Assembly: GCF_038022665.1 (NCBI RefSeq)
Contig: NZ_CP150629.1
Location: forward strand, 912,480 to 976,479
Direction of reading: 5' to 3'
DNA: 64,000 nucleotides
DNA from: Methanolobus sp. WCC4
GTDB taxonomy: Archaea; Halobacteriota; Methanosarcinia; Methanosarcinales; Methanosarcinaceae
Positions 1 through 64,000 of this stretch are shown here, in pieces. Position 1 is the stretch's first letter; each line of letters starts with the position of its first letter. The position numbers were made by a program, and so were the translations under genes. The notes beneath the pieces are model-generated. The model saw only the letters and a program-made list of their open reading frames with translations, ran no database searches and was not told the origin of the DNA.

Positions 1-405
1 AATTTCTATTTTGTATTGTATTTGACTCGAAATCACCCGATTTGCATTTCTACATAAAGAAGACCACTCATTTTTTTCGCCGGAAATTATCCTTTTTGGG
101 GTCACAGAACGATATCTATATATGGTATGGGTCCGCGCCGCCACATGGCTAAGTGATCTGTAATGTATGGGTCACCATATCAGTTTATCAGTTGCTCATA
201 CTTACAAAAGCTCAGAATGGGTTTTTGAAGGGTCATTCGTGTGGAAGGTTTTATTGAAGGTGAGATGCCTAATTATAATGGGGGTTTTGAATATTGCTAA
301 ATATCCTATTATTTTAAAGCAGAAAAAACTGGATAGTAATCTATTTATAGTATTGTATAGGTAATGGGTTACTTACACCCCTTAGTGAATAGAGGAGTAT
401 TCAAT
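1..405 (+). promoter_or_regulatory. glnA1 upstream region with promoter and candidate NrpR operator
   Basis: This stretch holds no convincing gene; a 65-codon open frame at 167-364 has no ribosome site and unremarkable composition. A TATA-like box ctatttatag lies at 341-350. GGTA-ATGGGT-TACT follows at 360-373, matching the GGTA-N6-TACC type of NrpR operator in Methanosarcina except for the last base. It would sit at the expected transcription start, where a repressor would block initiation. An imperfect inverted pair TATGG-GTCA-CCATA lies at 166-179. A ribosome site (GAGGAG, 392-397) precedes the chosen glnA1 start. The operator assignment is inference from motif and position. Confidence 0.5.
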
Positions 406-1746
406 ATGGCAAACGTAAATCCAGCAACAAAGGAAGATGTATTAAAGGCTGTAGCCGAGAACGATGTTAAATTCATAAGGATCCAGTTCACCGATACCAT
501 GGGTATGATCAAGAGCTGGGCAATCCCTGCAGAAGATCTCGAGGGTGCATTTGAGAATGGTGTAATGTTCGATGGTTCATCAATCGAGGGTTTCACAAGG
601 ATCGAAGAGTCCGATATGATCCTTATGCCAGACCCAACCACCTTCAGGCTGCTCCCATGGAGACCAAAGGAAGGCGCTGTTGCACGTATCATTGGTGACG
701 TATACAGACCTAACGGAAACCCATTCGAGGGTGACCCAAGATACGTCCTCAAGAAGGCTATCGCAAAGGCAGCTGAAAAAGGATACACAATGAACATCGG
801 TCCTGAACTTGAGTTCTTCCTGTTCAAACTGGACGAGAATGGCCACCCAACCACAGAGCTTACTGACATGGGCGGTTACTTCGACTTTGCACCTCTTGAC
901 AAGGCACAGGATGTCAGAAGGGCGATCGACTTCGCTCTTGAGGAAATGGGCTTTAAGATCGAAGCATCCCACCACGAGGTCGCACCATCACAGCACGAGA
1001 TCAACTTCAGATTCGGTGATGTACTTACCACATGTGACAACATTGTAACATTCAAATATGTTGTAAAGTCCATTGCAGCACACATGGGCTACTACGCAAC
1101 ATTCATGCCAAAACCACTCTTTGGTGTAAATGGTTCAGGTATGCACTCCAACCAGTCCCTCATGAAGGACGGAGAGAATGCATTCTACGACCCAAGCACA
1201 CCTGACCAGCTCTCTGTAACTGCAAAGCAGTACATTGCAGGTCTCCTCACACACATCCGTGAGTTCGCTGCTATCACAAACTCAATAGTCAACTCATACA
1301 AGAGGCTCGTACCTGGATATGAGGCACCAATCTACTGTACCTGGTCTGCATCAAACCGCAGTTCCCTTATCAGGATCCCTGCATCAAGAGGAAAGGGTAC
1401 AAGGGTAGAGCTCAGATGCCCAGACCCAGCATGTAACCCATACCTTGCATTCGCAGCAATGCTCAGTGCAGGTCTTGACGGTATTGAGAAGGGAATGGAA
1501 GCACCAGCATCAACTGATGTGAACATCTTCAAGCTCACAGAAGAAGACAGGATGGCAAGAGGAATCGAGTCCCTCCCAGGCAACCTTAAGGAAGCAATTG
1601 ACCTTATGGCAGCAAGTGAGTTTATCAAGGATGTAGTTGGAGACCACGTCTTTGAGAACTACATTGAGGCTAAGAAGGCTCAGTGGGATGACTACAAGGC
1701 TCAGGTCCACCAGTGGGAACTTGACACCTACCTTAGCGTACTGTAA
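406..1746 (+). CDS. glnA: Glutamine synthetase, type I (GlnA1)
   Basis: Cytoplasmic enzyme that makes glutamine from glutamate, ammonia and ATP, the entry step of ammonium assimilation. The 446-residue protein has the GS-I landmarks: an N-terminal beta-grasp domain (about 1-100), the catalytic GPELEFFLF and SHHEVAPSQHEI metal-binding segments, the GSGMHSNQS loop and the ATP/glutamate-binding SNRSSLIRIPASRGKGTR segment. The tyrosine adenylylation motif of the I-beta subtype is not seen, fitting the archaeal I-alpha type controlled by metabolites and PII rather than by adenylylation. The start at 406 is chosen because GAGGAG lies 8 bases upstream; an ATG at 364 would add 14 residues and overlaps the presumed operator and transcription start. 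A glutamate synthase operon follows after 200 bases. Confidence 0.97.
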   Translation: MANVNPATKEDVLKAVAENDVKFIRIQFTDTMGMIKSWAIPAEDLEGAFENGVMFDGSSIEGFTRIEESDMILMPDPTTFRLLPWRPKEGAVARIIGDVYRPNGNPFEGDPRYVLKKAIAKAAEKGYTMNIGPELEFFLFKLDENGHPTTELTDMGGYFDFAPLDKAQDVRRAIDFALEEMGFKIEASHHEVAPSQHEINFRFGDVLTTCDNIVTFKYVVKSIAAHMGYYATFMPKPLFGVNGSGMHSNQSLMKDGENAFYDPSTPDQLSVTAKQYIAGLLTHIREFAAITNSIVNSYKRLVPGYEAPIYCTWSASNRSSLIRIPASRGKGTRVELRCPDPACNPYLAFAAMLSAGLDGIEKGMEAPASTDVNIFKLTEEDRMARGIESLPGNLKEAIDLMAASEFIKDVVGDHVFENYIEAKKAQWDDYKAQVHQWELDTYLSVL

Positions 1747-1767
1747 GTAAGGGATCATCCCTTACTT
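1745..1767 (+). terminator. Hairpin terminator after glnA1
   Basis: AAGTAAGGG (1745-1753) pairs with CCCTTACTT (1759-1767) around a five-base loop, starting inside the glnA1 stop codon and followed by a T-rich run. The position fits transcript end or 3' stabilisation. Further downstream CGTGAA (1824-1829) can pair with TTCACG (1839-1844), so the 3' region may fold further. Confidence 0.6.
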
Positions 1768-1943
1768 TATATTTCAACAACTTTCAATTTATTTCAACAG
1801 GCGGTAATTTCAGGCCGCTAAAACGTGAATAGAAGTTGTTCACGAATATCCGGGCTTTTCCTGAATGGATCTTTGCATGGTTAAATTCATATCAGGTAAA
1901 TACTATCTCATAGCCCCAAGACTAAATACTTATAGTGATCAAC

Positions 1944-2996
1944 ATGTGCGGAATTATAGGCGTAATCGATCGGACCATGTCCAGAATGGACGGCTCCAGT
2001 ATTAAGGAAGCCCTGAGTCTGATGGATGAAAGAGGAAGTGGAGAAGGCGCAGGATATGTAGCCTATGGTATATATCCTGACTACGCAGACTGCTATGCCA
2101 TCCACGTATTTTTTGATAATCTGTTAGAACCGAAGACCAGGGTGGACGAAATACTGAAACAGTGGGGAAGGATAGTCCATCAGGAAGAGATCCCTACATA
2201 TGAACAGCCCGGTCTTAAGAAGGAGCACATCTCCTGGAGATATTTCTTCAAACCATATACCGACCTTATGATCGGTACCACAGACCCAGATGATGATAAT
2301 GTCAAGCATCTTGTTATGCATGTCAATGCGAATATCGAAGGCGCACTCATTTTCTCATCCGGCAAGAACCTTGGTGTATTCAAGGCAGCAGGCTGGCCTG
2401 AGGATGTAGCCAATTACTTCAGGATCGAGGATTACAAGGGTTACATCTGGCTTGCACACAACCGTTACCCAACCAACACATCAGGATGGTGGGGCGGAGC
2501 TCACCCGTTCAATCTTCTTGACTGGTCAGTTGTGCACAACGGTGAGATCACATCATACGGAACCAACCGTCGCTATGTGGAAGGTCACGGCTACCAGTGT
2601 ACAATGTTAACTGATACTGAAGTAGTAGCTTATCTCTTTGACCTTCTCGGCAGAAGGCACGGTCTCCCATCAGAAATGGTTGTCGAAGCACTGGCTCCAC
2701 CTTTCTGGGATGAGATCGATAAGATGCCTCCAAAGGAAGAGGAGTTCATGCGTACAATGCGTCTGACATACGGTCCTGCTCTGATGAACGGTCCTTTCGC
2801 GATCGTTGTTGCAACAAAGGATGGAATTGTAGGTTTCACAGACAGGATAAAGCTGCGTCCTCTCATCGTAGGAGAGAACGGTTCCAAACTTTACCTATCA
2901 AGTGAAGAGGCAGCCATTCGTACAATGGACCCTGAAGTAGAGAAGATATACATGCCAAGGGCAGGCGAACCTGTCATCGGGAGGGTTACAGAATGA
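1944..2996 (+). CDS. Glutamate synthase, glutamine amidotransferase subunit
   Basis: Class II (Ntn) amidotransferase domain of the split archaeal glutamate synthase; it should release ammonia from glutamine for the FMN subunit encoded next. The start at 1944 is fixed by chemistry: after Met removal the chain begins with Cys (MCGIIGVI), the nucleophile of this fold. A start three codons upstream would bury it. The HNGEITSYGTNR, LAHNRYPTNTSG and DTEVVAYLFDLL segments are typical of GltB/PurF-type domains. The gene is 350 residues and overlaps the following gene by 4 bases (ATGA), implying translational coupling. Equivalent to the N-terminal third of bacterial GltB. Confidence 0.9.
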   Translation: MCGIIGVIDRTMSRMDGSSIKEALSLMDERGSGEGAGYVAYGIYPDYADCYAIHVFFDNLLEPKTRVDEILKQWGRIVHQEEIPTYEQPGLKKEHISWRYFFKPYTDLMIGTTDPDDDNVKHLVMHVNANIEGALIFSSGKNLGVFKAAGWPEDVANYFRIEDYKGYIWLAHNRYPTNTSGWWGGAHPFNLLDWSVVHNGEITSYGTNRRYVEGHGYQCTMLTDTEVVAYLFDLLGRRHGLPSEMVVEALAPPFWDEIDKMPPKEEEFMRTMRLTYGPALMNGPFAIVVATKDGIVGFTDRIKLRPLIVGENGSKLYLSSEEAAIRTMDPEVEKIYMPRAGEPVIGRVTE

Positions 2997-4501
2997 GCCT
3001 CGGAAGTGTTCCACTCAAGTACAAGATCAGCATCGACCGTGACCAGTGTATGAAGTGTATGCGCTGTGTCGATAACTGTTCCTATGGTGTCTATCGTATA
3101 GAGGATGACAGGATCATCATCGATTCACGCAAATGTACTGCATGTCACCGCTGTATCTCTATGTGTCCAAGGGATGCCATAATGCTGAAGGAAAGGCCTG
3201 TGGACTACCGCAGTCACCCACTCTGGACAGTAGAGGCACGTGAGGATGTCATCAACCAGGCGCGCACAGGAAAGATCATCCTGGCGGGAATGGGCAATGC
3301 AGTTGATTATCCAATTATATTTGACAGGCTGGTACTTGACGCATGTCAGGTCACCAATCCAAGTATCGATCCTCTCAGGGAACCTATGGAACTGAGGACA
3401 TACATTGGTAAGAAGCCTTCAAAGCTCGAATTTACAAAGAACAATGGTGACATCGAACTCACCACAAAACTCACCCCTAACCTTAAGCTCGACACCCCGA
3501 TCATGGTCGGTCACATGAGCTATGGTGCTATCAGTCTTCCTGCACAGCTCAGTATTGCAAAGGCAGTAGCAAAGACCGGAACCTTCATGGGAACCGGTGA
3601 AGGTGGAATGCACGAGGCGATCTATCCATATCAGGACCATTCAATAGTCCAGATCGCATCAGGACGTTTCGGTGTCGATATCGACTATCTGGAGCGTGGT
3701 GCAGCCATTGAGATCAAGGTAGGACAGGGAGCAAAGCCCGGTATCGGCGGTCACCTTCCCGGAGAGAAGGTATGTGCGGACGTATCCTGCACACGTATGA
3801 TCCCACTGGGTTCAGATGCCATCAGTCCTGCACCTCACCATGATATTTACAGTATTGAAGACCTTGCCCAGCTTGTGCGCAGTCTCAAAGAGGCAACAGA
3901 CTGGGAAAAGCCGGTCTTCGTTAAGATAGCAGCAGTACACAATGTTGCTGCAATTGCAGCAGGTATTGCAAGATCCGATGCGGATGCAGTTGTTATCGAC
4001 GGTTTCAAGGGCGGTACAGGTGCGGCACCAAAGGTGTTCAGGGACAACGTAGGTATCCCGATCGAAGCTGCCATCGCAGCAGTTGACCAGAAGCTCAACG
4101 ACCAGGGTATCAGGAACGAAGTATCCATCATAGCCAGTGGTGGTATACGCAACAGTGGCGACCTTGCAAAGTCCATAGCACTTGGTGCAGATGCGATCTA
4201 CATCGGAACTGCAGCACTGATTGCACTTGGATGCCGTGTTTGTGGTAACTGCTATCGTGGACTCTGTCCATGGGGTATCGCAACCCAGAAGCCTGAACTT
4301 GTCGAGCGTATCGACCCTGAGGTCGGTGCACAGAATGTTGCTAACCTTATCCACGGCTGGACACTTGAGCTGAGCGAACTCATGGGTGCAGCAGGTCTGA
4401 ACAGTATCGAGAGTCTTCGTGGTAACCGCGAGCGTCTCAGAGGATACATGCTTGACCAGGGATTACTTGACGTTCTCAAAGTAGAGTCTGTGGGGGCCTG
4501 A
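2993..4501 (+). CDS. Glutamate synthase central Fe-S/FMN subunit
   Basis: Catalytic core of archaeal glutamate synthase, making glutamate from 2-oxoglutarate and ammonia with FMN and Fe-S clusters. The N-terminus carries a two-cluster ferredoxin domain (CMKCMRCVDNC near residue 19 and CTACHRCISMCP near 49). A TIM-barrel FMN domain follows, with MSYGAISLPAQLSIAKA, GTGEGGMHEA, KPGIGGHLPGEKV and VIDGFKGGTGAAP. The cysteine motif CRVCGNCYRGLCPWGIATQ near residue 415 should bind the internal Fe-S cluster. At 502 residues this matches the archaeal stand-alone type (COG0069) with an added ferredoxin domain. It sits between the amidotransferase and GXGXG genes, 2 bases before the latter. Confidence 0.93.
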   Translation: MSLGSVPLKYKISIDRDQCMKCMRCVDNCSYGVYRIEDDRIIIDSRKCTACHRCISMCPRDAIMLKERPVDYRSHPLWTVEAREDVINQARTGKIILAGMGNAVDYPIIFDRLVLDACQVTNPSIDPLREPMELRTYIGKKPSKLEFTKNNGDIELTTKLTPNLKLDTPIMVGHMSYGAISLPAQLSIAKAVAKTGTFMGTGEGGMHEAIYPYQDHSIVQIASGRFGVDIDYLERGAAIEIKVGQGAKPGIGGHLPGEKVCADVSCTRMIPLGSDAISPAPHHDIYSIEDLAQLVRSLKEATDWEKPVFVKIAAVHNVAAIAAGIARSDADAVVIDGFKGGTGAAPKVFRDNVGIPIEAAIAAVDQKLNDQGIRNEVSIIASGGIRNSGDLAKSIALGADAIYIGTAALIALGCRVCGNCYRGLCPWGIATQKPELVERIDPEVGAQNVANLIHGWTLELSELMGAAGLNSIESLRGNRERLRGYMLDQGLLDVLKVESVGA

Positions 4502-4503
4502 AG

Positions 4504-5247
4504 ATGGCAGAACCTTTAGTAATAGATGTAAAGGGAATGCACTACACCCCATTGAACAGAATGATCCGTGAAGCAGTGGCTTCCGGTGTAAAGGAGATAG
4601 TGCTCAATAATGTCCTTGGACAGCGTTTCATCGGAAACGGTGTAAGGGGCGATTCAAAGATCATCATCAATGGTGTTCCGGGCGGAGACCTCGGAATGTT
4701 CATGAGCGGTCCGGAATGTGAGGTATTCGGTAATGCAGAGCATGCTCCTGGTAACACAATGGACAGGGGTTCATTGGTCATCCATGGGAATGCCGGAGAT
4801 GCGGTTGCTCACAGCATGCGTGGCGGAAAGGTCTTCGTAGAAGGCAACATCGGCTACCGTGGTGGCATTCACATGAAGGAGTATGAGGACAAGCGTCCTA
4901 TTCTTGCTGTAGGCGGAACAACCCATGCGTTCCTCGGGGAATACATGGCTGGCGGACTTATCCTTGTTCTTGGTATCGGTCATGAACCGGCAGTAGAGGA
5001 CCGTGGTATCGGTAGTGGTATACACGGTGGAGAGATCGTCATAAGGGGCGAAGTAAGTGATGAGCTGCTTGGTGTCGGAGCCAAGAAGGTCGATTTCACT
5101 GAAGATGACCTGAAAAGGCTTACTCCTGTGATAGAAGAGTTCTGTGGAAGGTTCGACATAGACCCGACCCCTTTCCTGAACACGAACTATTCAAGAATAG
5201 TCCCTGCAAGCGCCAGGCCATTTGCAGGTAAATACACATGGGAGTGA
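4504..5247 (+). CDS. Glutamate synthase GXGXG-domain subunit
   Basis: Stand-alone version of the C-terminal beta-helix (GXGXG, COG0070) of glutamate synthase large subunits. The 247-residue chain is full of the G-x-x-G beta-helix repeats expected for this fold, such as GQRFIGNGVRGDSKIIINGV, GNAGDAVAHSMRGGKVFVEG and GEIVIRGEVSDELLGVGAKK. The domain packs against the FMN barrel and is structural rather than catalytic. It is the third gene of the operon, starting 2 bases after the FMN subunit with an AAG ATG junction. Its last codons run up to the ribosome site of the F420-binding subunit gene. Confidence 0.92.
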   Translation: MAEPLVIDVKGMHYTPLNRMIREAVASGVKEIVLNNVLGQRFIGNGVRGDSKIIINGVPGGDLGMFMSGPECEVFGNAEHAPGNTMDRGSLVIHGNAGDAVAHSMRGGKVFVEGNIGYRGGIHMKEYEDKRPILAVGGTTHAFLGEYMAGGLILVLGIGHEPAVEDRGIGSGIHGGEIVIRGEVSDELLGVGAKKVDFTEDDLKRLTPVIEEFCGRFDIDPTPFLNTNYSRIVPASARPFAGKYTWE

Positions 5248-5252
5248 TCATT

Positions 5253-6275
5253 ATGGCAGGTAAGAATTATCTTGATCTTAAGGCAGAGATCTGGGACACA
5301 GGTAAATGCGCAGCATGTGGTGCATGCGTAGCTGTATGCCCGGCAGATGCCATTTACTTTGAAGAAGGCAGTGACTCCACACACCCTCTTAACAGTGGTT
5401 ACTGTAAGGAAGTGAATGATGGGGTTCCCTGTGGTGCATGCTATGAGGTATGCCCGAGAAACGAAAAGCCATCATCTGATGTTCTTGGAGAATACATCGA
5501 CATCATGTCTGCAAAGGCAGAGGTGGATGTTCCAAGAAAGCAGAGTGGTGGTGCAGTGACAGCAATACTGACCAATGCCCTTGATGAGGGTATGATCGAT
5601 GCAGTGGTAACTGTTGTGGAAGATCCATGGACCCTGAAGCCATCATCTGCGGTGATAACTTCCTCAGATGTGCTCGTCCATCAGGCCGGAAGCCGTTACA
5701 ACTGGTGGGTTCCACTTGTGGCCTCACTCAAAGAAGCTGTCATGACACGCAAATTCACCAACATAGCAGTTGTAGGTGTCCCATGTGTCACCCAGGCTAT
5801 GAAACAGATGCGTGAAAGCGACCTTGATCTTCTGCGTCCATTCAGGAAGAATGTTCGTCTGGTCGTAGGACTTTTCTGTACCGAGACATTCGACTATGAG
5901 AAACTCGTGCAGGATAAGCTCATCACAGAACGCCAGATAGACCCTCTTGACATCATACACTTCGATGTGAAGGGTAAGCTTGAGATCACACTCAAGGATG
6001 GTAGCATGACCGTCATCTCACTGAAGGATGTTGACGATTGTGTCCGTCCCGGATGTCATATATGTACGGATCTCACAGCTCTGGATGCAGATATATCAGC
6101 AGGTTCCATTGGTAGTGAAAAGGGCTACACGACCCTGATAATACGCGACCCGGTTGGCAAGCAGTTCGTCAACAGCGCGGTAAGCAATGGAAAACTGTCA
6201 CTTAAAGATGATGTGAATCTGGAATTGGTGGAAAAGCTCTCCAAAAAGAAGCTTGCACGAATGCCAGAGGAGTAA
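5253..6275 (+). CDS. F420-binding FrhB/FpoF-like subunit linked to glutamate synthase
   Basis: Ferredoxin-FrhB fusion of 340 residues. Two cysteine clusters occur at the N-terminus (CAACGACVAVCPADAI near residue 19 and CGACYEVCPRNE near 60). FrhB N- and C-terminal domains follow, with KQSGGAVTAILTNALDEG, AVVGVPCVTQAMKQM and DDCVRPGCHICTD. FrhB-family proteins bind FAD and oxidise or reduce coenzyme F420. The gene is last in the glutamate synthase operon and no NADPH-binding GltD is present, so the inferred role is to feed F420H2 electrons to the FMN subunit. The start at 5253 is chosen for GGAGTGATC just upstream; an upstream ATG at 5238 would overlap the previous gene. Confidence 0.85.
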   Translation: MAGKNYLDLKAEIWDTGKCAACGACVAVCPADAIYFEEGSDSTHPLNSGYCKEVNDGVPCGACYEVCPRNEKPSSDVLGEYIDIMSAKAEVDVPRKQSGGAVTAILTNALDEGMIDAVVTVVEDPWTLKPSSAVITSSDVLVHQAGSRYNWWVPLVASLKEAVMTRKFTNIAVVGVPCVTQAMKQMRESDLDLLRPFRKNVRLVVGLFCTETFDYEKLVQDKLITERQIDPLDIIHFDVKGKLEITLKDGSMTVISLKDVDDCVRPGCHICTDLTALDADISAGSIGSEKGYTTLIIRDPVGKQFVNSAVSNGKLSLKDDVNLELVEKLSKKKLARMPEE

Positions 6276-6300
6276 ACGAAAAACAGACAATCGCATTTAT

Positions 6301-6359
6301 GGACACGGTGCCTATCCACTTCCTCTATTCTTCCTAACCATGTAATAGGCACTGTGTCC
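6301..6359. terminator. Long inverted repeat between convergent operons
   Basis: GGACACGGTGCCTAT (6301-6315) is complementary to 6345-6359 over all 15 positions, with one G-T wobble and a 29-base loop. A run of six T follows at about 6364-6369. It lies between the glutamate synthase operon and the convergent GNAT-glnA2 pair, so a terminator is the simplest reading. Confidence 0.6.
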
Positions 6360-6463
6360 TGTCTTTTTTCGATCAAAGCGGTCAGATATCAAGGATATCC
6401 TTTGTTTCCGCGATGATAAGGATATTTCAGGAAACGCCTTCATATCGTTACCTTGATCTTATA

Positions 6464-6985
6464 TTATTGTTTTGCATACTGTGGGATGTACCTTTTATAA
6501 TATATGGTGTCCACTCCGTTTCCTCTATCGTTAAGGACAATTGAGTAGGCTTTGTACCCGAGTCCTTCGTAGAACTTCTTTGCTCCCGGATTGCCGGACC
6601 ATGTGCACAGGTATATCGTTCTTAGTCCCTGTTCTGCAAGTATCTCCTCAAGTCTGATGTACAGTTCTTTACTGATGCCTGATCTCCTGTGGTCCGGGTG
6701 AGTTGCCAGAAAATTGATGTAAGCAGTGTCCTCACCTTTCCAGTTCCATGTGCAACCTATCATCCCGATTATCCTGTGTGCCTGTTCATTATCATCAGGA
6801 GTATCCAATTCAGCAACAAGATAATTGGATTCAGATGTATCAAGTGATGCTTCTATTCTTTCGGGTATTCCTCCACCCCTTTTGCTCAGGGGTGGATAGA
6901 AGTCCTCATCTACAAGTTCAATGAATTTTCTGACATCATTATGGTCGGCCTTGTTTGCCATCCTTATGATGATAGTCTTTTTCAT
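6464..6985 (-). CDS. GNAT-family N-acetyltransferase
   Basis: A 173-residue acetyl-CoA-dependent acetyltransferase. The GNAT core is visible: an N-terminal beta-alpha segment, the beta4 strand YINFLATHPDHRRSGISKEL containing the R/Q-x-x-G-x-G/A-type acetyl-CoA loop (HRRSGIS), and the C-terminal WSGNPGAKKFYEGLGYKAYS that closes the active site. The substrate cannot be read from sequence. It starts one base after the stop of the second glutamine synthetase gene, so the two are probably one transcript. That suggests, but does not show, a link to nitrogen or amino-acid metabolism. Confidence 0.85.
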   Translation of the reverse strand: MKKTIIIRMANKADHNDVRKFIELVDEDFYPPLSKRGGGIPERIEASLDTSESNYLVAELDTPDDNEQAHRIIGMIGCTWNWKGEDTAYINFLATHPDHRRSGISKELYIRLEEILAEQGLRTIYLCTWSGNPGAKKFYEGLGYKAYSIVLNDRGNGVDTIYYKRYIPQYAKQ

Positions 6986-6986
6986 T

Positions 6987-8315
6987 TCATATTGTGTTCA
7001 GGTAACGCTTTATCTCCCAATCATGTACCTGGGTACGGTATGCATCCCACTCGGCCCTGGCCAGTCTCAATATATTATCGTGTACATGCTCGCCAAGTGT
7101 ATGCCTCAGCAGTTCATCGTTCTCAAGATGGTCTGCACTTTCACTGATCGTTGACGGTAATGTGTCGATACCTTTTTCGATTCGCTCCTGCTTTGTCAGG
7201 TCAAAGATATTGTAGTCCATTATATCGCCGGGATCAGTCTTGTTCTTTATTCCATCCAGTCCGGCTGCCAGAATGGCTGCAAAGGTAAGGTATGGATTGC
7301 ATGAAGGGTCAGGACTCCTGAGCTCGACCCTGGTACTTTTTCCCCTTGCAGATGGAATGCGTATCAGGGAACTGCGGTTTGCACCCGACCATGTGATATA
7401 TACCGGTGCCTCGTATCCGGGAATGAGCCTCTTGTATGAATTCACAAGCGGGTTTGAGATACATGATATGGCTTTGATGTGCTTCAGAACACCTGCTATG
7501 AAATGCTTTGTGGTCTCGCTGATCTCCATCTCTCCATCCGGGTCATAGAATGCGTTCTCTTCACCCTTTGAAAGGGACAGGTTCACGTGCATTCCCGAAC
7601 CGTTCTCCACAGCAATAGGCTTTGGCATGAAGGTTGCATGCAGACCGTATAACTTTGCGATCGTCCTTGTGACATATTTGAATGTCATCACATTATCTGC
7701 GGTGCTCAGTGCATCCCCATACTTAAAATCGATCTCATGCTGACCAAAAGCAACTTCGTGGTGTGATGCCTCTATATCGAAGTTAAGGTCAGTAAGGGTG
7801 AGAACGATATCCCTTCGGATGTCCTCGGCAAGGTCTGTTGGTGCAAATTCAAAGTATCTGCCATAATCGTGGGGCTTTGTTGTTGCCCTGCCATCTACTT
7901 TTTCGAAAAGGAAGAATTCCAGTTCAGGACCAACATTAAGTGAATAGCCCATCTCTTCGGCTTCTTTCATCACTTTTTTAAGTACATAACGGGGGTCCGC
8001 TTCGAACTGGCTTCCATCCGGCATCTGTATGTCGCATATAATTCTTGCAACTACACCTTTGTCCTTGCTCCAGGGGAGTATTGCAAAGGTTTTGATATCC
8101 GGTCTTAATACCATATCCGACTCGTCGATCCTGACAAATCCTTCAATGGACGAACCATCAAAGGATATTCCTGTGGTCAGTGCTTTTTCGATCTGCGTTA
8201 CAGGGATCTCAACATCCTTGACAACACCCTGTATATCCGTGAACTGCAAACGTATGAATTTTACGTTATTCGTTTCAATAGCTTTGATAACATCTTCCTT
8301 ATTGCATACAATCAT
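6987..8315 (-). CDS. glnA: Glutamine synthetase, type I, second copy (GlnA2)
   Basis: Second GS-I enzyme, 442 residues from the chosen start. It keeps the GPELEFFLF, SHHEVAFGQHEIDFKYGD, GSGMHVNLS and NRSSLIRIPSARGKSTR catalytic segments and lacks an adenylylation tyrosine motif. It differs clearly from GlnA1 in the N-terminal domain and in the loop after the metal site. The start at 8315 is chosen by alignment with GlnA1 (MIVCNKEDV against MANVNPATKEDV); an upstream ATG at 8351 would add 12 residues, and neither has a strong ribosome site. Methanosarcina species also carry two glnA genes, usually with one nitrogen-responsive. No clear operator is seen here, so this copy may be constitutive or specialised. 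Confidence 0.93.
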   Translation of the reverse strand: MIVCNKEDVIKAIETNNVKFIRLQFTDIQGVVKDVEIPVTQIEKALTTGISFDGSSIEGFVRIDESDMVLRPDIKTFAILPWSKDKGVVARIICDIQMPDGSQFEADPRYVLKKVMKEAEEMGYSLNVGPELEFFLFEKVDGRATTKPHDYGRYFEFAPTDLAEDIRRDIVLTLTDLNFDIEASHHEVAFGQHEIDFKYGDALSTADNVMTFKYVTRTIAKLYGLHATFMPKPIAVENGSGMHVNLSLSKGEENAFYDPDGEMEISETTKHFIAGVLKHIKAISCISNPLVNSYKRLIPGYEAPVYITWSGANRSSLIRIPSARGKSTRVELRSPDPSCNPYLTFAAILAAGLDGIKNKTDPGDIMDYNIFDLTKQERIEKGIDTLPSTISESADHLENDELLRHTLGEHVHDNILRLARAEWDAYRTQVHDWEIKRYLNTI

Positions 8316-8465
8316 TAAATCGCCTGCTATTCTTCCTCTATTATTCTGCAAAAGTATTGCAAAATTGATTTTGAATATCTAGGTTCATACAATTATAGAT
8401 TGCTATGCTATATGAGAAAAAGATCAACAAAGAATAAATGTAAAAATGAAAAATATGATGGTCGC

Positions 8466-9185
8466 TCAAACAAATTTCAGGCTTACGTCCTTCATTTTGT
8501 TCCTTGCTGCAACGTTAATAAGTAAAGGTGTGAGTGATTCGACCATTCCTGCAGTTTCCAGAGGTCCGATGTCAAGTGGCCTCATATTGGAAATGTCCTT
8601 TACAAGGTCAAAGACGATATTCTTGGCGTGCATGGAATTTCCGCAGACGCCTATATCATAGTCAAGTTCTATGTCAAGATCCGCCAGTTTCTTTGCGGGG
8701 ACCGAGTGGAATGCAGCTACAAGTTCTGTGCTTTCAGGTATCATGGTGAATATCTCCTGGGCTGCACTTCCTGCCTCAGGTATTGAGAAACAGAAATACT
8801 GGGTGTTGAATTCCTCACTTTCTATCGGAGTCCTTGGGTAATTGCTTCCGGGGCTGATATAGCACATGTTCCTTTCCATAGGAACGACGACACTTATGAC
8901 TATCTTGTTCTCTATTACAGGACGAATGAGTTCCATGACAGGAGCCAGCTGATTATACCTGATGGCAACGACGATCACATCGGCTTCTTCAGCAGCAGTT
9001 TTATTATCAGTACCTTTTATGACAGGTTCATATCCGTATCTTTCAAGTACTTCATTGTATTCTGCAGCTACAGCTTCAGCCTTCTCCGCATCCCTGGAAC
9101 CGATGGTGATCTCATGTTTCCGACCCCATCGAAGTGCAAAGCCCTTGCCGATGTTGCCTGTGCCTCCGAGTATTGCTATCTTCAT
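8466..9185 (-). CDS. npdG: F420H2:NADP+ oxidoreductase
   Basis: Cytoplasmic enzyme moving hydride between reduced F420 and NADP, supplying NADPH for biosynthesis. The 239-residue protein begins with the Rossmann motif ILGGTGNIGKGFALRWG and the NADP-selective segment IGSRDAEKAEAVA. Conserved stretches VIVVAIRYNQLAPVME and VSVVVPMERN follow, and FHSVPAKKLAD lies near the F420 site. Length and motif order match the NpdG/Fno family. It is transcribed alone, between glnA2 and secreted-protein genes. Methylotrophic methanogens without an F420-linked NADPH source elsewhere depend on this activity. Confidence 0.92.
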   Translation of the reverse strand: MKIAILGGTGNIGKGFALRWGRKHEITIGSRDAEKAEAVAAEYNEVLERYGYEPVIKGTDNKTAAEEADVIVVAIRYNQLAPVMELIRPVIENKIVISVVVPMERNMCYISPGSNYPRTPIESEEFNTQYFCFSIPEAGSAAQEIFTMIPESTELVAAFHSVPAKKLADLDIELDYDIGVCGNSMHAKNIVFDLVKDISNMRPLDIGPLETAGMVESLTPLLINVAARNKMKDVSLKFV

Positions 9186-9447
9186 GACATTTCTCCTGCT
9201 TTATGAGGATGGTATGATAATCTATTATATGTTAACATTTTTGGTATTATTCCGTCTATGCTGACTGTAATACTGACTGTGTTAATCAGTGTCATGGTAT
9301 ATATAATAACTCCTGACCTTTCATATTGACCGGCATCATTACCTGCCAGTCATATTCCGGCATAAAAGAGAGTAAAAAGGTTTACCTGAAAAATGATATC
9401 AGGATAATGTCAGATGAACAGGTAAACCGGTGGATCACAGGGTTAAC

Positions 9448-10077
9448 TTAGAACAATGACCTGATGGCATTGATCAGGCTGCTGAGAAATCCTGTGCTTT
9501 CTTCTGATCCTTCTGATGTACTGTCGGAACTGCTTCCATCACTTGAGGTTGCGTCATCATCAGGCCTGTCTGCTGGTGCTTCACCGGTCATTGGTCCTTC
9601 TCCGTCCATGGTTCCATTTCCGGGGAATTCTCCTTCTGGAGGTTGCATGTTCTCATCGCCTTCCATCATGGTTCTGTTTCCGTCCATTGGCTCCTGCCCT
9701 TCTCTTCCAGGTCCGTTCTGCATCAAAGCCACACGGATCTCATCGGGTGCTTCATCCATTGAACTTCTGAACTCTTCTATGATTCCGGTGATCTCATCTT
9801 CATCATCCGTAGCCTCAAGTTCGGTGCTCATTTCTTCCATCTGCCCGAGCAGACTGTCAACTGAATCCAGAAGGTCTTCGTCTTCAAGTTCTGACTGTAG
9901 AGTGGTCAGTGTGTCTATGCTGTTCGTGATCATCCCGAGTGTCATCTCTTTCATCTGCTCTGCATCCATCCCGGGCATTTCCATATCGCCCTCTTCTTCC
10001 AGAGCATAAACTCCTGGTATTGCAGTGCTGAATAGGATCATTAATAATGCAAATGATATTGTAATATCTCTTCTCAT
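9448..10077 (-). CDS. Secreted acidic protein of unknown function
   Basis: A 209-residue protein not recognised as a named family. It has a clear signal peptide (basic start MRRDIT, hydrophobic core, cleavage near GVYALEEEG). An acidic helical region follows (about 25-115), then a low-complexity Gly/Met/Glu/Pro stretch and a Ser/Asp/Glu-rich linker (about 115-195). The end is a short amphipathic segment, GFLSSLINAIRSLF. It is probably exported and loosely envelope-bound. It lies downstream of the related acidic coiled-coil gene on the same strand, 116 bases away. Confidence 0.7.
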   Translation of the reverse strand: MRRDITISFALLMILFSTAIPGVYALEEEGDMEMPGMDAEQMKEMTLGMITNSIDTLTTLQSELEDEDLLDSVDSLLGQMEEMSTELEATDDEDEITGIIEEFRSSMDEAPDEIRVALMQNGPGREGQEPMDGNRTMMEGDENMQPPEGEFPGNGTMDGEGPMTGEAPADRPDDDATSSDGSSSDSTSEGSEESTGFLSSLINAIRSLF

Positions 10078-10193
10078 AGAATAACTCCTTAAAAACAGGT
10101 AAACAGGGTTTTGTGAGATAGGATCAGGGTCCTATCTCGAAGTTGGTGGTATTATGGATAGTTCACAGTAACTCTTTCTGACTTATCCTCTGG

Positions 10194-10970
10194 TCATTCC
10201 TCGTCGGATCCATTCTCCATAGGACCCTGACCGTGTTCTCCTCCATGTCTTGATGGTTGTGGGTTGTTCTCTCTGTATTCTTCCAGTATTTCCCGAAGTT
10301 CATCGAGTGTTGTTGCACCTTCAATGTCCTCAAGAAGTGCTTCAAGCTCGGTTATCTGTTCTTCAATAGAATCCTCTGTTATGTTCTCATCTTCTATCTC
10401 ATCGATATTCTCAAGCATCCCATTCAGCATCTCGATCCTATGGTTGATGCGTTCGGTCTGTCTTTCAACAACGAACTCCATCTCTTCTTCATCTGAATCA
10501 AATTCCATTTCTTCCCTTTCAGGTTTCTCGCCTCGCATTTCCGGCATCATGGATTCTCTTGCTTCATTCAGGATCTCTTTGAGTTCATCGAGTGTTGTTG
10601 CCTCTTCAATGTCTTCAAGAAGTGCTTCAAGCTCTTCTATATCTTCACTGATAGCTTCATATTCGTCGGTGTCCTCTTCGAGATCCGTAAGTCTTTCTGT
10701 GAGTCTTTCAATTCTGTTGTTTATGCGTTCTGTATGCATCTCAACAATGAACTCCATCTCTTCTTCATCTGACTCGAACTCCATGGCTTCAATAGGACCT
10801 TCATCACTCATCCCCGGGTTTCCCCTCAGACCTTGTTTCATTGGCTTTTCTCCAAATTCTTTTGAATCAGTGGTCCCTGTATCATCAGCAAGTGCACCAG
10901 GCATCACAGCACTAAGTACCATTGCTATTAACGAAATACATGCCACAACTTTCAGGAATCTGTGTTTCAT
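10194..10970 (-). CDS. Secreted acidic coiled-coil protein with internal duplication
   Basis: A 258-residue exported protein with a signal peptide ending near PGALADD. Two copies of a ~75-residue unit follow, one beginning EFESDEEEMEFIVEMHTERI (about residue 67) and one EFDSDEEEMEFVVERQTERI (about 152). Each ends in LEALLEDI..ATTLDEL.EIL. Heptad-like spacing and high Glu content indicate coiled coils. The function is unknown. Its promoter shares the AAGTATCCTTATATT sequence with two structured leaders in this region. A ribosome site GGAGG lies just upstream of the ATG. Confidence 0.75.
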   Translation of the reverse strand: MKHRFLKVVACISLIAMVLSAVMPGALADDTGTTDSKEFGEKPMKQGLRGNPGMSDEGPIEAMEFESDEEEMEFIVEMHTERINNRIERLTERLTDLEEDTDEYEAISEDIEELEALLEDIEEATTLDELKEILNEARESMMPEMRGEKPEREEMEFDSDEEEMEFVVERQTERINHRIEMLNGMLENIDEIEDENITEDSIEEQITELEALLEDIEGATTLDELREILEEYRENNPQPSRHGGEHGQGPMENGSDEE

Positions 10971-11607
10971 TTGTTTCCTCCATCATTATTTTTGTTCAGA
11001 ACACAATGAACATCGACAACTGTCAGATGCCAGTGATCTTCTGACAAATCCCTGATTAGCAGGCTTTAATATAAGGATACTTAGCAAAAAGAAACTATAT
11101 TATTGCTTTAAATTGAAAAATAAAACTTCAATAAAGGTTTATTTGTTTCTGCAACCTTTGGGGTTCTTAAACAGATGGATAGTTCGCCAGAGTATGATCA
11201 GGATGATTCAATACCTGTCCTGTCTTATCTCAGAGACATATTGGAGTTATCGTCATTGACATGAACCTGGTCTCTGTTGAATCAGTTACTGAAGATCCGG
11301 GTGTATAATATCACTTATAATGGATTCAATCATCTAAAAAACAACTGTATTGCTCTTTTCGGAATTTTTATATGCTTATGGACGTTTATTCTTTCTTTTT
11401 ACCACTAAAAAAGCTTCATTAAGTGTAAAGTCTCCAAAAACAGCTTTTATTTTTGGCCATAAATGTCCTCTCCTTAAAGTATGTTTATATTTAAATCTCC
11501 CTTCTGTGAGTATTGTACTAAAAACTTCAATAAAAACGTGAAGGTGAATTGTAATATGTTCATTTGCAATACAAAATACATGGATTCCGGAGTGAGGTGA
11601 TATCTCA
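10971..11607. promoter_or_regulatory. Divergent intergenic region with two TATA-type promoters
   Basis: The leftward promoter contains AAGTATCCTTATATT on the minus strand (11068-11082). In its leader TGTCAGA can pair with TCTGACA, both between about 11022 and 11048. The rightward promoter for the 11608 gene contains AAGTATGTTTATATTTAAAT (11477-11496), a variant of the same sequence, leaving a leader of about 85 bases that ends in a strong GAGGTGAT ribosome site. Between about 11100 and 11470 I see only AT-rich sequence and a poor 63-codon open frame (11350-11541) that I do not support as a gene. Confidence 0.5.
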
Positions 11608-12510
11608 ATGAAGAAATTACCACTTGTCCTTATAGGGTTCCTTGTAGGAATGGTGCTGGTATCCGGCCTTGCTGATGTGAACAGGCATCCCGCAGGTCAT
11701 GAAGAACAGCATGGTATCATGTCGGATTACTCGGCCTATGTCAAAACGGAAATATCCGACCCACAGGCTCCTTCAACACCAGACGACCATGATGTATCCA
11801 GAGATGAGAAAGTATTCCTGGCTGGTAATATTGCTAAGTCGAGCGAGATGATAGAACGCCTTGAAAGTACAGTAGATTCTCTTGAAAAGGAAGGAAACGA
11901 TGTTCAGGAACTGGAACAGATGGTGAGTGAATATGCCTCACTTGTAGCTGAGTCAAAAGCTTACTTCTCAAAGACAGAGACCAGCTCTTCAAGTTCTGAT
12001 GAACTCGAGTATCTTGCATTGTCAAAGGACAGGATCGTCCAGGCGGATATGAAGCTGAAGGATATCTTCAATATGCTCCACTCATACCTTCCAGGACCGG
12101 TAAAATTGTCTGGAAATGATACCCTTATTCTTGAAGGATCAGGTATCGTTGTTCTGTCAGGTGACCTTGGTATCGACCTGAGTCTCGCTGAAGGAGAGTT
12201 CTCTGCGGTTGATCTTGCAGGTGATATGATAATTGATGCTGAAGAGCTTTCCAGTACCGGAATAATATCCGAGAGAATATTATCGGATCCTCTGGGTAAC
12301 TCTCACAGCATGGTCTCATACAATAAGGCAAATGGCACAGTTCTCATGTCGGGTTCGATCCTGAACGTAGCGATCAATGGCAAGGATCTGTTCCTTACTG
12401 TAGAAGGCACCGGAGAGGTTGAACTATTCGGAAAAGGGACCTATTCCATTGAAAATGGGTCAGGGATCATTGAAGGTATCTGGATCCCTCCAGTATTTGA
12501 AACAAAATAA
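11608..12510 (+). CDS. Exported protein, paralog of the 13389-14297 product
   Basis: A 300-residue exported protein of unrecognised family. A signal peptide (MKKLPLVLIGFLVGMVLVSG) leads into a short polar region. A helical coiled-coil-like part follows at about 65-150 (MIERLESTVDSLEKEGNDVQ). A beta-rich C-terminal half has Gly/Ser repeats such as LILEGSGIVVLSGDLGIDL and TVEGTGEVELFGKGTYSI, suggestive of a beta-solenoid or sandwich. The same architecture and many identical residues occur in the 13389-14297 product. The ribosome site GAGGTGAT supports the start. Envelope location is inferred from the signal peptide only. Confidence 0.75.
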   Translation: MKKLPLVLIGFLVGMVLVSGLADVNRHPAGHEEQHGIMSDYSAYVKTEISDPQAPSTPDDHDVSRDEKVFLAGNIAKSSEMIERLESTVDSLEKEGNDVQELEQMVSEYASLVAESKAYFSKTETSSSSSDELEYLALSKDRIVQADMKLKDIFNMLHSYLPGPVKLSGNDTLILEGSGIVVLSGDLGIDLSLAEGEFSAVDLAGDMIIDAEELSSTGIISERILSDPLGNSHSMVSYNKANGTVLMSGSILNVAINGKDLFLTVEGTGEVELFGKGTYSIENGSGIIEGIWIPPVFETK

Positions 12511-12516
12511 GGCATG

Positions 12517-12566
12517 GGATGTAATGTGGCATGAGGAGCGCATAGCATGCGGGTTGCATCACATCC
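12517..12566 (+). terminator. Hairpin after the 11608-12510 gene
   Basis: GGATGT-a-ATG (12517-12526) pairs with CAT-c-ACATCC (12557-12566), and GCATG can pair with CATGC inside. It starts 7 bases after the stop codon and fits a 3' end structure. The rest of the gap up to 12776 is AT-rich with nothing else supported. Confidence 0.45.
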
Positions 12567-12776
12567 TGTTCCTGAGAGAAGGGTACTAATAGGGACGTAG
12601 CAGGGGAACGTGCTAAATGTCTCATTCTATTTCATCTTTAATATCCTGTATGTTGAAATTAAGGCTTCTTATTGGTTCAATAAGTTTTATCTTATTATTT
12701 ATCATCAATTTAGTGTTTTTAGTATTCTATAAAGCTTCATTATCATTTTAATCCTATTCGCCAGACTTTCTCATGT

Positions 12777-12797
12777 AAGTATCCTTATATTTGAAAT
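12777..12797 (+). promoter_or_regulatory. Promoter of leader copy 1
   Basis: AAGTATCCTTATATTTGAAAT contains a BRE/TATA-like box. The expected start, about 25 bases downstream, coincides with the first stem of the leader RNA at about 12812. The same sequence is found at 15423-15443 and, on the other strand, at 11068-11082. Confidence 0.55.
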
Positions 12798-12811
12798 AAC
12801 GAATTAGTGGA

Positions 12812-12975
12812 TTGCCCGTTGGTTAATACTGCTCTGGCGGGTACCACCAACTCAGGTGGCACCTGACACCCCAACCACATCCAGCCTAAGGTGCCACCAT
12901 TGTACCAACAACCCCCTCTCGTTTGGGAGATGCCCGACATATCCCGGGCATCTCCTGATCGATACAGGTGAGAAT
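12812..12975 (+). ncRNA. Structured leader RNA, copy 1
   Basis: Homologous to 15458-15627. P1 is TGCCCG (12813-12818) with CGGGTA (12838-12843). CCACC (12844-12848) can pair with GGTGG (12855-12859). Alternatively GGTGGCACC (12855-12863) pairs perfectly with GGTGCCACC (12890-12898), so the two forms exclude each other. The last stem is GGGAGATGCCCG (12925-12936) with 12945-12956. Conserved unpaired stretches are CCCCAACCACATCCAGCC and TGTACCAACAACC. The leader ends at the GGTGAG ribosome site of a 66-codon ORF. Stems in the two copies differ in sequence but keep pairing, which points to selection on RNA structure. The class was not recognised. Confidence 0.7.
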
Positions 12976-13176
12976 ATGGAAAACATTAAAGATTCTTTGA
13001 AACAATTCATCGATTCAAGACTTCAGGAAGCAACCCGTGCTCAGGTATTATGTCCGGAAAGGTTCTATGTAGCTGTGGGTGCTGTAAAGAAACTGGATCC
13101 TGATCAGATGAATGACCACCCTGGCCCTGTATCCGGGAATGCTCCGTCCTGCCCGGAAAAGGATTTTAAATGGTGA
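12976..13176 (+). CDS. Small protein downstream of leader copy 1
   Basis: A 66-residue ORF starting at an ATG with GGTGAG seven bases upstream, directly after the structured leader. It has a charged helical start (MENIKDSLKQFIDSRLQEA), two cysteines (LCPERF near residue 26 and APSCPE near 59) and the segment KKLDPDQMNDHPG. The L-x-PDQM part recurs in the small ORF after the second leader (KLSPDQM). No signal peptide or known domain is seen. Coding is supported by ribosome site, placement and the shared motif rather than by family recognition. Confidence 0.55.
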   Translation: MENIKDSLKQFIDSRLQEATRAQVLCPERFYVAVGAVKKLDPDQMNDHPGPVSGNAPSCPEKDFKW

Positions 13177-13388
13177 TCGATCCGGTCATCTAACCTATTT
13201 CTGGTCTTTACCTGATGCTATACGAATTATGTTGTGACCTTTTGATCCTTGTTAGAGGCATCAACTTATATATTATTTAATATCATTAAATCAAAGAAAA
13301 CGTTTATGATACATTAATATCTGTTAATCTTCCACAGACTTGCTATATTCGGATATTTGAATATGTATCTTTGCAGAAGTGATCTCCA

Positions 13389-14297
13389 ATGAAAAGGATG
13401 CCTCTTATAGTTTTGATATTCCTCATGTTGCTTGTTGTTATTTCAGGCATTGTGGATCCAGATGATATGCGTCAGTATCCTGATGACAGGGAGGGACGCA
13501 ATGATCTCCTGTCCCCTCCTTTTGATCAGAGGGACGGGCATGAAAGTAGGATACTTGTAATCCCGATAACCCCGGTTCCATCTGTGGATGCGGACCAATT
13601 CCTTGAGAACAACATAGAGGGATCCGAGGCGATGGTCAAGCGTCTTGATGATGCTGTAATACGTCTTAAAGCAGAGGATAATGACGTTTCTGAACTTGAA
13701 CAGAGGGTTGCGGATTACTCTGTGCTCGTAAGCGAGGCCAGGGAATATATGACAATGGCTGAGAGTTCCTCTACAGAAGAGGAGAGGCAGGAGTATCTTG
13801 AACTTTCAAGGGAAAGTATCATTCTTGCGAACCATGAGCTAAAACCTATCTTCGAGACGATGAAGACCTATCTTCCGGGACCTGTGGTCATAACCGATGG
13901 CAGCAGTCTGCTGGCAGAAGGAAGCGGTATTGCTATACTGTCCGGTGACCTTGATGCGGATATTTCAATCCAGGATGGCAAGTTCTCAGTAGTTGACTTT
14001 TCAGGGGATCTCCAGATAGAGACAGAATATGATTATGATCAGGAAAGCATTCCTGACATGGGTCCGGATGGAGGTCTGGCCAGGTCACATAAGGTCAGTT
14101 CATATAGGGATGTCACAGGCAATGTCTCATTGTCCGGCTCCGCATACTCTGTTGCAGTTATGGCCGATGGGATCGACATGATCGCCACAGGTACAGGTGA
14201 GGCTGAACTGGTCGGCAATGGAACCTACCACATCTATAATGGTACTTCCAGCGGAAAAGAGAATGTCTGGGTAAAACCGATATTCGGGAATGATTGA
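13389..14297 (+). CDS. Exported protein, paralog of the 11608-12510 product
   Basis: A 302-residue exported protein with the same plan as the 11608-12510 product: signal peptide (MKRMPLIVLIFLMLLVVISG), polar linker, helical region (AMVKRLDDAVIRLKAEDNDV) and a beta-rich C-terminal half (SLLAEGSGIAILSGDLDADI, MIATGTGEAELVGNGTYHIY). The recurring 'YLPGPV..' junction is also shared. Family unrecognised. It is followed after 23 bases by the membrane-anchored regulator gene, so the two are likely co-transcribed. That pairs a secreted protein with a sensor-like protein. Confidence 0.75.
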   Translation: MKRMPLIVLIFLMLLVVISGIVDPDDMRQYPDDREGRNDLLSPPFDQRDGHESRILVIPITPVPSVDADQFLENNIEGSEAMVKRLDDAVIRLKAEDNDVSELEQRVADYSVLVSEAREYMTMAESSSTEEERQEYLELSRESIILANHELKPIFETMKTYLPGPVVITDGSSLLAEGSGIAILSGDLDADISIQDGKFSVVDFSGDLQIETEYDYDQESIPDMGPDGGLARSHKVSSYRDVTGNVSLSGSAYSVAVMADGIDMIATGTGEAELVGNGTYHIYNGTSSGKENVWVKPIFGND

Positions 14298-14320
14298 CAT
14301 AAGGGATCAGGGTGTTTGAC

Positions 14321-15205
14321 ATGAGGAGGATATTATTCATTGCTATGATCGCCTTGCTTCTGCTACTGCCGGGAGTTGCTTCAGCAGATACTGCAACTGT
14401 ACACGGTGTAGCCTATGAATGGAGCACGTTCGAGCCACTGGACAATACGATCGTAGGTGTCAATTCAACACCTGAACAATCCATGGTGGCAAAATACGGT
14501 GTCTATTCCTTTGAGCTACCCAATGGTACCTATCAGATCACTGCAAGTTACTACGAGGAAGACCAACTGGCCTATTATGCGGAGGACGTTGTCACGGTCT
14601 CGGATGAAGGCAGTTATGTCCTTGACCTTCTACTTTTACCTTCATATTCCAGTTCAGGTGATGCAACAACTGAAACGGGTTCCGGGGAAGCAACTGTGAA
14701 CAGCAGTTCCCTTATGGCCGGTGCTGTGATCGTCGTTATTATCCTTCTTACCCTTCTGGTCTCCCAGATGAAAAAGAGGCCACAGACCTCTGTCTCTCAG
14801 ATGAAGAAGGTGGAAGTCTCCCATCCTGTTGCTCCGGAAGCTCCTGTAAAGGTCGTAGAGGAGGTCAGGGAAGAACAATCTCCTGTCCCGACAGCAGACA
14901 CTCCAGAGGAGCCTGCTGATGAGCTACCTGAAGAGCCGATCTCTGTTCCTGTACCTGATGAGCAAAAGGAATCTGTTCCTGTTCCTGTGCCTTCGGATGA
15001 GCCGGTTCCGGCAGACCTTCAGGAGATCCTTGATATTCTCAAGTCCCAGGGTGGAAGGATGACCCAGAAGGATATGCGTAAGAGGCTTAAGTATTCAGAG
15101 GGCAAGGTAAGTCTCATGCTCCTTGATCTTGAGAAGAGGGGCAAGATACAGAAGTTCAAGAAAGGGCGTGGAAATGTCCTGTTCCTTGTGGATCAGGACG
15201 AATGA
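14321..15205 (+). CDS. Membrane-anchored winged-helix regulator with extracellular domain
   Basis: The 294-residue protein has a signal peptide, then an extracellular carboxypeptidase-regulatory-like beta-sandwich (about 22-110, with NGTYQITASYYEEDQLAYYA). One transmembrane helix (LMAGAVIVVIILLTLLVSQM, about 131-150) and a long Pro/Glu/Val-rich linker follow. The C-terminal winged helix-turn-helix (about 232-294, RMTQKDMRKRLKYSEGKVSL) resembles archaeal MarR/DUF7343-type regulators. The DNA-binding domain is therefore cytoplasmic while the N-terminus faces outside, suggesting envelope-to-transcription signalling. The start at 14321 is preferred to a GTG at 14312 because GGTG lies six bases upstream. 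Targets are unknown; neighbouring envelope genes are candidates. Confidence 0.75.
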   Translation: MRRILFIAMIALLLLLPGVASADTATVHGVAYEWSTFEPLDNTIVGVNSTPEQSMVAKYGVYSFELPNGTYQITASYYEEDQLAYYAEDVVTVSDEGSYVLDLLLLPSYSSSGDATTETGSGEATVNSSSLMAGAVIVVIILLTLLVSQMKKRPQTSVSQMKKVEVSHPVAPEAPVKVVEEVREEQSPVPTADTPEEPADELPEEPISVPVPDEQKESVPVPVPSDEPVPADLQEILDILKSQGGRMTQKDMRKRLKYSEGKVSLMLLDLEKRGKIQKFKKGRGNVLFLVDQDE

Positions 15206-15240
15206 TCCCTTTGCTGTCCTTACCATTTTCCTGTTGTTCA

Positions 15241-15265
15241 ACTGGATGATTATTTGTCGTCCAGT
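15241..15265 (+). terminator. Hairpin terminator after the membrane regulator gene
   Basis: ACTGGA (15241-15246) pairs with TCCAGT (15260-15265), with GA/TC pairs inside, and a T-rich stretch follows. The remaining gap to 15420 is AT-rich with no other feature seen. Confidence 0.5.
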
Positions 15266-15422
15266 CTATTATCTATATTTGTTATTTAATTCTATTTTTA
15301 GATATAAGGTCCATTCTCTATTCTAATATGCTTTTTAAATATCTATGGAGCTTTAAATATCTATTTTATTCTCTATAAAGCTTTATTTTACAATCATGAC
15401 ACTTTTGTGTCCTTTTTCAAAT

Positions 15423-15443
15423 AAGTATCCTTTTATTTAAAAC
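15423..15443 (+). promoter_or_regulatory. Promoter of leader copy 2
   Basis: AAGTATCCTTTTATTTAAAAC is nearly identical to the sequence at 12777-12797. The expected transcription start falls at about 15458-15460, the first stem of the second leader RNA. Confidence 0.55.
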
Positions 15444-15457
15444 TACGAATCTGGTAA

Positions 15458-15627
15458 TTGCCTGTCAGCATTACTGCTATGGCAGGCACCACCCAAACCT
15501 GGTGGCACCAAACCCCCAACCACATCCAGCCCGGTGCCACCAATGTACCAACAACCAACCCCTTCGCATAAGGGACACCTGTTACCTATCCATCAGGTGT
15601 CTCTTATCGAAACAACAGGAGGATAAT
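15458..15627 (+). ncRNA. Structured leader RNA, copy 2
   Basis: Second copy of the leader at 12812-12975. P1 is TGCCTG (15459-15464) with CAGGCA (15483-15488); compared with copy 1, a C-G pair has become T-A and a G-T wobble has become G-C. CCACC (15489-15493) pairs with GGTGG (15501-15505), competing with GGTGGCACC (15501-15509) to GGTGCCACC (15533-15541). The last stem, AAGGGACACCTG (15570-15581) with 15594-15605, has a different sequence from copy 1 but equal length and position. It ends at a GGAGG ribosome site before a 55-codon ORF, 60 bases ahead of the ABC exporter operon. Confidence 0.7.
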
Positions 15628-15795
15628 ATGACAGATATGAACGATGCAAAGAAAAAGTACATAGGAACACTGGTACGCCGTGATCAAACTATGTCCGTAA
15701 CCAGGTCAGGTTCGATATCCATTGTTTCGTCTCTGGAAGCTAAATTGAGTCCTGATCAGATGTGTCGTCTGTCAAATATATCCCGTATGGGGTGA
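15628..15795 (+). CDS. Small protein downstream of leader copy 2
   Basis: A 55-residue ORF with an AGGAGG ribosome site, directly after the second structured leader. The sequence is basic at the start (MTDMNDAKKKYIG), Ser-rich in the middle and carries LEAKLSPDQM, echoing KLDPDQM in the small ORF after leader copy 1. No signal peptide, membrane helix or known domain is visible. It precedes the ABC transporter ATPase gene by 60 bases and could be translated from the same mRNA. It may act as a leader peptide; the function is unknown. Confidence 0.5.
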   Translation: MTDMNDAKKKYIGTLVRRDQTMSVTRSGSISIVSSLEAKLSPDQMCRLSNISRMG

Positions 15796-15855
15796 AATTG
15801 TATATATCACTATTATCTGAAAGTAAATTTAAAAGGGAATTGAATTGAGGATCAT

Positions 15856-16602
15856 ATGGACGAGAATCATAATGACATACAGATAACTTCGGGAGATGCA
15901 CCTGAAACTCTCATGCGTCTTACTGATGTGTGGAAGATATACAGGATGGGAGAGGTCGAGTTTGCAGCCTTAAAAGGCATCGATCTGGAGATCATGCATG
16001 GTGAATTTGTAGTCATCCTCGGTCCCAGTGGCAGCGGTAAGAGTACAATGATGAACCTGCTGGGCTGCCTTGATCTTCCAAGCAAAGGAGTTGTTGAACT
16101 CAACAACAAGGACATTGCTAAAATGAAAGAATCAGAACTTGCCCAGATAAGGGGGCAACTTATTGGTTTTATTTTCCAGACGTTCAACCTGCTCCCTACT
16201 CTGAACACTATAGAGAATGTCATGCTGCCTTTAGAATTCCAGGAAGCAGATTCTGATGAATCATGGAAAAGAGCAGAAGAGCTTCTTGATGTAGTAAGTC
16301 TTGGAAATAAAAAGTACAACCTCCCTTCACAACTATCAGGAGGCCAGAGGCAAAGGGTTGCCATAGCAAGATCCCTTGCAGTAGACCCTAAAGTGATCCT
16401 TGCGGACGAACCAACTGGTAATCTCGATAGTGAAACAGGAAATTACATTCTTGAATTCCTCAGTGACCTTCACAGAAATGAAGGCAAGACTATCATAATG
16501 ATAACTCACGATCCAGAATTGACAAAGTATGCGGATCGTGTTGTTCATATCAAAGACGGAATGGTGGATAATATAGAGATAATAAAGCGTGAAGCAATGT
16601 GA
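15856..16602 (+). CDS. MacB/LolD-type ABC transporter ATPase
   Basis: A 248-residue ATP-binding subunit of an ABC3/MacB-class transporter. It has Walker [10 protein letters not shown] (about residue 58), Q-loop [13 protein letters not shown], signature [15 protein letters not shown] (about 158), Walker [13 protein letters not shown] and switch His in [19 protein letters not shown]. The [10 protein letters not shown] ending is characteristic of the MacB/LolD/FtsE class. It heads an operon with the COG1361 exported protein and the MacB-like permease, overlapping or abutting each. Substrate unknown; export or extraction of envelope proteins or peptides is plausible. Translation may be coupled to the small ORF upstream. 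Confidence 0.92.
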
Positions 16603-16607
16603 TAAAG

Positions 16608-17990
16608 ATGAAAAAAATATTATTACTTATGTTAGTGCTGTTGTTGCCAATAACCAATGCAGCAGCAGCTAGCCTGACTGCAGGTGCATCAGGGGTGAAC
16701 GTGGATCTTTTGAGCCAGAGTCCCTATCCTGCCAGGCCAGGTGAGACCGTAGAGATAACACTCAGTTTACAAAATGAGGGAAGCAATGACCTTTCTGATG
16801 TCGTCGTATCTTTAGATGCTGAGTATCCGTTCAGTCAGGTATCCGGTGAATCATTGTCCAAGACCGTATCCTACATGGAAGCTCGTCAGGATGAGGATGA
16901 TGCAACTTATCTAAAATTCAAGCTTAAGGTTGATTCTGATGTTTCAGACGGGACCTATGATATAGATGTGGTAGTGAAAGACAGTGAATCTGATTCCAGC
17001 TCAGTAACAACTCTTGAGGTAGAGGTTCAGGGTAAGGAATACGCTCAGATCGTTACCATTAGTGACTCGAGCATTGATGTTGCAACAGTAGAACCTCTTG
17101 AGTTTGTCATTACCAATACAGGTTCATCACCACTACAGAATATGGCTGTTTCATGGGAAGAATCAACCGGTACGATCTTGCCTGTATATTCCTCTAATAC
17201 CAAGTACATAAGTTCCCTGGATGTCGATGAATCTGCTACAGTGGTATACTCTGTGATGGCAGATGTAGATGCTGATCCCGGACTGTATCAGCTTGATATC
17301 ACACTTGAGTTCGAGGACTATGAATCAGACACGACTGTGATAGAAACCAAGGCCGGTCTGTTCGTAGGAGGAACCACTGACTTTGACCTGAGTTATTCCG
17401 AAAGTGACGAAGGTGAGGTTTCACTGTCCCTTGCGAACGTAGGTAACAATGAAGCTTACTCTGTGAAGGTCTCAATCCCTGAGCAGGACAATTTCCAGGC
17501 AACAGGAAGTACATCCACAATTGTCGGTAACCTTGAGAAAGGTGACTATACCATCACATCATTCTCAATAACCCAGACCAGTTCAATGCCATCCATGGGA
17601 GATGAGGATTCGACAGGTACAGCACAGGCTGAACCCACAGAGATGACTGCTGAAGACATGGAAGCAATGCAGGAAGAGATGGAAGCAAAGACCGAGCTTC
17701 TTGTCAACATAGAGTATACAGATTCTGCAGGACAGAGGCACACTGTGGAAAAAGCAGTTCAGATCGAGGAATTGACTGGTGGCACAATGGCAGCTGGAAT
17801 GTCCGGCGGACCAGGAGGTCAGAGCTCATCATCTAACAGTAACCTGTTGTATGGTGCTGTGATCCTGGTAGTCGTAGTTGTAGGATTCAATTACAGAAAG
17901 AAGAAGATGATGAAAGAAGGCAACTATGTCCCACTCAACGTAGAGCTAAGGAATCTCAAGGCCAAGATACTGAAGAAGGAAAAACAATGA
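16608..17990 (+). CDS. COG1361 S-layer-type exported protein of the ABC operon
   Basis: A 460-residue membrane-anchored exported protein. A signal peptide (MKKILLLMLVLLLPITNAAA) is followed by successive beta-sandwich repeats of the COG1361/CARDB type, seen in YPARPGETVEITLSLQNEGS, PLEFVITNTGSSPLQNMAV and GEVSLSLANVGNNEAYSVKV. A Met/Glu-rich insert lies near 335-370. A C-terminal transmembrane helix (LLYGAVILVVVVVGF) precedes a basic tail. Such proteins often pair with MacB-like permeases in methanogens and may act as the external adaptor. The start at 16608 is chosen for the GTGAT ribosome site; a GTG at 16599 overlapping the ATPase stop is an alternative. Confidence 0.85.
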   Translation: MKKILLLMLVLLLPITNAAAASLTAGASGVNVDLLSQSPYPARPGETVEITLSLQNEGSNDLSDVVVSLDAEYPFSQVSGESLSKTVSYMEARQDEDDATYLKFKLKVDSDVSDGTYDIDVVVKDSESDSSSVTTLEVEVQGKEYAQIVTISDSSIDVATVEPLEFVITNTGSSPLQNMAVSWEESTGTILPVYSSNTKYISSLDVDESATVVYSVMADVDADPGLYQLDITLEFEDYESDTTVIETKAGLFVGGTTDFDLSYSESDEGEVSLSLANVGNNEAYSVKVSIPEQDNFQATGSTSTIVGNLEKGDYTITSFSITQTSSMPSMGDEDSTGTAQAEPTEMTAEDMEAMQEEMEAKTELLVNIEYTDSAGQRHTVEKAVQIEELTGGTMAAGMSGGPGGQSSSSNSNLLYGAVILVVVVVGFNYRKKKMMKEGNYVPLNVELRNLKAKILKKEKQ

Positions 17991-19246
17991 GACGTAGTAC
18001 CTATATCAAGCTTGCTACCAACATCCTGGTCCACAGTAAGATCAGAAGCTGGCTCACTATAATAGGTATCGTCATTGGTGTTGGATCAGTTGTCACCATC
18101 ATGGCGCTGAGTGATAGTATGGCTGCAGATATGGAAGAACAATTCGCGGATATGGACCTTACATTGATCCAGATCACTCCTGGTTATTCCCATGCCTCCT
18201 CTGGAGGCCCAGGAGGAGGAGGTCCGCCTGGTATGGGAGGTAGTTCGTCAAGTACTTCCTCCGATGATGATGACCCGGAGTTGACCAAAAAGGATATACA
18301 GGCCCTGAAAGCGGTTGACAACTTGGATTACATCTATGGAGAGATATCCGGCAGTGACCTGGAAGTATATTTCATGGGTGAAACTGCGGATCTTTCAGTG
18401 ACAGGAGTTGACAGTCAGGTATGGCAGTACACTGTAACCTATGAGCTGGAATCCGGCAGATTGCTGGATGCCTCTGACGCTAACGTTGTGGTCATAGGGT
18501 ATGGTATAGCTCATGACATGTTTGACGATGAAGTAGGCCTGAACCGTGTGCTAACGATCGAAGGTAAATCTTACAGGGTCGTAGGCATACTGGCAGAAGA
18601 TGAAGATGATAATTCGATCTTCATGCCGATAGATGCAGCAGTCGAGATAATAGAAGATGCAGAGAATGGTGTTTACGATACCATCGTGGTCAAGGCATCG
18701 GATGTAGATTACGTTGAAACGGCTGTTGACGATATCGAAGAACGTCTGATGTTGTCAAGGGGCATCATGGATGAGGATGACAGGGATTTCTCTGTTTCAG
18801 ATTCACTATCAAGGGCAGAATCTGCCAGTGAGATGATGGAGTCCATGACAATATTCCTGGGAGCCATAGCAGGAGTTTCACTTCTCGTGGGTTCTGTGGG
18901 TATTGCGAACACGATGTTCACATCAGTAATGGAGAAGACCAAGGAAATAGGCACAATGAAAGCCATCGGTGCCAAGAACGGTGATATTCTTATGATATTC
19001 CTGTTCAACTCGGCACTGGTGGGCTTTGTAGGAGGCGTGCTGGGCATAGTGCTAAGTCTTGTGCTGACATCGCTGATGCCGTACCTTGGAATTTCCATGA
19101 TGCGTTCATCCATGGGTATGACGGTTGCTCCATATCTGATGGTGCTGGGTGTATCCATTGCAATATTCATTGGAGTGCTGTCAGGTATCATCCCGGCATA
19201 CAACGCTTCAAAGATGAGGCCGGTGGATGCACTGAGATACGAATGA
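17987..19246 (+). CDS. MacB-like ABC transporter permease
   Basis: A 419-residue permease with the FtsX/MacB layout. TM1 (SWLTIIGIVIGVGSVVTIMA, about 20-40) is followed by a large external domain (about 50-275), then three C-terminal helices (FLGAIAGVSLLVGSVGIANT, FLFNSALVGFVGGVLGIVLS and YLMVLGVSIAIFIGVLSGII). The coupling segment EKTKEIGTMKAIGAKNGDI contacts the ATPase. A Gly/Pro/Ser/Asp-rich low-complexity loop sits near residues 65-100. It overlaps the COG1361 gene by four bases (ATGA), so the three products are probably one complex. Confidence 0.92.
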   Translation: MRRSTYIKLATNILVHSKIRSWLTIIGIVIGVGSVVTIMALSDSMAADMEEQFADMDLTLIQITPGYSHASSGGPGGGGPPGMGGSSSSTSSDDDDPELTKKDIQALKAVDNLDYIYGEISGSDLEVYFMGETADLSVTGVDSQVWQYTVTYELESGRLLDASDANVVVIGYGIAHDMFDDEVGLNRVLTIEGKSYRVVGILAEDEDDNSIFMPIDAAVEIIEDAENGVYDTIVVKASDVDYVETAVDDIEERLMLSRGIMDEDDRDFSVSDSLSRAESASEMMESMTIFLGAIAGVSLLVGSVGIANTMFTSVMEKTKEIGTMKAIGAKNGDILMIFLFNSALVGFVGGVLGIVLSLVLTSLMPYLGISMMRSSMGMTVAPYLMVLGVSIAIFIGVLSGIIPAYNASKMRPVDALRYE

Positions 19247-19294
19247 ACAAACACAGAACTTAAGATCCCTCTCCCGAGGGGAATTTACGGGTCT

Positions 19295-19323
19295 CATATG
19301 AAGCTGTGGGGTTGCTTCATATG
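19295..19323 (+). terminator. Ten-pair hairpin after the ABC operon
   Basis: CATATGAAGC (19295-19304) pairs perfectly with GCTTCATATG (19314-19323) around TGTGGGGTT. A smaller CCCTC/GAGGG hairpin lies just before it at about 19267-19280. Between the permease stop and the transglutaminase gene, it could end the transcript or be a processing signal. Confidence 0.5.
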
Positions 19324-19416
19324 ATCCCTCTTTATATTCAGGATCTAGTGGGTGGATCAATGGCTGAGATGATCAATAGAATAGAGGATCGTATAGAATA
19401 AATAAGGTGAAATGCG

Positions 19417-20460
19417 ATGACAAAATTGGTACTGTCTACTATAATGGCATTGATACTGATGTTCTCGGCATATACAGTGGCCGATGGGAATGATAATGCG
19501 AATATATCTTTTTCTTCCTCTCTTATCGAGGATGGTGTTTCAGGTAATATGAGAGCTAAAGCCCAGCAGATGGCCTTTACAGCCAGCCAGCAATTCCTGA
19601 GTTCCAATATGGCCCAGAGATTAGGTTTTGGTCAGGGTCAAATGCAAAATGCTCAGAACATGCAGACACCGCAAGTCCTACAACAGAACAATATGCAGAA
19701 TATGAGACAACAGGGTCATCAGGGAGGAATGGATACTGCTCCTTCAAATATGCCTGTTCAGAATGTTCCTATGGAACCTGTTCCAAGGATGCAACAGGAA
19801 ATGTTGGACAGGGAGGAGCTAAGGGATTTCCTGCAGGATAACACATTCTCTGTAACAGATATATCTGAGTTCCAGGAATATGTGACCCCTTATGCAGATG
19901 CAGTTCAGGATTATCTTGATGATGAGGATCTCGATGATGAGGATGAGATATACGAGGCTGCAGTTGAATGGATATGGGTGTCTGACAGTGTTCTGCACGG
20001 GCAGCAGGAATTGTGGCTGACACCTACGGAGTTCCTTGAGGAAACACCTGACTATGACTCGAACCCTGTCTCCGGTGAGATTGTGAGTGACTGTGAGGAC
20101 CAGGCCAACACCCTTGCATCATTGCTGATCGGTTCCGGTGAGTATGATGAGAGCGATGTCAGGGTTGCCATAGGTCTTGTGAACTTCGATGGCAGTACCG
20201 GAGGGCATGCATGGGTGGAGGTCTATGAGGACGGTGAATGGTTCCCTGTGGATGCTACAGTTGGTCCATATTATGACGAGGATTCGGATGAAGTGATCTA
20301 TCCCGATGACTATGAGGATATAGACTTCGAATATTTCCAGGATGAGGATTATTCGGTGATTGAATTGTGGTACTATTACAACAACGAGTACTTCATCGAT
20401 GTGAATTCAGGAACAAATGATGCCCCGGATAACTGGGATTCTATGCCTTCCAGTTACTGA
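19417..20460 (+). CDS. Secreted transglutaminase-like protein, long form
   Basis: A 347-residue exported protein. A signal peptide (MTKLVLSTIMALILMFSAYT) precedes a Gln/Met/Asn-rich low-complexity region (about 65-130). An acidic transglutaminase-like domain follows with the triad Cys226 (SDCEDQANTLA), His264 (GGHAWVEV) and Asp279 (FPVDAT). The fold includes cysteine proteases as well as transglutaminases, so it may cleave or crosslink surface proteins. The triad is complete, so activity is plausible. A paralog without the Gln/Met insert is encoded at 22526-23410. The ribosome site AGGTGA supports the start. Confidence 0.85.
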   Translation: MTKLVLSTIMALILMFSAYTVADGNDNANISFSSSLIEDGVSGNMRAKAQQMAFTASQQFLSSNMAQRLGFGQGQMQNAQNMQTPQVLQQNNMQNMRQQGHQGGMDTAPSNMPVQNVPMEPVPRMQQEMLDREELRDFLQDNTFSVTDISEFQEYVTPYADAVQDYLDDEDLDDEDEIYEAAVEWIWVSDSVLHGQQELWLTPTEFLEETPDYDSNPVSGEIVSDCEDQANTLASLLIGSGEYDESDVRVAIGLVNFDGSTGGHAWVEVYEDGEWFPVDATVGPYYDEDSDEVIYPDDYEDIDFEYFQDEDYSVIELWYYYNNEYFIDVNSGTNDAPDNWDSMPSSY

Positions 20461-20621
20461 TCACCTGTTTTTCCTTTTTCTTCTCCTCTCTTTTTCTTTT
20501 TTGAATGCAAGTATGGTGGGCACTTTCTCATGATGCTGGATTATTTGGCACACTCGGGTTCAAATTTATTCTTAGTAATCTATCAATAATTTATTATGTG
20601 TTGGTGTTAATACATTAAAAC

Positions 20622-20933
20622 GTGTCAGAATTTAGTTTATCATGGGTCCCTGCTATCAGCAGAAAGGTGGTTATAGCTGGTTTTCTTGTTGAAGGATGGA
20701 TATTTACTGCACTGATCGCTGCCACGGTTTTAGGTATTGTAGGCTATGGGGAAGTAAGGTATCTTCACTGGACCATATCATTGACCATCCCTGTCTGGGT
20801 ATTACTTATGTCCAATACGAAACCCCGCGAATTAAGTCCTGAGGATGAGAAGAGGGCTATAATGGCGATGGCAATTACTTTCATTATCTTTGTAATTGTA
20901 GCTCTGGCATGGTTACTGAAAGACAGTGTATGA
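20622..20933 (+). CDS. Small membrane protein of unknown function
   Basis: A 103-residue integral membrane protein with about three hydrophobic segments (VVIAGFLVEGWIFTALIAAT, WTISLTIPVWVLLMS and AMAITFIIFVIVALAWLL). A polar loop, TKPRELSPEDEKRA, lies before the last. The start is a GTG because no ATG occurs near the beginning of the reading frame; the ribosome site is weak. Family not recognised. It stands alone between the transglutaminase gene and a methyltransferase gene. Confidence 0.65.
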   Translation: MSEFSLSWVPAISRKVVIAGFLVEGWIFTALIAATVLGIVGYGEVRYLHWTISLTIPVWVLLMSNTKPRELSPEDEKRAIMAMAITFIIFVIVALAWLLKDSV

Positions 20934-20990
20934 AATGACCGTGGTGACAAAACATATGCATTTTTAAGGGCATATCTGTAATATCCTATC

Positions 20991-21797
20991 ATGACCTCCC
21001 ATGAATATGTCCACGGGTACTCTGAAAGGGAATCCGTCCGCCTCAGCGACCAGGCAAACACACTTGAAGAACTCCTGCACAGCGATACGAAATATCCGGC
21101 AGGAAGTAAAGTGCTTGAAGCCGGATGTGGCATTGGTGCCCAGACCGTCATCCTCTCAAAGAACAGTCCACAGGCACATATTACATCTATTGACATCTCA
21201 GAGGACTCACTGAACCTTGCAAAAGAACGTGCCGCCGGTGAGGGAGTCACAAATGTGGAGTTCCGTGTGGAGAATATCTTCGACCTGCCCTTTGAGGATG
21301 AGCGCTTCGACCACATCTTCGTCTGCTTCGTGCTCGAACACCTCAAGGAACCGGTCGAAGCACTGGCAAGCCTGCGCAGAGTGCTCAAAAAGGGTGGCAC
21401 CCTAACAGTCATCGAAGGTGACCATGGTTCTTGTTTCTTCCATCCGGAAACCGATGCAGGAGTGAAAGCATGGAACTGCCTGATAGAAGTGCAGGCAAGG
21501 CTTGGCGGTGATTCACTCATCGGCAGGCAGGTCTACCCGCTTATCAAACAGGCAGGCTTCAAGGATGTTGTAGTGTCACCCCGCATGGTCTACAGCGATT
21601 CCAGCCTGCCACACATGGAAGAGGGATTTGTGAGAAGGACGATAATTCCAATGGTCGAAGGTGTCAGGGAAAGTGCCATCGAGATGGGAATAATCGATGC
21701 GGAGACTTTTGACAGGGGTATTGAGGATCTGCACAGGACAGCGACGGAGTACGGGACTTTCAATTATATGTTCTTCAAGGGAGTGGGGAGAAAGTGA
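20991..21797 (+). CDS. Class I SAM-dependent methyltransferase
   Basis: A 268-residue methyltransferase with motif I VLEAGCGIGAQTVIL (about residue 41), an acidic motif II position in ITSIDISEDSLNLAKE, the post-I segment NIFDLPFEDERFDHIF and motif IV/V LEHLKEPVEALASLRRVLKK. The C-terminal ~110 residues form a cap that may recognise substrate. Similar proteins act on small molecules or quinone-like lipids, but the substrate cannot be read here. It appears monocistronic, starting shortly after a TATA-like region near 20960. Confidence 0.85.
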   Translation: MTSHEYVHGYSERESVRLSDQANTLEELLHSDTKYPAGSKVLEAGCGIGAQTVILSKNSPQAHITSIDISEDSLNLAKERAAGEGVTNVEFRVENIFDLPFEDERFDHIFVCFVLEHLKEPVEALASLRRVLKKGGTLTVIEGDHGSCFFHPETDAGVKAWNCLIEVQARLGGDSLIGRQVYPLIKQAGFKDVVVSPRMVYSDSSLPHMEEGFVRRTIIPMVEGVRESAIEMGIIDAETFDRGIEDLHRTATEYGTFNYMFFKGVGRK

Positions 21798-21928
21798 GGC
21801 CTATTGATCTCACTTGCTTGTCATAATCGCAGAATATCAATTTTATGGGGTTGACTACGGTATTTTATTGTCAGTATGCAGAAAAAGGCTAAAGTAAAAA
21901 GATAACCCCATCCATCTTTTCGGATTGT

Positions 21929-21973
21929 GCCGGCTTCGCCGGACCCTTCGGGATGGCTTAAGTTATTCATGAC
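21929..21973 (+). repeat. Dispersed 45-bp GC-rich repeat, copy 1
   Basis: GCCGGCTTCGCCGGACCCTTCGGG at 21929-21952 forms a CCGGC/GCCGG hairpin, and the unit ends in ATTCATGAC at 21973. A second copy lies at 25494-25538. Flanking CCATCC and GGATGG could extend the fold. Much higher GC than the surroundings marks it as an insertion-like intergenic element. Confidence 0.6.
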
Positions 21974-22202
21974 TTAGACCAGTCTTACTTATTGTTCCCT
22001 GTGCCCTTGTGTATCTGATAGTTCTGCAAAAGATCATTGAAAACAAAGAACAATACTACCATCCGCCGCAGGCGGCGCGTTCCTTCACCACCATCCTGAT
22101 GACTATTGAAATAATGCAGTTATTAAAATCGCTTAGTCCAAAGTTGAAATTTGCAGGGTCTCTACAAATCCAAATTCATACCAGAACAGATGAAGAGAAC
22201 AA

Positions 22203-22333
22203 TCAACTCCTCTTCCCCACCGCAACAAACCCATTCACCCGATTCCCCGCCCTCGTCACAAACTCATCCCTTTTGAAGAGATTCACACTAAATCCATTCT
22301 TGATCAGCAAAAAACAAGCTCCTTATCTGAAAA
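22203..22333 (-). pseudogene. Fragment of the methyltransferase gene found intact at 23461-24138
   Basis: On the minus strand this stretch closely matches the 3' end of the intact methyltransferase gene at 23461-24138, in near-continuous alignment from TCAACTC to AAGCTCCTT. One base is missing in the A-run and there are many substitutions. Only about the last 43 codons remain. A 134-codon plus-strand open frame across it (22009-22413) is a by-product and is not supported as a gene. The rest of 21798-22525 holds the GC-rich repeat, a second GC-rich palindrome near 22060 and otherwise AT-rich sequence. Confidence 0.7.
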
Positions 22334-22525
22334 GGAAGCGACGCTGCGGCTGTTCTGGCAAGCCGAGGATATCTAATGTAGAATGTGAAGCTGCAAAAAG
22401 CTCACATGACTAATTTCAGTCACAATCTATTAATTTATTATGGCAACAACTAAAATTATATAAAATGAAGAGTACTATAGGTAACATACCAAACAGAATT
22501 CATGTGGTCAAATGGGCTAAAGACT

Positions 22526-23410
22526 ATGAAAAGATCGATACTTCTTATTTTCCTGGTAGCAATACTGATGTTTTCGGTCTATGCTGTATCTGATGGGGAT
22601 GATGGTCCAGCTACATCTTTTTCTTCTGTTTCTCTTAAAGATAATGTTTCAGACATTATGAGGTCAGAAGATACAATAAATGCTGTTCCTTCAAACGCTC
22701 TTTCTGAAAATATCCTTGTGGATAAGGTTCCACAGGTGCAGCAGGAAATGGCTGACAAAAAAGACATCAGAGATTTTATCCCGGCTGATCCTCCTGAAAC
22801 GACAGGGGTTTTACGGGTTCAGGAATATGTAACACCATACGCTGATGCTGTGCAGGACTATCTTAGGGATGAAGGTCTTGATGATGCAGATGAGATATAT
22901 GAGACTGCAGTTTCATGGATCTGGGTGTCTGATGCTACCCTGAACGACCAGCCGGATGGATGGCTCACTCCTTCGGAGTTCCTGCAAGATACTCCGGACT
23001 TCGATTCAAACCCTGTGTCAGGTGAGATCGTAAGTGATTGTACTGAACAGGCTAATACTCTTGCATCGTTACTGATCGGCTCCGGTGAATATGATGAAGA
23101 TACCTTAAGGGTTGTTATGGGTCAGGTGACCAGCAGTAACATTAATGGTGGTCATGCATGGGTCGAAGTCTACGAGGATGGGGAATGGTTCCCTGTGGAT
23201 GCCACAGTAGGTCCTCGCTATGACGATGACCTTGGGGAAGTGGTCTATCCTGATAATTACGAAGATATTGACTTCGATCACTTCCGGGAGGAAAACTACT
23301 CTGTGGTCTATCTCTGGTATTATTATAACAATGAATACAGCCTTGATGTAAGTTCAGGTACAGGAAATGCACCTGATAATTGGTATTCTATTCCTTCCAG
23401 TTATTATTGA
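22526..23410 (+). CDS. Secreted transglutaminase-like protein, short form
   Basis: A 294-residue paralog of the 19417-20460 product. A signal peptide (MKRSILLIFLVAILMFSVYA) and a short linker lead to the same acidic transglutaminase-like domain, with Cys172 (SDCTEQANTLA), His210 (GGHAWVEV) and Asp225 (FPVDAT) intact. It lacks the Gln/Met-rich insert. The start at 22526 is chosen so the basic residues directly precede the hydrophobic core; an ATG at 22502 would add eight residues. It is probably exported to the cell surface. The 3' end lies 50 bases from a convergent methyltransferase gene. Confidence 0.83.
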   Translation: MKRSILLIFLVAILMFSVYAVSDGDDGPATSFSSVSLKDNVSDIMRSEDTINAVPSNALSENILVDKVPQVQQEMADKKDIRDFIPADPPETTGVLRVQEYVTPYADAVQDYLRDEGLDDADEIYETAVSWIWVSDATLNDQPDGWLTPSEFLQDTPDFDSNPVSGEIVSDCTEQANTLASLLIGSGEYDEDTLRVVMGQVTSSNINGGHAWVEVYEDGEWFPVDATVGPRYDDDLGEVVYPDNYEDIDFDHFREENYSVVYLWYYYNNEYSLDVSSGTGNAPDNWYSIPSSYY

Positions 23411-23460
23411 TATTTTATCTCTTTCTCTTAAATTCATATCAAAACATATGAAGAAAATGA

Positions 23461-24138
23461 TCAACTCTTTTTTGCAACCACAACAAACCCATTGATCAGA
23501 TTTCCAGTCCTCGTCACAAACGTATCCCTCTTGAAAAACTCCACCTCAAAACCATTCTCAATCAGCAAAAAAACAAGCTCCTTCTCAGTAAAATGATGAG
23601 CAACGTAAGCAACCTCTCCGGTCTTCTCATCATAAGCAAAGAATGAACCCTCTTCCTTTGTCATCGGCAGGTCTCTGATGTAGCGTTCGCGGTAGATCTG
23701 CGAATGCCAGGTCTGCCCGAAATCAGCAAGATAAAGGTAAGCTCCGGGTTTTAGCACCCTGTGCGCTTCCCTGATGATGCGTGCACGTTCCTCTTTTGAC
23801 ACTATAGTTGTCAGGAAGGCCTGCATTATCGCTACATCGAAGCTTGCGTCAGGAGATGGTAGATGTGTGGCATCGGTCCGGGCGAATAACGGACTTTGCG
23901 TGCACTCATATGATACTGAAGATGAAGATGCCATTTGAAGAGCTTCAGGATTGATGTCTACTCCTGTGACACAGAAGCCCTGAGATGCCAGGGGGATGCT
24001 CACTTTTCCGGTTCCGCAGCCGATATCAAGGATCTTGCAGTTGGGAAATGTGTACTCATAGAAGACCTGGTCTAGTTCTATTGTCGTGGGAATGTCTTTT
24101 CCCTTGATCAGTGACCATGAGGATGATTCATTTTTCAT
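23461..24138 (-). CDS. Class I SAM-dependent methyltransferase
   Basis: A 225-residue methyltransferase with motif [17 protein letters not shown] (about residue 35), [34 protein letters not shown] and the [19 protein letters not shown] strand. It matches the Methyltransf_11/25 group, whose substrates are varied and not deducible here. A degraded copy of its 3' end lies at 22203-22333, on the other side of the transglutaminase gene, so this locus has been duplicated and partly lost. The protein is distinct from the 20991-21797 enzyme. Confidence 0.85.
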
Positions 24139-24262
24139 TGGAGTTGCTCCCGGACAGTTTTCCGTTTCTAATTGACCTGTGGACTATTTGAATACTCGGT
24201 GCTCAAGCGACAAATTTCCTCTAAGCAAACGTTTTACTATGTTAACGAAGACAACTCTTTCC

Positions 24263-24637
24263 ATGGTGCAGATAGAAACCAGATGCATCTCAAAAACGAG
24301 ATGTCTCATCTATACGATCCTCCTGTTCATCCTTGCAGGCATTTTTGAGATAGGTGGGGGATATCTCATCTGGCTCTGGGTACGGGAGAACAGGGATCTC
24401 AGTTTCGCAATTCTCGGGGCTGTCGTACTGTTCCTTTACGGGATCGTGCCTACCCTCCAGCCATCGCACTTCCACAGGATATACGCCACTTACGGAGGCA
24501 TATTCGTGGTGATGTCTCTGCTCTGGGGATGGGTGTTCGACAGGATACCACCGGATATCTATGACATCATCGGTTGTGTTGTGATCCTCATTGGTGTTGC
24601 GATCATATTCTACTGGCCAAGGGAGGGTGAGGAATGA
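24263..24637 (+). CDS. UPF0060 (YnfA-like) membrane protein, first of a pair
   Basis: A 124-residue membrane protein with four helices and the UPF0060 landmarks: the first helix (LLFILAGIFEIGGGYLIWLW), ILGAVVLFLYGIVPTLQPSHFHRIYATYGG spanning the second and third segments, and a final helix before a short tail. UPF0060 is related to the small multidrug resistance family. The start is uncertain: the reading frame opens at 24179, and 24263 is chosen because family members begin shortly before helix 1. It overlaps the next gene by four bases, and that gene encodes a second member. Confidence 0.8.
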   Translation: MVQIETRCISKTRCLIYTILLFILAGIFEIGGGYLIWLWVRENRDLSFAILGAVVLFLYGIVPTLQPSHFHRIYATYGGIFVVMSLLWGWVFDRIPPDIYDIIGCVVILIGVAIIFYWPREGEE

Positions 24638-24981
24638 TTAGCGAAGACATGATCTCCTTTGCAGCCATCTCTCTTGGGTTGTTCTTCCTTGCCGCCCTGT
24701 TTGAGATCGGTGGTGGCTATCTTGTCTGGTTGTGGCTGAGGGAGAAGAGAGGCATGATGCTGGGACTCATGGGTGGGGTCGTCCTTGCGATATACGGAAT
24801 AATACCCACTTTCCAGCCAGCTCACTTTGGAAGGGTGTACGCTGCATATGGAGGGATCTTCATAGTCTCCTCGCTCATCTGGGGTAAGTTCGTTGACAGG
24901 ACAGAGCCGGACAGGTATGAGGTGATCGGTGCTTTGATAGCACTTGTAGGCGTATTCATTATGTTCTATACTCCAAGGTAG
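24634..24981 (+). CDS. UPF0060 (YnfA-like) membrane protein, second of a pair
   Basis: A 115-residue member of the same family with four hydrophobic segments, including ALFEIGGGYLVWLWLREKRG, LMGGVVLAIYGIIPTFQPAH, RVYAAYGGIFIVSSLIWG and ALIALVGVFIMFYTPR. The first and third segments carry the conserved E-I-G-G-G-Y and A-x-Y-G-G motifs. The start ATG overlaps the previous stop (ATGA) and GAGG lies just upstream. Expression as a coupled pair suggests a heterodimer, as in some paired SMR transporters. Substrate unknown. Confidence 0.85.
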   Translation: MISEDMISFAAISLGLFFLAALFEIGGGYLVWLWLREKRGMMLGLMGGVVLAIYGIIPTFQPAHFGRVYAAYGGIFIVSSLIWGKFVDRTEPDRYEVIGALIALVGVFIMFYTPR

Positions 24982-24999
24982 AGCATCCACCTGAAAATA

Positions 25000-25338
25000 T
25001 CACTGTGCAGAAGTGTGGTTTGGCTGCTTCTTAGCACCCAGTATCTGCTCGGCCTCACATCTGCATTCTTTCATAATAGTATCAGGTATCATCTTAATAG
25101 CAAGTATCAATGCGATTGGAATGAGGAGGATATCATCCATTACACCAATGACAGGGACAAAACTCGGAATAAGGTCAATGGGGCTTAGTATATAGATAGT
25201 AACAAAAGCTGCGAGTAACCTTGTATGGATCGGCAGATCAGAGCGTTTGCTGGCAATGGATAGCGTCTTTGTGTGCAATTGCAGCTTGTAGAACCGTTCC
25301 TTCAATATTGCTTTCAGGATGAACGTTATTATGCCCAC
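25000..25338 (-). CDS. DUF1232 (YkvA-like) membrane protein
   Basis: A 112-residue protein with the DUF1232 core VTIYILSPIDLIPSFVPVIG-VMDDILLIPIALILAI (about residues 47-83), which carries the characteristic S-P-I-D-L-I-P and D-D hydrophobic pattern. A basic amphipathic N-terminus and a short cysteine-containing C-terminus (CRCEAEQIL) flank it. Family function is unknown. It is convergent with the UPF0060 pair, with 18 bases between stops. Confidence 0.82.
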   Translation of the reverse strand: MGIITFILKAILKERFYKLQLHTKTLSIASKRSDLPIHTRLLAAFVTIYILSPIDLIPSFVPVIGVMDDILLIPIALILAIKMIPDTIMKECRCEAEQILGAKKQPNHTSAQ

Positions 25339-25670
25339 TTAATCTGGCTCCCGGTTGTTTTACAGAAATTAATTAACTAATATTAGTTTTCAGAATTAAT
25401 ATATCGATCGGAACTAGAAATTGGCTTTATATAATTCTGGAGACAAAAGTACAAGGTATTATTCAAATCACTTATTTCTTCTTGTGGGAAAACGCCGGCT
25501 TTGCCGGACCCTTCGGGCTCATTCCGTATATTCATGACCCACGATAGATAATATCTCGATTCTGCCAGACATGAACAAACTGCTTAACCAACATTTTTAA
25601 TATAATCGCCTGCTTTTCTAAGACTTAAATATATTACATATTATCCAATTTCAAAATCGAGGAACTTACG
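25339..25670. promoter_or_regulatory. Intergenic region with repeat copy and gatCAB promoter
   Basis: This divergent region holds the second 45-bp GC-rich repeat (25494-25538) and, near 25624-25637, the AT-rich box ttaaatatattaca. That box is well placed to drive gatCAB with a short leader. No other gene is supported. Several AT-rich boxes near 25370-25400 could serve the leftward DUF1232 gene. Confidence 0.4.
25494..25538 (+). repeat. Dispersed 45-bp GC-rich repeat, copy 2
   Basis: GCCGGCTTTGCCGGACCCTTCGGG (25494-25517) differs from copy 1 at one position in the core. The middle differs more, and the copies agree again at the terminal ATTCATGAC (25530-25538). Same orientation and same length as copy 1 at 21929-21973. 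Confidence 0.6.
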
Positions 25671-25952
25671 ATGATCACTAAAGAAGAGGTAGAACACGTA
25701 GGCTGGCTCGCACGTATCGAGATCGATGCAAAAGAATCCGATGCGTATGCAGAGAAGCTAAACTCCGTACTGGACTATTTCGGGCAGCTCGATGAGGTCG
25801 ACACCGAAGGCGTAGAGCCAACATACCACGTAGCGGACATTGTGAACGTGTTCAGGAAGGACGAAGTCACAGCATCGATGCCACAGGAAGAAGTGCTCGC
25901 GAACACCGAACACAAGCAGGAAGGAAACTTCAAGGCTCCGAAGATCATGTGA
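25671..25952 (+). CDS. gatC: Asp/Glu-tRNA amidotransferase subunit C
   Basis: The 93-residue GatC subunit, a belt-like chain that stabilises GatA-GatB. Typical features are the N-terminal [17 protein letters not shown] helix, the [25 protein letters not shown] core and the C-terminal [26 protein letters not shown]. It is the first gene of gatCAB. The complex converts Asp-tRNA(Asn) and/or Glu-tRNA(Gln) to the amide forms with glutamine-derived ammonia. The start follows GAGGAA, 8 bases upstream. Confidence 0.95.
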
Positions 25953-25962
25953 GGTGTGCAGA

Positions 25963-27390
25963 ATGGCAGCATGGACAGACATTTCAGGCATCAGGCAGAG
26001 AATTGCAGACTCTTCAGCAGAAGAGGTCACAGCATCTTATATTGAGACCATCGGCAAGAGTAAGATAAACGGATTCACCACAGTCTCAGAAGAGGCTATC
26101 AACGCAGCTCGTGAGATAGATGCGAACGGTCACGAAGGACCACTTGCAGGTGTACCTATCGCGATCAAGGAGAACATTTCCACAAAGGGACTCTCCACAA
26201 CCTGCTCATCAAAGATACTTCAGGGATATGTGCCACCATACGATGCACACGTCATCGAGAAGTTGAAGGAAGCAGGCGCAGTCATCATAGGAAAGACCAA
26301 CATGGACGAGTTTGCCATGGGAACTTCCACCGAATCAAGCTACTACGGACCAACATTCAATCCATGGGATATGGACAGGGTTCCCGGAGGCTCTTCCGGT
26401 GGCAGTGCAGCAGTGGTTGCAGCAGGTGAGGTACCTGTATCACTTGGTTCTGATACCGGTGGATCGGTCAGGTGTCCGGCAGCATACTGTGGTGTGGTGG
26501 GACTCAAGCCAACCTACGGATGTATCTCAAGGTACGGACTCATCTCCTACGCTAACTCACTGGAGCAGATAGGTCCTCTTTCAACCAGCGTTGCAGACAT
26601 CGCGACCATCATGGATGTTGTAGCAGGCTACGACAACAGGGACAGCACATCCATCAACAGGGAGAACACTTACAGCGATGCCCTGAAAGATGATGTGAAC
26701 GGACTGAAGATTGGTGTACCTGAAGAGTACTTCGGAGAGGGCATCGATGAGAACGTCGAGAAGGCAGTGTGGGATTCCATCGCAAAGTTCGAGGACATGG
26801 GAGCAACCTACGAGAAGGTATCCATGCCACACACAAAATATGCCCTTGCATCATATTACATTATAGCCATGAGCGAGGCATCATCCAACCTTGCACGTTT
26901 TGACGGTACAAGATACGGATACCGCGTGGAAGGTGACAACTGGCACGTCATGGCATCAAAGACCCGTGCAGAAGGCTTCGGCGATGAGGTCAAGCGCAGG
27001 ATATTGCTCGGAACCTACGCACTCTCGGCAGGTTACCACGACAAGTACTATCTTAAAGCACTCAAGGTAAGGACACTTGTGAAGCAGGACTTCGATAAGG
27101 CTCTGTCTAATGTTGACGTGCTTATGGCACCAACAATGCCTGCACCGGCATTCAAGATCGGTGAGAAGATAGATGACCCGCTTTCACTGTACCTTGCGGA
27201 TGTCAACACAGTACCTATCAACCTTGCAGGTGTGCCATCCATCTCGGTTCCATGCGGACTTGCAGACGGAATGCCTGTGGGACTCCAGATAATAGGTAAG
27301 CACTTCGATGAGAATGCCATCATCAGGGCTGCTTACAGCTTCGAACAGAATACCGATCACAACAAGGCCAGACCTCCGGAGGTGGAATAA
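25963..27390 (+). CDS. gatA: Asp/Glu-tRNA amidotransferase subunit A
   Basis: Amidase-signature glutaminase subunit of 475 residues. The Ser-cisSer-Lys triad is visible: Lys in [11 protein letters not shown], and the Ser residues in [14 protein letters not shown] and [18 protein letters not shown]. It releases ammonia that tunnels to GatB. The start at 25963 is chosen for GAGGTG seven bases upstream, although an in-frame ATG exists at 25954. Its TAA stop shares one base with the gatB ATG, so translation is coupled. In archaea GatCAB usually serves Asn-tRNA formation, because Gln-tRNA is made by GatDE. Confidence 0.96.
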
Positions 27391-28811
27391 TGGTATACGA
27401 GAACCCTGACGGAGTAAGGATCGGACTTGAGGTCCACGTCCAGCTCAACAAGCTCAACACAAAGCTGTTCTGTGGCTGTTCCACAGAATACCACGATTCC
27501 GAACCTAACACCCACGTATGTCCGGTATGTCTCGGACTTCCTGGATCACTGCCGGTTATCAACGAGAAGGCAGTGGAATATGCCATAAAGATAGGTCTTG
27601 CACTAAACTGCAGTATCGTGGAGCAGACCCAGTTCCACAGAAAGAACTACTACTACCCTGACCTTCCAAAGGGATTCCAGACGACCCAGTACGACTTCCC
27701 TATCGCAGGTGAAGGAAGGATCATCATCGAAGGTGAGGACGGGGAACATGTGGTAGGTATCACCCGTGCCCACATGGAAGAGGACCCCGGAAGGCTCCAG
27801 CACATGGGAAGCATTGACAGGTCCAAGGGTACACTGATTAACTACAACCGTTCAGGTATGACACTTATCGAGATCGTCAGTGAGCCGGACATGAGAAGCC
27901 CGAAGGAGGCAAGACGCTACCTTGACAAACTCAGGAGCATCCTCGACTACCTTGACGTATTCGACGGTGACCTTGAGGGTGCAATGAGGGTGGATGCCAA
28001 CGTTTCCGTACACTGGGGAGAACGTGTCGAGGTCAAGAACATCTCATCCTTCAAGGGTGCTGAGAGGGCTCTTCTCTACGAGATAATGAGGCAGAAGAAC
28101 CACATCAGACGTGGTGGCGAGATCGTACTGGAAACAAGGCACTTCGATGAGGCAAGAGGTGTGACAATTTCCATGCGTACCAAGGAAGAAGAACACGATT
28201 ACCGCTACTTCCCTGAGCCTGACCTCGTACCACTGAGAGTTGCCGACCGTGTACCAAAGGTGCGTGAGACACTTCCTGAACTTCCTGATGCAAAGAGGGA
28301 GCGCTTCATGGAGCAGTACGGTCTTGGCGAGACCCATGCAAGGGCACTCACCACTGAGATAAAGGTGGCCAACTTCTTCGAAGAGGTAGCAGCAAAGGTC
28401 GACCCGAAGGATGCGGCTGTCTGGGTATCTGATATCCTCAAGGGTGAGCTCAACTACCGTGAACTCAGCATCGATGCGTTCACAGTAGAGGACATCGTCG
28501 CTGTTGTCGAACTCGTGACAGCTAACAAGATCACTGAAAAGAGTGCTGTTGAGATCATACGCACAGTCCTTGATGACGGCGGCAAGCCACAGGAGATCGT
28601 CGAAGCGAAAGGTCTTCTCAAGGTAGAGGACGATATCGTTGCAACAGCAGTGGATGAGGCGATTGCCGAGAACCCTGAGGCTGTAGCAGACTACCTTGGT
28701 GGAAAGGAAAAATCCCTGAACTTCCTTGTAGGTAAGGTCATGCAGAAGACAAAGGGCCGTGCTGATGCAAGAGAGGCAAGGGAAAAAGTGCTTGCGAAAT
28801 TGAACGAGTGA
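27390..28811 (+). CDS. gatB: Asp/Glu-tRNA amidotransferase subunit B
   Basis: The 473-residue GatB subunit, binding the misacylated tRNA and performing ATP-dependent transamidation. Hallmarks are GLEVHVQLNTKLFCGC-like segment KLNTKLFCGCSTEY, the zinc cysteines there and in HVCPVCLGLPG, KNYYYPDLPKGFQTTQYD, EEDPGRL and YNRSGMTLIEIVSEPD. The C-terminal YqeY-like tRNA-binding tail (about 330-473) ends GKVMQKTKGRADAREAREKV. It is last in the operon, followed by a hairpin terminator. Confidence 0.96.
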   Translation: MVYENPDGVRIGLEVHVQLNKLNTKLFCGCSTEYHDSEPNTHVCPVCLGLPGSLPVINEKAVEYAIKIGLALNCSIVEQTQFHRKNYYYPDLPKGFQTTQYDFPIAGEGRIIIEGEDGEHVVGITRAHMEEDPGRLQHMGSIDRSKGTLINYNRSGMTLIEIVSEPDMRSPKEARRYLDKLRSILDYLDVFDGDLEGAMRVDANVSVHWGERVEVKNISSFKGAERALLYEIMRQKNHIRRGGEIVLETRHFDEARGVTISMRTKEEEHDYRYFPEPDLVPLRVADRVPKVRETLPELPDAKRERFMEQYGLGETHARALTTEIKVANFFEEVAAKVDPKDAAVWVSDILKGELNYRELSIDAFTVEDIVAVVELVTANKITEKSAVEIIRTVLDDGGKPQEIVEAKGLLKVEDDIVATAVDEAIAENPEAVADYLGGKEKSLNFLVGKVMQKTKGRADAREAREKVLAKLNE

Positions 28812-28828
28812 ATTTGAAACTAAAAAAG

Positions 28829-28848
28829 AATGGGGTTATTACCCCATT
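28829..28848 (+). terminator. Terminator after gatCAB
   Basis: AATGGGGT (28829-28836) pairs with ACCCCATT (28841-28848) around TATT. T-runs follow at 28856-28870, an unusually bacterial-looking terminator for an archaeon. Confidence 0.7.
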
Positions 28849-28925
28849 TACAACCTTTTTTCTTTTTTTTGACTAAAACCCACTTATAAGTGGCTCATTA
28901 TTGGTAAGCACCTGATACTATCTAT

Positions 28926-29597
28926 CTAAAGGTGATGTTCATCTACATTCGCAAGGAATGCCTCGCCACGTACTGTGATAACATAAGTCGTATCATCTTC
29001 TTTCTCGATGTATAGCGTATCCTCAAGCATATCGAGATTCAGCTTGGCCTGTACATCATTAAGGTCGAACTTTTCCTTGACCTCATCATAGGTCATCTTC
29101 CCTTCGCCCATAGCTTCAAGCATGTGCCTGCGGACCGGGTTTTGCATGGCTTTCAGACCTGCCCTGTGGTCCTCAGTTGGATTTCTCTTGAGCCTACCCT
29201 CTTTCTTCATCTTCTCGTACCATTCATCCCTTCTTTTCTTCAGGTCGTCCATAGATTCGTCCTTTGATTCAGGTTTGGTTTCAATACTGTCCAGGTAGTC
29301 TTCGCCGCGTGGTGTGATGACGTAGGTATTCTCATCCTCTTTTTCAACGTACAGTGTATCCTCGAGCATTCCAAGATGAAGCTTCAGTGGCATGTTGTCA
29401 AGGTTGAACTCGGCCTTCAGTTCGTCGAATGTCATCTTCTTTTCATTCAGGCTTTTGATGATATTCCTTCTGACAGGATTCTGCAGGGTCTTCAGTTTTG
29501 CGTCATGCTCCTCTTTAGGATCCCTCTTGAGCTTGCCCTCTTTTTTAACTCTCTCGTACCATTCCTGTCTTCTTTGTTCCTTATCATCATTTGTCAT
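28926..29597 (-). CDS. Tandem-duplicated winged-helix protein
   Basis: The roughly 223-residue protein consists of two copies of one ~110-residue unit. Each has a basic start (QEWYERVKKEGKLKRDPKEE and DEWYEKMKKEGRLKRNPTED). A winged helix-turn-helix of ArsR type follows (LQNPVRRNIIKSLNEKKMT and MQNPVRRHMLEAMGEGKMT), then a wing (LEDTLYVEKEDENTYVITPR and LEDTLYIEKEDDTTYVITVR). One chain could therefore act like a covalent dimer on DNA. The ligand and targets are unknown. The start is chosen at 29597; an ATG three codons earlier (29606) is possible. It is divergent from rpl40e. Confidence 0.8.
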   Translation of the reverse strand: MTNDDKEQRRQEWYERVKKEGKLKRDPKEEHDAKLKTLQNPVRRNIIKSLNEKKMTFDELKAEFNLDNMPLKLHLGMLEDTLYVEKEDENTYVITPRGEDYLDSIETKPESKDESMDDLKKRRDEWYEKMKKEGRLKRNPTEDHRAGLKAMQNPVRRHMLEAMGEGKMTYDEVKEKFDLNDVQAKLNLDMLEDTLYIEKEDDTTYVITVRGEAFLANVDEHHL

Positions 29598-29817
29598 ACC
29601 AATCATTCATTATTAATGATGATATTTCATAAATAGTTATTCCTGAGAATGGATATTCCGGCAGCAATATTTATACCCTGAAAGGTCGTGTCAGGACTAT
29701 CTGATGGGGCAGGAAAACTGGCATGAATTTGCCAAAACAATTATATGTTTTGAGCATCATGTAAGCAGCCTATCATTCTAATTCATATACATATTACAAT
29801 CATTAAGGTGAAAAATA

Positions 29818-29964
29818 ATGGCAAGATTCCCGGAAGCTGAACACAGGATACTGATCAAGAAGATCTGTATGGATTGCAATGCACGCAATGCAGTACGTGC
29901 AACAAGATGCAGGAAATGCGGTAGCAAAGACCTGCGTATGAAATCCAAGGAAACAAGAGGCTGA
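29818..29964 (+). CDS. rpl40e: 50S ribosomal protein L40e
   Basis: A 48-residue ribosomal protein, too short for typical ORF cut-offs. The zinc-ribbon cysteines are intact: C-M-D-C (Cys17, Cys20) and C-R-K-C (Cys31, Cys34). Flanks typical of the archaeal family are present, with [12 protein letters not shown] at the start and RMKSKETRG at the end. The ribosome site AAGGTGA lies upstream of the ATG. It is seven bases before the lipid-synthesis gene and probably co-transcribed with it. Confidence 0.93.
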
Positions 29965-29971
29965 TCTTCTT

Positions 29972-30715
29972 ATGCAAGTGGAAGAGTACCTTAACAACAT
30001 TGTTGAAAAAGAGGGTACAGTTCACTTGACACTTATCGACCCGGCATCACAGACACCGGATGAGGCAGCAGAGATTGCTCGCGCTGCAGCAGAAGGTGGG
30101 ACGGATGCTATCATGGTCGGAGGTTCCACTGGAGCCGGAGGAGTGGTCCTTGACCAGACACTCCTTAAGATAAAAGAGAAGACAGATAAGCCTACAATAT
30201 TGTTCCCGGGTAATGCGGCAGGTGTCAGCAGATATGCAGACGCTATTTTCTTCATGAGCCTGCTCAATTCCCGTGATATAAATTTCGTCACCACCAATCA
30301 GGCAATGGGTGCTCCGATCGTTTACAAGAGCGGAATAGAACCCATCTCCATGGGCTACATAATAGTAGAGCCAGGAGGAACCGTTGGATGGGTGGGTGAC
30401 GCAAAGCTCATACCAAAACACAAACCTGAACTTGCAGTGGCATTTGCACTTGCAGGAAAGTACCTTGGTATGCACTACACCTATCTTGAGGCAGGTTCCG
30501 GTGCAGATGCGCCTGTGACCCCTGAGATGATAGGTGCGGTAAAACATGTCCTTGGAGACAACAAACTTATCGTTGGTGGCGGAATACGTGACGGGGAAAC
30601 CGCAAAGCTCTGTGCCATGGCAGGGGCAGATATGATCGTCACAGGAACCGTCCTTGAGGAGAGTTCTAACGTCACTGCAAAGATAGAAGAACTCGTATCA
30701 GCGATAAAGAAGTAA
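29972..30715 (+). CDS. Geranylgeranylglyceryl phosphate synthase
   Basis: A 247-residue TIM-barrel enzyme forming the first ether bond of archaeal membrane lipids, from glycerol-1-phosphate and geranylgeranyl diphosphate. Seen motifs are HLTLIDPASQTPDEA, the phosphate-binding AIMVGGSTGAGG, ILFPGNAAGVSRYADAIFFM, YLEAGSGADAPV and the C-terminal VGGGIRDGETAKLCAMAGAD with IVTGTVLEE. Length and motif order match the archaeal GGGP synthase (PcrB-related) family. Clear marker of an archaeal host. Confidence 0.95.
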   Translation: MQVEEYLNNIVEKEGTVHLTLIDPASQTPDEAAEIARAAAEGGTDAIMVGGSTGAGGVVLDQTLLKIKEKTDKPTILFPGNAAGVSRYADAIFFMSLLNSRDINFVTTNQAMGAPIVYKSGIEPISMGYIIVEPGGTVGWVGDAKLIPKHKPELAVAFALAGKYLGMHYTYLEAGSGADAPVTPEMIGAVKHVLGDNKLIVGGGIRDGETAKLCAMAGADMIVTGTVLEESSNVTAKIEELVSAIKK

Positions 30716-30774
30716 TTGAAGGAACACCTTTTTCCCTTTATTCTTTTCAGACCTGAACCACCCACGGAGGTTTG

Positions 30775-32499
30775 ATGATGCTTGAAGTATGCAATATCGT
30801 AAAAGAGTACGAACTCAATAACGAAAGAAAGAGAGTTCTGGATGATGTAAGCTTCACTGTTGCAGATGGAGAGATACTTGGTATCACCGGTAAGAGTGGC
30901 AGTGGAAAGACCACTATACTTAAGATCCTCAGAGGGATCGAGGACTTTGATTCAGGCTACTTCGAAGTAGATGGCGAAAGGGTAGAACCCGGCGCGGACC
31001 GGGAAAAACTCAAGTTCCTTGTGAACAATAGTGCAATACACCTCCAGCGTAATTTCGGACTCTGGAACGGTCCTGCTGTTGAGAATATTATCCGCAGGCT
31101 CAATTACCTGACCGAGGGTCATGAAGGATTGCCTGAACCTGAAGCCTTCAATTATGATAATCTGCACGAAGAGGCCATGTATTATATGCGCCTTGTAAAA
31201 CTTGAGGAAAAGGCACAGCATTCATCCAATCTGTTAAGCGGAGGCGAGAAACAGAGGCTCGTACTTGCCCGTCAGCTTGCAGCAAAACCACGACTTCTAC
31301 TCCTTGATGAACCGGTAACAATGACAGACCCCGGTACAAAGCAGGAGATGCTCGATGTCATCAAGAACATCAAAAAAGAGCTCAACATTCCTATCATTGT
31401 AGTATCACATCTCCCAGAGATCCACATGTATCTTGCAGACAGGGTGCTCTATCTTGAAGATGGCGCTATCGTAGAGACAGGTGAGGCTGAAAAGGTACTG
31501 AAACACTTCCTGAAGGACATAAAGGAAAAAACCGGTCTGTCCGAAGTCAAAGAGAAGGAACCTGTTATCAAAGTAAGAGGTCTTTCCAATCGTTTTGCAC
31601 TTCTGAGGGTCGGGGAGGTGCTGAAGTTCGAGGACCTTTCACTTGATATCAATAAGGGAGAGATCACTGCACTCATCGGACCATCAGGCTCCGGCAAGAC
31701 CACACTCCTAAAGATGATAGAGGGCCTGAGATATCCAAAGGAAGGAGATATCACTTACCTTCACAATGGTGAGTGGCTGAACATAATCGAGTTCACTCTA
31801 CAGCGCCTGAACCTTCGCAGGAAGATGAGCATCATGCATCAGGAGTTCACCCTTTCTCCGCATTCAACTGTCAGGGAGCAGCTTGCTTTCAAGCTCCGCC
31901 TGAAGGGTGAAGGTTCACTGGAATATGCAAGGGAGAAAGCTGCCGAGATGGGTATCTCGGATGAGAGCCTTGACACGCTTTTCAAGCTGACTGAAGTTGC
32001 CGAAGAGGAGAAGGACAAGTCCCTCAGGGAAATGGGTCTCACGATCGATATCTATTCAAAGCTCTTCCCGGTTATAACAAAGGACACTGTGGATGAACAT
32101 GCAGCAGAGGTATTCGAAGCCCTTGACCTTCCAATGTCCGTGCTGGATAAGACTCCTTATCAGATAAGTGGTGGCGAGCATGTGAGGGCATACATTGCAC
32201 TTGCGCTTGTATCACGTCCTGAGATCCTGATGCTCGACGAGCCTTTCGGGGATCTTGATCCTGTAACACTCAGGGATGTGACAAATTCCCTGAAGAACAT
32301 AAACAGGAAGTTCGGAACTACCATAGTGTTCGTGAGCCATCACACTGATTTTGTGAAAGAGGCTGCACACAGGGCTATCCTTCTGGATTCTGCGAAGATC
32401 GTTATGGACGGGGAACCGGATGAGGTTTGTGACAGGCTCATCGAGATGTCCCATGCAGTATATCTGGAACATGATATCAGTGAACTCGTTGAGAACTGA
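30775..32499 (+). CDS. atwA: Methyl-coenzyme M reductase system component A2 (ATPase)
   Basis: A 574-residue protein with two fused ABC domains and no membrane part, as in AtwA, which supports ATP-dependent reductive activation of methyl-CoM reductase. The first domain has ITGKSGSGKTT, LLSGGEKQRLVLARQL and LLLLDEPVTMTDP. The second has IGPSGSGKTT, the variant signature QISGGEHVRAYIALAL and ILMLDEPFGDLDP. A helical insertion separates the halves of domain 2. The start is placed at the first of two ATGs (30775) four bases after GGAGG; TTG at 30772 is less likely. It identifies the organism as a methanogen or methane-oxidising relative. Confidence 0.93.
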   Translation: MMLEVCNIVKEYELNNERKRVLDDVSFTVADGEILGITGKSGSGKTTILKILRGIEDFDSGYFEVDGERVEPGADREKLKFLVNNSAIHLQRNFGLWNGPAVENIIRRLNYLTEGHEGLPEPEAFNYDNLHEEAMYYMRLVKLEEKAQHSSNLLSGGEKQRLVLARQLAAKPRLLLLDEPVTMTDPGTKQEMLDVIKNIKKELNIPIIVVSHLPEIHMYLADRVLYLEDGAIVETGEAEKVLKHFLKDIKEKTGLSEVKEKEPVIKVRGLSNRFALLRVGEVLKFEDLSLDINKGEITALIGPSGSGKTTLLKMIEGLRYPKEGDITYLHNGEWLNIIEFTLQRLNLRRKMSIMHQEFTLSPHSTVREQLAFKLRLKGEGSLEYAREKAAEMGISDESLDTLFKLTEVAEEEKDKSLREMGLTIDIYSKLFPVITKDTVDEHAAEVFEALDLPMSVLDKTPYQISGGEHVRAYIALALVSRPEILMLDEPFGDLDPVTLRDVTNSLKNINRKFGTTIVFVSHHTDFVKEAAHRAILLDSAKIVMDGEPDEVCDRLIEMSHAVYLEHDISELVEN

Positions 32500-32648
32500 G
32501 TATCATTCCTTTTTTGGATAACCTGTTATTGTTAGCTTTTAAATACCCATTTTCGTTCTTTGATAACCCTTAGCTTGCGGCATCGACTGATCGGTCCATA
32601 ATAAGATATTTATCATAACACCTGCTAACTTATCATTGGAGGTTTAAT

Positions 32649-32990
32649 ATGAAAGATGCTAATGATATCGCAGAGATCATGAAAAAGGTAGGTCTTTTTG
32701 GAATCGGTCTGTGGGCACTTACAGAAGAGAAGATCCAGGACATTGCAGATGACCTTATCGAGAACGGGGAGATGAAGAAGGAAGAGGGTAAGCAATTCGT
32801 TCGTGACGTGGTCGAGGAGCAGAAGAAACAGAAGGAAGATATGGAGAAGAAGATATCCTCCAAGGTCCAGGAAACCATCAGCAAGGCGGATGTCGCAACA
32901 AAGGATGAGGTCAGTGAGCTCAAGGATATCATCAAGAGCCTCGAAGCTAAGATCGATAAGCTCACAGGTTCAGAAGAAGATAATGAGTGA
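32649..32990 (+). CDS. Phasin-like coiled-coil protein
   Basis: A 113-residue helical protein. A hydrophobic N-terminal segment (KKVGLFGIGLWALTEEKIQD) is followed by IENGEMKKEEGKQFVRDVVE and a long charged coiled coil ending in SLEAKIDKLTG. This resembles the phasin/PhaF-like family (polyhydroxyalkanoate granule regulators), whose members in non-PHA organisms have no known role. No PHA synthase is seen here. TATA-like sequence near 32610 and a GGAGGT ribosome site support expression. A UbiB-type kinase lies downstream, a pairing seen elsewhere but of unknown meaning. Confidence 0.65.
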   Translation: MKDANDIAEIMKKVGLFGIGLWALTEEKIQDIADDLIENGEMKKEEGKQFVRDVVEEQKKQKEDMEKKISSKVQETISKADVATKDEVSELKDIIKSLEAKIDKLTGSEEDNE

Positions 32991-33088
32991 TAAACACTTT
33001 TAGAGAACCAGTCCGGAGGTTTTATCTTTAGCAAAAATACTAACCTCTTTCTGAGTTTTTCCAAAATAATCTACTCCATTTTTTTTGA

Positions 33089-33635
33089 ACAGGAAGAAGC
33101 AGATCCTGATACTAAGCTTGACGAATGGACCATTCTTCCTGAACAACCCAGGGTAGGGGATGTACTGGATATAAAAGGACAGACGAATCCCCGGGAGAAA
33201 ATAGGGATGAGTGTTTCATTCACTGTGAATGTCCCTGTTATAGATAATGAGTACAGTTATGTTTTCGAGGATATCAATATACCAGGTGGAAGTAACAGTT
33301 TTCAGGTCAGGTCACAAATGGTGGATGACCTTCATTTTGTAGTTCGAATGTTCGTCGATTTCAGGCGAAGCTTTGATGCTTCAGATGGAGTGGCCGAATT
33401 CTTTGAAAAGAATGTACCAGCGGGTAATTATGAGATTGCCATTGAGGGAACTGCCAGGGAAGGGGAAGAATCGGTCAGACTTGACTTTGTTGCAGGTCAG
33501 ACCATTCGTGCAGATGGAGAGGGTAACTTTCATCATGAATATGATACCAGTTCCCTTCCGGAAGGAAGTTTCACTGTGAAGATAGGTGATGTTGAAAAAG
33601 TGATCCAGCTATTGCCTTCGAATTCCGGGAATTAG
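33089..33635 (+). pseudogene. 5'-truncated exported-domain gene remnant
   Basis: An ATG exists at 33207 (142 codons), but the same frame reads upstream to about 33089 as convincing protein (ADPDTKLDEWTILPEQPRVG, then DVLDIKGQTNPREKI) with no ATG, GTG or TTG. Before 33089 the frame turns into AT-rich non-coding-like sequence (FLSFSKIIYSIFF). The beta-sandwich domain (VRLDFVAGQTIRADGEG, YDTSSLPEGSFTVKIG) resembles repeats of methanogen surface proteins. The signal peptide and start are missing, so this looks like the tail of a larger exported protein left by deletion. If 33207 is used, a domain with its first strand missing would be made in the cytoplasm. Confidence 0.6.
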
Positions 33636-33657
33636 AAAAAGAAAGGATTAAAGGGAA

Positions 33658-33927
33658 TCACATTCCCTTTGAAACCATTAGTTTAATAAAATCTGTGGAT
33701 TCCATTACCGGTACACTGTCTATTATGCATATGTCCGACCATGGCAGATTGAATTCAGCATATGCTTCTGCACTGTCTGCTTCATAAAGGATGAAATATC
33801 TTCCTCCGTTGAGGTCGACCCATTGGTTTATGACGTTTATACCTGCAGGTGGTTTCAATTTCTTGAAATGCTCTATTACCTTTTCACTATCCCTTGGCTC
33901 CCACGAACTAATATCAAAAAATAACAT
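33658..33927 (-). CDS. DUF3303-like small protein
   Basis: An 89-residue alpha-beta protein. The pattern matches the DUF3303 family: an N-terminal strand MLFFDISSWEPRDSEKVIEH, then KPPAGINVINQWVDLNGGRYFILYEADS and LPWSDICIIDSVPVMEST. The ferredoxin-like fold of this group is often dimeric; its function is unknown. The start is preceded by AGGAG (GGAAAAGGAGTGAG), a good ribosome site. It is transcribed divergently from the UbiB-like kinase. Confidence 0.75.
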   Translation of the reverse strand: MLFFDISSWEPRDSEKVIEHFKKLKPPAGINVINQWVDLNGGRYFILYEADSAEAYAEFNLPWSDICIIDSVPVMESTDFIKLMVSKGM

Positions 33928-34126
33928 ATTTTCTCACTCCTTTTCCTGTTATTCTCCAGATTTCTTCCAGGTGGATCCTGGACACTAATATTTTGGATAA
34001 TGAACTTATATAACTGTTACTCTATTCTCGTATTTATTCCCAGAATTGAATATCGACGATAATTTAATAATAAAGACGGTCCTAAATTAATACATCTAAA
34101 AAAAGATTAAAGTACAAAGGACCATC

Positions 34127-35806
34127 ATGAAACCCCGGAAGATCCATAGGTATTCAATGATCAAAAGGTATGGAAAGATCGTTGATGCTCTTGTCAAGTA
34201 CGAGTTCGGTCATATAGCTGACCGGATGGGTATCGGGGATATAAGGTCTTTGAGATCAAGGCTGAAAAAGCAGGAAAAGGTCCATAAGGACACAGATTCG
34301 GGTCCGAAGAAAGCACGACTGATGCTTGAAGAACTTGGGCCCACTTACATAAAGCTTGGCCAGATACTGAGTATGCGTCAGGATCTGATCCCTCCTGATT
34401 ATGCCAATGAGTTCTCGAAACTTCAGGATGATGTCCAGCCTTTTGGAATGGAAGAGGTTGAAAGGCTTATCAAAGACGAGCTGGGTTCGGATATAGCCGA
34501 TATTTTCCTGTGCTTTGAAGAAGAACCGATAGCTGCTGCTTCTATAGGTCAGGTGCATCGTGCGAAACTGATGACCGGGGAGGATGTGGTTGTCAAGGTC
34601 CAGCGACCCGGTATCATGAAGATCATCAAGGCCGACCTGGATATAATTTACAGTATAGCGGCCTTTGCAGAGGAACATCTGCCGGAGGCGAAACTATATC
34701 GGCCTGTTGAGATAGTCGAGGAGTTCGAACGGTCCATCAAAGCCGAGATGGACTATACACAGGAAGGGAGGAACGCTGACCACTTTGCCCGCAATTTCCG
34801 TGAACATCCCCGGATATATATCCCGAAGGTGTACTGGGACCATTCCAGCGAAAAGGTGCTGACACTGGAATACATCGATGGTGTAAAATGTAATTCCTTC
34901 GGGGAACTGGAGAGGATGGGAGTTGACCGGACGGAGGTTGCCACTGAGGTTCTGAAGGCCTTCATGAAGCAGGTGTATGAAGATGGTTTCTTCCATGCGG
35001 ACCTGCATCCGGGAAATGTTTTCATAATGAAGGATGGTATGATAGCTCTCCTTGATTTCGGAATGGCCGGTTTCCTTTCCAGGGATATGCGTGATCTTCT
35101 TATTGATGATCTTATAGCAATAACGAAAGGTGACACTATACTCTACATTGAACTTCTGAGGGACTTCGGTTCTATCGGTGATGATGTGGATCTGGCATCT
35201 TTGAAGATAGATATCGATCATCTTCTGTACAAGTACTATGGAAGGCCTATCAGGCAGTTGAACACTGCTCTTATCCTCGAGGAGATGATAGGTCTGCTGA
35301 GGAAATATCAGGTAAGGGTTCCTGCTAACGTGGCCCTGCTCTCAAAGGGTGCGATGACCGCAGAAGGCTTCAGCAGTGTAATGGACCCTGGTGTCAATCT
35401 CAGTCTTATCGCGGAACCTTTTGCCAGGAAGGCGATAAAGGACCGTATGCGTCTGACGAATATCGCAAACAGTGCGTACAGGGATTATAGTAACTGGACC
35501 CGTATCCTTCACAAGGCGCCCATGCAGATCTCCCATATCCTTGAGATCGCTGAAAGAGGTTACCTGAAACTGCGCTTCGAACCTCATGGTTTTGACAGGG
35601 TAGTTGCAGAGATAGATGCTGCAAGCAACCGCCTTTCGTTCAGTCTTATCATCTCAGCGATCATCGTGGGTTCTTCACTGATCATCCAGACCGGAATGGA
35701 GCCACATGTGTGGGGAGTGCCATTGCTTGGTGTGATGGGTTTTTTGATGGCAGGCTTCCTTGGAATGTGGCTTGTGATCTATATACTCCGTACCGGAAGG
35801 ATCTGA
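34127..35806 (+). CDS. ABC1/UbiB-family atypical protein kinase
   Basis: A 559-residue UbiB/ADCK-type kinase-like ATPase. The family features are the KxGQ motif (YIKLGQILSMRQDLIPPDYA, about residue 75), the Ala-rich loop AAASIGQVHRA, the catalytic FFHADLHPGNVF and the metal-binding LLDFGMAGFLS. Two C-terminal transmembrane helices (SLIISAIIVGSSLIIQ and LMAGFLGMWLVIYIL) anchor it. Relatives support isoprenoid-lipid or quinone metabolism; in a methanogen methanophenazine or lipid handling is a reasonable but unproven role. An AT-rich promoter near 34080 suggests its own transcript. Confidence 0.88.
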   Translation: MKPRKIHRYSMIKRYGKIVDALVKYEFGHIADRMGIGDIRSLRSRLKKQEKVHKDTDSGPKKARLMLEELGPTYIKLGQILSMRQDLIPPDYANEFSKLQDDVQPFGMEEVERLIKDELGSDIADIFLCFEEEPIAAASIGQVHRAKLMTGEDVVVKVQRPGIMKIIKADLDIIYSIAAFAEEHLPEAKLYRPVEIVEEFERSIKAEMDYTQEGRNADHFARNFREHPRIYIPKVYWDHSSEKVLTLEYIDGVKCNSFGELERMGVDRTEVATEVLKAFMKQVYEDGFFHADLHPGNVFIMKDGMIALLDFGMAGFLSRDMRDLLIDDLIAITKGDTILYIELLRDFGSIGDDVDLASLKIDIDHLLYKYYGRPIRQLNTALILEEMIGLLRKYQVRVPANVALLSKGAMTAEGFSSVMDPGVNLSLIAEPFARKAIKDRMRLTNIANSAYRDYSNWTRILHKAPMQISHILEIAERGYLKLRFEPHGFDRVVAEIDAASNRLSFSLIISAIIVGSSLIIQTGMEPHVWGVPLLGVMGFLMAGFLGMWLVIYILRTGRI

Positions 35807-35890
35807 TACGAACAGTATATCTTAAATAGACCTAGAATGTAAGTAGTACGCCGTTTAGATGTCCACGGACAAACATCTTCGGGTGAAAAT

Positions 35891-36865
35891 ATGACAGATC
35901 CAAACATTGAGAGAAAGCTTGTTGAGATCATGCGGATCATCAGTGAGAGCGATAAGCCTCTGGGTGCTCGCCTCATAGCTGATGAGCTCCATAATCGTGG
36001 TTATGCCATCGGAGAGCGGGCTGTAAGGTATCATTTGCGGATACTTGATGAGCGCGGTTTCACTAAAAAGCATGGCTACATAGGGCGTACCATCACCGAG
36101 CGTGGTAAGAAGGAACTGAATGACGCTCTGATAAGTGACCGTTTTGGATTCGTTATCACGAGGATCGAGGAGCTGATCTATAAGGCCGACTACAATGTGG
36201 ACACGGGCAAAGGCAATGTCATTGTCAATATTACAAATATCGATAAGGACGATTATGATAATGCCACTGAGGTCATAAGGTATGCAATGGATCACGGCGC
36301 AACCATCAGTCCCAGGGTTGGCATCATCGAGGAAGACACCGATCTTGACATATACGTGCCTGAAGGTAAAGTTGCCGTTGCAACAGTATGCAGTATAACC
36401 TTCGATGGTCTTCTTCTGAACAGTGGTATTCCTGTTGTTCCTGTCTATGGTGGACTTATGGAGATCGCGGACCATTCTCCTGCTGGTTTCCTTGACCTGA
36501 TATCGTATAATGGAACATCCATTGACCCGATAAAGATCTTCCTCCGGCGTAAAGCGACCTCGATACTTGAGGCTATCGAGACCGGCAATGGTAAGATGCT
36601 TGCCAATGTTCGCCAGATCCCTGCCTCTGCTGCAAAGCGGGCTGAGGAAATACTGGATATAGCAGGCAAACATGACATAAGTGGTCACCTGGCTATCGGA
36701 GAACCTGATGAAGATGTGCTTTTTGCACCAATAGAAAGAGGAAAGATAGGCATTCCTGTAATGGTGGGTATAAATTCCGTTGCTGCTGTTGAAGAAGCAG
36801 GTATCCCTGTTGAGACGAACCCTGTCTCAGCTGTGATGGAATACAGTAAGATGAAAAAGCTTTGA
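35891..36865 (+). CDS. nrpR: Nitrogen repressor NrpR (NrpRI type)
   Basis: A 324-residue regulator with one N-terminal winged helix (about 1-75, LGARLIADELHNRGYAIGER, GERAVRYHLRILDERGFT) and one NrpR ligand domain (about 80-320, ending GIPVETNPVSAVMEYSKMK). NrpR represses nitrogen genes when fixed nitrogen is abundant and lets go when 2-oxoglutarate rises. A single NrpR domain joined to an HTH is the NrpRI arrangement of Methanosarcina, where a second HTH-less NrpRII assists; no NrpRII gene is seen in this window. Candidate binding sites occur before glnA1, nifH and amt. The GGGTGAAA ribosome site fixes the start. Confidence 0.92.
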   Translation: MTDPNIERKLVEIMRIISESDKPLGARLIADELHNRGYAIGERAVRYHLRILDERGFTKKHGYIGRTITERGKKELNDALISDRFGFVITRIEELIYKADYNVDTGKGNVIVNITNIDKDDYDNATEVIRYAMDHGATISPRVGIIEEDTDLDIYVPEGKVAVATVCSITFDGLLLNSGIPVVPVYGGLMEIADHSPAGFLDLISYNGTSIDPIKIFLRRKATSILEAIETGNGKMLANVRQIPASAAKRAEEILDIAGKHDISGHLAIGEPDEDVLFAPIERGKIGIPVMVGINSVAAVEEAGIPVETNPVSAVMEYSKMKKL

Positions 36866-37122
36866 AGCGCTTTTCGTTTTTTAAATTTACTTTTTCTTAA
36901 TATTAATTTACTTTTACCAATAGCCGGTCGAAGCTGTGAGCTTTGTTTTTGAATCTGTTTGCCGGATGCTTTCTGAAACATCCGTGTTCAGTGTATCTGG
37001 CGGACCACAATACAGATATATAATTGTGTGATATTTCCTCAAATAATTAATAATTTAAAACTTATTTTTCAATAAGTGTGTGGTCATTGTTCCCTACACT
37101 GGATAACTATGAAAGGGGTTAG

Positions 37123-37635
37123 ATGAAAGCAGGATATGTACTTCTATTATTGTTATTGATCGGAATATTTCTGATGCAATCTCTGTATGTCGGTAAAGAA
37201 GTGAAGGGTGGTATATTCCCTCCTAAAGATTGCAGAATTACATTTGAACAGGCACAAGAGATTACAAATAATAGTATTCTGGTTCCTTCGTACCTGCCTG
37301 ATGGGTACAAAATGCAAAGTGCATGTCTGGTAAATGGAACATCTGATCATCCTGATTTTACCGGCTATTCCCAGCTGATCTATACAAACGAAAACAGTTC
37401 TTTTTCTGTAACAGAGGATTTCTCCGGGACAAAGGAATTCACATTCGAAGCACCAGCATCAGATGATGATGTGGAAGTTGAAAAGATTACAATAGGCGGG
37501 CATGAAGGAGAATTGAGGACAATACGTGACGAGGTAATGAGAATTAACTGGTATATCGATGGCATCAGTGTCTCAGTTTCATCTCATTTCCTGGAAAAGA
37601 ATGAACTGATCAGAATTGCAGAATCCGTAAAATGA
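37123..37635 (+). CDS. Membrane-anchored DUF4367-like protein
   Basis: A 170-residue exported protein with an N-terminal hydrophobic anchor (MKAGYVLLLLLLIGIFLMQS) and a DUF4367-like domain (FEQAQEITNNSILVPSYLPDG, GYSQLIYTNENSSFSVTEDF, GGHEGELRTI, ISVSVSSHFLEKNELIRIAE). No lipobox cysteine is present, unlike its two neighbours. The three consecutive genes 37123-39324 are paralogs of this domain and probably one operon. The domain also occurs at the C-terminus of RseB-like and lipoprotein carrier proteins; its role here is unknown. Confidence 0.75.
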   Translation: MKAGYVLLLLLLIGIFLMQSLYVGKEVKGGIFPPKDCRITFEQAQEITNNSILVPSYLPDGYKMQSACLVNGTSDHPDFTGYSQLIYTNENSSFSVTEDFSGTKEFTFEAPASDDDVEVEKITIGGHEGELRTIRDEVMRINWYIDGISVSVSSHFLEKNELIRIAESVK

Positions 37636-37653
37636 AATTATGGTGTGGATAAA

Positions 37654-38199
37654 ATGAGAACAAAGTTATTGGTGATATTGTTATTGATGGGAGCTGTTTT
37701 GTTAAGCTCCGGTTGTACGGGGTATAAAGTTACATCTGATTCCATTAATTCCAAAGGAGTAGGGGTAAATGAAGATTCAATGAAGGTCTATACAAGTGAG
37801 AAAGTGGAACTGGAGCAGGCACAAGAAGCTACGAACAATAATTTGTTAATTCCTTCCTACCTGCCGGATGGATATGAACTGGAACGTGTGTATCTGGTAG
37901 ATAAAAGGAATGAGATAAAATTCACCGGCTATGTTTCACTGGAATGCTCCAATGGAGAAAATACTCTTTTTGTAGATGAGGATTTCTCTGAGAAAATGGA
38001 ACTCACATTCGAAGATCCAGAACCCGATGATGATGTGGAAGTTGAGATCATCACAATAGGCGGACATGAGGGTGAACTCAGGATCATCCAGGGGACGCTA
38101 ATGGAGCTTATCTGGGATATTGATGGTATCAGGGTCTCTGTTTCATCCACTGTCCTTGAAAAGAGTGAACTGATCAGAATTGCGGAATCCGTAGAGTAA
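37654..38199 (+). CDS. DUF4367-like lipoprotein
   Basis: A 181-residue putative lipoprotein. The signal peptide ends in a lipobox (LLMGAVLLSSGCTG), so Cys near residue 21 would be lipid-modified. It continues with the DUF4367-like domain (LEQAQEATNNNLLIPSYLPDG, ISSTVLEKSELIRIAESVE-type end). Closely similar to the preceding gene product in the C-terminal half. The start at 37654 is chosen for GGTGTGG just upstream, in preference to the GTG at 37645. Middle gene of a three-gene set. Confidence 0.78.
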   Translation: MRTKLLVILLLMGAVLLSSGCTGYKVTSDSINSKGVGVNEDSMKVYTSEKVELEQAQEATNNNLLIPSYLPDGYELERVYLVDKRNEIKFTGYVSLECSNGENTLFVDEDFSEKMELTFEDPEPDDDVEVEIITIGGHEGELRIIQGTLMELIWDIDGIRVSVSSTVLEKSELIRIAESVE

Positions 38200-38217
38200 A
38201 AAGATGGGGTAGATAAA

Positions 38218-39324
38218 ATGGGAACGAAGATGTTGGTGATATTGTTATTGATGGCTGCTGTTCTGTTAAGCTCTGGCTGTACAGAGGGAGAGATGACGGC
38301 AGAGGAAATAGCTGAGAAAGTGCAGCAAGAACAGTTTGCTCTGGATGATTATTCTGCTACTGTCCTGATGACATCTACAAGTGGGGAAAATTCGCAGATC
38401 GTGAAGTACGAGCTGGTGGAAAAGGGTCCTGACCGATCAAAAATAACCATGTTACTTCCTCAAGAAGAAGCCGGAATCATCAGGGTCGAGAACGGTGATC
38501 AAATGTGGAGATATGATCCCGAGGATGAAGCTTTCGTTCTTTATGATGGATTACTGCTCCCTGATGACTATAATGGGAAATATTCCGAAATGATCGAATA
38601 TTATCTGAATGAAGCTGATATCGGCATTATGGGCATGGAAATCTATGAAGGTCGTGAAACCTATGTTCTTCTATCAGAACCAAAAAAGGACCGAAATGAT
38701 GACGGGGGTCCTGTTGATTTTGAATCAAAGATATGGGTGGACAAGGAAACCTGGGTGCCTCTTAGATTAGAGACTACCTTTACCGAGGGTGGCGGATCAG
38801 AGTTGACTGGCGTGGTAGAATATCAGGATTTCAAGGTAAATACGGGCATTGAGGATGAAGATTTTGAGATTCCGGAGGATACTGAAGTGATCATGTCAGG
38901 ATCTCTCCCCATTCAACCGGAGCTAACACTTGAGGAAGCCAAAAACATCTCAGCTAACAAGATACTGATCCCTTCCTATCTGCCAGAGGGGTATGAGTTC
39001 GTAAAAGTGTTCGTTGATACAGAGGCTTACAAAGCGGCTGGAGAAGAAGGGACCTTCATTGGAATTATCTACTCGAAAGAGGAAGAATCCTCAATTTACA
39101 TCTCTGAAGAGTTCAATGAAGGGGGAAATGCTGTTGTTGTCCCTTCTATTGAGGCAGATGAAGAATTCGAGGTAGTTACAATAAATGGTGAAGAGGGGAA
39201 ATTGCTTACATTCGGCAATGGCGACTATAGGCTGGACTGGGAAGTGAACGGTAACAGGGTGATAATCTCAACGTACCATGGCGATAGGGATGAACTGATA
39301 AAGATTGCAGAGTCGATGAAATGA
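38218..39324 (+). CDS. LolA-like/DUF4367 fusion lipoprotein
   Basis: A 368-residue lipoprotein (LLLMAAVLLSSGCTEGEM lipobox). An N-terminal half of LolA/LppX-like type covers about 22-215 (IAEKVQQEQFALDDYSATVL, MWRYDPEDEAFVLYDGL, SKIWVDKETWVPLRLETTF). A C-terminal DUF4367-like domain shared with the two upstream genes covers about 235-368 (LEEAKNISANKILIPSYLPE). LolA-like folds are hydrophobic cups that bind lipids or lipoproteins; an envelope-lipid role is possible. The fusion suggests the neighbouring single-domain proteins may work with it. Confidence 0.8.
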   Translation: MGTKMLVILLLMAAVLLSSGCTEGEMTAEEIAEKVQQEQFALDDYSATVLMTSTSGENSQIVKYELVEKGPDRSKITMLLPQEEAGIIRVENGDQMWRYDPEDEAFVLYDGLLLPDDYNGKYSEMIEYYLNEADIGIMGMEIYEGRETYVLLSEPKKDRNDDGGPVDFESKIWVDKETWVPLRLETTFTEGGGSELTGVVEYQDFKVNTGIEDEDFEIPEDTEVIMSGSLPIQPELTLEEAKNISANKILIPSYLPEGYEFVKVFVDTEAYKAAGEEGTFIGIIYSKEEESSIYISEEFNEGGNAVVVPSIEADEEFEVVTINGEEGKLLTFGNGDYRLDWEVNGNRVIISTYHGDRDELIKIAESMK

Positions 39325-39342
39325 CCTAATATCTTACTATAT

Positions 39343-39361
39343 GGGAGCCTTGGCGGTTCCC
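39343..39361 (+). terminator. Hairpin terminator after the DUF4367 operon
   Basis: GGGAGCC (39343-39349) pairs with GGTTCCC (39355-39361), with one G-T pair, followed by TTTTC. The position shortly after the last stop fits a terminator. Confidence 0.6.
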
Positions 39362-39750
39362 TTTTCATTTATGGTGAAGCAAAAAAGATAATTAAAATTC
39401 TTGCTTTATATAGGATTTACCTGGTATATAAATGATTTCGTAATATCAAAAAATTCAATTCCTTTTTCGTTCTATTAAACTCTTATCCATGCAATATCTG
39501 CGAACATGGCGTAAGTATGTGAAAATCGCAGAACTCTTTTTATATTACTGGACTAGAAAAATATCTAATGTGTGGGATCTGTGATATTTTACCTCAGTTT
39601 GGGCTCTAAATACCCATTACTGTATGTAAAATATTACTTCAGTACTATGAAAATATCAGGAGTGGTGTACACAAACCAGCATATTTAAATAGTATGAAGT
39701 CTACACATAGCATCCGTCTTCCTAATGAAGATAAAACAAAGGTGTTACTC
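39362..39750 (+). promoter_or_regulatory. Upstream region of amt-glnK
   Basis: A TATA box atatttaaat lies at 39681-39690, so transcripts should begin near 39710, after the in-frame ATG at 39694. The palindromic GTAA-AATA-TTAC at 39626-39637 reads as TGTA-N6-TACT, a relaxed form of the NrpR operator seen before glnA1 and nifH. A second AT-rich box tttatatagg lies near 39413. No gene is seen here. Confidence 0.45.
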
Positions 39751-41166
39751 ATGTATGGAATATCACAGAAACTCAATTCAAAGATGATCTGGCAGGTTTT
39801 ACTGCTAATGAGCGTCATATTTATGGTATTTATAGGTCCAGCGTCAGCTGAAACAATGGAAGAGAACGCTGCAGCAATTGCAGATCTTCAGACAGCACTC
39901 ACATTCATGTGGCTCTTGATAGCCGGTGCAATTGTGTTCCTTATGCACGCAGGTTTCTCTCTGGTAGAGATCGGTCTTACCAGAACAAAGAACACTGCTA
40001 ACATTCTCATGAAGAACTTCATGACCATCTCCCTTGGTATCATCGTATACTGGGCAGTAGGATGGGGAATCATGTACGGTGCCGACTATGCAGGCCTTAT
40101 CGGTATTGACCAGTTCTTCCTTATGGGAGCTGACAATGCGGTATGGAACGGATGGTGGTTCCAGATGGTCTTCGCAGCAACCGGTGCAACAATCGTTTCA
40201 GGTGCAATGGCTGAGAGGACTGATTTCAAGGCATATCTCATTTATACAATACTTATGGTAGCACTCATCTACCCTGTCTATGGACACTGGGTATGGAGTG
40301 GTTCAGGAATACTTACAACAGGTTTCATAGTAGACGCAATTGGTGTCGCACACCATGACTTTGCAGGTTCCGGTGTAGTACACTCAATTGGTGGATATTC
40401 AGCTCTTGCAGGTGTACTGCTTGTAGGTGCAAGGATCGGCAAGTTCAAGAACGGAAAGCCAATGGCAATTCCAGGTCACAGTCTTCCACTTGCATTCCTC
40501 GGTACCCTTATACTTGCATTCGGTTGGGTAGGATTCAACGGTGGTAGTACCCTTGATGCAAACGACCCATTCGCAAACCTCGTAATCGCTAACACATTCA
40601 TTGCAGCTGGCGCAGGAGCAATTATAGTAATGATCATTACCTGGATGAAGACAGGAAAGCCAGACCCATCCCTTACAGCAAACGGACTTCTTGCAGGTCT
40701 TGTAGCAATCACCGCACCTTGTGGTTCAGTCAGTAACTCTGGTGCATTTATCATCGGTCTTATCGGTGGTATTATAGTATACGTAGGTGTAATGTTCAAT
40801 GAGAACGTACTCAAGGTCGATGACCCTGTAGGTGCGATCGCAGTACACGGATACTCAGGTAGCTGGGGACTTATCGCTGTAGGTCTCTTCGCTCTGGGAA
40901 CAGGTGAAGGTTCAATCCTCGAAGGTGCAGCATACACTGCAGAGACAGCAGGTCTCTTCTACGGTGGCGGAGTAGGACTCCTTATGATCCAGTTAGTTGC
41001 AGTGGTACTCAGTATAGTATGGGCATTCGGAATCTCATTCATCATCTTCAAGATACTCGATGTAGTTATCGGACTCCGTGTCTCTGAAGAGCATGAGATC
41101 GCTGGACTTGATGTAGTTGAACATGGTATCAGTGCATACCCAGAATTCCTTCTTGCAAAGGAGTGA
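39751..41166 (+). CDS. amt: Ammonium transporter (Amt) linked to GlnK
   Basis: A 471-residue Amt/Mep/Rh channel with an N-terminal signal-like segment (MIWQVLLLMSVIFMVFIGPASA) and eleven further helices. The pore histidine pair is present in GSGVVHSIGGYSAL and AIAVHGYSGSWGL. It brings ammonium into the cell under limitation and is blocked by unmodified GlnK when nitrogen is plentiful. The start at 39751 is chosen for AGGTG seven bases upstream and because the TATA box implies transcription begins after the upstream ATG at 39694. glnK follows after 6 bases, the canonical pairing. Confidence 0.94.
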   Translation: MYGISQKLNSKMIWQVLLLMSVIFMVFIGPASAETMEENAAAIADLQTALTFMWLLIAGAIVFLMHAGFSLVEIGLTRTKNTANILMKNFMTISLGIIVYWAVGWGIMYGADYAGLIGIDQFFLMGADNAVWNGWWFQMVFAATGATIVSGAMAERTDFKAYLIYTILMVALIYPVYGHWVWSGSGILTTGFIVDAIGVAHHDFAGSGVVHSIGGYSALAGVLLVGARIGKFKNGKPMAIPGHSLPLAFLGTLILAFGWVGFNGGSTLDANDPFANLVIANTFIAAGAGAIIVMIITWMKTGKPDPSLTANGLLAGLVAITAPCGSVSNSGAFIIGLIGGIIVYVGVMFNENVLKVDDPVGAIAVHGYSGSWGLIAVGLFALGTGEGSILEGAAYTAETAGLFYGGGVGLLMIQLVAVVLSIVWAFGISFIIFKILDVVIGLRVSEEHEIAGLDVVEHGISAYPEFLLAKE

Positions 41167-41172
41167 TAAGAA

Positions 41173-41511
41173 ATGATGAAGATAGAAGCAATCATAAGAC
41201 CTACAAAGATCCATGAGGTCAAGGACGCACTGGAAGAGGCAGGATACGAGAGTATCACCGTGACCGATGTAAAAGGCCGTGGTAAGCAGAAGGGCGTAAT
41301 GCAGCAGTGGAGAGGACGCAAGTATTGCGTTGACCTCCTTCCAAAGATCAAAATGGAGATCGTAGTAAAGGAAGAAGATGTCGATACAGTTGTTGACATC
41401 ATCATGAAGACCTCAGCAACCGGCTCAATTGGTGACGGTAAGATCTTCATATATCCTGTAAGCAAGATCATCAGGATCCGTACAGGTGAAACAGACGGAG
41501 AAGCACTTTAA
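41173..41511 (+). CDS. glnK: PII signalling protein GlnK
   Basis: A 112-residue PII protein sensing ATP/ADP and 2-oxoglutarate. It has IEAIIRPTKIHEVKDALEEA at the start, the B-loop-type GSIGDGKIFIYPV and the C-loop RIRTGETD. In the T-loop QQWRGRKYCVDLLPK the uridylylation-site tyrosine (Tyr51) is conserved, though archaeal GlnK is often unmodified. Coupled with amt, it should bind and close the channel, and in Methanosarcina GlnK also acts on glutamine synthetase. Two ATGs occur in tandem; the first is used. Confidence 0.95.
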   Translation: MMKIEAIIRPTKIHEVKDALEEAGYESITVTDVKGRGKQKGVMQQWRGRKYCVDLLPKIKMEIVVKEEDVDTVVDIIMKTSATGSIGDGKIFIYPVSKIIRIRTGETDGEAL

Positions 41512-41827
41512 GTGCTCTCTCTCTTTTATTTTCAATAATAGATCGATCATCGTGAGCCCCGGGAATTCAAATACCTATAACAGGATTCTGCAGTCCAGTT
41601 GTCACAATATAGCACTTCCATAGTTTTCCGGGGCTCTTCCCTAACAAATCCTTTTTATCACAGTTTTCTGCATATCAGCATTTATTCTCCTTATTGTTCT
41701 CTATTCTTTTGTGAGGGGATGAACTGACCATATCACATTTACGGAACTGTGTTATTGGTAGTATTAACTTTGTAAATACGCAAATAAATAGAAATAATAA
41801 TATACTATTGGTTTATTACATGTGGTT
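41512..41827 (+). other. Intergenic region after glnK with a 12-pair stem
   Basis: GAGCCCCGGGAA (41554-41565) is complementary to TTTCCGGGGCTC (41625-41636) over 12 positions with one G-T pair, enclosing about 59 bases. It lies 42 bases after the glnK stop. It may be a 3' UTR element, a processed RNA or a terminator variant. The rest up to the kinase gene is AT-rich and holds a plausible TATA box near 41797-41808; no gene is seen. Confidence 0.45.
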
Positions 41828-43306
41828 ATGACAGGAAATGATAGACAAAAGATCCTCATCGTAGATGATGAGCGGATCAATGTTGCAGTTATTAGTTCCT
41901 ACCTGTCAGAAGATTATGATGTTATCACGGCATCAAATGGGGAAAGCGCACTCGAGATGGTAAAAGAAGAAGTGCCGGACCTTATTCTCCTGGATGTCAT
42001 CATGCCCGGAATGGACGGTTTTGACGTATGCCGTATCATCAAGCATGACTACAAACTTGACTTCATACCAATAATAATGCTCACAGCACTTACTTCCAAA
42101 GATGACCATCAGAAAGGTATCGAGGTTGGTGCGGATGATTTTCTTAAAAAACCTGCTGACAGGTTCGAGCTGGAGAAAAAGATCACAGCTCTTCTGAGGA
42201 TCAAAGAGCAGCATGACTCCCTTTTGCTTGAACGTAATAAGGCATACGAGTACCTTGATTATATCGGCAGCCTTGTAGCTGTCCTTGATGAGGATTACAG
42301 GCTTGTCCACATCAATAAGAAAGGGTCCGACATGCTTGGATACAACAGAAGGAATATCATCAACAGGGACTGGATGGACCTTTTCGTTGCGGAAAGCTAT
42401 ACCGGCCATGTAAGGGACAGGTACGAGCGACTATTGAAGGATGGCACAGGAAGTTCGGAATACCATGAATATCCTGTTATGACGATCACAAGGAAGGAAA
42501 GGCTTTTCAGGTGGTATGATTCCGTCCTCAAATGTGATGATAGTAGTGAGAAATGTATCCTTATATCAGGTGAGGACATCACCGAGAAAAGAAAAGATGA
42601 GATAAAGTTAATTGAATATGCTGAGCAGATGAAACATTCCAATGAGCTCAAGGACCTGTTCACTGATGTCCTGCGACATGACCTGTTAAACCCTGCAGGT
42701 CTTATCAGGTCATTTACTGAACTCCTGGAAGAAACAGATACATCGGACAGGCAACAGCATATAATTGAGAACATCAAAAGGTCGAACTCCAAGCTTATCG
42801 AGCTCATTGAGGATGCTGCACAACTTGCAAAGCTCGAATCAATGGAAGAGATGGCAATAATAAGGACTGATCTGGCTACTATTTCAAGGGACCAGCTTGA
42901 AAACTTTGCTCCTTTCATGCAGAGTAAGGGCATAAAAGCGGAAATGCATATGGGAACAAGTTGTCCTGCACTTGCCAATCCTATGATCGAAGCTGTTTTC
43001 TCTAACCTGATATCCAATGCTATAAAGTATAGTCCTGAGAAGACCGTTATTTCCATGTCAATAGATGACCTTGGTGATAGGTGGAAGGTAAAGGTCAAAG
43101 ACCGGGGCGATGGTATACCTGACAGGGACAAAGGAGCTGTATTTGAACGTTTTAACAGGCTTCACAAGGAAAACATCAAGGGCAATGGTATAGGTCTTGC
43201 CATTGTAAAAAGGGTCATTGATCTGCATGGTGAGAGCATTGGTGTGCTGGATAACCCGGAAGGTAAGGGTAGTGTTTTCTGGTTCACGGTTAAAAAGGCC
43301 ATGTGA
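41828..43306 (+). CDS. Response regulator-PAS-histidine kinase hybrid
   Basis: A 492-residue soluble hybrid sensor. The receiver domain (1-125) has the acidic pocket VDDE and phospho-acceptor Asp56 (LILLDVIMPGMDG), with Lys in DFLKKPAD. A PAS domain (about 145-260, YIGSLVAVLDEDYRLVHINK to GEDITEKR) follows. The kinase part has DVLRHDLLNPAGLIRSF with the H-box His, and an ATPase domain with SNLISNAIKYSP, DRGDGIPD and GNGIGLAIVKR. No membrane segment, so the signal is internal or a partner. It stands between amt-glnK and a second amt gene, so a link to nitrogen status is possible but unproven. The start at 41828 is preferred over GTG 41822; no strong ribosome site is seen. Confidence 0.9.
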   Translation: MTGNDRQKILIVDDERINVAVISSYLSEDYDVITASNGESALEMVKEEVPDLILLDVIMPGMDGFDVCRIIKHDYKLDFIPIIMLTALTSKDDHQKGIEVGADDFLKKPADRFELEKKITALLRIKEQHDSLLLERNKAYEYLDYIGSLVAVLDEDYRLVHINKKGSDMLGYNRRNIINRDWMDLFVAESYTGHVRDRYERLLKDGTGSSEYHEYPVMTITRKERLFRWYDSVLKCDDSSEKCILISGEDITEKRKDEIKLIEYAEQMKHSNELKDLFTDVLRHDLLNPAGLIRSFTELLEETDTSDRQQHIIENIKRSNSKLIELIEDAAQLAKLESMEEMAIIRTDLATISRDQLENFAPFMQSKGIKAEMHMGTSCPALANPMIEAVFSNLISNAIKYSPEKTVISMSIDDLGDRWKVKVKDRGDGIPDRDKGAVFERFNRLHKENIKGNGIGLAIVKRVIDLHGESIGVLDNPEGKGSVFWFTVKKAM

Positions 43307-43345
43307 ACAACCGCACTCCTGCTATAGTCAACTGTTATAAAAAAG

Positions 43346-43368
43346 AAGATGCACTGAATGTGCATCTT
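43346..43368. terminator. Bidirectional terminator
   Basis: AAGATGCAC (43346-43354) pairs with GTGCATCTT (43360-43368), flanked by A-rich sequence on the left and T-rich on the right. It could thus terminate both the kinase gene and the convergent amt gene. Confidence 0.65.
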
Positions 43369-43398
43369 TTATCCTATCCTCTTTTTTGATTATGTGTA

Positions 43399-44619
43399 TC
43401 ACATAAGGTCGATATCGTATGCGGTCTCACCATGGATCGAAATATCAAGTCCCAGGTGTTCCTCATCATCTGATACTTTAACAGGTGTGATGTAGTTGAT
43501 AGCTACCAGCATGATGTACGTGAATACAAAAGCATACACAGAAGCTGCTATCACGACGACGATCTGTAGCATGAAGAATCCGCTTCCTCCGTACAGCAGT
43601 CCGTCAACACCATTCGGATTGATCGCTGATGATGCGAAAACTCCCAGAAGGATGGTACCGAGTACTCCTCCCATTCCATGTACTCCCCATACATCCAGTG
43701 CATCATCCCATCCGAGCTTGTTCTTGAAGTGGACGCAATAATAACATACAAGACCTGCGGCGATGCCGAAGAGGGCTGCAACCGGCATGGAAACATAACC
43801 TGCTGCAGGGGTGATGGTTGCAAGACCTGCAACTGAACCTGTCAATAGTTCTACGAACCTCGGTTTTCCCTGTTTGATCCATGCGACCACAAGCCATGTT
43901 ATGGCTGCAAAGGATGCTGAGATATCAGTGTTAAGGAATGCAAGGGGTGTGATGCTGTCGACGTTCAACTCGCTTCCTGCATTGAACCCATACCATCCGA
44001 ACCAGAGCAGAGCAGTTCCTATTGCTACAAGAGGAAGACTGTTAGGGTTGGATTCGCGGTTCTTCCTTGAACCTACATAGGACACTGCTGCAAGGGCTGC
44101 AAAACCTGCTGTTGCATGGACCACTATACCGCCTGCGTAGTCAAGTACTCCCATCTCTGCAAGAAGTCCGCCTCCCCATACCATGTGGACGAATGGGTAG
44201 TATACGAGCACCTGCCACAGTACAAGGAATATAAGATATGCTTTGAAGGTAACACGGTTAACGAATGCACCTGTGATAAGTGCAGGTGTGATGATAGCGA
44301 ACATCATCTGGTATGAGATAAAGACTATCTCGGGGATCGCCTCATTGGCTGCGAATGCGGAAGTTATAGTAACTCCGTTCAGGAACATCTTGTCAAGGTT
44401 CCCTATGATCGCTCCTTCGCCACCACTGAAACAGAGAGAATAACCAACAACGAACCATAGTATGGTTGTGATTCCCAGGGAAACGAAACTCTGCATCATT
44501 ATTCCCAGGATATTGCGTTTACATGCCAATCCTCCGTAAAAAAAGGCCAGTCCTGGTGTCATGAGCATTACAAGGCTCGTGGCCACCAGCATAAATCCTG
44601 TTGTACCTGTATCGAACAT
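43399..44619 (-). CDS. amt: Second ammonium transporter (Amt)
   Basis: A 406-residue Amt/Rh channel with eleven predicted helices and no cleaved signal. The N-terminal helix has MLMTPGLAFFYGGLACKRN. The twin histidines are in AGGIVVHATAGFAAL and DVWGVHGMGGVLGT. The C-terminal cytoplasmic tail (VKVSDDEEHLGLDISIHGE) is of the type that couples subunits and binds PII. It differs clearly from the Amt at 39751 and has no adjacent glnK, so it may use the same GlnK or a different control. It is transcribed away from the nif operon. Confidence 0.94.
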   Translation of the reverse strand: MFDTGTTGFMLVATSLVMLMTPGLAFFYGGLACKRNILGIMMQSFVSLGITTILWFVVGYSLCFSGGEGAIIGNLDKMFLNGVTITSAFAANEAIPEIVFISYQMMFAIITPALITGAFVNRVTFKAYLIFLVLWQVLVYYPFVHMVWGGGLLAEMGVLDYAGGIVVHATAGFAALAAVSYVGSRKNRESNPNSLPLVAIGTALLWFGWYGFNAGSELNVDSITPLAFLNTDISASFAAITWLVVAWIKQGKPRFVELLTGSVAGLATITPAAGYVSMPVAALFGIAAGLVCYYCVHFKNKLGWDDALDVWGVHGMGGVLGTILLGVFASSAINPNGVDGLLYGGSGFFMLQIVVVIAASVYAFVFTYIMLVAINYITPVKVSDDEEHLGLDISIHGETAYDIDLM

Positions 44620-44892
44620 AATAACTACCTAAGCTTTAAATTCTATCAATAAGCTATACGAAACACATTGCCCTCTTCCGGCATAGTTCTATTTTAATAT
44701 TTTGCTTCAACTCGTAATCAAACACGACTAAAGGGAGCAGACGATGGAGACTTTGTTTAAGTTCACAAAGAACCGGTATCATACTATCAGTAAAAAAAAT
44801 AAACTCTATAGCTGCTGTTTTTATTTTACTTCCTCATTTCAATTAACATTTAACAGAAATATTTAAATATTAGTAAATATAACCATGGATTC

Positions 44893-45075
44893 CGATAGCC
44901 TGTACCTGACCGAGCATTAAGCTATCAGGAATACGAAACACACAAACACAGGCTGTCACATTTTACTTTTTCAGGAGCAATGTAAGGTTCCAATCTAAAT
45001 ATATAAAAGAAGACCTGGGTTTCAGCAAAAAGGAGTGTTTTCTGCTTAACCTGGGCAGCATCTCATTTTCTTAGA
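44893..45075 (+). ncRNA. Candidate small RNA upstream of nif
   Basis: A TATA box aatatttaaatatt (44858-44871) predicts a start near 44893. The next bases are structured: GATAGC (44894-44899) with GCTATC (44921-44926), or CCTGA-AGC (44905-44915) with GCT-TCAGG (44921-44929), or AGCCTGT (44898 on) with ACAGGCT near 44948. A longer imperfect hairpin at about 45017-45052 puts GGAGTG in its loop. An AGGAG-like site precedes an ATG that is immediately followed by TAA near 44980. No coding sequence fits, so a regulatory RNA is proposed; its 3' end is a guess. Confidence 0.35.
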
Positions 45076-45314
45076 TAATCTAATTATAATAATCATGAAT
45101 ATTGCCTTGACCGGGGATGTCGGATGGCTACTTCAATTTCAGAATATTCTGCTATATAAATATATGCCAAATTTGGACAAAAAATATCCCTATATGAAAG
45201 GACGTATTAACATAATATAAATTTTAATATATTCGTGTATGTTTCATAGCATGTATTTCTTGCTTCTGTTTTTTGGCCACATGCTTGTAAATCTCAATAA
45301 TTTCTGACAAATAG

Positions 45315-45338
45315 TTTTATATAGGGTAACATAGTACA
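45315..45338 (+). promoter_or_regulatory. nif promoter with candidate NrpR operator
   Basis: TTTTATATAG (45315-45324) is a clear TATA box. GGTA-ACATAG-TACA (45325-45338) follows directly, fitting the NrpR operator form GGTA-N6-TACC with the last two bases less conserved. glnA1 shows the same order of TATA then GGTAA. Downstream TTGTA-CGA-TACAA (45349-45361) is a perfect palindrome in the leader. Confidence 0.6.
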
Positions 45339-45428
45339 TAGGATTCCGTTGTACGATACAAATTAAGCAGCTCCAATAAACACACGATCGTACAACAAAA
45401 CACAACAAAACACATCAAATAAGTATAG

Positions 45429-46262
<834 letters not shown>

Positions 46263-46286
46263 GTATAATATCTGAGGTGAAAAACT

Positions 46287-46604
46287 ATGCAGATGATTCG
46301 TGCGATAATCAGACCTGAGAAGGTAGTTGATGTTGTAGATGCACTTGAAAAGGAAGACTTTGTATCCCTTACCAAGTCCGATGTATTCGGAAGAGGAAAG
46401 CAGAGAGGTATCCACACAGCAGATGTACAGTTCAACGAACTTCCAAAAACAATGCTTATGCTAGTAGTTGAAGATGCTGACAAGGACAAGGTTCTTGAGA
46501 TCATCAAGGCCTCAGCTCACACAGGAAAGTACGGAGACGGTAAGGTCTTCGTTAACCCAGTAGAAAACGCATACACAATCCGTACAGGCGCAAGCGGACT
46601 TTAA
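46287..46604 (+). CDS. nifI1: Nitrogenase-regulating PII protein NifI1
   Basis: A 105-residue PII-family protein of the NifI1 class, typical between nifH and nifD in methanogens. It keeps the PII frame (MIRAIIRPEKVVDVVDALEK, GKYGDGKVFVNPVENAYTIR, TGASGL). Its T-loop segment (GIHTADVQFNELPK) is short and lacks the usual tyrosine context. With NifI2 it forms a hetero-oligomer that binds NifDK and switches off nitrogenase when ammonium appears, relieved by 2-oxoglutarate and ATP. GAGGTGA before the ATG supports the start. Confidence 0.94.
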   Translation: MQMIRAIIRPEKVVDVVDALEKEDFVSLTKSDVFGRGKQRGIHTADVQFNELPKTMLMLVVEDADKDKVLEIIKASAHTGKYGDGKVFVNPVENAYTIRTGASGL

Positions 46605-46623
46605 ACCCGCGGAGGGATCTTAA

Positions 46624-47001
46624 ATGAAGGAAATAACGGCAATCATCCGCATGAATAAGATGCATAAGACACTTGATGCTCTTGATGGATGCGGTTACCC
46701 CTCATTCACCGTAGAAAAGGTGATGGGCCGTGGTAAGCAAAAGGGATTGTGCTTTGAATTCAATCCTCCACTTCCAGAACAGCCAGAGCCAGAGATGACT
46801 CACATACCTTTCGTCCCAAAGCGTATGTTCACTATCGTTGTGAGTGACAATGCAGCTGAGAAGGTAATACAGAAGATAATAGAGATCAACCAGACAGGCC
46901 ATGCAGGAGATGGAAAGATCTTCGTCACAGACATACCTGAAGTTATCAGAGTAAGGACCGGAGAAACTGGAGAAGAGACTGTAGGGAGGAATGTGGAATG
47001 A
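46624..47001 (+). CDS. nifI2: Nitrogenase-regulating PII protein NifI2
   Basis: A 125-residue NifI2-class PII protein, partner of NifI1 in post-translational nitrogenase switch-off. It has [35 protein letters not shown], a long Pro/Glu-rich T-loop ([20 protein letters not shown]) that distinguishes NifI2, and [20 protein letters not shown]. The ribosome site GGAGGGAT precedes it. The stop overlaps the nifD start (ATGA), tying its synthesis to NifD. Confidence 0.94.
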
Positions 47002-48581
47002 GTTCTGAAGTAGAGAATTCACAGAAAGTCATCGATGAGATGATGAAGGTCTACCCTAAGAAGACTGAAAAGGATAGAAGGAAGCACTTTACAGTAAAGG
47101 ACTCCTGCGAAACAGAGCAGCACATTGAAGCCAACGCCAAGACCGTACCAGGTATAATGACAAACCGTGGTTGTGCATATGCCGGTGGAAAGGGTGTGGT
47201 AATGGGACCTATCAAGGATATGGTTCACATCACACACGGACCGATCGGTTGTGGATACTACACCTGGGGAACCAGGAGAAACATGGCAAAGGCAGAAGAT
47301 GGCGGCGACAACTACCTGCAGTACTGTTTCTCAACAGACATGAAAGAAACAGACATTGTATTCGGTGGTGAAAAGAAGCTCAGGGATGCAATTGATGATG
47401 CAATGGCGATCTTCAAGCCTGGAGCTATCTCCATCAATGCAACATGTCCGGTAGGACTTATCGGTGACGACATTGAGGATGTAGCACGTAATGCAGAAAA
47501 GGATTATCCTGGTCTAAAGGTACTGGCTCTTCGCTGTGAAGGCTACAGAGGTGTAAGCCAGTCTGCAGGACACCACGTTGCAAGTAACGTGATCATGGAA
47601 CAGCTCATCGGTACTGAAGAACTTGAGAACCCAACACCATTTGACATCAATATCTTTGGTGAATACAACATTGGTGGTGACCTCTGGGAGATCAGAGAGC
47701 TCTTTGAGAAGATCGGATACCGTATAGTATCAACCTTCACAGGAGACGGTTCATACCATAATATCTCAAAGGCACACAATGCAAAGCTCAGTATTCTCCT
47801 CTGTCACAGGTCAGTCAACTACACTAACCGTATGATGGAAGAGAAGTATGGAGTTCCATGGTTAAAGGTCAATTACGTAGGTGTCGAAGGAACAATAAAG
47901 ACACTCAGGAAGATGGCTGAATACTTTGATGATGAAGAACTCACAAAGAGGACTGAAGAAGTGATCAAAGAAGAAATGGAAAAGATCCAGCCAGAACTTG
48001 AGAAGTACAAGAACAAGCTCCAGGGCAAGACATCATTTATCTATGCTGGTGGATCCAGGTCACACCACTACCAGAACCTCTTTGAGGATCTTGGAATGAA
48101 GGTACTTGTTGCAGGATACCAGTTCGCTCACCGTGATGATTACGAAGGAAGACAGATCCTCGACGGTCTGAAGGAAAAGGCATCCAGTGGAATTCTTGAA
48201 GACCTCCACTATGAGAGAGATGAGAACTTTACTCCAGCTATCAGTCCGGAACGTATGGAAGAACTCAAGGAAAAGCTTGGCCTTATGCAGTATGAAGGAA
48301 TGCTTCCTGAAATGAAGGATGGTGCTATCATGGTGGACGACCTTAACCACTACGAGACCGAATTCCTCATCAATGAACTCAAGCCAGACCTGTTCTGTTC
48401 AGGTATCAAGGACAAGTACTGGGCACAGAAGATGGGTGTCCCATCCAGACAGATCCACTCATATGACTACAGTGGTCGTTACACCGGATTCACTGGTGTA
48501 CTGAACTTCGCAAGAGATGTAGACATGACAGTGAACAACCCAAGCTGGAAACTCCAGAAGACCCCATGGAAGGGAGAATAA
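46998..48581 (+). CDS. nifD: Nitrogenase molybdenum-iron protein alpha chain NifD
   Basis: The 527-residue alpha subunit carrying the FeMo cofactor. P-cluster ligands are Cys59 (NRGCAYAG), Cys85 (GPIGCGYY) and Cys150 ([12 protein letters not shown]). The cofactor cysteine is Cys269 (LLCHRS), and the cofactor histidine lies in [15 protein letters not shown]. The [11 protein letters not shown] segment supplies the gate residues near the cofactor. The protein is longer than Azotobacter NifD through an insertion near residue 385-440, as in other methanogen and clostridial forms. VnfD/AnfD-type features are not evident and vnfG/anfG is absent, so this is the Mo enzyme. Confidence 0.96.
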
Positions 48582-48595
48582 AGGAGGACTGAAAA

Positions 48596-49966
48596 ATGTT
48601 AGATTATACACCAAAGGAACACGTGGACAGAAAGGCACTGGTTGTTAACCCTGCAAAGATCTGCCAGCCAATTGGCGCAACCTACGCTGCACTGGGTATA
48701 CGTAACTGTATGCCTCACAGCCACGGTTCACAGGGATGTCTCTCATACTTGAGAATGGCCCTTACAAGACACTTCAGAGAACCAACCATCGGTACAACCA
48801 GCAGTTTCTATGAAGGTACCGCTGTATTCGGTGGTGCATCAAACCTTAAGAAGTCACTTGAGAACATTGAAGCTGTGTACACACCAGAAGTCGTTGCAAT
48901 ACACACAACTTGCCTCTCTGAGACAATTGGTGATGATGTAGGATCAATGATCGAAGATGTAAAGGAAGAAGAACTCATCGACCCATCCATCAAGCTCTGC
49001 TCAGCATCAACCCCAAGTTATGTCGGTTCCCACGTAACAGGTTACGACAACATGGTAAAGTCATTTGTCACAACCTTCGCACAGAAGACAAAGCCAAATG
49101 GAAAGCTGAACTTGATCCCTGGTTTTGTAGACCCAGGAGACATTCGTGAGATGAAGAGAATACTCTCCATCATGAATATCCCTATGATCGTCTTCCCTGA
49201 CCAGACAGATGTACTGGACACCGGAATAGGAATGGAAAGAGAACTGTTCGCAAATGGCGGAACCCCGATCGGAGACGTAGAGGACAGTGCAAACTCCATG
49301 GGTACCATGGCACTCTGTTCAATGGCAGGAGGCGCAGCAGCAAAGGTATTCCAGAACAAGTTCAAGATGCCAGTCCAGATAGGACCTGCACCAATAGGCG
49401 TACGCTTTACAGACAGGTTCGTTATGAAGGCAGCTGAGCTTGCAAACGTCGCAATCCCACCTGAACTTGAACAGGAAAGGGCAAGGGTCGTTGACATGAT
49501 GACAGATGCTCACCAACACTTCTATGGTAAGAAGGTCGCCATATTTGGAGACTGTGACATAATAGAAGGTCTCACAAGCCTTGTGCTTGAAATGGGAATG
49601 GAGCCTGTTGTAGTCCTTTCAGGGTCAATTAGCAAGAATTTCGTAGAAAGAGTCTCTGCAATGGTACACCCATTGTATCCTGATGCACAGATCCTTGACG
49701 AAGCTGACCTTTTCACACTCCACCAGATCATAAAGAATGAGCCTGTAGACATGCTGATCGGTAACACCTATGGTAAGCACATTGCTCTTGCTGAGGATAT
49801 CCCACTGATCAGGGTAGGGTTCCCAATCATGGACAGGGCAAACCTGCACCACTTCCCGGTCATGGGATACGCAGGAGCAGCTCGCATGATCGAGTGGATA
49901 GGAAACACTTTCTTGGACATTAAGGACAAGACAGTTCCTGAAGAAGAAATTGAGGTCGTTCAGTAA
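48596..49966 (+). CDS. nifK: Nitrogenase molybdenum-iron protein beta chain NifK
   Basis: The 456-residue beta subunit sharing the P-cluster with NifD. Ligands Cys23 (AKICQPIG), Cys48 (HGSQGCLSY) and Cys106 (HTTCLSETIGDD) are present. The N-terminal extension of proteobacterial NifK is missing, as expected for archaeal and clostridial enzymes. It starts 14 bases after nifD with AGGAGG upstream. C-terminal segments such as GNTYGKHIALAEDIPLIRVG and FPIMDRANLHHFPVMGYAGA are typical. The protein forms the alpha2-beta2 enzyme. Confidence 0.96.
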   Translation: MLDYTPKEHVDRKALVVNPAKICQPIGATYAALGIRNCMPHSHGSQGCLSYLRMALTRHFREPTIGTTSSFYEGTAVFGGASNLKKSLENIEAVYTPEVVAIHTTCLSETIGDDVGSMIEDVKEEELIDPSIKLCSASTPSYVGSHVTGYDNMVKSFVTTFAQKTKPNGKLNLIPGFVDPGDIREMKRILSIMNIPMIVFPDQTDVLDTGIGMERELFANGGTPIGDVEDSANSMGTMALCSMAGGAAAKVFQNKFKMPVQIGPAPIGVRFTDRFVMKAAELANVAIPPELEQERARVVDMMTDAHQHFYGKKVAIFGDCDIIEGLTSLVLEMGMEPVVVLSGSISKNFVERVSAMVHPLYPDAQILDEADLFTLHQIIKNEPVDMLIGNTYGKHIALAEDIPLIRVGFPIMDRANLHHFPVMGYAGAARMIEWIGNTFLDIKDKTVPEEEIEVVQ

Positions 49967-50040
49967 CGACCTCTTCATATTTGACGAAAAACAAGAGGTC
50001 GTCCTTAACGACCTCTATACATTTATTTTGGAGTGAGAAC

Positions 50041-51540
50041 ATGCCAGACATTACAAGCGTGGTAGACACGCTGGATGAAAGAAAGCCATACATAGAACTA
50101 AAGCAGGCAAACAAGGCAGGAGAACTTGCATGTGACAATACGTCTATTGCAGGTGCAATGAGCCAGAGGGCCTGTGTATATTCAGGAGCACGTGTGGCAC
50201 TAAATCCCGTAACCGATGCAGTCCACCTCGTACACGGTCCTATTGGGTGTGCAAGCTACACCTGGGACATCAGAGGAAGCCTGTCAAGTGACAAGGAGAC
50301 ATTCAGAACCAGTTTCTCAACTGATATGAAGGAGCTCGATGTAATATTCGGTGGCGAGAAAAAACTCTCAAACAGCATCGATGAAATTGTCGAGCTTTAC
50401 AACCCACCTGTCATCTTTGTCTATTCAACCTGTATTGTCGGTATAATCGGCGATGATCTCGAAGCCATTTGTAAGGAAGCAACCGAAAGAGTTGGAATAC
50501 CAGTACTACCTGTTCAGTCGGAAGGATTCAAGGGTACAAAGTCCGATGGATATAAGGCAGCATGTCATGCACTTATGCCACTCATTGGATCAAAGGAACC
50601 TGAAATAACATCCGAATACAGGATCAATATACTCGGTGATTACAATGTGGCAGGAGACGTCTGGCTGGTAAAGCCCCTCTTCGAGAAGATGGGAATACAG
50701 GTGATTACTTCTATGACAGGGGATGCAACCGTAGACAGCATCTCAAAGGCTCATGGAGCACAATTGAACCTTGTGCAATGTTCAGGTTCCATGACATACC
50801 TCGCAAAGTGGATGATGAAGGAATTCGGGATTCCTTTCAGAAAGGTAAGCTACTTTGGAATAGAGGATCTTGCAATTGCACTAAGAACAACTGCTGAATT
50901 CTTCGGTTCAGAAGAAATGATGAACATTGCAGAAGAGATAATCGAGCAGGAAACAAACAGGATAATGCCTGAGATCCAGGCGATCAGAAGCAGGCTTGAA
51001 GGGAAGACTGCAGCAATTTACATGGGCGGGGCAGCCAAGGCACTTACATTGATAAAGGGCTTCCGAGAACTCGGTATGGAAGTTGTTATAATAGGTACGC
51101 AAACCGGAAAGCGTGATGACTATAAGGAGATCAGCTACCAGGTAAAGGACGGGACCGTCATCGTCGATGACGCAAATGCTCTGGAACTTGCAGATCTCCT
51201 CAGGAGGCAGAAGGCAGACCTCATGGTGGCCGGTGTCAAGGAAAGATTCCTGGCTTTTAAGCTTGGAGTTTCTTTCTGTGACTTCAACCATGACAGGGTA
51301 ATTGAGTTTGAAGGCTACGACGGATTCCTTAACTTTGCAAGGGAACTTGACACAACAGTCAACAGTCCTGTGTGGAGGTACGTCGGTAGTAAGATAGAGG
51401 ATTCATATTCAGGAAGCAGCGGGGCAGAACAGAGCTGCGGAACTGGAAATGGTCCAAAGATGTCCAATAAGATAACAGGGGAGAGAAATATGCAAAAGAT
51501 CGATCCCATTACATTACAACAGGAGGAGTCCGTAGCATGA
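50041..51540 (+). CDS. nifE: Nitrogenase cofactor scaffold NifE
   Basis: A 499-residue NifD paralog that, with NifN, forms the scaffold on which NifB-co becomes FeMo-co. It retains Cys45 (SQRACVYSG), Cys70 (GPIGCASYTW) and the YSTCIVGIIGDDLEA cysteine. The start at 50041 follows GGAGTGA; an upstream ATG (49981) would add 20 residues across the intergenic space. The C-terminus has a Ser/Gly/Gln-rich tail (about 455-499) beyond the conserved core. It overlaps nifN by four bases (ATGA). Confidence 0.94.
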   Translation: MPDITSVVDTLDERKPYIELKQANKAGELACDNTSIAGAMSQRACVYSGARVALNPVTDAVHLVHGPIGCASYTWDIRGSLSSDKETFRTSFSTDMKELDVIFGGEKKLSNSIDEIVELYNPPVIFVYSTCIVGIIGDDLEAICKEATERVGIPVLPVQSEGFKGTKSDGYKAACHALMPLIGSKEPEITSEYRINILGDYNVAGDVWLVKPLFEKMGIQVITSMTGDATVDSISKAHGAQLNLVQCSGSMTYLAKWMMKEFGIPFRKVSYFGIEDLAIALRTTAEFFGSEEMMNIAEEIIEQETNRIMPEIQAIRSRLEGKTAAIYMGGAAKALTLIKGFRELGMEVVIIGTQTGKRDDYKEISYQVKDGTVIVDDANALELADLLRRQKADLMVAGVKERFLAFKLGVSFCDFNHDRVIEFEGYDGFLNFARELDTTVNSPVWRYVGSKIEDSYSGSSGAEQSCGTGNGPKMSNKITGERNMQKIDPITLQQEESVA

Positions 51541-52952
51541 GCGAACGCAACTATACTACGGTCAATCCATGTATCATGTGCCAGCCAATTGGCAGTGTAA
51601 TGGCTTTCAAGGGAATAGAGGATTCAATGGTCCTTTTACATGGCTCACAGGGTTGCAGTACATATATGAGACTGCACCTTGCACACCACTTCAGGGAGCC
51701 TGTGGACATCGGATCAAGCTCGCTCAGTGAGAAGGGAGCTGTATACGGTGGAAGCGAGAACCTGAAGAAGGGACTCAAGAATCTGATATTACGCTACAAC
51801 CCGAAGGTCATCGGTGTTTCAACCACCTGTCTTGCCGAGACCATCGGAGATGATATCACCCGTATCATCGCAGAGTTCAGGGAAGAGGAAGGTGTTGGTG
51901 ATGAGAGGATAATCATTCCTGTGCCGACCCCTAGCTACGAGGAAAGCCACAACAGTGGATACATCAAGGCAGTTGAGGCAATTGTCAAGACCTTTACGCT
52001 GGATGATTCAAAGAAGGAGATATTCAACAACAAGCTGAATGTCATTCTTTCAGAGAATATCTCACCTGAGGACACAAGGGAAATGAAGCATATATTCAAC
52101 AGTATCGTAGGAAACAATTCCTCCATACTTCTACCAGATATATCCGAGACCTTTGATGCGCCTATGACCGGTGATCTCCACAAGATACCACCTGGAGGAA
52201 CAACACACGCCGATATTGCAGACATGAAGAACAGTGCTGCATCTATCGGATTCGGTATTACCAATGACAACAAAGCGGTCAATTACCTTGAGCAGACATT
52301 TGACATCCCTTCACAGAACCTGCCCCTCCCGATCGGACTTGAATATACTGACATGGTTCTGGCCGCCTTATCCAACATATCCGGTGCAGAGATCCCTGAT
52401 GAATTCCAGAAGGAAAGAGGCAGGCTGATCGATGCCATGGTGGACTCTCATAAGTATGTGTACGGAACAAAGGTAGCTATCTATGGCGATCCTAACAACG
52501 TACTCGGTATGCTGTCCCTTGTACTTGAGAACGGCATGCACCCAATACTTGTGGTGGCTTCCAGCAAGTCCCCCAGATTTGCAGAGCATGCCATGGCAAG
52601 AGTACAGCAGGTCAAGCCGGATTGTGATGTCACTATCCTTGAGGATGTTGACTTCGACACATTCAACGATGCTGTCCAGAAGGCAAAGCCTCAGATGCTC
52701 ATTGGAAACTCCAATGGGAAGTACATCGCAAAGGAAATGAATATACCATTGATCAGATTCGGGTTCCCGATACACGATCGTGTAGGTGCCCAGAGACTTC
52801 TGACAATTGGTTACAAGGGAGCAATGCGCATGCTTGACAGGATAACCAATACTATCCTGGAAGTTGAGGAAACTCATCTGGCTGCGAAATGGTCTGAACC
52901 GGAAAGCTATGTTCCGCTCGGCGAGAATAACTTTCACTCCGCAGAAGCCTGA
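51537..52952 (+). CDS. nifN: Nitrogenase cofactor scaffold NifN
   Basis: A 471-residue NifK paralog, partner of NifE. It keeps the cysteine-bearing segments NPCIMCQPIG, HGSQGCSTYMRLHL and STTCLAETIGDD, and the SNGKYIAKEMNIPLIRFGFP block near the C-terminus. GGAGGAG lies just upstream of its ATG, inside the nifE end. It is the last gene of the operon. Separate nifE and nifN genes, with no nifB or nifX here, match Methanosarcina-type clusters; NifB must be encoded elsewhere. Confidence 0.94.
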   Translation: MSERNYTTVNPCIMCQPIGSVMAFKGIEDSMVLLHGSQGCSTYMRLHLAHHFREPVDIGSSSLSEKGAVYGGSENLKKGLKNLILRYNPKVIGVSTTCLAETIGDDITRIIAEFREEEGVGDERIIIPVPTPSYEESHNSGYIKAVEAIVKTFTLDDSKKEIFNNKLNVILSENISPEDTREMKHIFNSIVGNNSSILLPDISETFDAPMTGDLHKIPPGGTTHADIADMKNSAASIGFGITNDNKAVNYLEQTFDIPSQNLPLPIGLEYTDMVLAALSNISGAEIPDEFQKERGRLIDAMVDSHKYVYGTKVAIYGDPNNVLGMLSLVLENGMHPILVVASSKSPRFAEHAMARVQQVKPDCDVTILEDVDFDTFNDAVQKAKPQMLIGNSNGKYIAKEMNIPLIRFGFPIHDRVGAQRLLTIGYKGAMRMLDRITNTILEVEETHLAAKWSEPESYVPLGENNFHSAEA

Positions 52953-52981
52953 GGATGAAAATAAGGATATCTAAGTTATTG

Positions 52982-53016
52982 AAGCAGGATAGAAAAACGA
53001 GAACCATATCCTGCTT
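52982..53016 (+). terminator. Terminator of the nif operon
   Basis: AAGCAGGATA (52982-52991) pairs perfectly with TATCCTGCTT (53007-53016), followed by a long pyrimidine run rich in T. It lies 30 bases after the nifN stop. Confidence 0.7.
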
Positions 53017-53076
53017 TGATCTCTCTTTTCTATTTCTTTTCCTGATCTCTGCCCTGTTCTTAATAAATCATCTTAA

Positions 53077-53799
53077 CTAAAGTGGCGCTTCAACATCAAG
53101 CTCCTTATTGTAGTCGTAAATGTTGATAGTGTTGTGTATGATAACAGGAGAGTTCATTCCCTGGACTTTCATCTGTATGTCGATGTAAGTCTCAATAGAG
53201 AGTACACGATAAGTATCCGGGTCAATGAGATATCTTACGTAATAGTCACGCAATTGCTCACTTCCCTGAAGATCCAGGCCTACCCTGTCAGCTTCCTGCA
53301 TCAGTGCTGTCTGGTCAGGAATTGCTGTGAGCACTATGCCCCGGTCTGTCCTTTCCATACTGAGATTTGTGGATCCTTCAAGAAGGAAGTCATTCTGGGA
53401 TAACTGGTCATTATTCTCCCATGTTTGTTTATCAAGATCCCTGGAATCCCACATCCCATCATTCTCTCTCATGTATGCGGTCTCATCAACCACTATCATG
53501 TCAATGGATCCCTCTGATGAAAGAAAAGTGATGTTCATATCTTCCTCAGTGTAACCAACATAACCATTTCCGGTCAAAATGGAAAGTGTTTCCCCCAGAA
53601 TAGTGATATTGCTTGTCATGTTGAACTGGTAAGAGCTGATGTCCTCTGATACATACATTATTCTTCCTGCAAGATCGTACGGATCGTTGATCTCCCTGTA
53701 CTCTGCGTAATAATAGACAGATGATACTATCAGAATTGAAATAAGGACAAGACCTGCGTACGTCCTTATGTTGCTGCTCCCATCTTCTGACGATGCCAA
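53077..53799 (-). CDS. Membrane-anchored extracytoplasmic protein
   Basis: The 240-residue protein has an N-terminal membrane anchor (YAGLVLISILIVSSVYYYA, about 14-32) and an external domain rich in beta strands. Parts such as ISSYQFNMTSNITI, NGYVGYTEEDMNITFL, DMIVVDETAYMRENDGMW and DYYVRYLIDPDTYRVLSIETY resemble LolA/LppX-type lipid-binding cups, but the match is weak. The gene begins 32 bases after the giant surface protein gene ends, so it is probably co-transcribed and may assist it. Function unknown. Confidence 0.65.
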   Translation of the reverse strand: MASSEDGSSNIRTYAGLVLISILIVSSVYYYAEYREINDPYDLAGRIMYVSEDISSYQFNMTSNITILGETLSILTGNGYVGYTEEDMNITFLSSEGSIDMIVVDETAYMRENDGMWDSRDLDKQTWENNDQLSQNDFLLEGSTNLSMERTDRGIVLTAIPDQTALMQEADRVGLDLQGSEQLRDYYVRYLIDPDTYRVLSIETYIDIQMKVQGMNSPVIIHNTINIYDYNKELDVEAPL

Positions 53800-53831
53800 T
53801 TATCTCACCTTTGCGTAACTAACTACCATCT

Positions 53832-56800
53832 TCATCCCTTTCTTCTAAGTACCACGAAACCAAGTATCAGGGCAACAATGATGACAAATGCTATTAAAAG
53901 CGGAGCAGGTGTGCTCTTAACAGGTATATTTCCGTCATCTGTAGGAATTTCCTGCATTGTATCCTGTATGTCCGATGCAAGCTCCTCACTTTCCTCTTCA
54001 CCGGGGGACATGTAAGAGACAAGAGGTTCATCATCTTCCGAATCGATGATCCCGTCTCCATCAGTGTCAGGGTCGAAAGGATCAGTTCCCATCCTTCTTT
54101 CTATGAAATCATAAAGTCCATCACGGTCAGAATCCAGCGGACCGTCATCATCATTGTTGTCAGTCTGCTCAACAGTAGCAGCCCTTGCTCCACCGGAGAG
54201 TCCGTAAGTACTGAAATGGGAGATATTGGCCCACATGTATCCCTCGTATTCCTTGCCATCGATGATGTCATTATCGGTGTTTATTCCGATGTTGTGTACC
54301 CAGTCCATATCAGTGCTCAGTTCTTCCCAGTTACCACTGGTCTCATTGTACCAGACCATTGAAAGGGTGGATTCATCGATATCTCCGGCATCGTTACCAT
54401 CAAGGTCACCGGTCCTGTCAAGGTCACGGGCTGTGTAGTAGATGACTATCATTGCACGCTGAATATTGTTGACAGTTCCGTTCATGACATTATCACTTAC
54501 ATCGATATCCAGGAACTTGACACCAAGTTCTCCTGATGATAATCCATAACTCATGTTATGAGGAAGTTCATCCTCGCTATACAGGGTCAGTTCTATGGAA
54601 GGCTTTTCAGGCTCTTTAAGCTCTACCATTACGTAAAGTCCCATCTTATCAATGGCATCTGCCCTGAACTCATTAACCTCTTTCTGGTATTCCATTTCTC
54701 CGGAATCTGTCTTGAAGAGTTCAAGCACTTTGTAATGGTCATTTGGATATGGGTGTGAGAGCATTACAACGGTCTGGTTCTCAGTCCAGACATCATACTC
54801 GACCGCGAACCTGTCATAATCAGATCCCTGCATTTCAGTAAGAACAGCCGGTGATACAGAAGCAAGTATATTCATGGTAATGTTACCTGCTGTTGTATTG
54901 TCGGTTCCGGGTCTTCCTACAAACAGGATGTTTTCCATATCGGAATAGTTGCCAATTTCTGCTGGCTGGAAAATAGTCACATTTGTGTATCGTTCAAGAT
55001 CCTCTATCAGCTCAAGAGTATCTTCATCCTCATCATAGCTGACCCAGATATTCTCAACATTTGCTGCAAATGAATATGGATCTTCGGAATCATTCAGACC
55101 ATTTCCATCAGTGTCAGCGTTAGTAGGATCAGTTCCGTTATTGAACTCGAACATGTCGGAGAGACCATCACCATCAGTATCGTTGTTGTTTGGATCCATC
55201 CTGTTATTGATCTCCTTACCGTCAGGCAGGCCATCGCCATCGCTGTCGTTGTTCTTTGCACTGGTATTGTACAGGAGTTCAAGACCATCCATCAGTCCGT
55301 CACCATCAGTGTCTGAATTGTTGGCAGAACATTTTTCCTTCTTCTCTGCATTATCGAACATACAGTCACCATCTGTGTCCGGATTTCTTGGATTGGAACC
55401 AAAGTCGAATTCTTCCTTATCGCTCAGATCATCGCCATCAGTATCCTTCTTTGTCGGATCAGAACCAAAGTCGAATTCTTCCTTATCAGTAAGACCATCA
55501 CCATCAGTATCAACTACCTTCGGATCGCTTCCAAAGATGATCTCGGTGTAGTCATCCAGACCATCACCATCGGTATCATAGTGAGTGACATTAGTTCCTA
55601 TTGTGAATTCCACATAGTCGCTCAGACCATCACCATCTGTATCAACAACACATGGGTTGGAAGAACAGTTATACTCCTGAAGATCGGTCAGACCCTCAAA
55701 GTCAGTATCCTTCACAAGAGGCTCACTTTTCACATGGACAGTATATGTACCGGAATCATTGGTAAAAGTAACATCCCATCCGGCTGTTTCGTTGTTATCG
55801 AACAGACCATCACCATCAGTATCTATGGTATCAGATACGTTACGTGGTGGAACATCTGTGATCTGGGAGAACTTCTGTATGCGGTTTCCACCACCTGGGT
55901 AATAAGAAGAACCCTCACTTACATAGACATTCTCATCTACATCAATTGCAATGCCTGTTGGATGAATGAATTCACTATCATTTACTCCATATTGCCCCCA
56001 TCTGGTTATGAAGAAACCATCTGAGCTGAATTTCTCAATATGACTATTACCTGTGTCTGCAATGTAGACATATCCATACGGATCAACTTCAAGTGCCTCA
56101 GGCCATGAGAAATTATTCACAAGGGAACCTTCGCTTCCCCATCTTGTGATAAATGTTCCATTGGGATCGAACTTGAATATTCCATTATTTGACCAGTCGT
56201 ATCCATCTGTCATGTAGAAATATCCATCCGGAGAAATTGCCATGGCGGCTAAACTTTCAAAAACAGTGTCTCCCCCAGTATATACCATATTTCCTATCTG
56301 CTTTCCGCTTGAATTGAAAATATCAAACGGTCCGCCAAAGATGTATCCATTATTGTCAACTGTGATACTGCGATAATCACCGTAAGTTAATGAATTATCC
56401 CATGAACAAATGAAATTACCATCTGAATCGAATTTCTGGATTTGAAGTGGATAATTTACAAGCACATAGAGATTATTGTCCTGATCTATGTCAATATCAG
56501 ACAACCAGGAACTATCATCCATAGAAACATTCCATTTATCAATGAAATTTCCATTGGAATCGAATTTCTGAATGCGATGGTTACCTGAATCTGCAACGTA
56601 GACATAACCTTCAGAATCAACTACAACTCCGCCTGTTGTATCAAATTCACCATCACCTGTGCCGGCAGTACCCCACTTTGTCTCAAAATTCACATATGTC
56701 ATATATTGAGGATCAGCAACGTCAGAAACTCCATCACCGTCAGTATCTGATGACATTGGATTCAGGAAACTCCAGTATTCCATCTGGTCATCAATACCGT

Positions 56801-59777
56801 CATCATCACTATCAGCGTCAAGAGGGTCGGAGTGTACTGTCATATTGAAAGCCTGTCCGCTATAATTGAAACTGATCTCCCAGCCATTGATCTCTTTGTA
56901 ATCTGACATGTTATCATTGTCAGAATCATAGTCATTCAGGTCTGTTCCGTAGATAAGTTCCATCCTGTCGCTCAAACCATCGCCATCTCTGTCGGCATAT
57001 GCAGGATCCGTTAAACTCTCATTGAGCTCAAATGCATCACTCAGGCCATCACCGTCAGTATCCCATGACCACGGGAAAGGATCGACACTGTTGTTAAGAC
57101 CATCAAAATCCCTGTCCTGTGTTGATATTTGATACCAGTCTGCAAAGTCACCTATGTTTGCCGGGAATACATCAAAGTAAAGCATATCTACCTCATCGCT
57201 CATAGTTCCGGCTTCGTTAACCAATGTGTACTTGTAACCGTTCCAGAAATCCCATTCAATTCTGCGATCGGTGTACACTACATTATAATCTGCCTCGAAC
57301 ACAATTGGGATTGGGAAGTTTCCGGTTCCCGATTCAGGCTCTATCCATGCACCTACTTCGTAGGTTGTGTTCTTATAATCAGGATTTGATTCAAATGTTG
57401 ATACAACATTGCTGAAATCACCATAATCAGAGCTCCAGTACGAAACTGGTGTGGCACCTTGCATCCATCTCCTTATTTTGTAATGAGGAACGATGTAACT
57501 ATTCTCCACATCCTGCCAGGTACCTGAAGATGTCTTCGTTATCGTTCCATTAATGTAACTCTTGAAGGTAACTCTGTCACCTGCGCTCAAACCGTTATTG
57601 TCATGATCATTCGTATCAAGTGAAGTATTGATTACACCAAGCGAACACTCCGTATTCGGATAGGTCTCGTGGAATTTGCTCACAAGCGATGCTACCAGGT
57701 CAGATACACCCAGTCCAAAGAATCCAAGGATAAAGTCCGCCAGAGCTACAAGACCAAGAATGATACCGCCGACAAGTGCAATTATCCATCCAACATAAGG
57801 TATGAAACTACATGCTAAAAGAATAGCACCAATTGCAAACATCACAATCGCATATCCGGCCATAATTGAGGCATATACAGCACCCTGCAGCGTACCTGTA
57901 TTTGACCAGCCCTCGCTCATCGCGATCTCAAAGAAACCCCATATAGCAAATCCCAGATCAAGTGCAAGCCCTATAACCAGTGTAACTGCACCAATTACAC
58001 TGAAAACCTTACCAATCCCGCTAACACATTTTGTAAATGTATTAGCTATCTTCATGGCTTCACCCCAGCCTTTGCCAACAATATTCACAAGCATGTACAC
58101 TCTGTATGTGATTTCCACTGTATTTGCAACTACATCTGCAAGAGATGAAATTACAAAGAAACTGCCACTTACCCAGGATTGAATACCATCAAGAATCTCT
58201 ATTGTTTTCTGATCACTGAAGTCTATCAGCGTATCACCGATGGCAGTTACCTTTGATTCACCCACGTTCCAGACAATCGAGAGAGTAGTTAAAGCAGAAC
58301 GTGTATCCTCATCTGCATTAATTGCATCACACCAGCCAGCAATTTCGTTTGACACGGTTTCGCTTTCTGCCACAGAATTATCTGATGTATTGAACCAGTT
58401 TGTCTTGAGGGTCTTTAAGGAAATGACAGGCTCACTGCGCATATCTATTGAAATATCATTACCGACCATGTATGAGCCGGAGCCAAGATCCGACAGATCC
58501 TTTTTAGAGAAATCATTCTGTAATGCTGCAATAACCGGAAGAACACGATCTTCCGGAAAGGAATCAAGTGCATTCGGTGTCAGTTTGGTGGTAAGACCTT
58601 TTGTACCCAGATCACGATGTGCAAAATCCCCTATATCAGATGAAATTGTAACATTATGACTGGCAAGCTCCTGTGGCATATCCTGAACGGTGGACGAGTT
58701 GTTTCTCAGGAATGAATATGCCAGCACAAAATTGCTTGCAATAGTCTGGTTGAGATCATCAGTGTAGAAAACCCCAATGTCGCTTCCATAGCTTTCCTCA
58801 ACACTGAAACCAGTGAGTGTGAAATTTTCCCTGTATGATACAATGGTGGTGGTATCTGTAAGTATTGTTACATTGTCTTCATCCAGGCTGTCGGTATTTG
58901 CCTGTACAAGCCACAGAAGACTTGCATTTACATGAATATCAGTAGTTTCTGACTGAGGGTAGAACATCTTTCCTGCAAAGGCAGTTTCCCCTCCAAGACC
59001 ATTGACCTGGAAAAGTGGGACATACGCTTTGTCACCGGAAATACCTATTCCATAATCCTCAACATCTTCCTGGTCAGGAACAGCATCCATTGTGAGTTCC
59101 AGTAGTGGTACAAGAAGCAGATCATCATGGGAGTTATCCAGATCCTGCATGGTGCTCTTATTGTCGTATGGCCAGTCCCATTCCGTATAGGCAAGCCTTA
59201 TATGTTCAGGTACTTCGGGAAGAAGCTGGAAATCCATGTAAACAGGATTACCATTTGTGCTTACATCAAAGCTGAAAGTGTCATAATTCACTGAACATGC
59301 AAAAGGAGAAGGATCTACCCTGTCCTCTACACCGTCATCATCATTGTCAAAATCCCATATATTTGAAACACCATCAGAGTCAATATCAAGTGACAATACA
59401 TCAGTAACTTCGAAATTATCAGGCAGACCATCATAGTTGGAATCAACTTTCAATGGGTCTGAAAGATAGAGAACAGATTCATTATAATCGTCAAGTTGGT
59501 CAAAATCAGAATCAGTATTATTAATATCAGTTCCGAGGACAAGTTCTACGGAATCGGGCAACCCATCGCCGTCAGCATCAGTTGGATCGGTTGTCAGGTT
59601 GATAAGTTCCAGAACATCCAGACCACTGCCAGACGGAGTTTGTGTTGTTAGCTGCGACACCATGGACAAAGCAATGACCGAATCCTGCGGAACATAAGAT
59701 CCTTCTTCATTACCGTACAGGTCTTCGTTAGCTGCCGCTGTAGCCGGATAGAATTGGGCACACAATAATGTGAGCAC
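53832..59777 (-). CDS. Giant surface protein with calcium-binding and NHL repeats
   Basis: An exported protein of at least 1981 residues. In order: signal peptide; Asp-rich thrombospondin type 3-like calcium repeats (DPTDADGDGLPDSVE, about 50-155); a long region without recognised domain; a strongly hydrophobic block (about 610-720, with VFSVIGAVTLVIGLALDLGF and VGWIIALVGGIILGLVALAD); more Asp-rich repeats (about 930-1070); an NHL-type beta-propeller (about 1080-1320, GYVYVADSGNHRIQKF); at least nine further DTDGDGL repeats (about 1340-1550); a PGF-like sandwich region; a final Asp-rich pair; and a C-terminal helix LLIAFVIIVALILGFVVL-RRKG. A surface scaffold or adhesin is likely. The only canonical start is GTG 59777, but an ATT at 59808-59810 may be used. 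Confidence 0.8.
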   Translation of the reverse strand: MLTLLCAQFYPATAAANEDLYGNEEGSYVPQDSVIALSMVSQLTTQTPSGSGLDVLELINLTTDPTDADGDGLPDSVELVLGTDINNTDSDFDQLDDYNESVLYLSDPLKVDSNYDGLPDNFEVTDVLSLDIDSDGVSNIWDFDNDDDGVEDRVDPSPFACSVNYDTFSFDVSTNGNPVYMDFQLLPEVPEHIRLAYTEWDWPYDNKSTMQDLDNSHDDLLLVPLLELTMDAVPDQEDVEDYGIGISGDKAYVPLFQVNGLGGETAFAGKMFYPQSETTDIHVNASLLWLVQANTDSLDEDNVTILTDTTTIVSYRENFTLTGFSVEESYGSDIGVFYTDDLNQTIASNFVLAYSFLRNNSSTVQDMPQELASHNVTISSDIGDFAHRDLGTKGLTTKLTPNALDSFPEDRVLPVIAALQNDFSKKDLSDLGSGSYMVGNDISIDMRSEPVISLKTLKTNWFNTSDNSVAESETVSNEIAGWCDAINADEDTRSALTTLSIVWNVGESKVTAIGDTLIDFSDQKTIEILDGIQSWVSGSFFVISSLADVVANTVEITYRVYMLVNIVGKGWGEAMKIANTFTKCVSGIGKVFSVIGAVTLVIGLALDLGFAIWGFFEIAMSEGWSNTGTLQGAVYASIMAGYAIVMFAIGAILLACSFIPYVGWIIALVGGIILGLVALADFILGFFGLGVSDLVASLVSKFHETYPNTECSLGVINTSLDTNDHDNNGLSAGDRVTFKSYINGTITKTSSGTWQDVENSYIVPHYKIRRWMQGATPVSYWSSDYGDFSNVVSTFESNPDYKNTTYEVGAWIEPESGTGNFPIPIVFEADYNVVYTDRRIEWDFWNGYKYTLVNEAGTMSDEVDMLYFDVFPANIGDFADWYQISTQDRDFDGLNNSVDPFPWSWDTDGDGLSDAFELNESLTDPAYADRDGDGLSDRMELIYGTDLNDYDSDNDNMSDYKEINGWEISFNYSGQAFNMTVHSDPLDADSDDDGIDDQMEYWSFLNPMSSDTDGDGVSDVADPQYMTYVNFETKWGTAGTGDGEFDTTGGVVVDSEGYVYVADSGNHRIQKFDSNGNFIDKWNVSMDDSSWLSDIDIDQDNNLYVLVNYPLQIQKFDSDGNFICSWDNSLTYGDYRSITVDNNGYIFGGPFDIFNSSGKQIGNMVYTGGDTVFESLAAMAISPDGYFYMTDGYDWSNNGIFKFDPNGTFITRWGSEGSLVNNFSWPEALEVDPYGYVYIADTGNSHIEKFSSDGFFITRWGQYGVNDSEFIHPTGIAIDVDENVYVSEGSSYYPGGGNRIQKFSQITDVPPRNVSDTIDTDGDGLFDNNETAGWDVTFTNDSGTYTVHVKSEPLVKDTDFEGLTDLQEYNCSSNPCVVDTDGDGLSDYVEFTIGTNVTHYDTDGDGLDDYTEIIFGSDPKVVDTDGDGLTDKEEFDFGSDPTKKDTDGDDLSDKEEFDFGSNPRNPDTDGDCMFDNAEKKEKCSANNSDTDGDGLMDGLELLYNTSAKNNDSDGDGLPDGKEINNRMDPNNNDTDGDGLSDMFEFNNGTDPTNADTDGNGLNDSEDPYSFAANVENIWVSYDEDEDTLELIEDLERYTNVTIFQPAEIGNYSDMENILFVGRPGTDNTTAGNITMNILASVSPAVLTEMQGSDYDRFAVEYDVWTENQTVVMLSHPYPNDHYKVLELFKTDSGEMEYQKEVNEFRADAIDKMGLYVMVELKEPEKPSIELTLYSEDELPHNMSYGLSSGELGVKFLDIDVSDNVMNGTVNNIQRAMIVIYYTARDLDRTGDLDGNDAGDIDESTLSMVWYNETSGNWEELSTDMDWVHNIGINTDNDIIDGKEYEGYMWANISHFSTYGLSGGARAATVEQTDNNDDDGPLDSDRDGLYDFIERRMGTDPFDPDTDGDGIIDSEDDEPLVSYMSPGEEESEELASDIQDTMQEIPTDDGNIPVKSTPAPLLIAFVIIVALILGFVVLRRKG

Positions 59778-59899
59778 AACAAATAGCTTAAAAGAAATGT
59801 TTTTATAAATAGTACCACCAATAATTTATTGTGAAGTACTACTATAAGTAATTTAATATTCTGATAGTGTTTCTGAATAAGTCATTATGATTATGATTC

Positions 59900-60481
59900 T
59901 CAATATACCCACACGATCTCAGGTTCCTTTTTAGGCGGTTCTTCAGGTTCTTTTACTGGATATCCAAACACAATAGGTGCAATGACCCTGTAATCAGGCG
60001 TGATGCCCAGCTCTTCCAGTATCTCCGGATTATCCTGGATGAAACAACCTGTTCCTACCCAGCAGCTCCCGATTCCCATGGAGTGGGCTGCAAGCATCAT
60101 GTTCTCGGCGCACAGTGCACAGTCATAGTCTACAGCCACATCTGCATTGTTACCCAGAACTATTATGAGGACAGGTGCATCGTAGAATATATGGAACTCC
60201 TCTTTTTCAAGTTTCTTTTTGAACTCCACAGCAGCATCATTGGTGGCCTCTTCCAGCATGGCAAGTAAACGTGGTTTGCAGTGGTCTGACATCCTTTTCA
60301 TCATTTCACGATTCTTCACCACAACAAAGAACCATGGCTGACTGTTAAAACCGGAAGGTGCATGAATCCCGGCATCAATTATTGTCTTGATGTCTTCATC
60401 ACTTACTTCCCTGTCAGTATATTCCATGACACTTCTTCGTGTCTTTATATTTTCAATTACACTATTTTCTTCCACTCCCAT
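59900..60481 (-). CDS. Nitroreductase-family flavoprotein
   Basis: A 193-residue FMN enzyme of the nitroreductase superfamily. Motifs are TRRSVMEYTDREV, the FMN-binding HAPSGFNSQPWFFVVVKN, CALCAENMMLAAHSMGIGSCWVG and APIVFGYPVKEPE. The natural substrate is unknown; members reduce nitro groups, quinones or flavins. The cysteine pair near residues 122 and 125 is unusual but not in a recognised site. It is the last gene of a minus-strand cluster encoding FTR-like, glutaredoxin and Rieske proteins, with 12 bases to the next gene, so a redox role in a shared operon is likely. Confidence 0.88.
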   Translation of the reverse strand: MGVEENSVIENIKTRRSVMEYTDREVSDEDIKTIIDAGIHAPSGFNSQPWFFVVVKNREMMKRMSDHCKPRLLAMLEEATNDAAVEFKKKLEKEEFHIFYDAPVLIIVLGNNADVAVDYDCALCAENMMLAAHSMGIGSCWVGTGCFIQDNPEILEELGITPDYRVIAPIVFGYPVKEPEEPPKKEPEIVWVY

Positions 60482-60493
60482 GGAATCACTCCC

Positions 60494-60835
60494 TTATTTC
60501 TTTGATCTTAGGAAATCCTGCAGAGATATCTGCATCAGACTGTCAGGATCATCAACGTCCTTATGAACATACATACCACACCAGCAACGCTTCATGGCAT
60601 CATAGTGTTCCCTGTGGAACGGTATGCATGGACAGACAAGTTTCATGTCATGTTCCCTTTCGTCTGTGAGGCCCTGGCATGGGCAGAAAGGATGACCTTT
60701 CTCTTTCTCGATGTTGACCTCCTGTTCAAGCAGGAAATCCACAAGTTCCGTATCAGGACTGAACTTGTAGCCCAGAGGGTCCACTACCTTTGCGAACATT
60801 TCCCTGAGTTTCTCTTTCCTTTTTTCGGTGTCCAT
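60494..60835 (-). CDS. Ferredoxin-thioredoxin reductase catalytic-subunit-like protein
   Basis: A 113-residue FTR catalytic (beta) chain homolog. Three CxC-type pairs are visible: CPC at 51-53, CPC at 68-70 and CWC at 84-86. Plant and cyanobacterial FTR has CPC, CPC and CHC; here the His is Trp and the spacings (14 and 13) differ. The protein should bind a [4Fe-4S] cluster next to a redox-active disulfide and pass electrons to a thioredoxin or glutaredoxin. The glutaredoxin-like gene 6 bases upstream is the obvious partner. No variable alpha subunit is present, as in other archaea. Confidence 0.82.
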   Translation of the reverse strand: MDTEKRKEKLREMFAKVVDPLGYKFSPDTELVDFLLEQEVNIEKEKGHPFCPCQGLTDEREHDMKLVCPCIPFHREHYDAMKRCWCGMYVHKDVDDPDSLMQISLQDFLRSKK

Positions 60836-60841
60836 CTTCTA

Positions 60842-61090
60842 TCACAACCCTAGCAGGTCTGCATACTTATTCGGGTTATAGCCCACCACTACATCCTCAT
60901 CGATCAGCACGAACGGGAACGACATCTCCGAACCATGTGCCTTACAATCCTCACGTATGGCATTTTTCGTAGCTTCATCCGCCTTATCATAATCGGTATA
61001 CTCAAAGGGAATATCATGTTCCCTGAAGAATTTCTTCGCCCTCATGCACCATGGGCAGGTACTGAGGGTATACATAACTACTTTCTTCAT
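60842..61090 (-). CDS. Glutaredoxin-like protein
   Basis: An 82-residue thioredoxin-fold protein with the active site STCPWCMRAK (Cys12 and Cys15) and the cis-proline segment MSFPFVLIDEDVVVGYNP. CPWC differs from the classical CPYC of glutaredoxins and is found in archaeal redoxins. It lies between the FTR-like gene and a Rieske gene and overlaps the latter by four bases. The inferred role is a disulfide carrier reduced by the FTR-like protein rather than by glutathione, which methanogens lack. Confidence 0.85.
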   Translation of the reverse strand: MKKVVMYTLSTCPWCMRAKKFFREHDIPFEYTDYDKADEATKNAIREDCKAHGSEMSFPFVLIDEDVVVGYNPNKYADLLGL

Positions 61091-61428
61091 TCGCCGGCAC
61101 CTTCCACTTCAGTTATCATATTCACAAAAACACTTCCGTCCGTGACCTTTGTCTCATAGGTGGGTACCATGATCTCCTTTGCATCAAGGAACTCTCCGGT
61201 ACGGACATCGAATCTCCAGTCATGGCACGGACATGTTATCACGTACTGGTCCAGAGTACCTTTCGACAACGGACATTCCATATGAGGACATTTGTTGGAC
61301 ATGGCAAAAAAGACGCCTTCCTTTTTGAGAAGAAGGACCTTGTTACCTTCAAGTAGCAATGCTCTTTTCTCTCCTTCAGGAAGTTCATCTTCCTTAATGG
61401 CCATGATCCATTTGTTTTCTAGATCCAT
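61087..61428 (-). CDS. Rieske [2Fe-2S] protein, first gene of the trio from the redox side
   Basis: A 113-residue single-domain Rieske protein of the NirD/biphenyl-dioxygenase-ferredoxin type. Cluster ligands are CPH near residue 47 (NKCPHMECPL) and CPCH near residue 66 (ITCPCHDWRFDVRTG). No membrane anchor or catalytic domain is present, so it is a soluble electron carrier. The start at 61428 is preferred over a GTG at 61434. Overlaps the glutaredoxin gene by four bases. The partner is unknown. Confidence 0.88.
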   Translation of the reverse strand: MDLENKWIMAIKEDELPEGEKRALLLEGNKVLLLKKEGVFFAMSNKCPHMECPLSKGTLDQYVITCPCHDWRFDVRTGEFLDAKEIMVPTYETKVTDGSVFVNMITEVEGAGE

Positions 61429-61446
61429 AAACACATTCCTGTTGTA

Positions 61447-61752
61447 TCATGTAAGAACGGATATCTTCCCGTCCTTTACCTGTGTTTCATATACGTTCAC
61501 CCGGATCCTGTCGGATGCTATATATGCTCCTGTTCTGATATCAAAGGTCCAGCTATGGCATGGACATTTGATAGAATGATCCTGAATGAGGCCACCCTGA
61601 AGCGGGCAGTTCATATGAGGGCAGCGATTCTCAAGGGCAAATACCTCGTCATCGATACGAATAAGGAGTAACCTCTTATCCCCTATCTCAACAGGTTTCA
61701 TTTTCCCTTCTTTGACTTCATTGTCATCCGCAGCGATGTTCCACGAGGTCAT
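61447..61752 (-). CDS. Rieske [2Fe-2S] protein, second of trio
   Basis: A 101-residue soluble Rieske carrier with ENRCPHMNCPLQGG (Cys44, His46) and IKCPCHSWTFDIRTG (Cys63, His66) as cluster ligands. It is clearly related to the flanking two but not a recent copy. It begins 24 bases after the third gene and ends 18 bases before the first, so all three are probably one transcript. Its role is inferred to be electron transfer in the same redox system. Confidence 0.87.
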   Translation of the reverse strand: MTSWNIAADDNEVKEGKMKPVEIGDKRLLLIRIDDEVFALENRCPHMNCPLQGGLIQDHSIKCPCHSWTFDIRTGAYIASDRIRVNVYETQVKDGKISVLT

Positions 61753-61776
61753 AGGTCATCTCTTCTCACAATAATC

Positions 61777-62091
61777 TCACAAAAGAACGAGTATATCGCC
61801 GTCTTCCACCTTGTTATCATACATGTCAAGGACCTCGTCCTCATCACCCTGGTATTCCCCGGACCGGATATCGTATTCCCATCCGTGACACGGGCATTTC
61901 AGTATGAACTCACCACTGAATGTTCCTTTTGAAAGGCGACAACCCATATGTTTGCATTTACCAAAAAGAGTGTAGATCTCCCCGTTCTTCCTTACCAGAA
62001 GTACAGGTTTCCCTTTCACTCTGGCAAACCCAATGCCCCCTTCTTTCAGGTCACTATCCTTCAACGCAAAGTACCATGACTTCTCCGACAT
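61777..62091 (-). CDS. Rieske [2Fe-2S] protein, third of trio
   Basis: A 104-residue soluble Rieske carrier with FGKCKHMGCRLSKGT (Cys46, His48) and LKCPCHGWEYDIRSG (Cys66, His69). It has Lys where its relatives have Pro in the first motif. The start at 62091 is chosen for GGGAGG just upstream; the frame stays open to 62166, but that would reach into the MATE gene's end. It is the first gene of the redox operon. The cluster of three Rieske proteins with glutaredoxin and FTR is uncommon. Confidence 0.85.
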   Translation of the reverse strand: MSEKSWYFALKDSDLKEGGIGFARVKGKPVLLVRKNGEIYTLFGKCKHMGCRLSKGTFSGEFILKCPCHGWEYDIRSGEYQGDEDEVLDMYDNKVEDGDILVLL

Positions 62092-62162
62092 TCGTACCTC
62101 CCGTATATAAGCACTGTTCCAAAAATATAAATACCTGTCGTGAAATGAAAATAGGAGCAAGC

Positions 62163-63524
62163 TCATTCATTGCTGCTTCTGTGCTGGAAATACTGGTATT
62201 CCCGCCAGACAAGGAACAAGCTCAAAAGAGCTGCCAGCATGTCAGATATCGGGAAAGCCATCCATACTCCCGTAAGGTCGAAGTAATGGGGAAGAAGGAT
62301 CACCAGCGGAATCAGGAAAAATATCTGACGGCACATTGAGAGGAAGAAGGAAGGTCTGGCTTTGCCCACTGACTGGAACAATGTAGTTCCTATTACGTTC
62401 AGACCGATCAGCGGACTTGCCAGTACCATTATTCTCAGGGCGGATGCTCCACTGCTGATAAGGTCGGCATCGGTGCTGAACATGCTGAAGAATGTTCCCG
62501 GGAATAAGGATAGCAGGATCAGGCCTGTCAGTCCGAAAATGGTGGTGATGATCAATGAGGTTCTGACCGACTCGTTCACCCTTGCATATTTCTGTGCTCC
62601 ATAGTTATATCCGACTATGGGCTGAAGTCCATGGGATATGCCTATGATAGGCATGAGGATAAGCATTATCAATTTGATCGCAACGCCGAACACAGCAATT
62701 GAAAGGTCCCCTCCGTAGATGTTAAGTACGTTGTTCAGCACAAGCATCATGAAACTGTTGGATGCCCCCATCACAAATGAACCGAATCCGATCACAGTTA
62801 TCTCTTTTATCAGGGCGAATTTCGGAGTGAGATTTGCCAGCTCCAGTCTGAGGGGGCTTTTGCCTTTAAGGTAGTAATATAACAGGTATATCGTGCCTGC
62901 CAGTTGTGCAAGTACGGTTGCAAGGGCCGCACCTTTCACACCCATGCCAAATCCGAACATAAGTATCGCGTCAAGGAAGATGTTCAGGATACCTGAAAAG
63001 ACCATGTTATTCATGGCAACCCTGGAATTGCCTTCGGCCCTTACGAGATTATTGAGTACGAAACCAAAAGTGAATGCAAGTGTTCCCTGTAGTATCACAA
63101 CGGCGTATTCCTTTGCGTAGACCAGGTTATCTACAGTCGCACCGAACAGGTTCAGTACTGTGTCCATGTTGAAGAAGAACAGTATCTGGAAGATAACACT
63201 CAGTATCAGTGTGTAGGTAAAGACATTCCCGAGTGTTCTTTCTGCCTTGTCCACATCTCCGGTCCCGAGCATTCGTGAGATGACCGATGAACCACCAACG
63301 CCTATGCCGATCGATATGGCCATCATAAGCATCTGCAAAGGAAAAGCAACAGCTACTCCTGCAATTCCGAGAACGCTCTGTTCACCAAGTGCCCTTCCAA
63401 CGAAGAAGGTGTCCACCAGATTGTAGAATGCGTGTACAAGAAGTCCGATTATGGCAGGTGTGGACAGTTTCCATATTAGCTTGTTGATACTTTCAGTACC
63501 CAGGAATTCACTTTTGTTGTTCAT
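62163..63524 (-). CDS. MATE-family efflux transporter
   Basis: A 453-residue membrane protein with twelve hydrophobic segments in two repeated halves, matching MATE (MatE, DinF/NorM-like) drug:cation antiporters. Typical stretches are KLSTPAIIGLLVHAFYNLVD-TFFVGRALG near the start, SIGIGVGGSSVISRMLG, and PIIGISHGLQPIVGYNYGAQ in the second half. It is 22 bases after a MarR-type regulator gene, a common regulator-pump pair, suggesting inducible efflux. The substrate is unknown. Confidence 0.92.
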   Translation of the reverse strand: MNNKSEFLGTESINKLIWKLSTPAIIGLLVHAFYNLVDTFFVGRALGEQSVLGIAGVAVAFPLQMLMMAISIGIGVGGSSVISRMLGTGDVDKAERTLGNVFTYTLILSVIFQILFFFNMDTVLNLFGATVDNLVYAKEYAVVILQGTLAFTFGFVLNNLVRAEGNSRVAMNNMVFSGILNIFLDAILMFGFGMGVKGAALATVLAQLAGTIYLLYYYLKGKSPLRLELANLTPKFALIKEITVIGFGSFVMGASNSFMMLVLNNVLNIYGGDLSIAVFGVAIKLIMLILMPIIGISHGLQPIVGYNYGAQKYARVNESVRTSLIITTIFGLTGLILLSLFPGTFFSMFSTDADLISSGASALRIMVLASPLIGLNVIGTTLFQSVGKARPSFFLSMCRQIFFLIPLVILLPHYFDLTGVWMAFPISDMLAALLSLFLVWREYQYFQHRSSNE

Positions 63525-63546
63525 GACGCTATCCTGAAACTATAAT

Positions 63547-63996
63547 TCATTTTCCCTTATTTTGCCCTTTATCGAATTCTATAAGGGTTTCTTTGGCTTT
63601 ATCCAGAAGTTTCCTGAAGATGGCTTCCTCCTCTTCTGAGAATTCAGAGAGGAGAATCCCGTTCCATTCATGAAGTGTGCTATTGATCAGGGGGATGATC
63701 TCCCTGCCTTTATCCGAGATGAAAACACGGTATATCCTTCTGTCATCGTCATCTCTTTCGCGGAACACATATCCTTCTTTTTCAAGTGCAGCAATAGCCC
63801 TTGTAGCAGTAGCTTTGCTCAGGTTGAGATATCTTGCAAGGCTTTCCTGAGAGCAACCATCCTTATGGGCAAGTGTTAGCAGGAAGGCGAACATCGGACC
63901 TTTGAGGTTGTATGACTCAAGGGCATTCTCAATGTAAAAGTGGTTATGCGAGAAAATAAAACCGATCTTTGCCCCGATCCTCTCTGATTGCTTCAT
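63547..63996 (-). CDS. MarR-family transcriptional regulator
   Basis: A 149-residue winged-helix regulator with the MarR recognition helix LARYLNLSKATATRAIAALE (about 58-77) and wing YVFRERDDDDRRIYRVFISD-KG. N- and C-terminal helices for dimerisation flank this. It precedes the MATE gene and probably represses the pair, yielding to a phenolic or drug-like ligand. The ATG lies 4 bases from the window end, so its promoter is outside; the coding region appears complete. Confidence 0.9.
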   Translation of the reverse strand: MKQSERIGAKIGFIFSHNHFYIENALESYNLKGPMFAFLLTLAHKDGCSQESLARYLNLSKATATRAIAALEKEGYVFRERDDDDRRIYRVFISDKGREIIPLINSTLHEWNGILLSEFSEEEEAIFRKLLDKAKETLIEFDKGQNKGK

Positions 63997-64000
63997 ATTA

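Follow-up and report, generated by a model that had tools for sequence, protein, structure and literature searches.

What are the two closely similar leader sequences that stand 2.6 kb apart in the genome of Methanolobus sp. WCC4, and what might they do for the genes behind them? We analyzed the window, a stretch of 64,000 nucleotides of contig NZ_CP150629.1, in which a first-pass annotation had placed two structured leaders with a common promoter. Exact promoter matches, a good alignment and folds that beat all shuffles bore this out. The promoter string AAGTATCCTT[A/T]TATTT was matched perfectly in the window only at 12777–12792 (BRE/TATA-like, AAGTATCCTTATATTT) and 15423–15438 (AAGTATCCTTTTATTT), both on the + strand; the two leaders had a mean identity of 78% in pairwise alignment; and their single-sequence fold energies of −71.3 kcal/mol (leader A) and −65.5 kcal/mol (leader B) corresponded to z-scores of −5.0 and −6.7, with 0 of 200 shuffles equally stable. 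The bounds of our covariance model R1 set leader A at 12799–12962 (147 bits) and leader B at 15445–15610 (169 bits), again on the + strand, and these were the only two full copies in the whole 2.85 Mb genome.

To judge the fold, we aligned 27 copies from 14 Methanolobus genomes by sequence alone. The RNAalifold consensus consisted of three helices, all on the + strand and located by covariation: P1 (12814–12842 in copy A, pairing 12814–12823 with 12833–12842; 15460–15487 in copy B, pairing 15460–15469 with 15478–15487), P2 (12855–12898, pairing 12855–12863 with 12890–12898; 15501–15541, pairing 15501–15509 with 15533–15541) and P3 (12919–12962, with a TATCC loop and a UCG/CGA clamp; 15564–15610). 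Standard pairs filled 95.4% of the cells of these helices across the 27 copies. Pair statistics were taken over 35 pairs, namely the RNAalifold helices and three extra P1 pairs: 16 of the 35 were changed on both sides, compared with 8.0 in shuffles (reached in 0 of 500), and the covariation score was 0.317 compared with 0.213 (0 of 500). Controls in which the partners were slid by 1–3 columns were only 37–46% paired, with 2–8 pairs changed on both sides; these controls retain the relatedness of the sequences, which the shuffles ignore. The compensatory changes noticed earlier in P1 were present in the alignment (C-G to U-A at columns 20/42 and G-U to G-C at columns 17/45 of alignment A2). The 3′ stem, previously described as 12 pairs, has about 13 pairs plus the three-pair clamp. 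Paired columns contained 84 G-U but only 7 A-C combinations, indicating that the conserved structure is an RNA of the + strand; weak antisense matches of the model were the palindromic P3 read backwards. The leader is a genuine structured RNA of the + strand whose fold has been kept across species, with homologues carrying compensatory changes beyond both shuffles and slid controls.

The unpaired segments were the most constant part of this RNA. ACCACC after P1 (J1/2; 12843–12848 in copy A, 99% conserved in the alignment, and 15488–15493 in copy B), CCAACCACATCCA in the P2 loop (12871–12883 and 15516–15528) and GTACCAACAACC after P2 (J2/3; 12902–12913, 97% conserved, and 15545–15556) were 97–99% conserved over the 27 copies, above the 85% of paired columns. 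Because the unpaired segments are better conserved than the stems, we infer that the ACC-rich strands may be recognized by a partner, whether protein, RNA or ligand.

The RNA appears to be restricted mainly to the genus. Searched at the DNA level, 112 genomes of the family yielded the leader pair, about 2.5–3 kb apart, in the same genus. The covariance search of relatives proposed in the first-pass annotation recovered the 27 full copies, spread over 14 Methanolobus genomes, together with five lower-scoring copies in the genus that occur singly (type II, 18–34 bits). Beyond Methanolobus, the model found two copies in one genome of genus g11 and two in genome G081 of genus g13 (52 and 48 bits), with almost no further matches among 238 genomes of the class. 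When it was run on the leaders of distant genera, it matched only those of g11, at the expected position (E 0.0009 and 0.014), and one member of g7. Small alignments of their own gave a similar layout for type II, g11 (five rows, of which L150 was wrongly cut and is disregarded) and one g7 group. In g13, g10 and most of g7, place, promoter and layout, rather than model scores, suggest homology of the RNA. The RNA had also been called unrecognized, and Rfam 15 agrees: no family reached gathering scores anywhere in the window, neither leader had a match even at E ≤ 10, and the related leaders of other genera returned nothing except one unrelated tRNA. Likewise, we found no paper describing this leader RNA in the open-access literature.

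What lies behind the leaders is an exporter operon. In the usual Methanolobus order, a secreted 300-aa protein, a DUF7343 membrane protein, the leader and a tiny ORF form a cassette that occurs twice, followed in most genomes by genes for an ABC ATPase, an extracellular protein and a MacB/FtsX permease; type II genomes have a single cassette. In synteny, the leader sits between the DUF7343 and ABC ATPase genes. In the window, all on the + strand, synteny identified the 300-aa secreted-type protein of the first cassette (11608–12510) and its paralogue in the second (13389–14297), whereas the first DUF7343 gene has been lost. Family searches identified the second as a membrane protein with a C-terminal winged helix (14321–15205), a candidate regulator, and, behind leader B, an ABC ATPase of LolD/MacB type (15856–16602), an exporter-associated extracellular protein of CARDB/NPCBM type (16608–17990, also supported by its distribution among genomes) and a MacB_PCD/FtsX permease (17987–19246). 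The exporter-associated protein (E ≤ 1e-20) was present in 19 of the 27 Methanolobus genomes, exactly the 19 that carry the RNA, and the other 8 had neither, in a count of species that are not independent of one another. This constant companionship sustains the link to the MacB-like exporter drawn earlier, and the leader holds a constant place before one operon with a promoter upstream, as a cis-regulatory leader would. Copy A itself is not directly before the exporter operon. Similarity was 83% among A copies and 84% among B copies but 73% between them; since each set is closer within itself, the cassette was duplicated before the species split, and on this sequence comparison leaders A and B are paralogues from an old tandem cassette duplication.

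Tiny ORFs follow both leaders, as the first-pass annotation had stated: a 66-aa ORF at 12976–13176 (MENIKDSLKQFIDSRLQEATRAQ...KDFKW; + strand, pN/pS about 0.4–0.5) and a 55-aa ORF at 15628–15795 (MTDMNDAKKKY...KLSPDQMCRLSNISRMG; + strand, recognized by sequence and pN/pS), the latter ending 60 bases upstream of the ABC ATPase gene. The tiny proteins are related to one another. The type II form reads MKDTFKQLIELRTQ...YVASALIRKLTPEQMDRLLKISPPGERGQDFHW, of which A copies retain the N-terminal half and the terminal DFKW, and B copies the KLSPEQM..RL..ISP half. Their pN/pS of about 0.33–0.8, mostly 0.35–0.6, points to purifying selection, so the ORFs are probably translated. No family in Pfam or NCBIfam covered the tiny proteins, and none was found in viral contigs. 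We considered the tiny ORF as the regulated unit and rejected it: the ORF is absent from G058_A, G054 and genus g10 while the leader stays. In G054, the leader lies about 45 nt upstream of the ATPase gene after loss of the ORF, and in g10 a P1–ACCACC–P3 leader with a similar promoter adjoins that gene directly. The constant partner of the leader is the exporter operon, not the tiny ORF.

We consider it probable, with moderate confidence, that both leaders are paralogous structured 5′ leaders of the mRNA of a MacB-like exporter in Methanosarcinaceae, and that a trans-acting factor on the ACC strands sets downstream translation or mRNA lifetime. Transcription would begin just before P1, from a promoter common to a small envelope regulon, and the RNA would fold into P1, P2 and P3 and display ACCACC, CCAACCACATCCA and GTACCAACAACC as single strands. 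These would be bound in trans, most simply by an RNA-binding protein and possibly by a small RNA or a ligand, and the bound factor would set how well the downstream mRNA, comprising the tiny ORF and the exporter genes, is translated or how long it lasts; for copy A, the regulated part downstream would be the tiny ORF. Action in cis, binding to the ACC strands and an effect on translation or stability are the steps that this comparison of sequences would predict.

The same leader could instead be a riboswitch that senses a metabolite or ion, with a small molecule, such as the exporter substrate or a toxic compound, altering the fold. In favor of such a role, the three-helix fold is compact and conserved, its unpaired motifs are invariant, and it stands in front of an exporter operon; in G081, the RNA recurs before a flavoprotein/DUF4405 operon. 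We nevertheless regard a riboswitch as unlikely. The first-pass annotation had proposed mutually exclusive folds, yet the ACCACC/GGTGG hairpin showed no compensatory change in the 27 copies, was broken in a few of them and was 4.6–6.5 kcal/mol worse than P2, so that the exclusive folds failed as a riboswitch expression platform in the Methanolobus RNA, both in evolutionary support and in energy. Two competing helices do occur in some g7 leaders (L134, L136, L137 and L162), where a short local hairpin competes with a long-range helix and the long-range form is favored by 4–20 kcal/mol. The ribosome site is not sequestered either: its calculated unpaired probability was 0.47 with the leader and 0.54 without it, and we rejected translational occlusion because the site was not clearly hidden. 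With exclusive folds unsupported and the ribosome site not clearly hidden, the sequence does not reveal a switch. Moreover, what is conserved outside the helices consists of simple ACC-rich strands and not of a compact junction core, and the sequence diverges rapidly between genera, unlike most aptamers. Of the earlier description as a riboswitch or other cis-regulatory RNA, the cis-regulatory candidate stands on covariation and the exporter link, whereas the switching folds are not supported; nor is an occlusion of the ribosome site of the kind that a translational riboswitch would show.

It is also improbable that the leader gives rise to a trans-acting small RNA, with the tiny ORF or exporter merely downstream. 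Copy A of G058 keeps its fold despite losing the ORF, base-pairing of ACC-rich loops with G-rich ribosome sites is conceivable, and a start-site study of M. psychrophilus mapped 195 small RNAs (PMC5378194). However, copy B, like every single-copy leader, goes with the exporter operon in perfect co-occurrence, and where the ORF is missing the leader moves up to the ATPase gene. We give little credence to a stability or temperature-responsive leader, in which hairpins would shield the 5′ end or allow translation at low temperature. The positions of P1, at the very start of the RNA, and of P3, immediately ahead of the ribosome site, would fit such an element, but a mere clamp has no need of unpaired sequence conserved above its stems, and the computed access of the ribosome site barely shifts with temperature (0.43 at 15 °C and 0.47 at 37 °C), so that calculation over 15–37 °C did not find the site closed in the cold and open in the warm, as in a ROSE-type thermometer. 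That the inverted repeats act as DNA, as protein-binding palindromes or a mobile element, is very hard to credit: the stems are long and the two copies lie close together, but the wobble asymmetry contradicts a DNA element, and a mobile element was rejected on the two genomic copies only, on copy pairs that are orthologous and syntenic across relatives, which indicates an old cassette duplication rather than transposition, and on the lack of any match to the leader in phage, plasmid and viral-contig collections.

Returning to the favored reading of an exporter leader read by a trans-acting factor, we traced its promoter further. The same operon occurs in genera g2, g5, g7, g10, g11 and g13, where the promoter mostly recurs and is followed by strong hairpins. 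A box, AAAGCTT[CT]ATT, stands at fixed spacing before the promoter in most cases across genera; in the window, it lies on the + strand at 12731–12741 (AAAGCTTCATT, copy A), with the same spacing as before most MacB leaders, and at 15377–15387 (AAAGCTTTATT, copy B), assigned by its recurrence across genera. In the source genome, the promoter pattern had six matches, compared with none in a reversed control: the two leaders and four other loci. Two of these four, identified by the promoter match, encode a secreted acidic protein (10194–10970, − strand) and a secreted protein at genome position 1,901,072, for which no Pfam family was found at E ≤ 0.001. The remaining two, a DUF4405 gene and a VTC-DUF4956-Cthe_2159 operon, have a second type of leader, conserved in about twelve Methanolobus genomes, in which an 11-pair stem encloses a loop that is ACC-rich and poor in G. 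The pattern AATGTACCANCA...ACC had 3 matches in the source genome, all in structured leaders, and 0 in controls. As one would expect for a regulatory cassette, the same combination of promoter, box and leader RNA stands before other genes in G081, namely a DUF4405/flavoprotein operon and a gene for an Lcl_C protein. Promoter and box thus outline a putative wider envelope regulon, part of it with the second leader type. More tentatively, this may be a new archaeal post-transcriptional regulon, in which the promoter AAGTAT..TT.TATT and the AAAGCTT[CT]ATT box would drive several envelope operons, some of which would have leaders, in two or more unrelated folds, that show one ACC-rich code (e.g. 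AATGTACCA[AC]CA), and one trans-acting RNA-binding factor would read that code.

Known systems resemble the leader in part. Like bacterial and archaeal riboswitches, it combines covarying helices with unpaired motifs that do not vary, in a structured 5′ leader that precedes a transport operon and, in other places, different genes, but it has no Rfam match, no expression platform backed by covariation, a ribosome site that is not hidden and a ligand that is putative. ROSE-type RNA thermometers, as far as the passages in PMC11342760 and PMC12857270 describe them, are likewise structured leaders before ABC transporter genes; those are bacterial, whereas the present RNA has three helices, does not clearly cover the ribosome site and is not computed to open between 15 and 37 °C. 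C/A-rich segments in the mRNA leaders of ABC transporters also characterize control by GcvB (Sharma et al. 2007, as cited in PMC11456600), although in GcvB control a small RNA targets such elements inside the ribosome site and upstream of it, whereas the partner here is putative. Within the genus, the main text on M. psychrophilus R15 reports 5′ UTRs longer than 150 nt in 24% of mRNAs and nine conserved small RNAs that are induced by cold and carry a common box. The resemblance lies in the genus, the many long 5′ UTRs and the promoter elements common to some RNAs; that main text does not describe the present leader family (PMC5378194).

The hosts include the cultured species Methanolobus profundi, M. 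vulcani, M. bombayensis and M. psychrotolerans, and therefore the ligand, protein partner and effect on expression are directly testable. To our knowledge, few cis-regulatory RNAs are known in methanogens. Our results suggest that a previously uncatalogued leader RNA, well backed by comparison and tied to one exporter operon, regulates that exporter, and they also outline an envelope regulon with a defined promoter.

In the window, the box AAAGCTT[CT]ATT, at 12731-12741 and 15377-15387, lies about 46 bases upstream of the AAGTAT promoter element, and it recurs at loci L131-L148. Its spacing to AAGTAT is constant across genera. The box is likely a transcription-factor site, for which the DUF7343 protein of the adjoining gene is a candidate factor.

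The ancestral tiny-protein sequence has been divided between the duplicates (12976-13176, 15628-15795 and their relatives): A-copy proteins retain the N-terminal half and B-copy proteins the KLSPEQM..RL..ISP half, a split that looks like subfunctionalisation.

In four leaders of another genus (g7; L134, L136, L137 and L162), a local hairpin, GCTACCAC/GTGGTAGC, competes with a long-range helix of 12-16 pairs, CTCTCAAGGTGG/CCACCTTGAGAG.

A second structured leader type, kept in about 12 Methanolobus genomes, occurs in strain WCC4 at C1:2322373 (+; L097, L178) and C1:2234441 (−; L096); one of the two stands upstream of a VTC-DUF4956-Cthe_2159 operon, the other upstream of a DUF4405 gene. Its stem, AAGATCRCATGT...ACATGTGATCTT, encloses an ACC-rich loop containing AATGTACCACCATACATGTCGTACACCA, and its promoter is of the same type as that preceding leaders A and B. 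Additionally, a stem (TATGCGAACGGG/CCCGTTCGCATA, loop AATGTACCACCAATCCTATCCAACCACCC) upstream of a PHP-domain gene at C1:1333789 (L129, L180) has the ACC motif in common with the leaders, but lacks the shared promoter.

In G081, a genome of genus g13, the covariance model matched locus L082 at 9848-10012 and 12486-12650 (52 and 48 bits). Both matches are accompanied by the promoter and upstream box; one precedes a DUF4405/fumarate-reductase-like flavoprotein operon, the other the gene for an Lcl_C protein. Here the regulatory cassette is placed on other genes.
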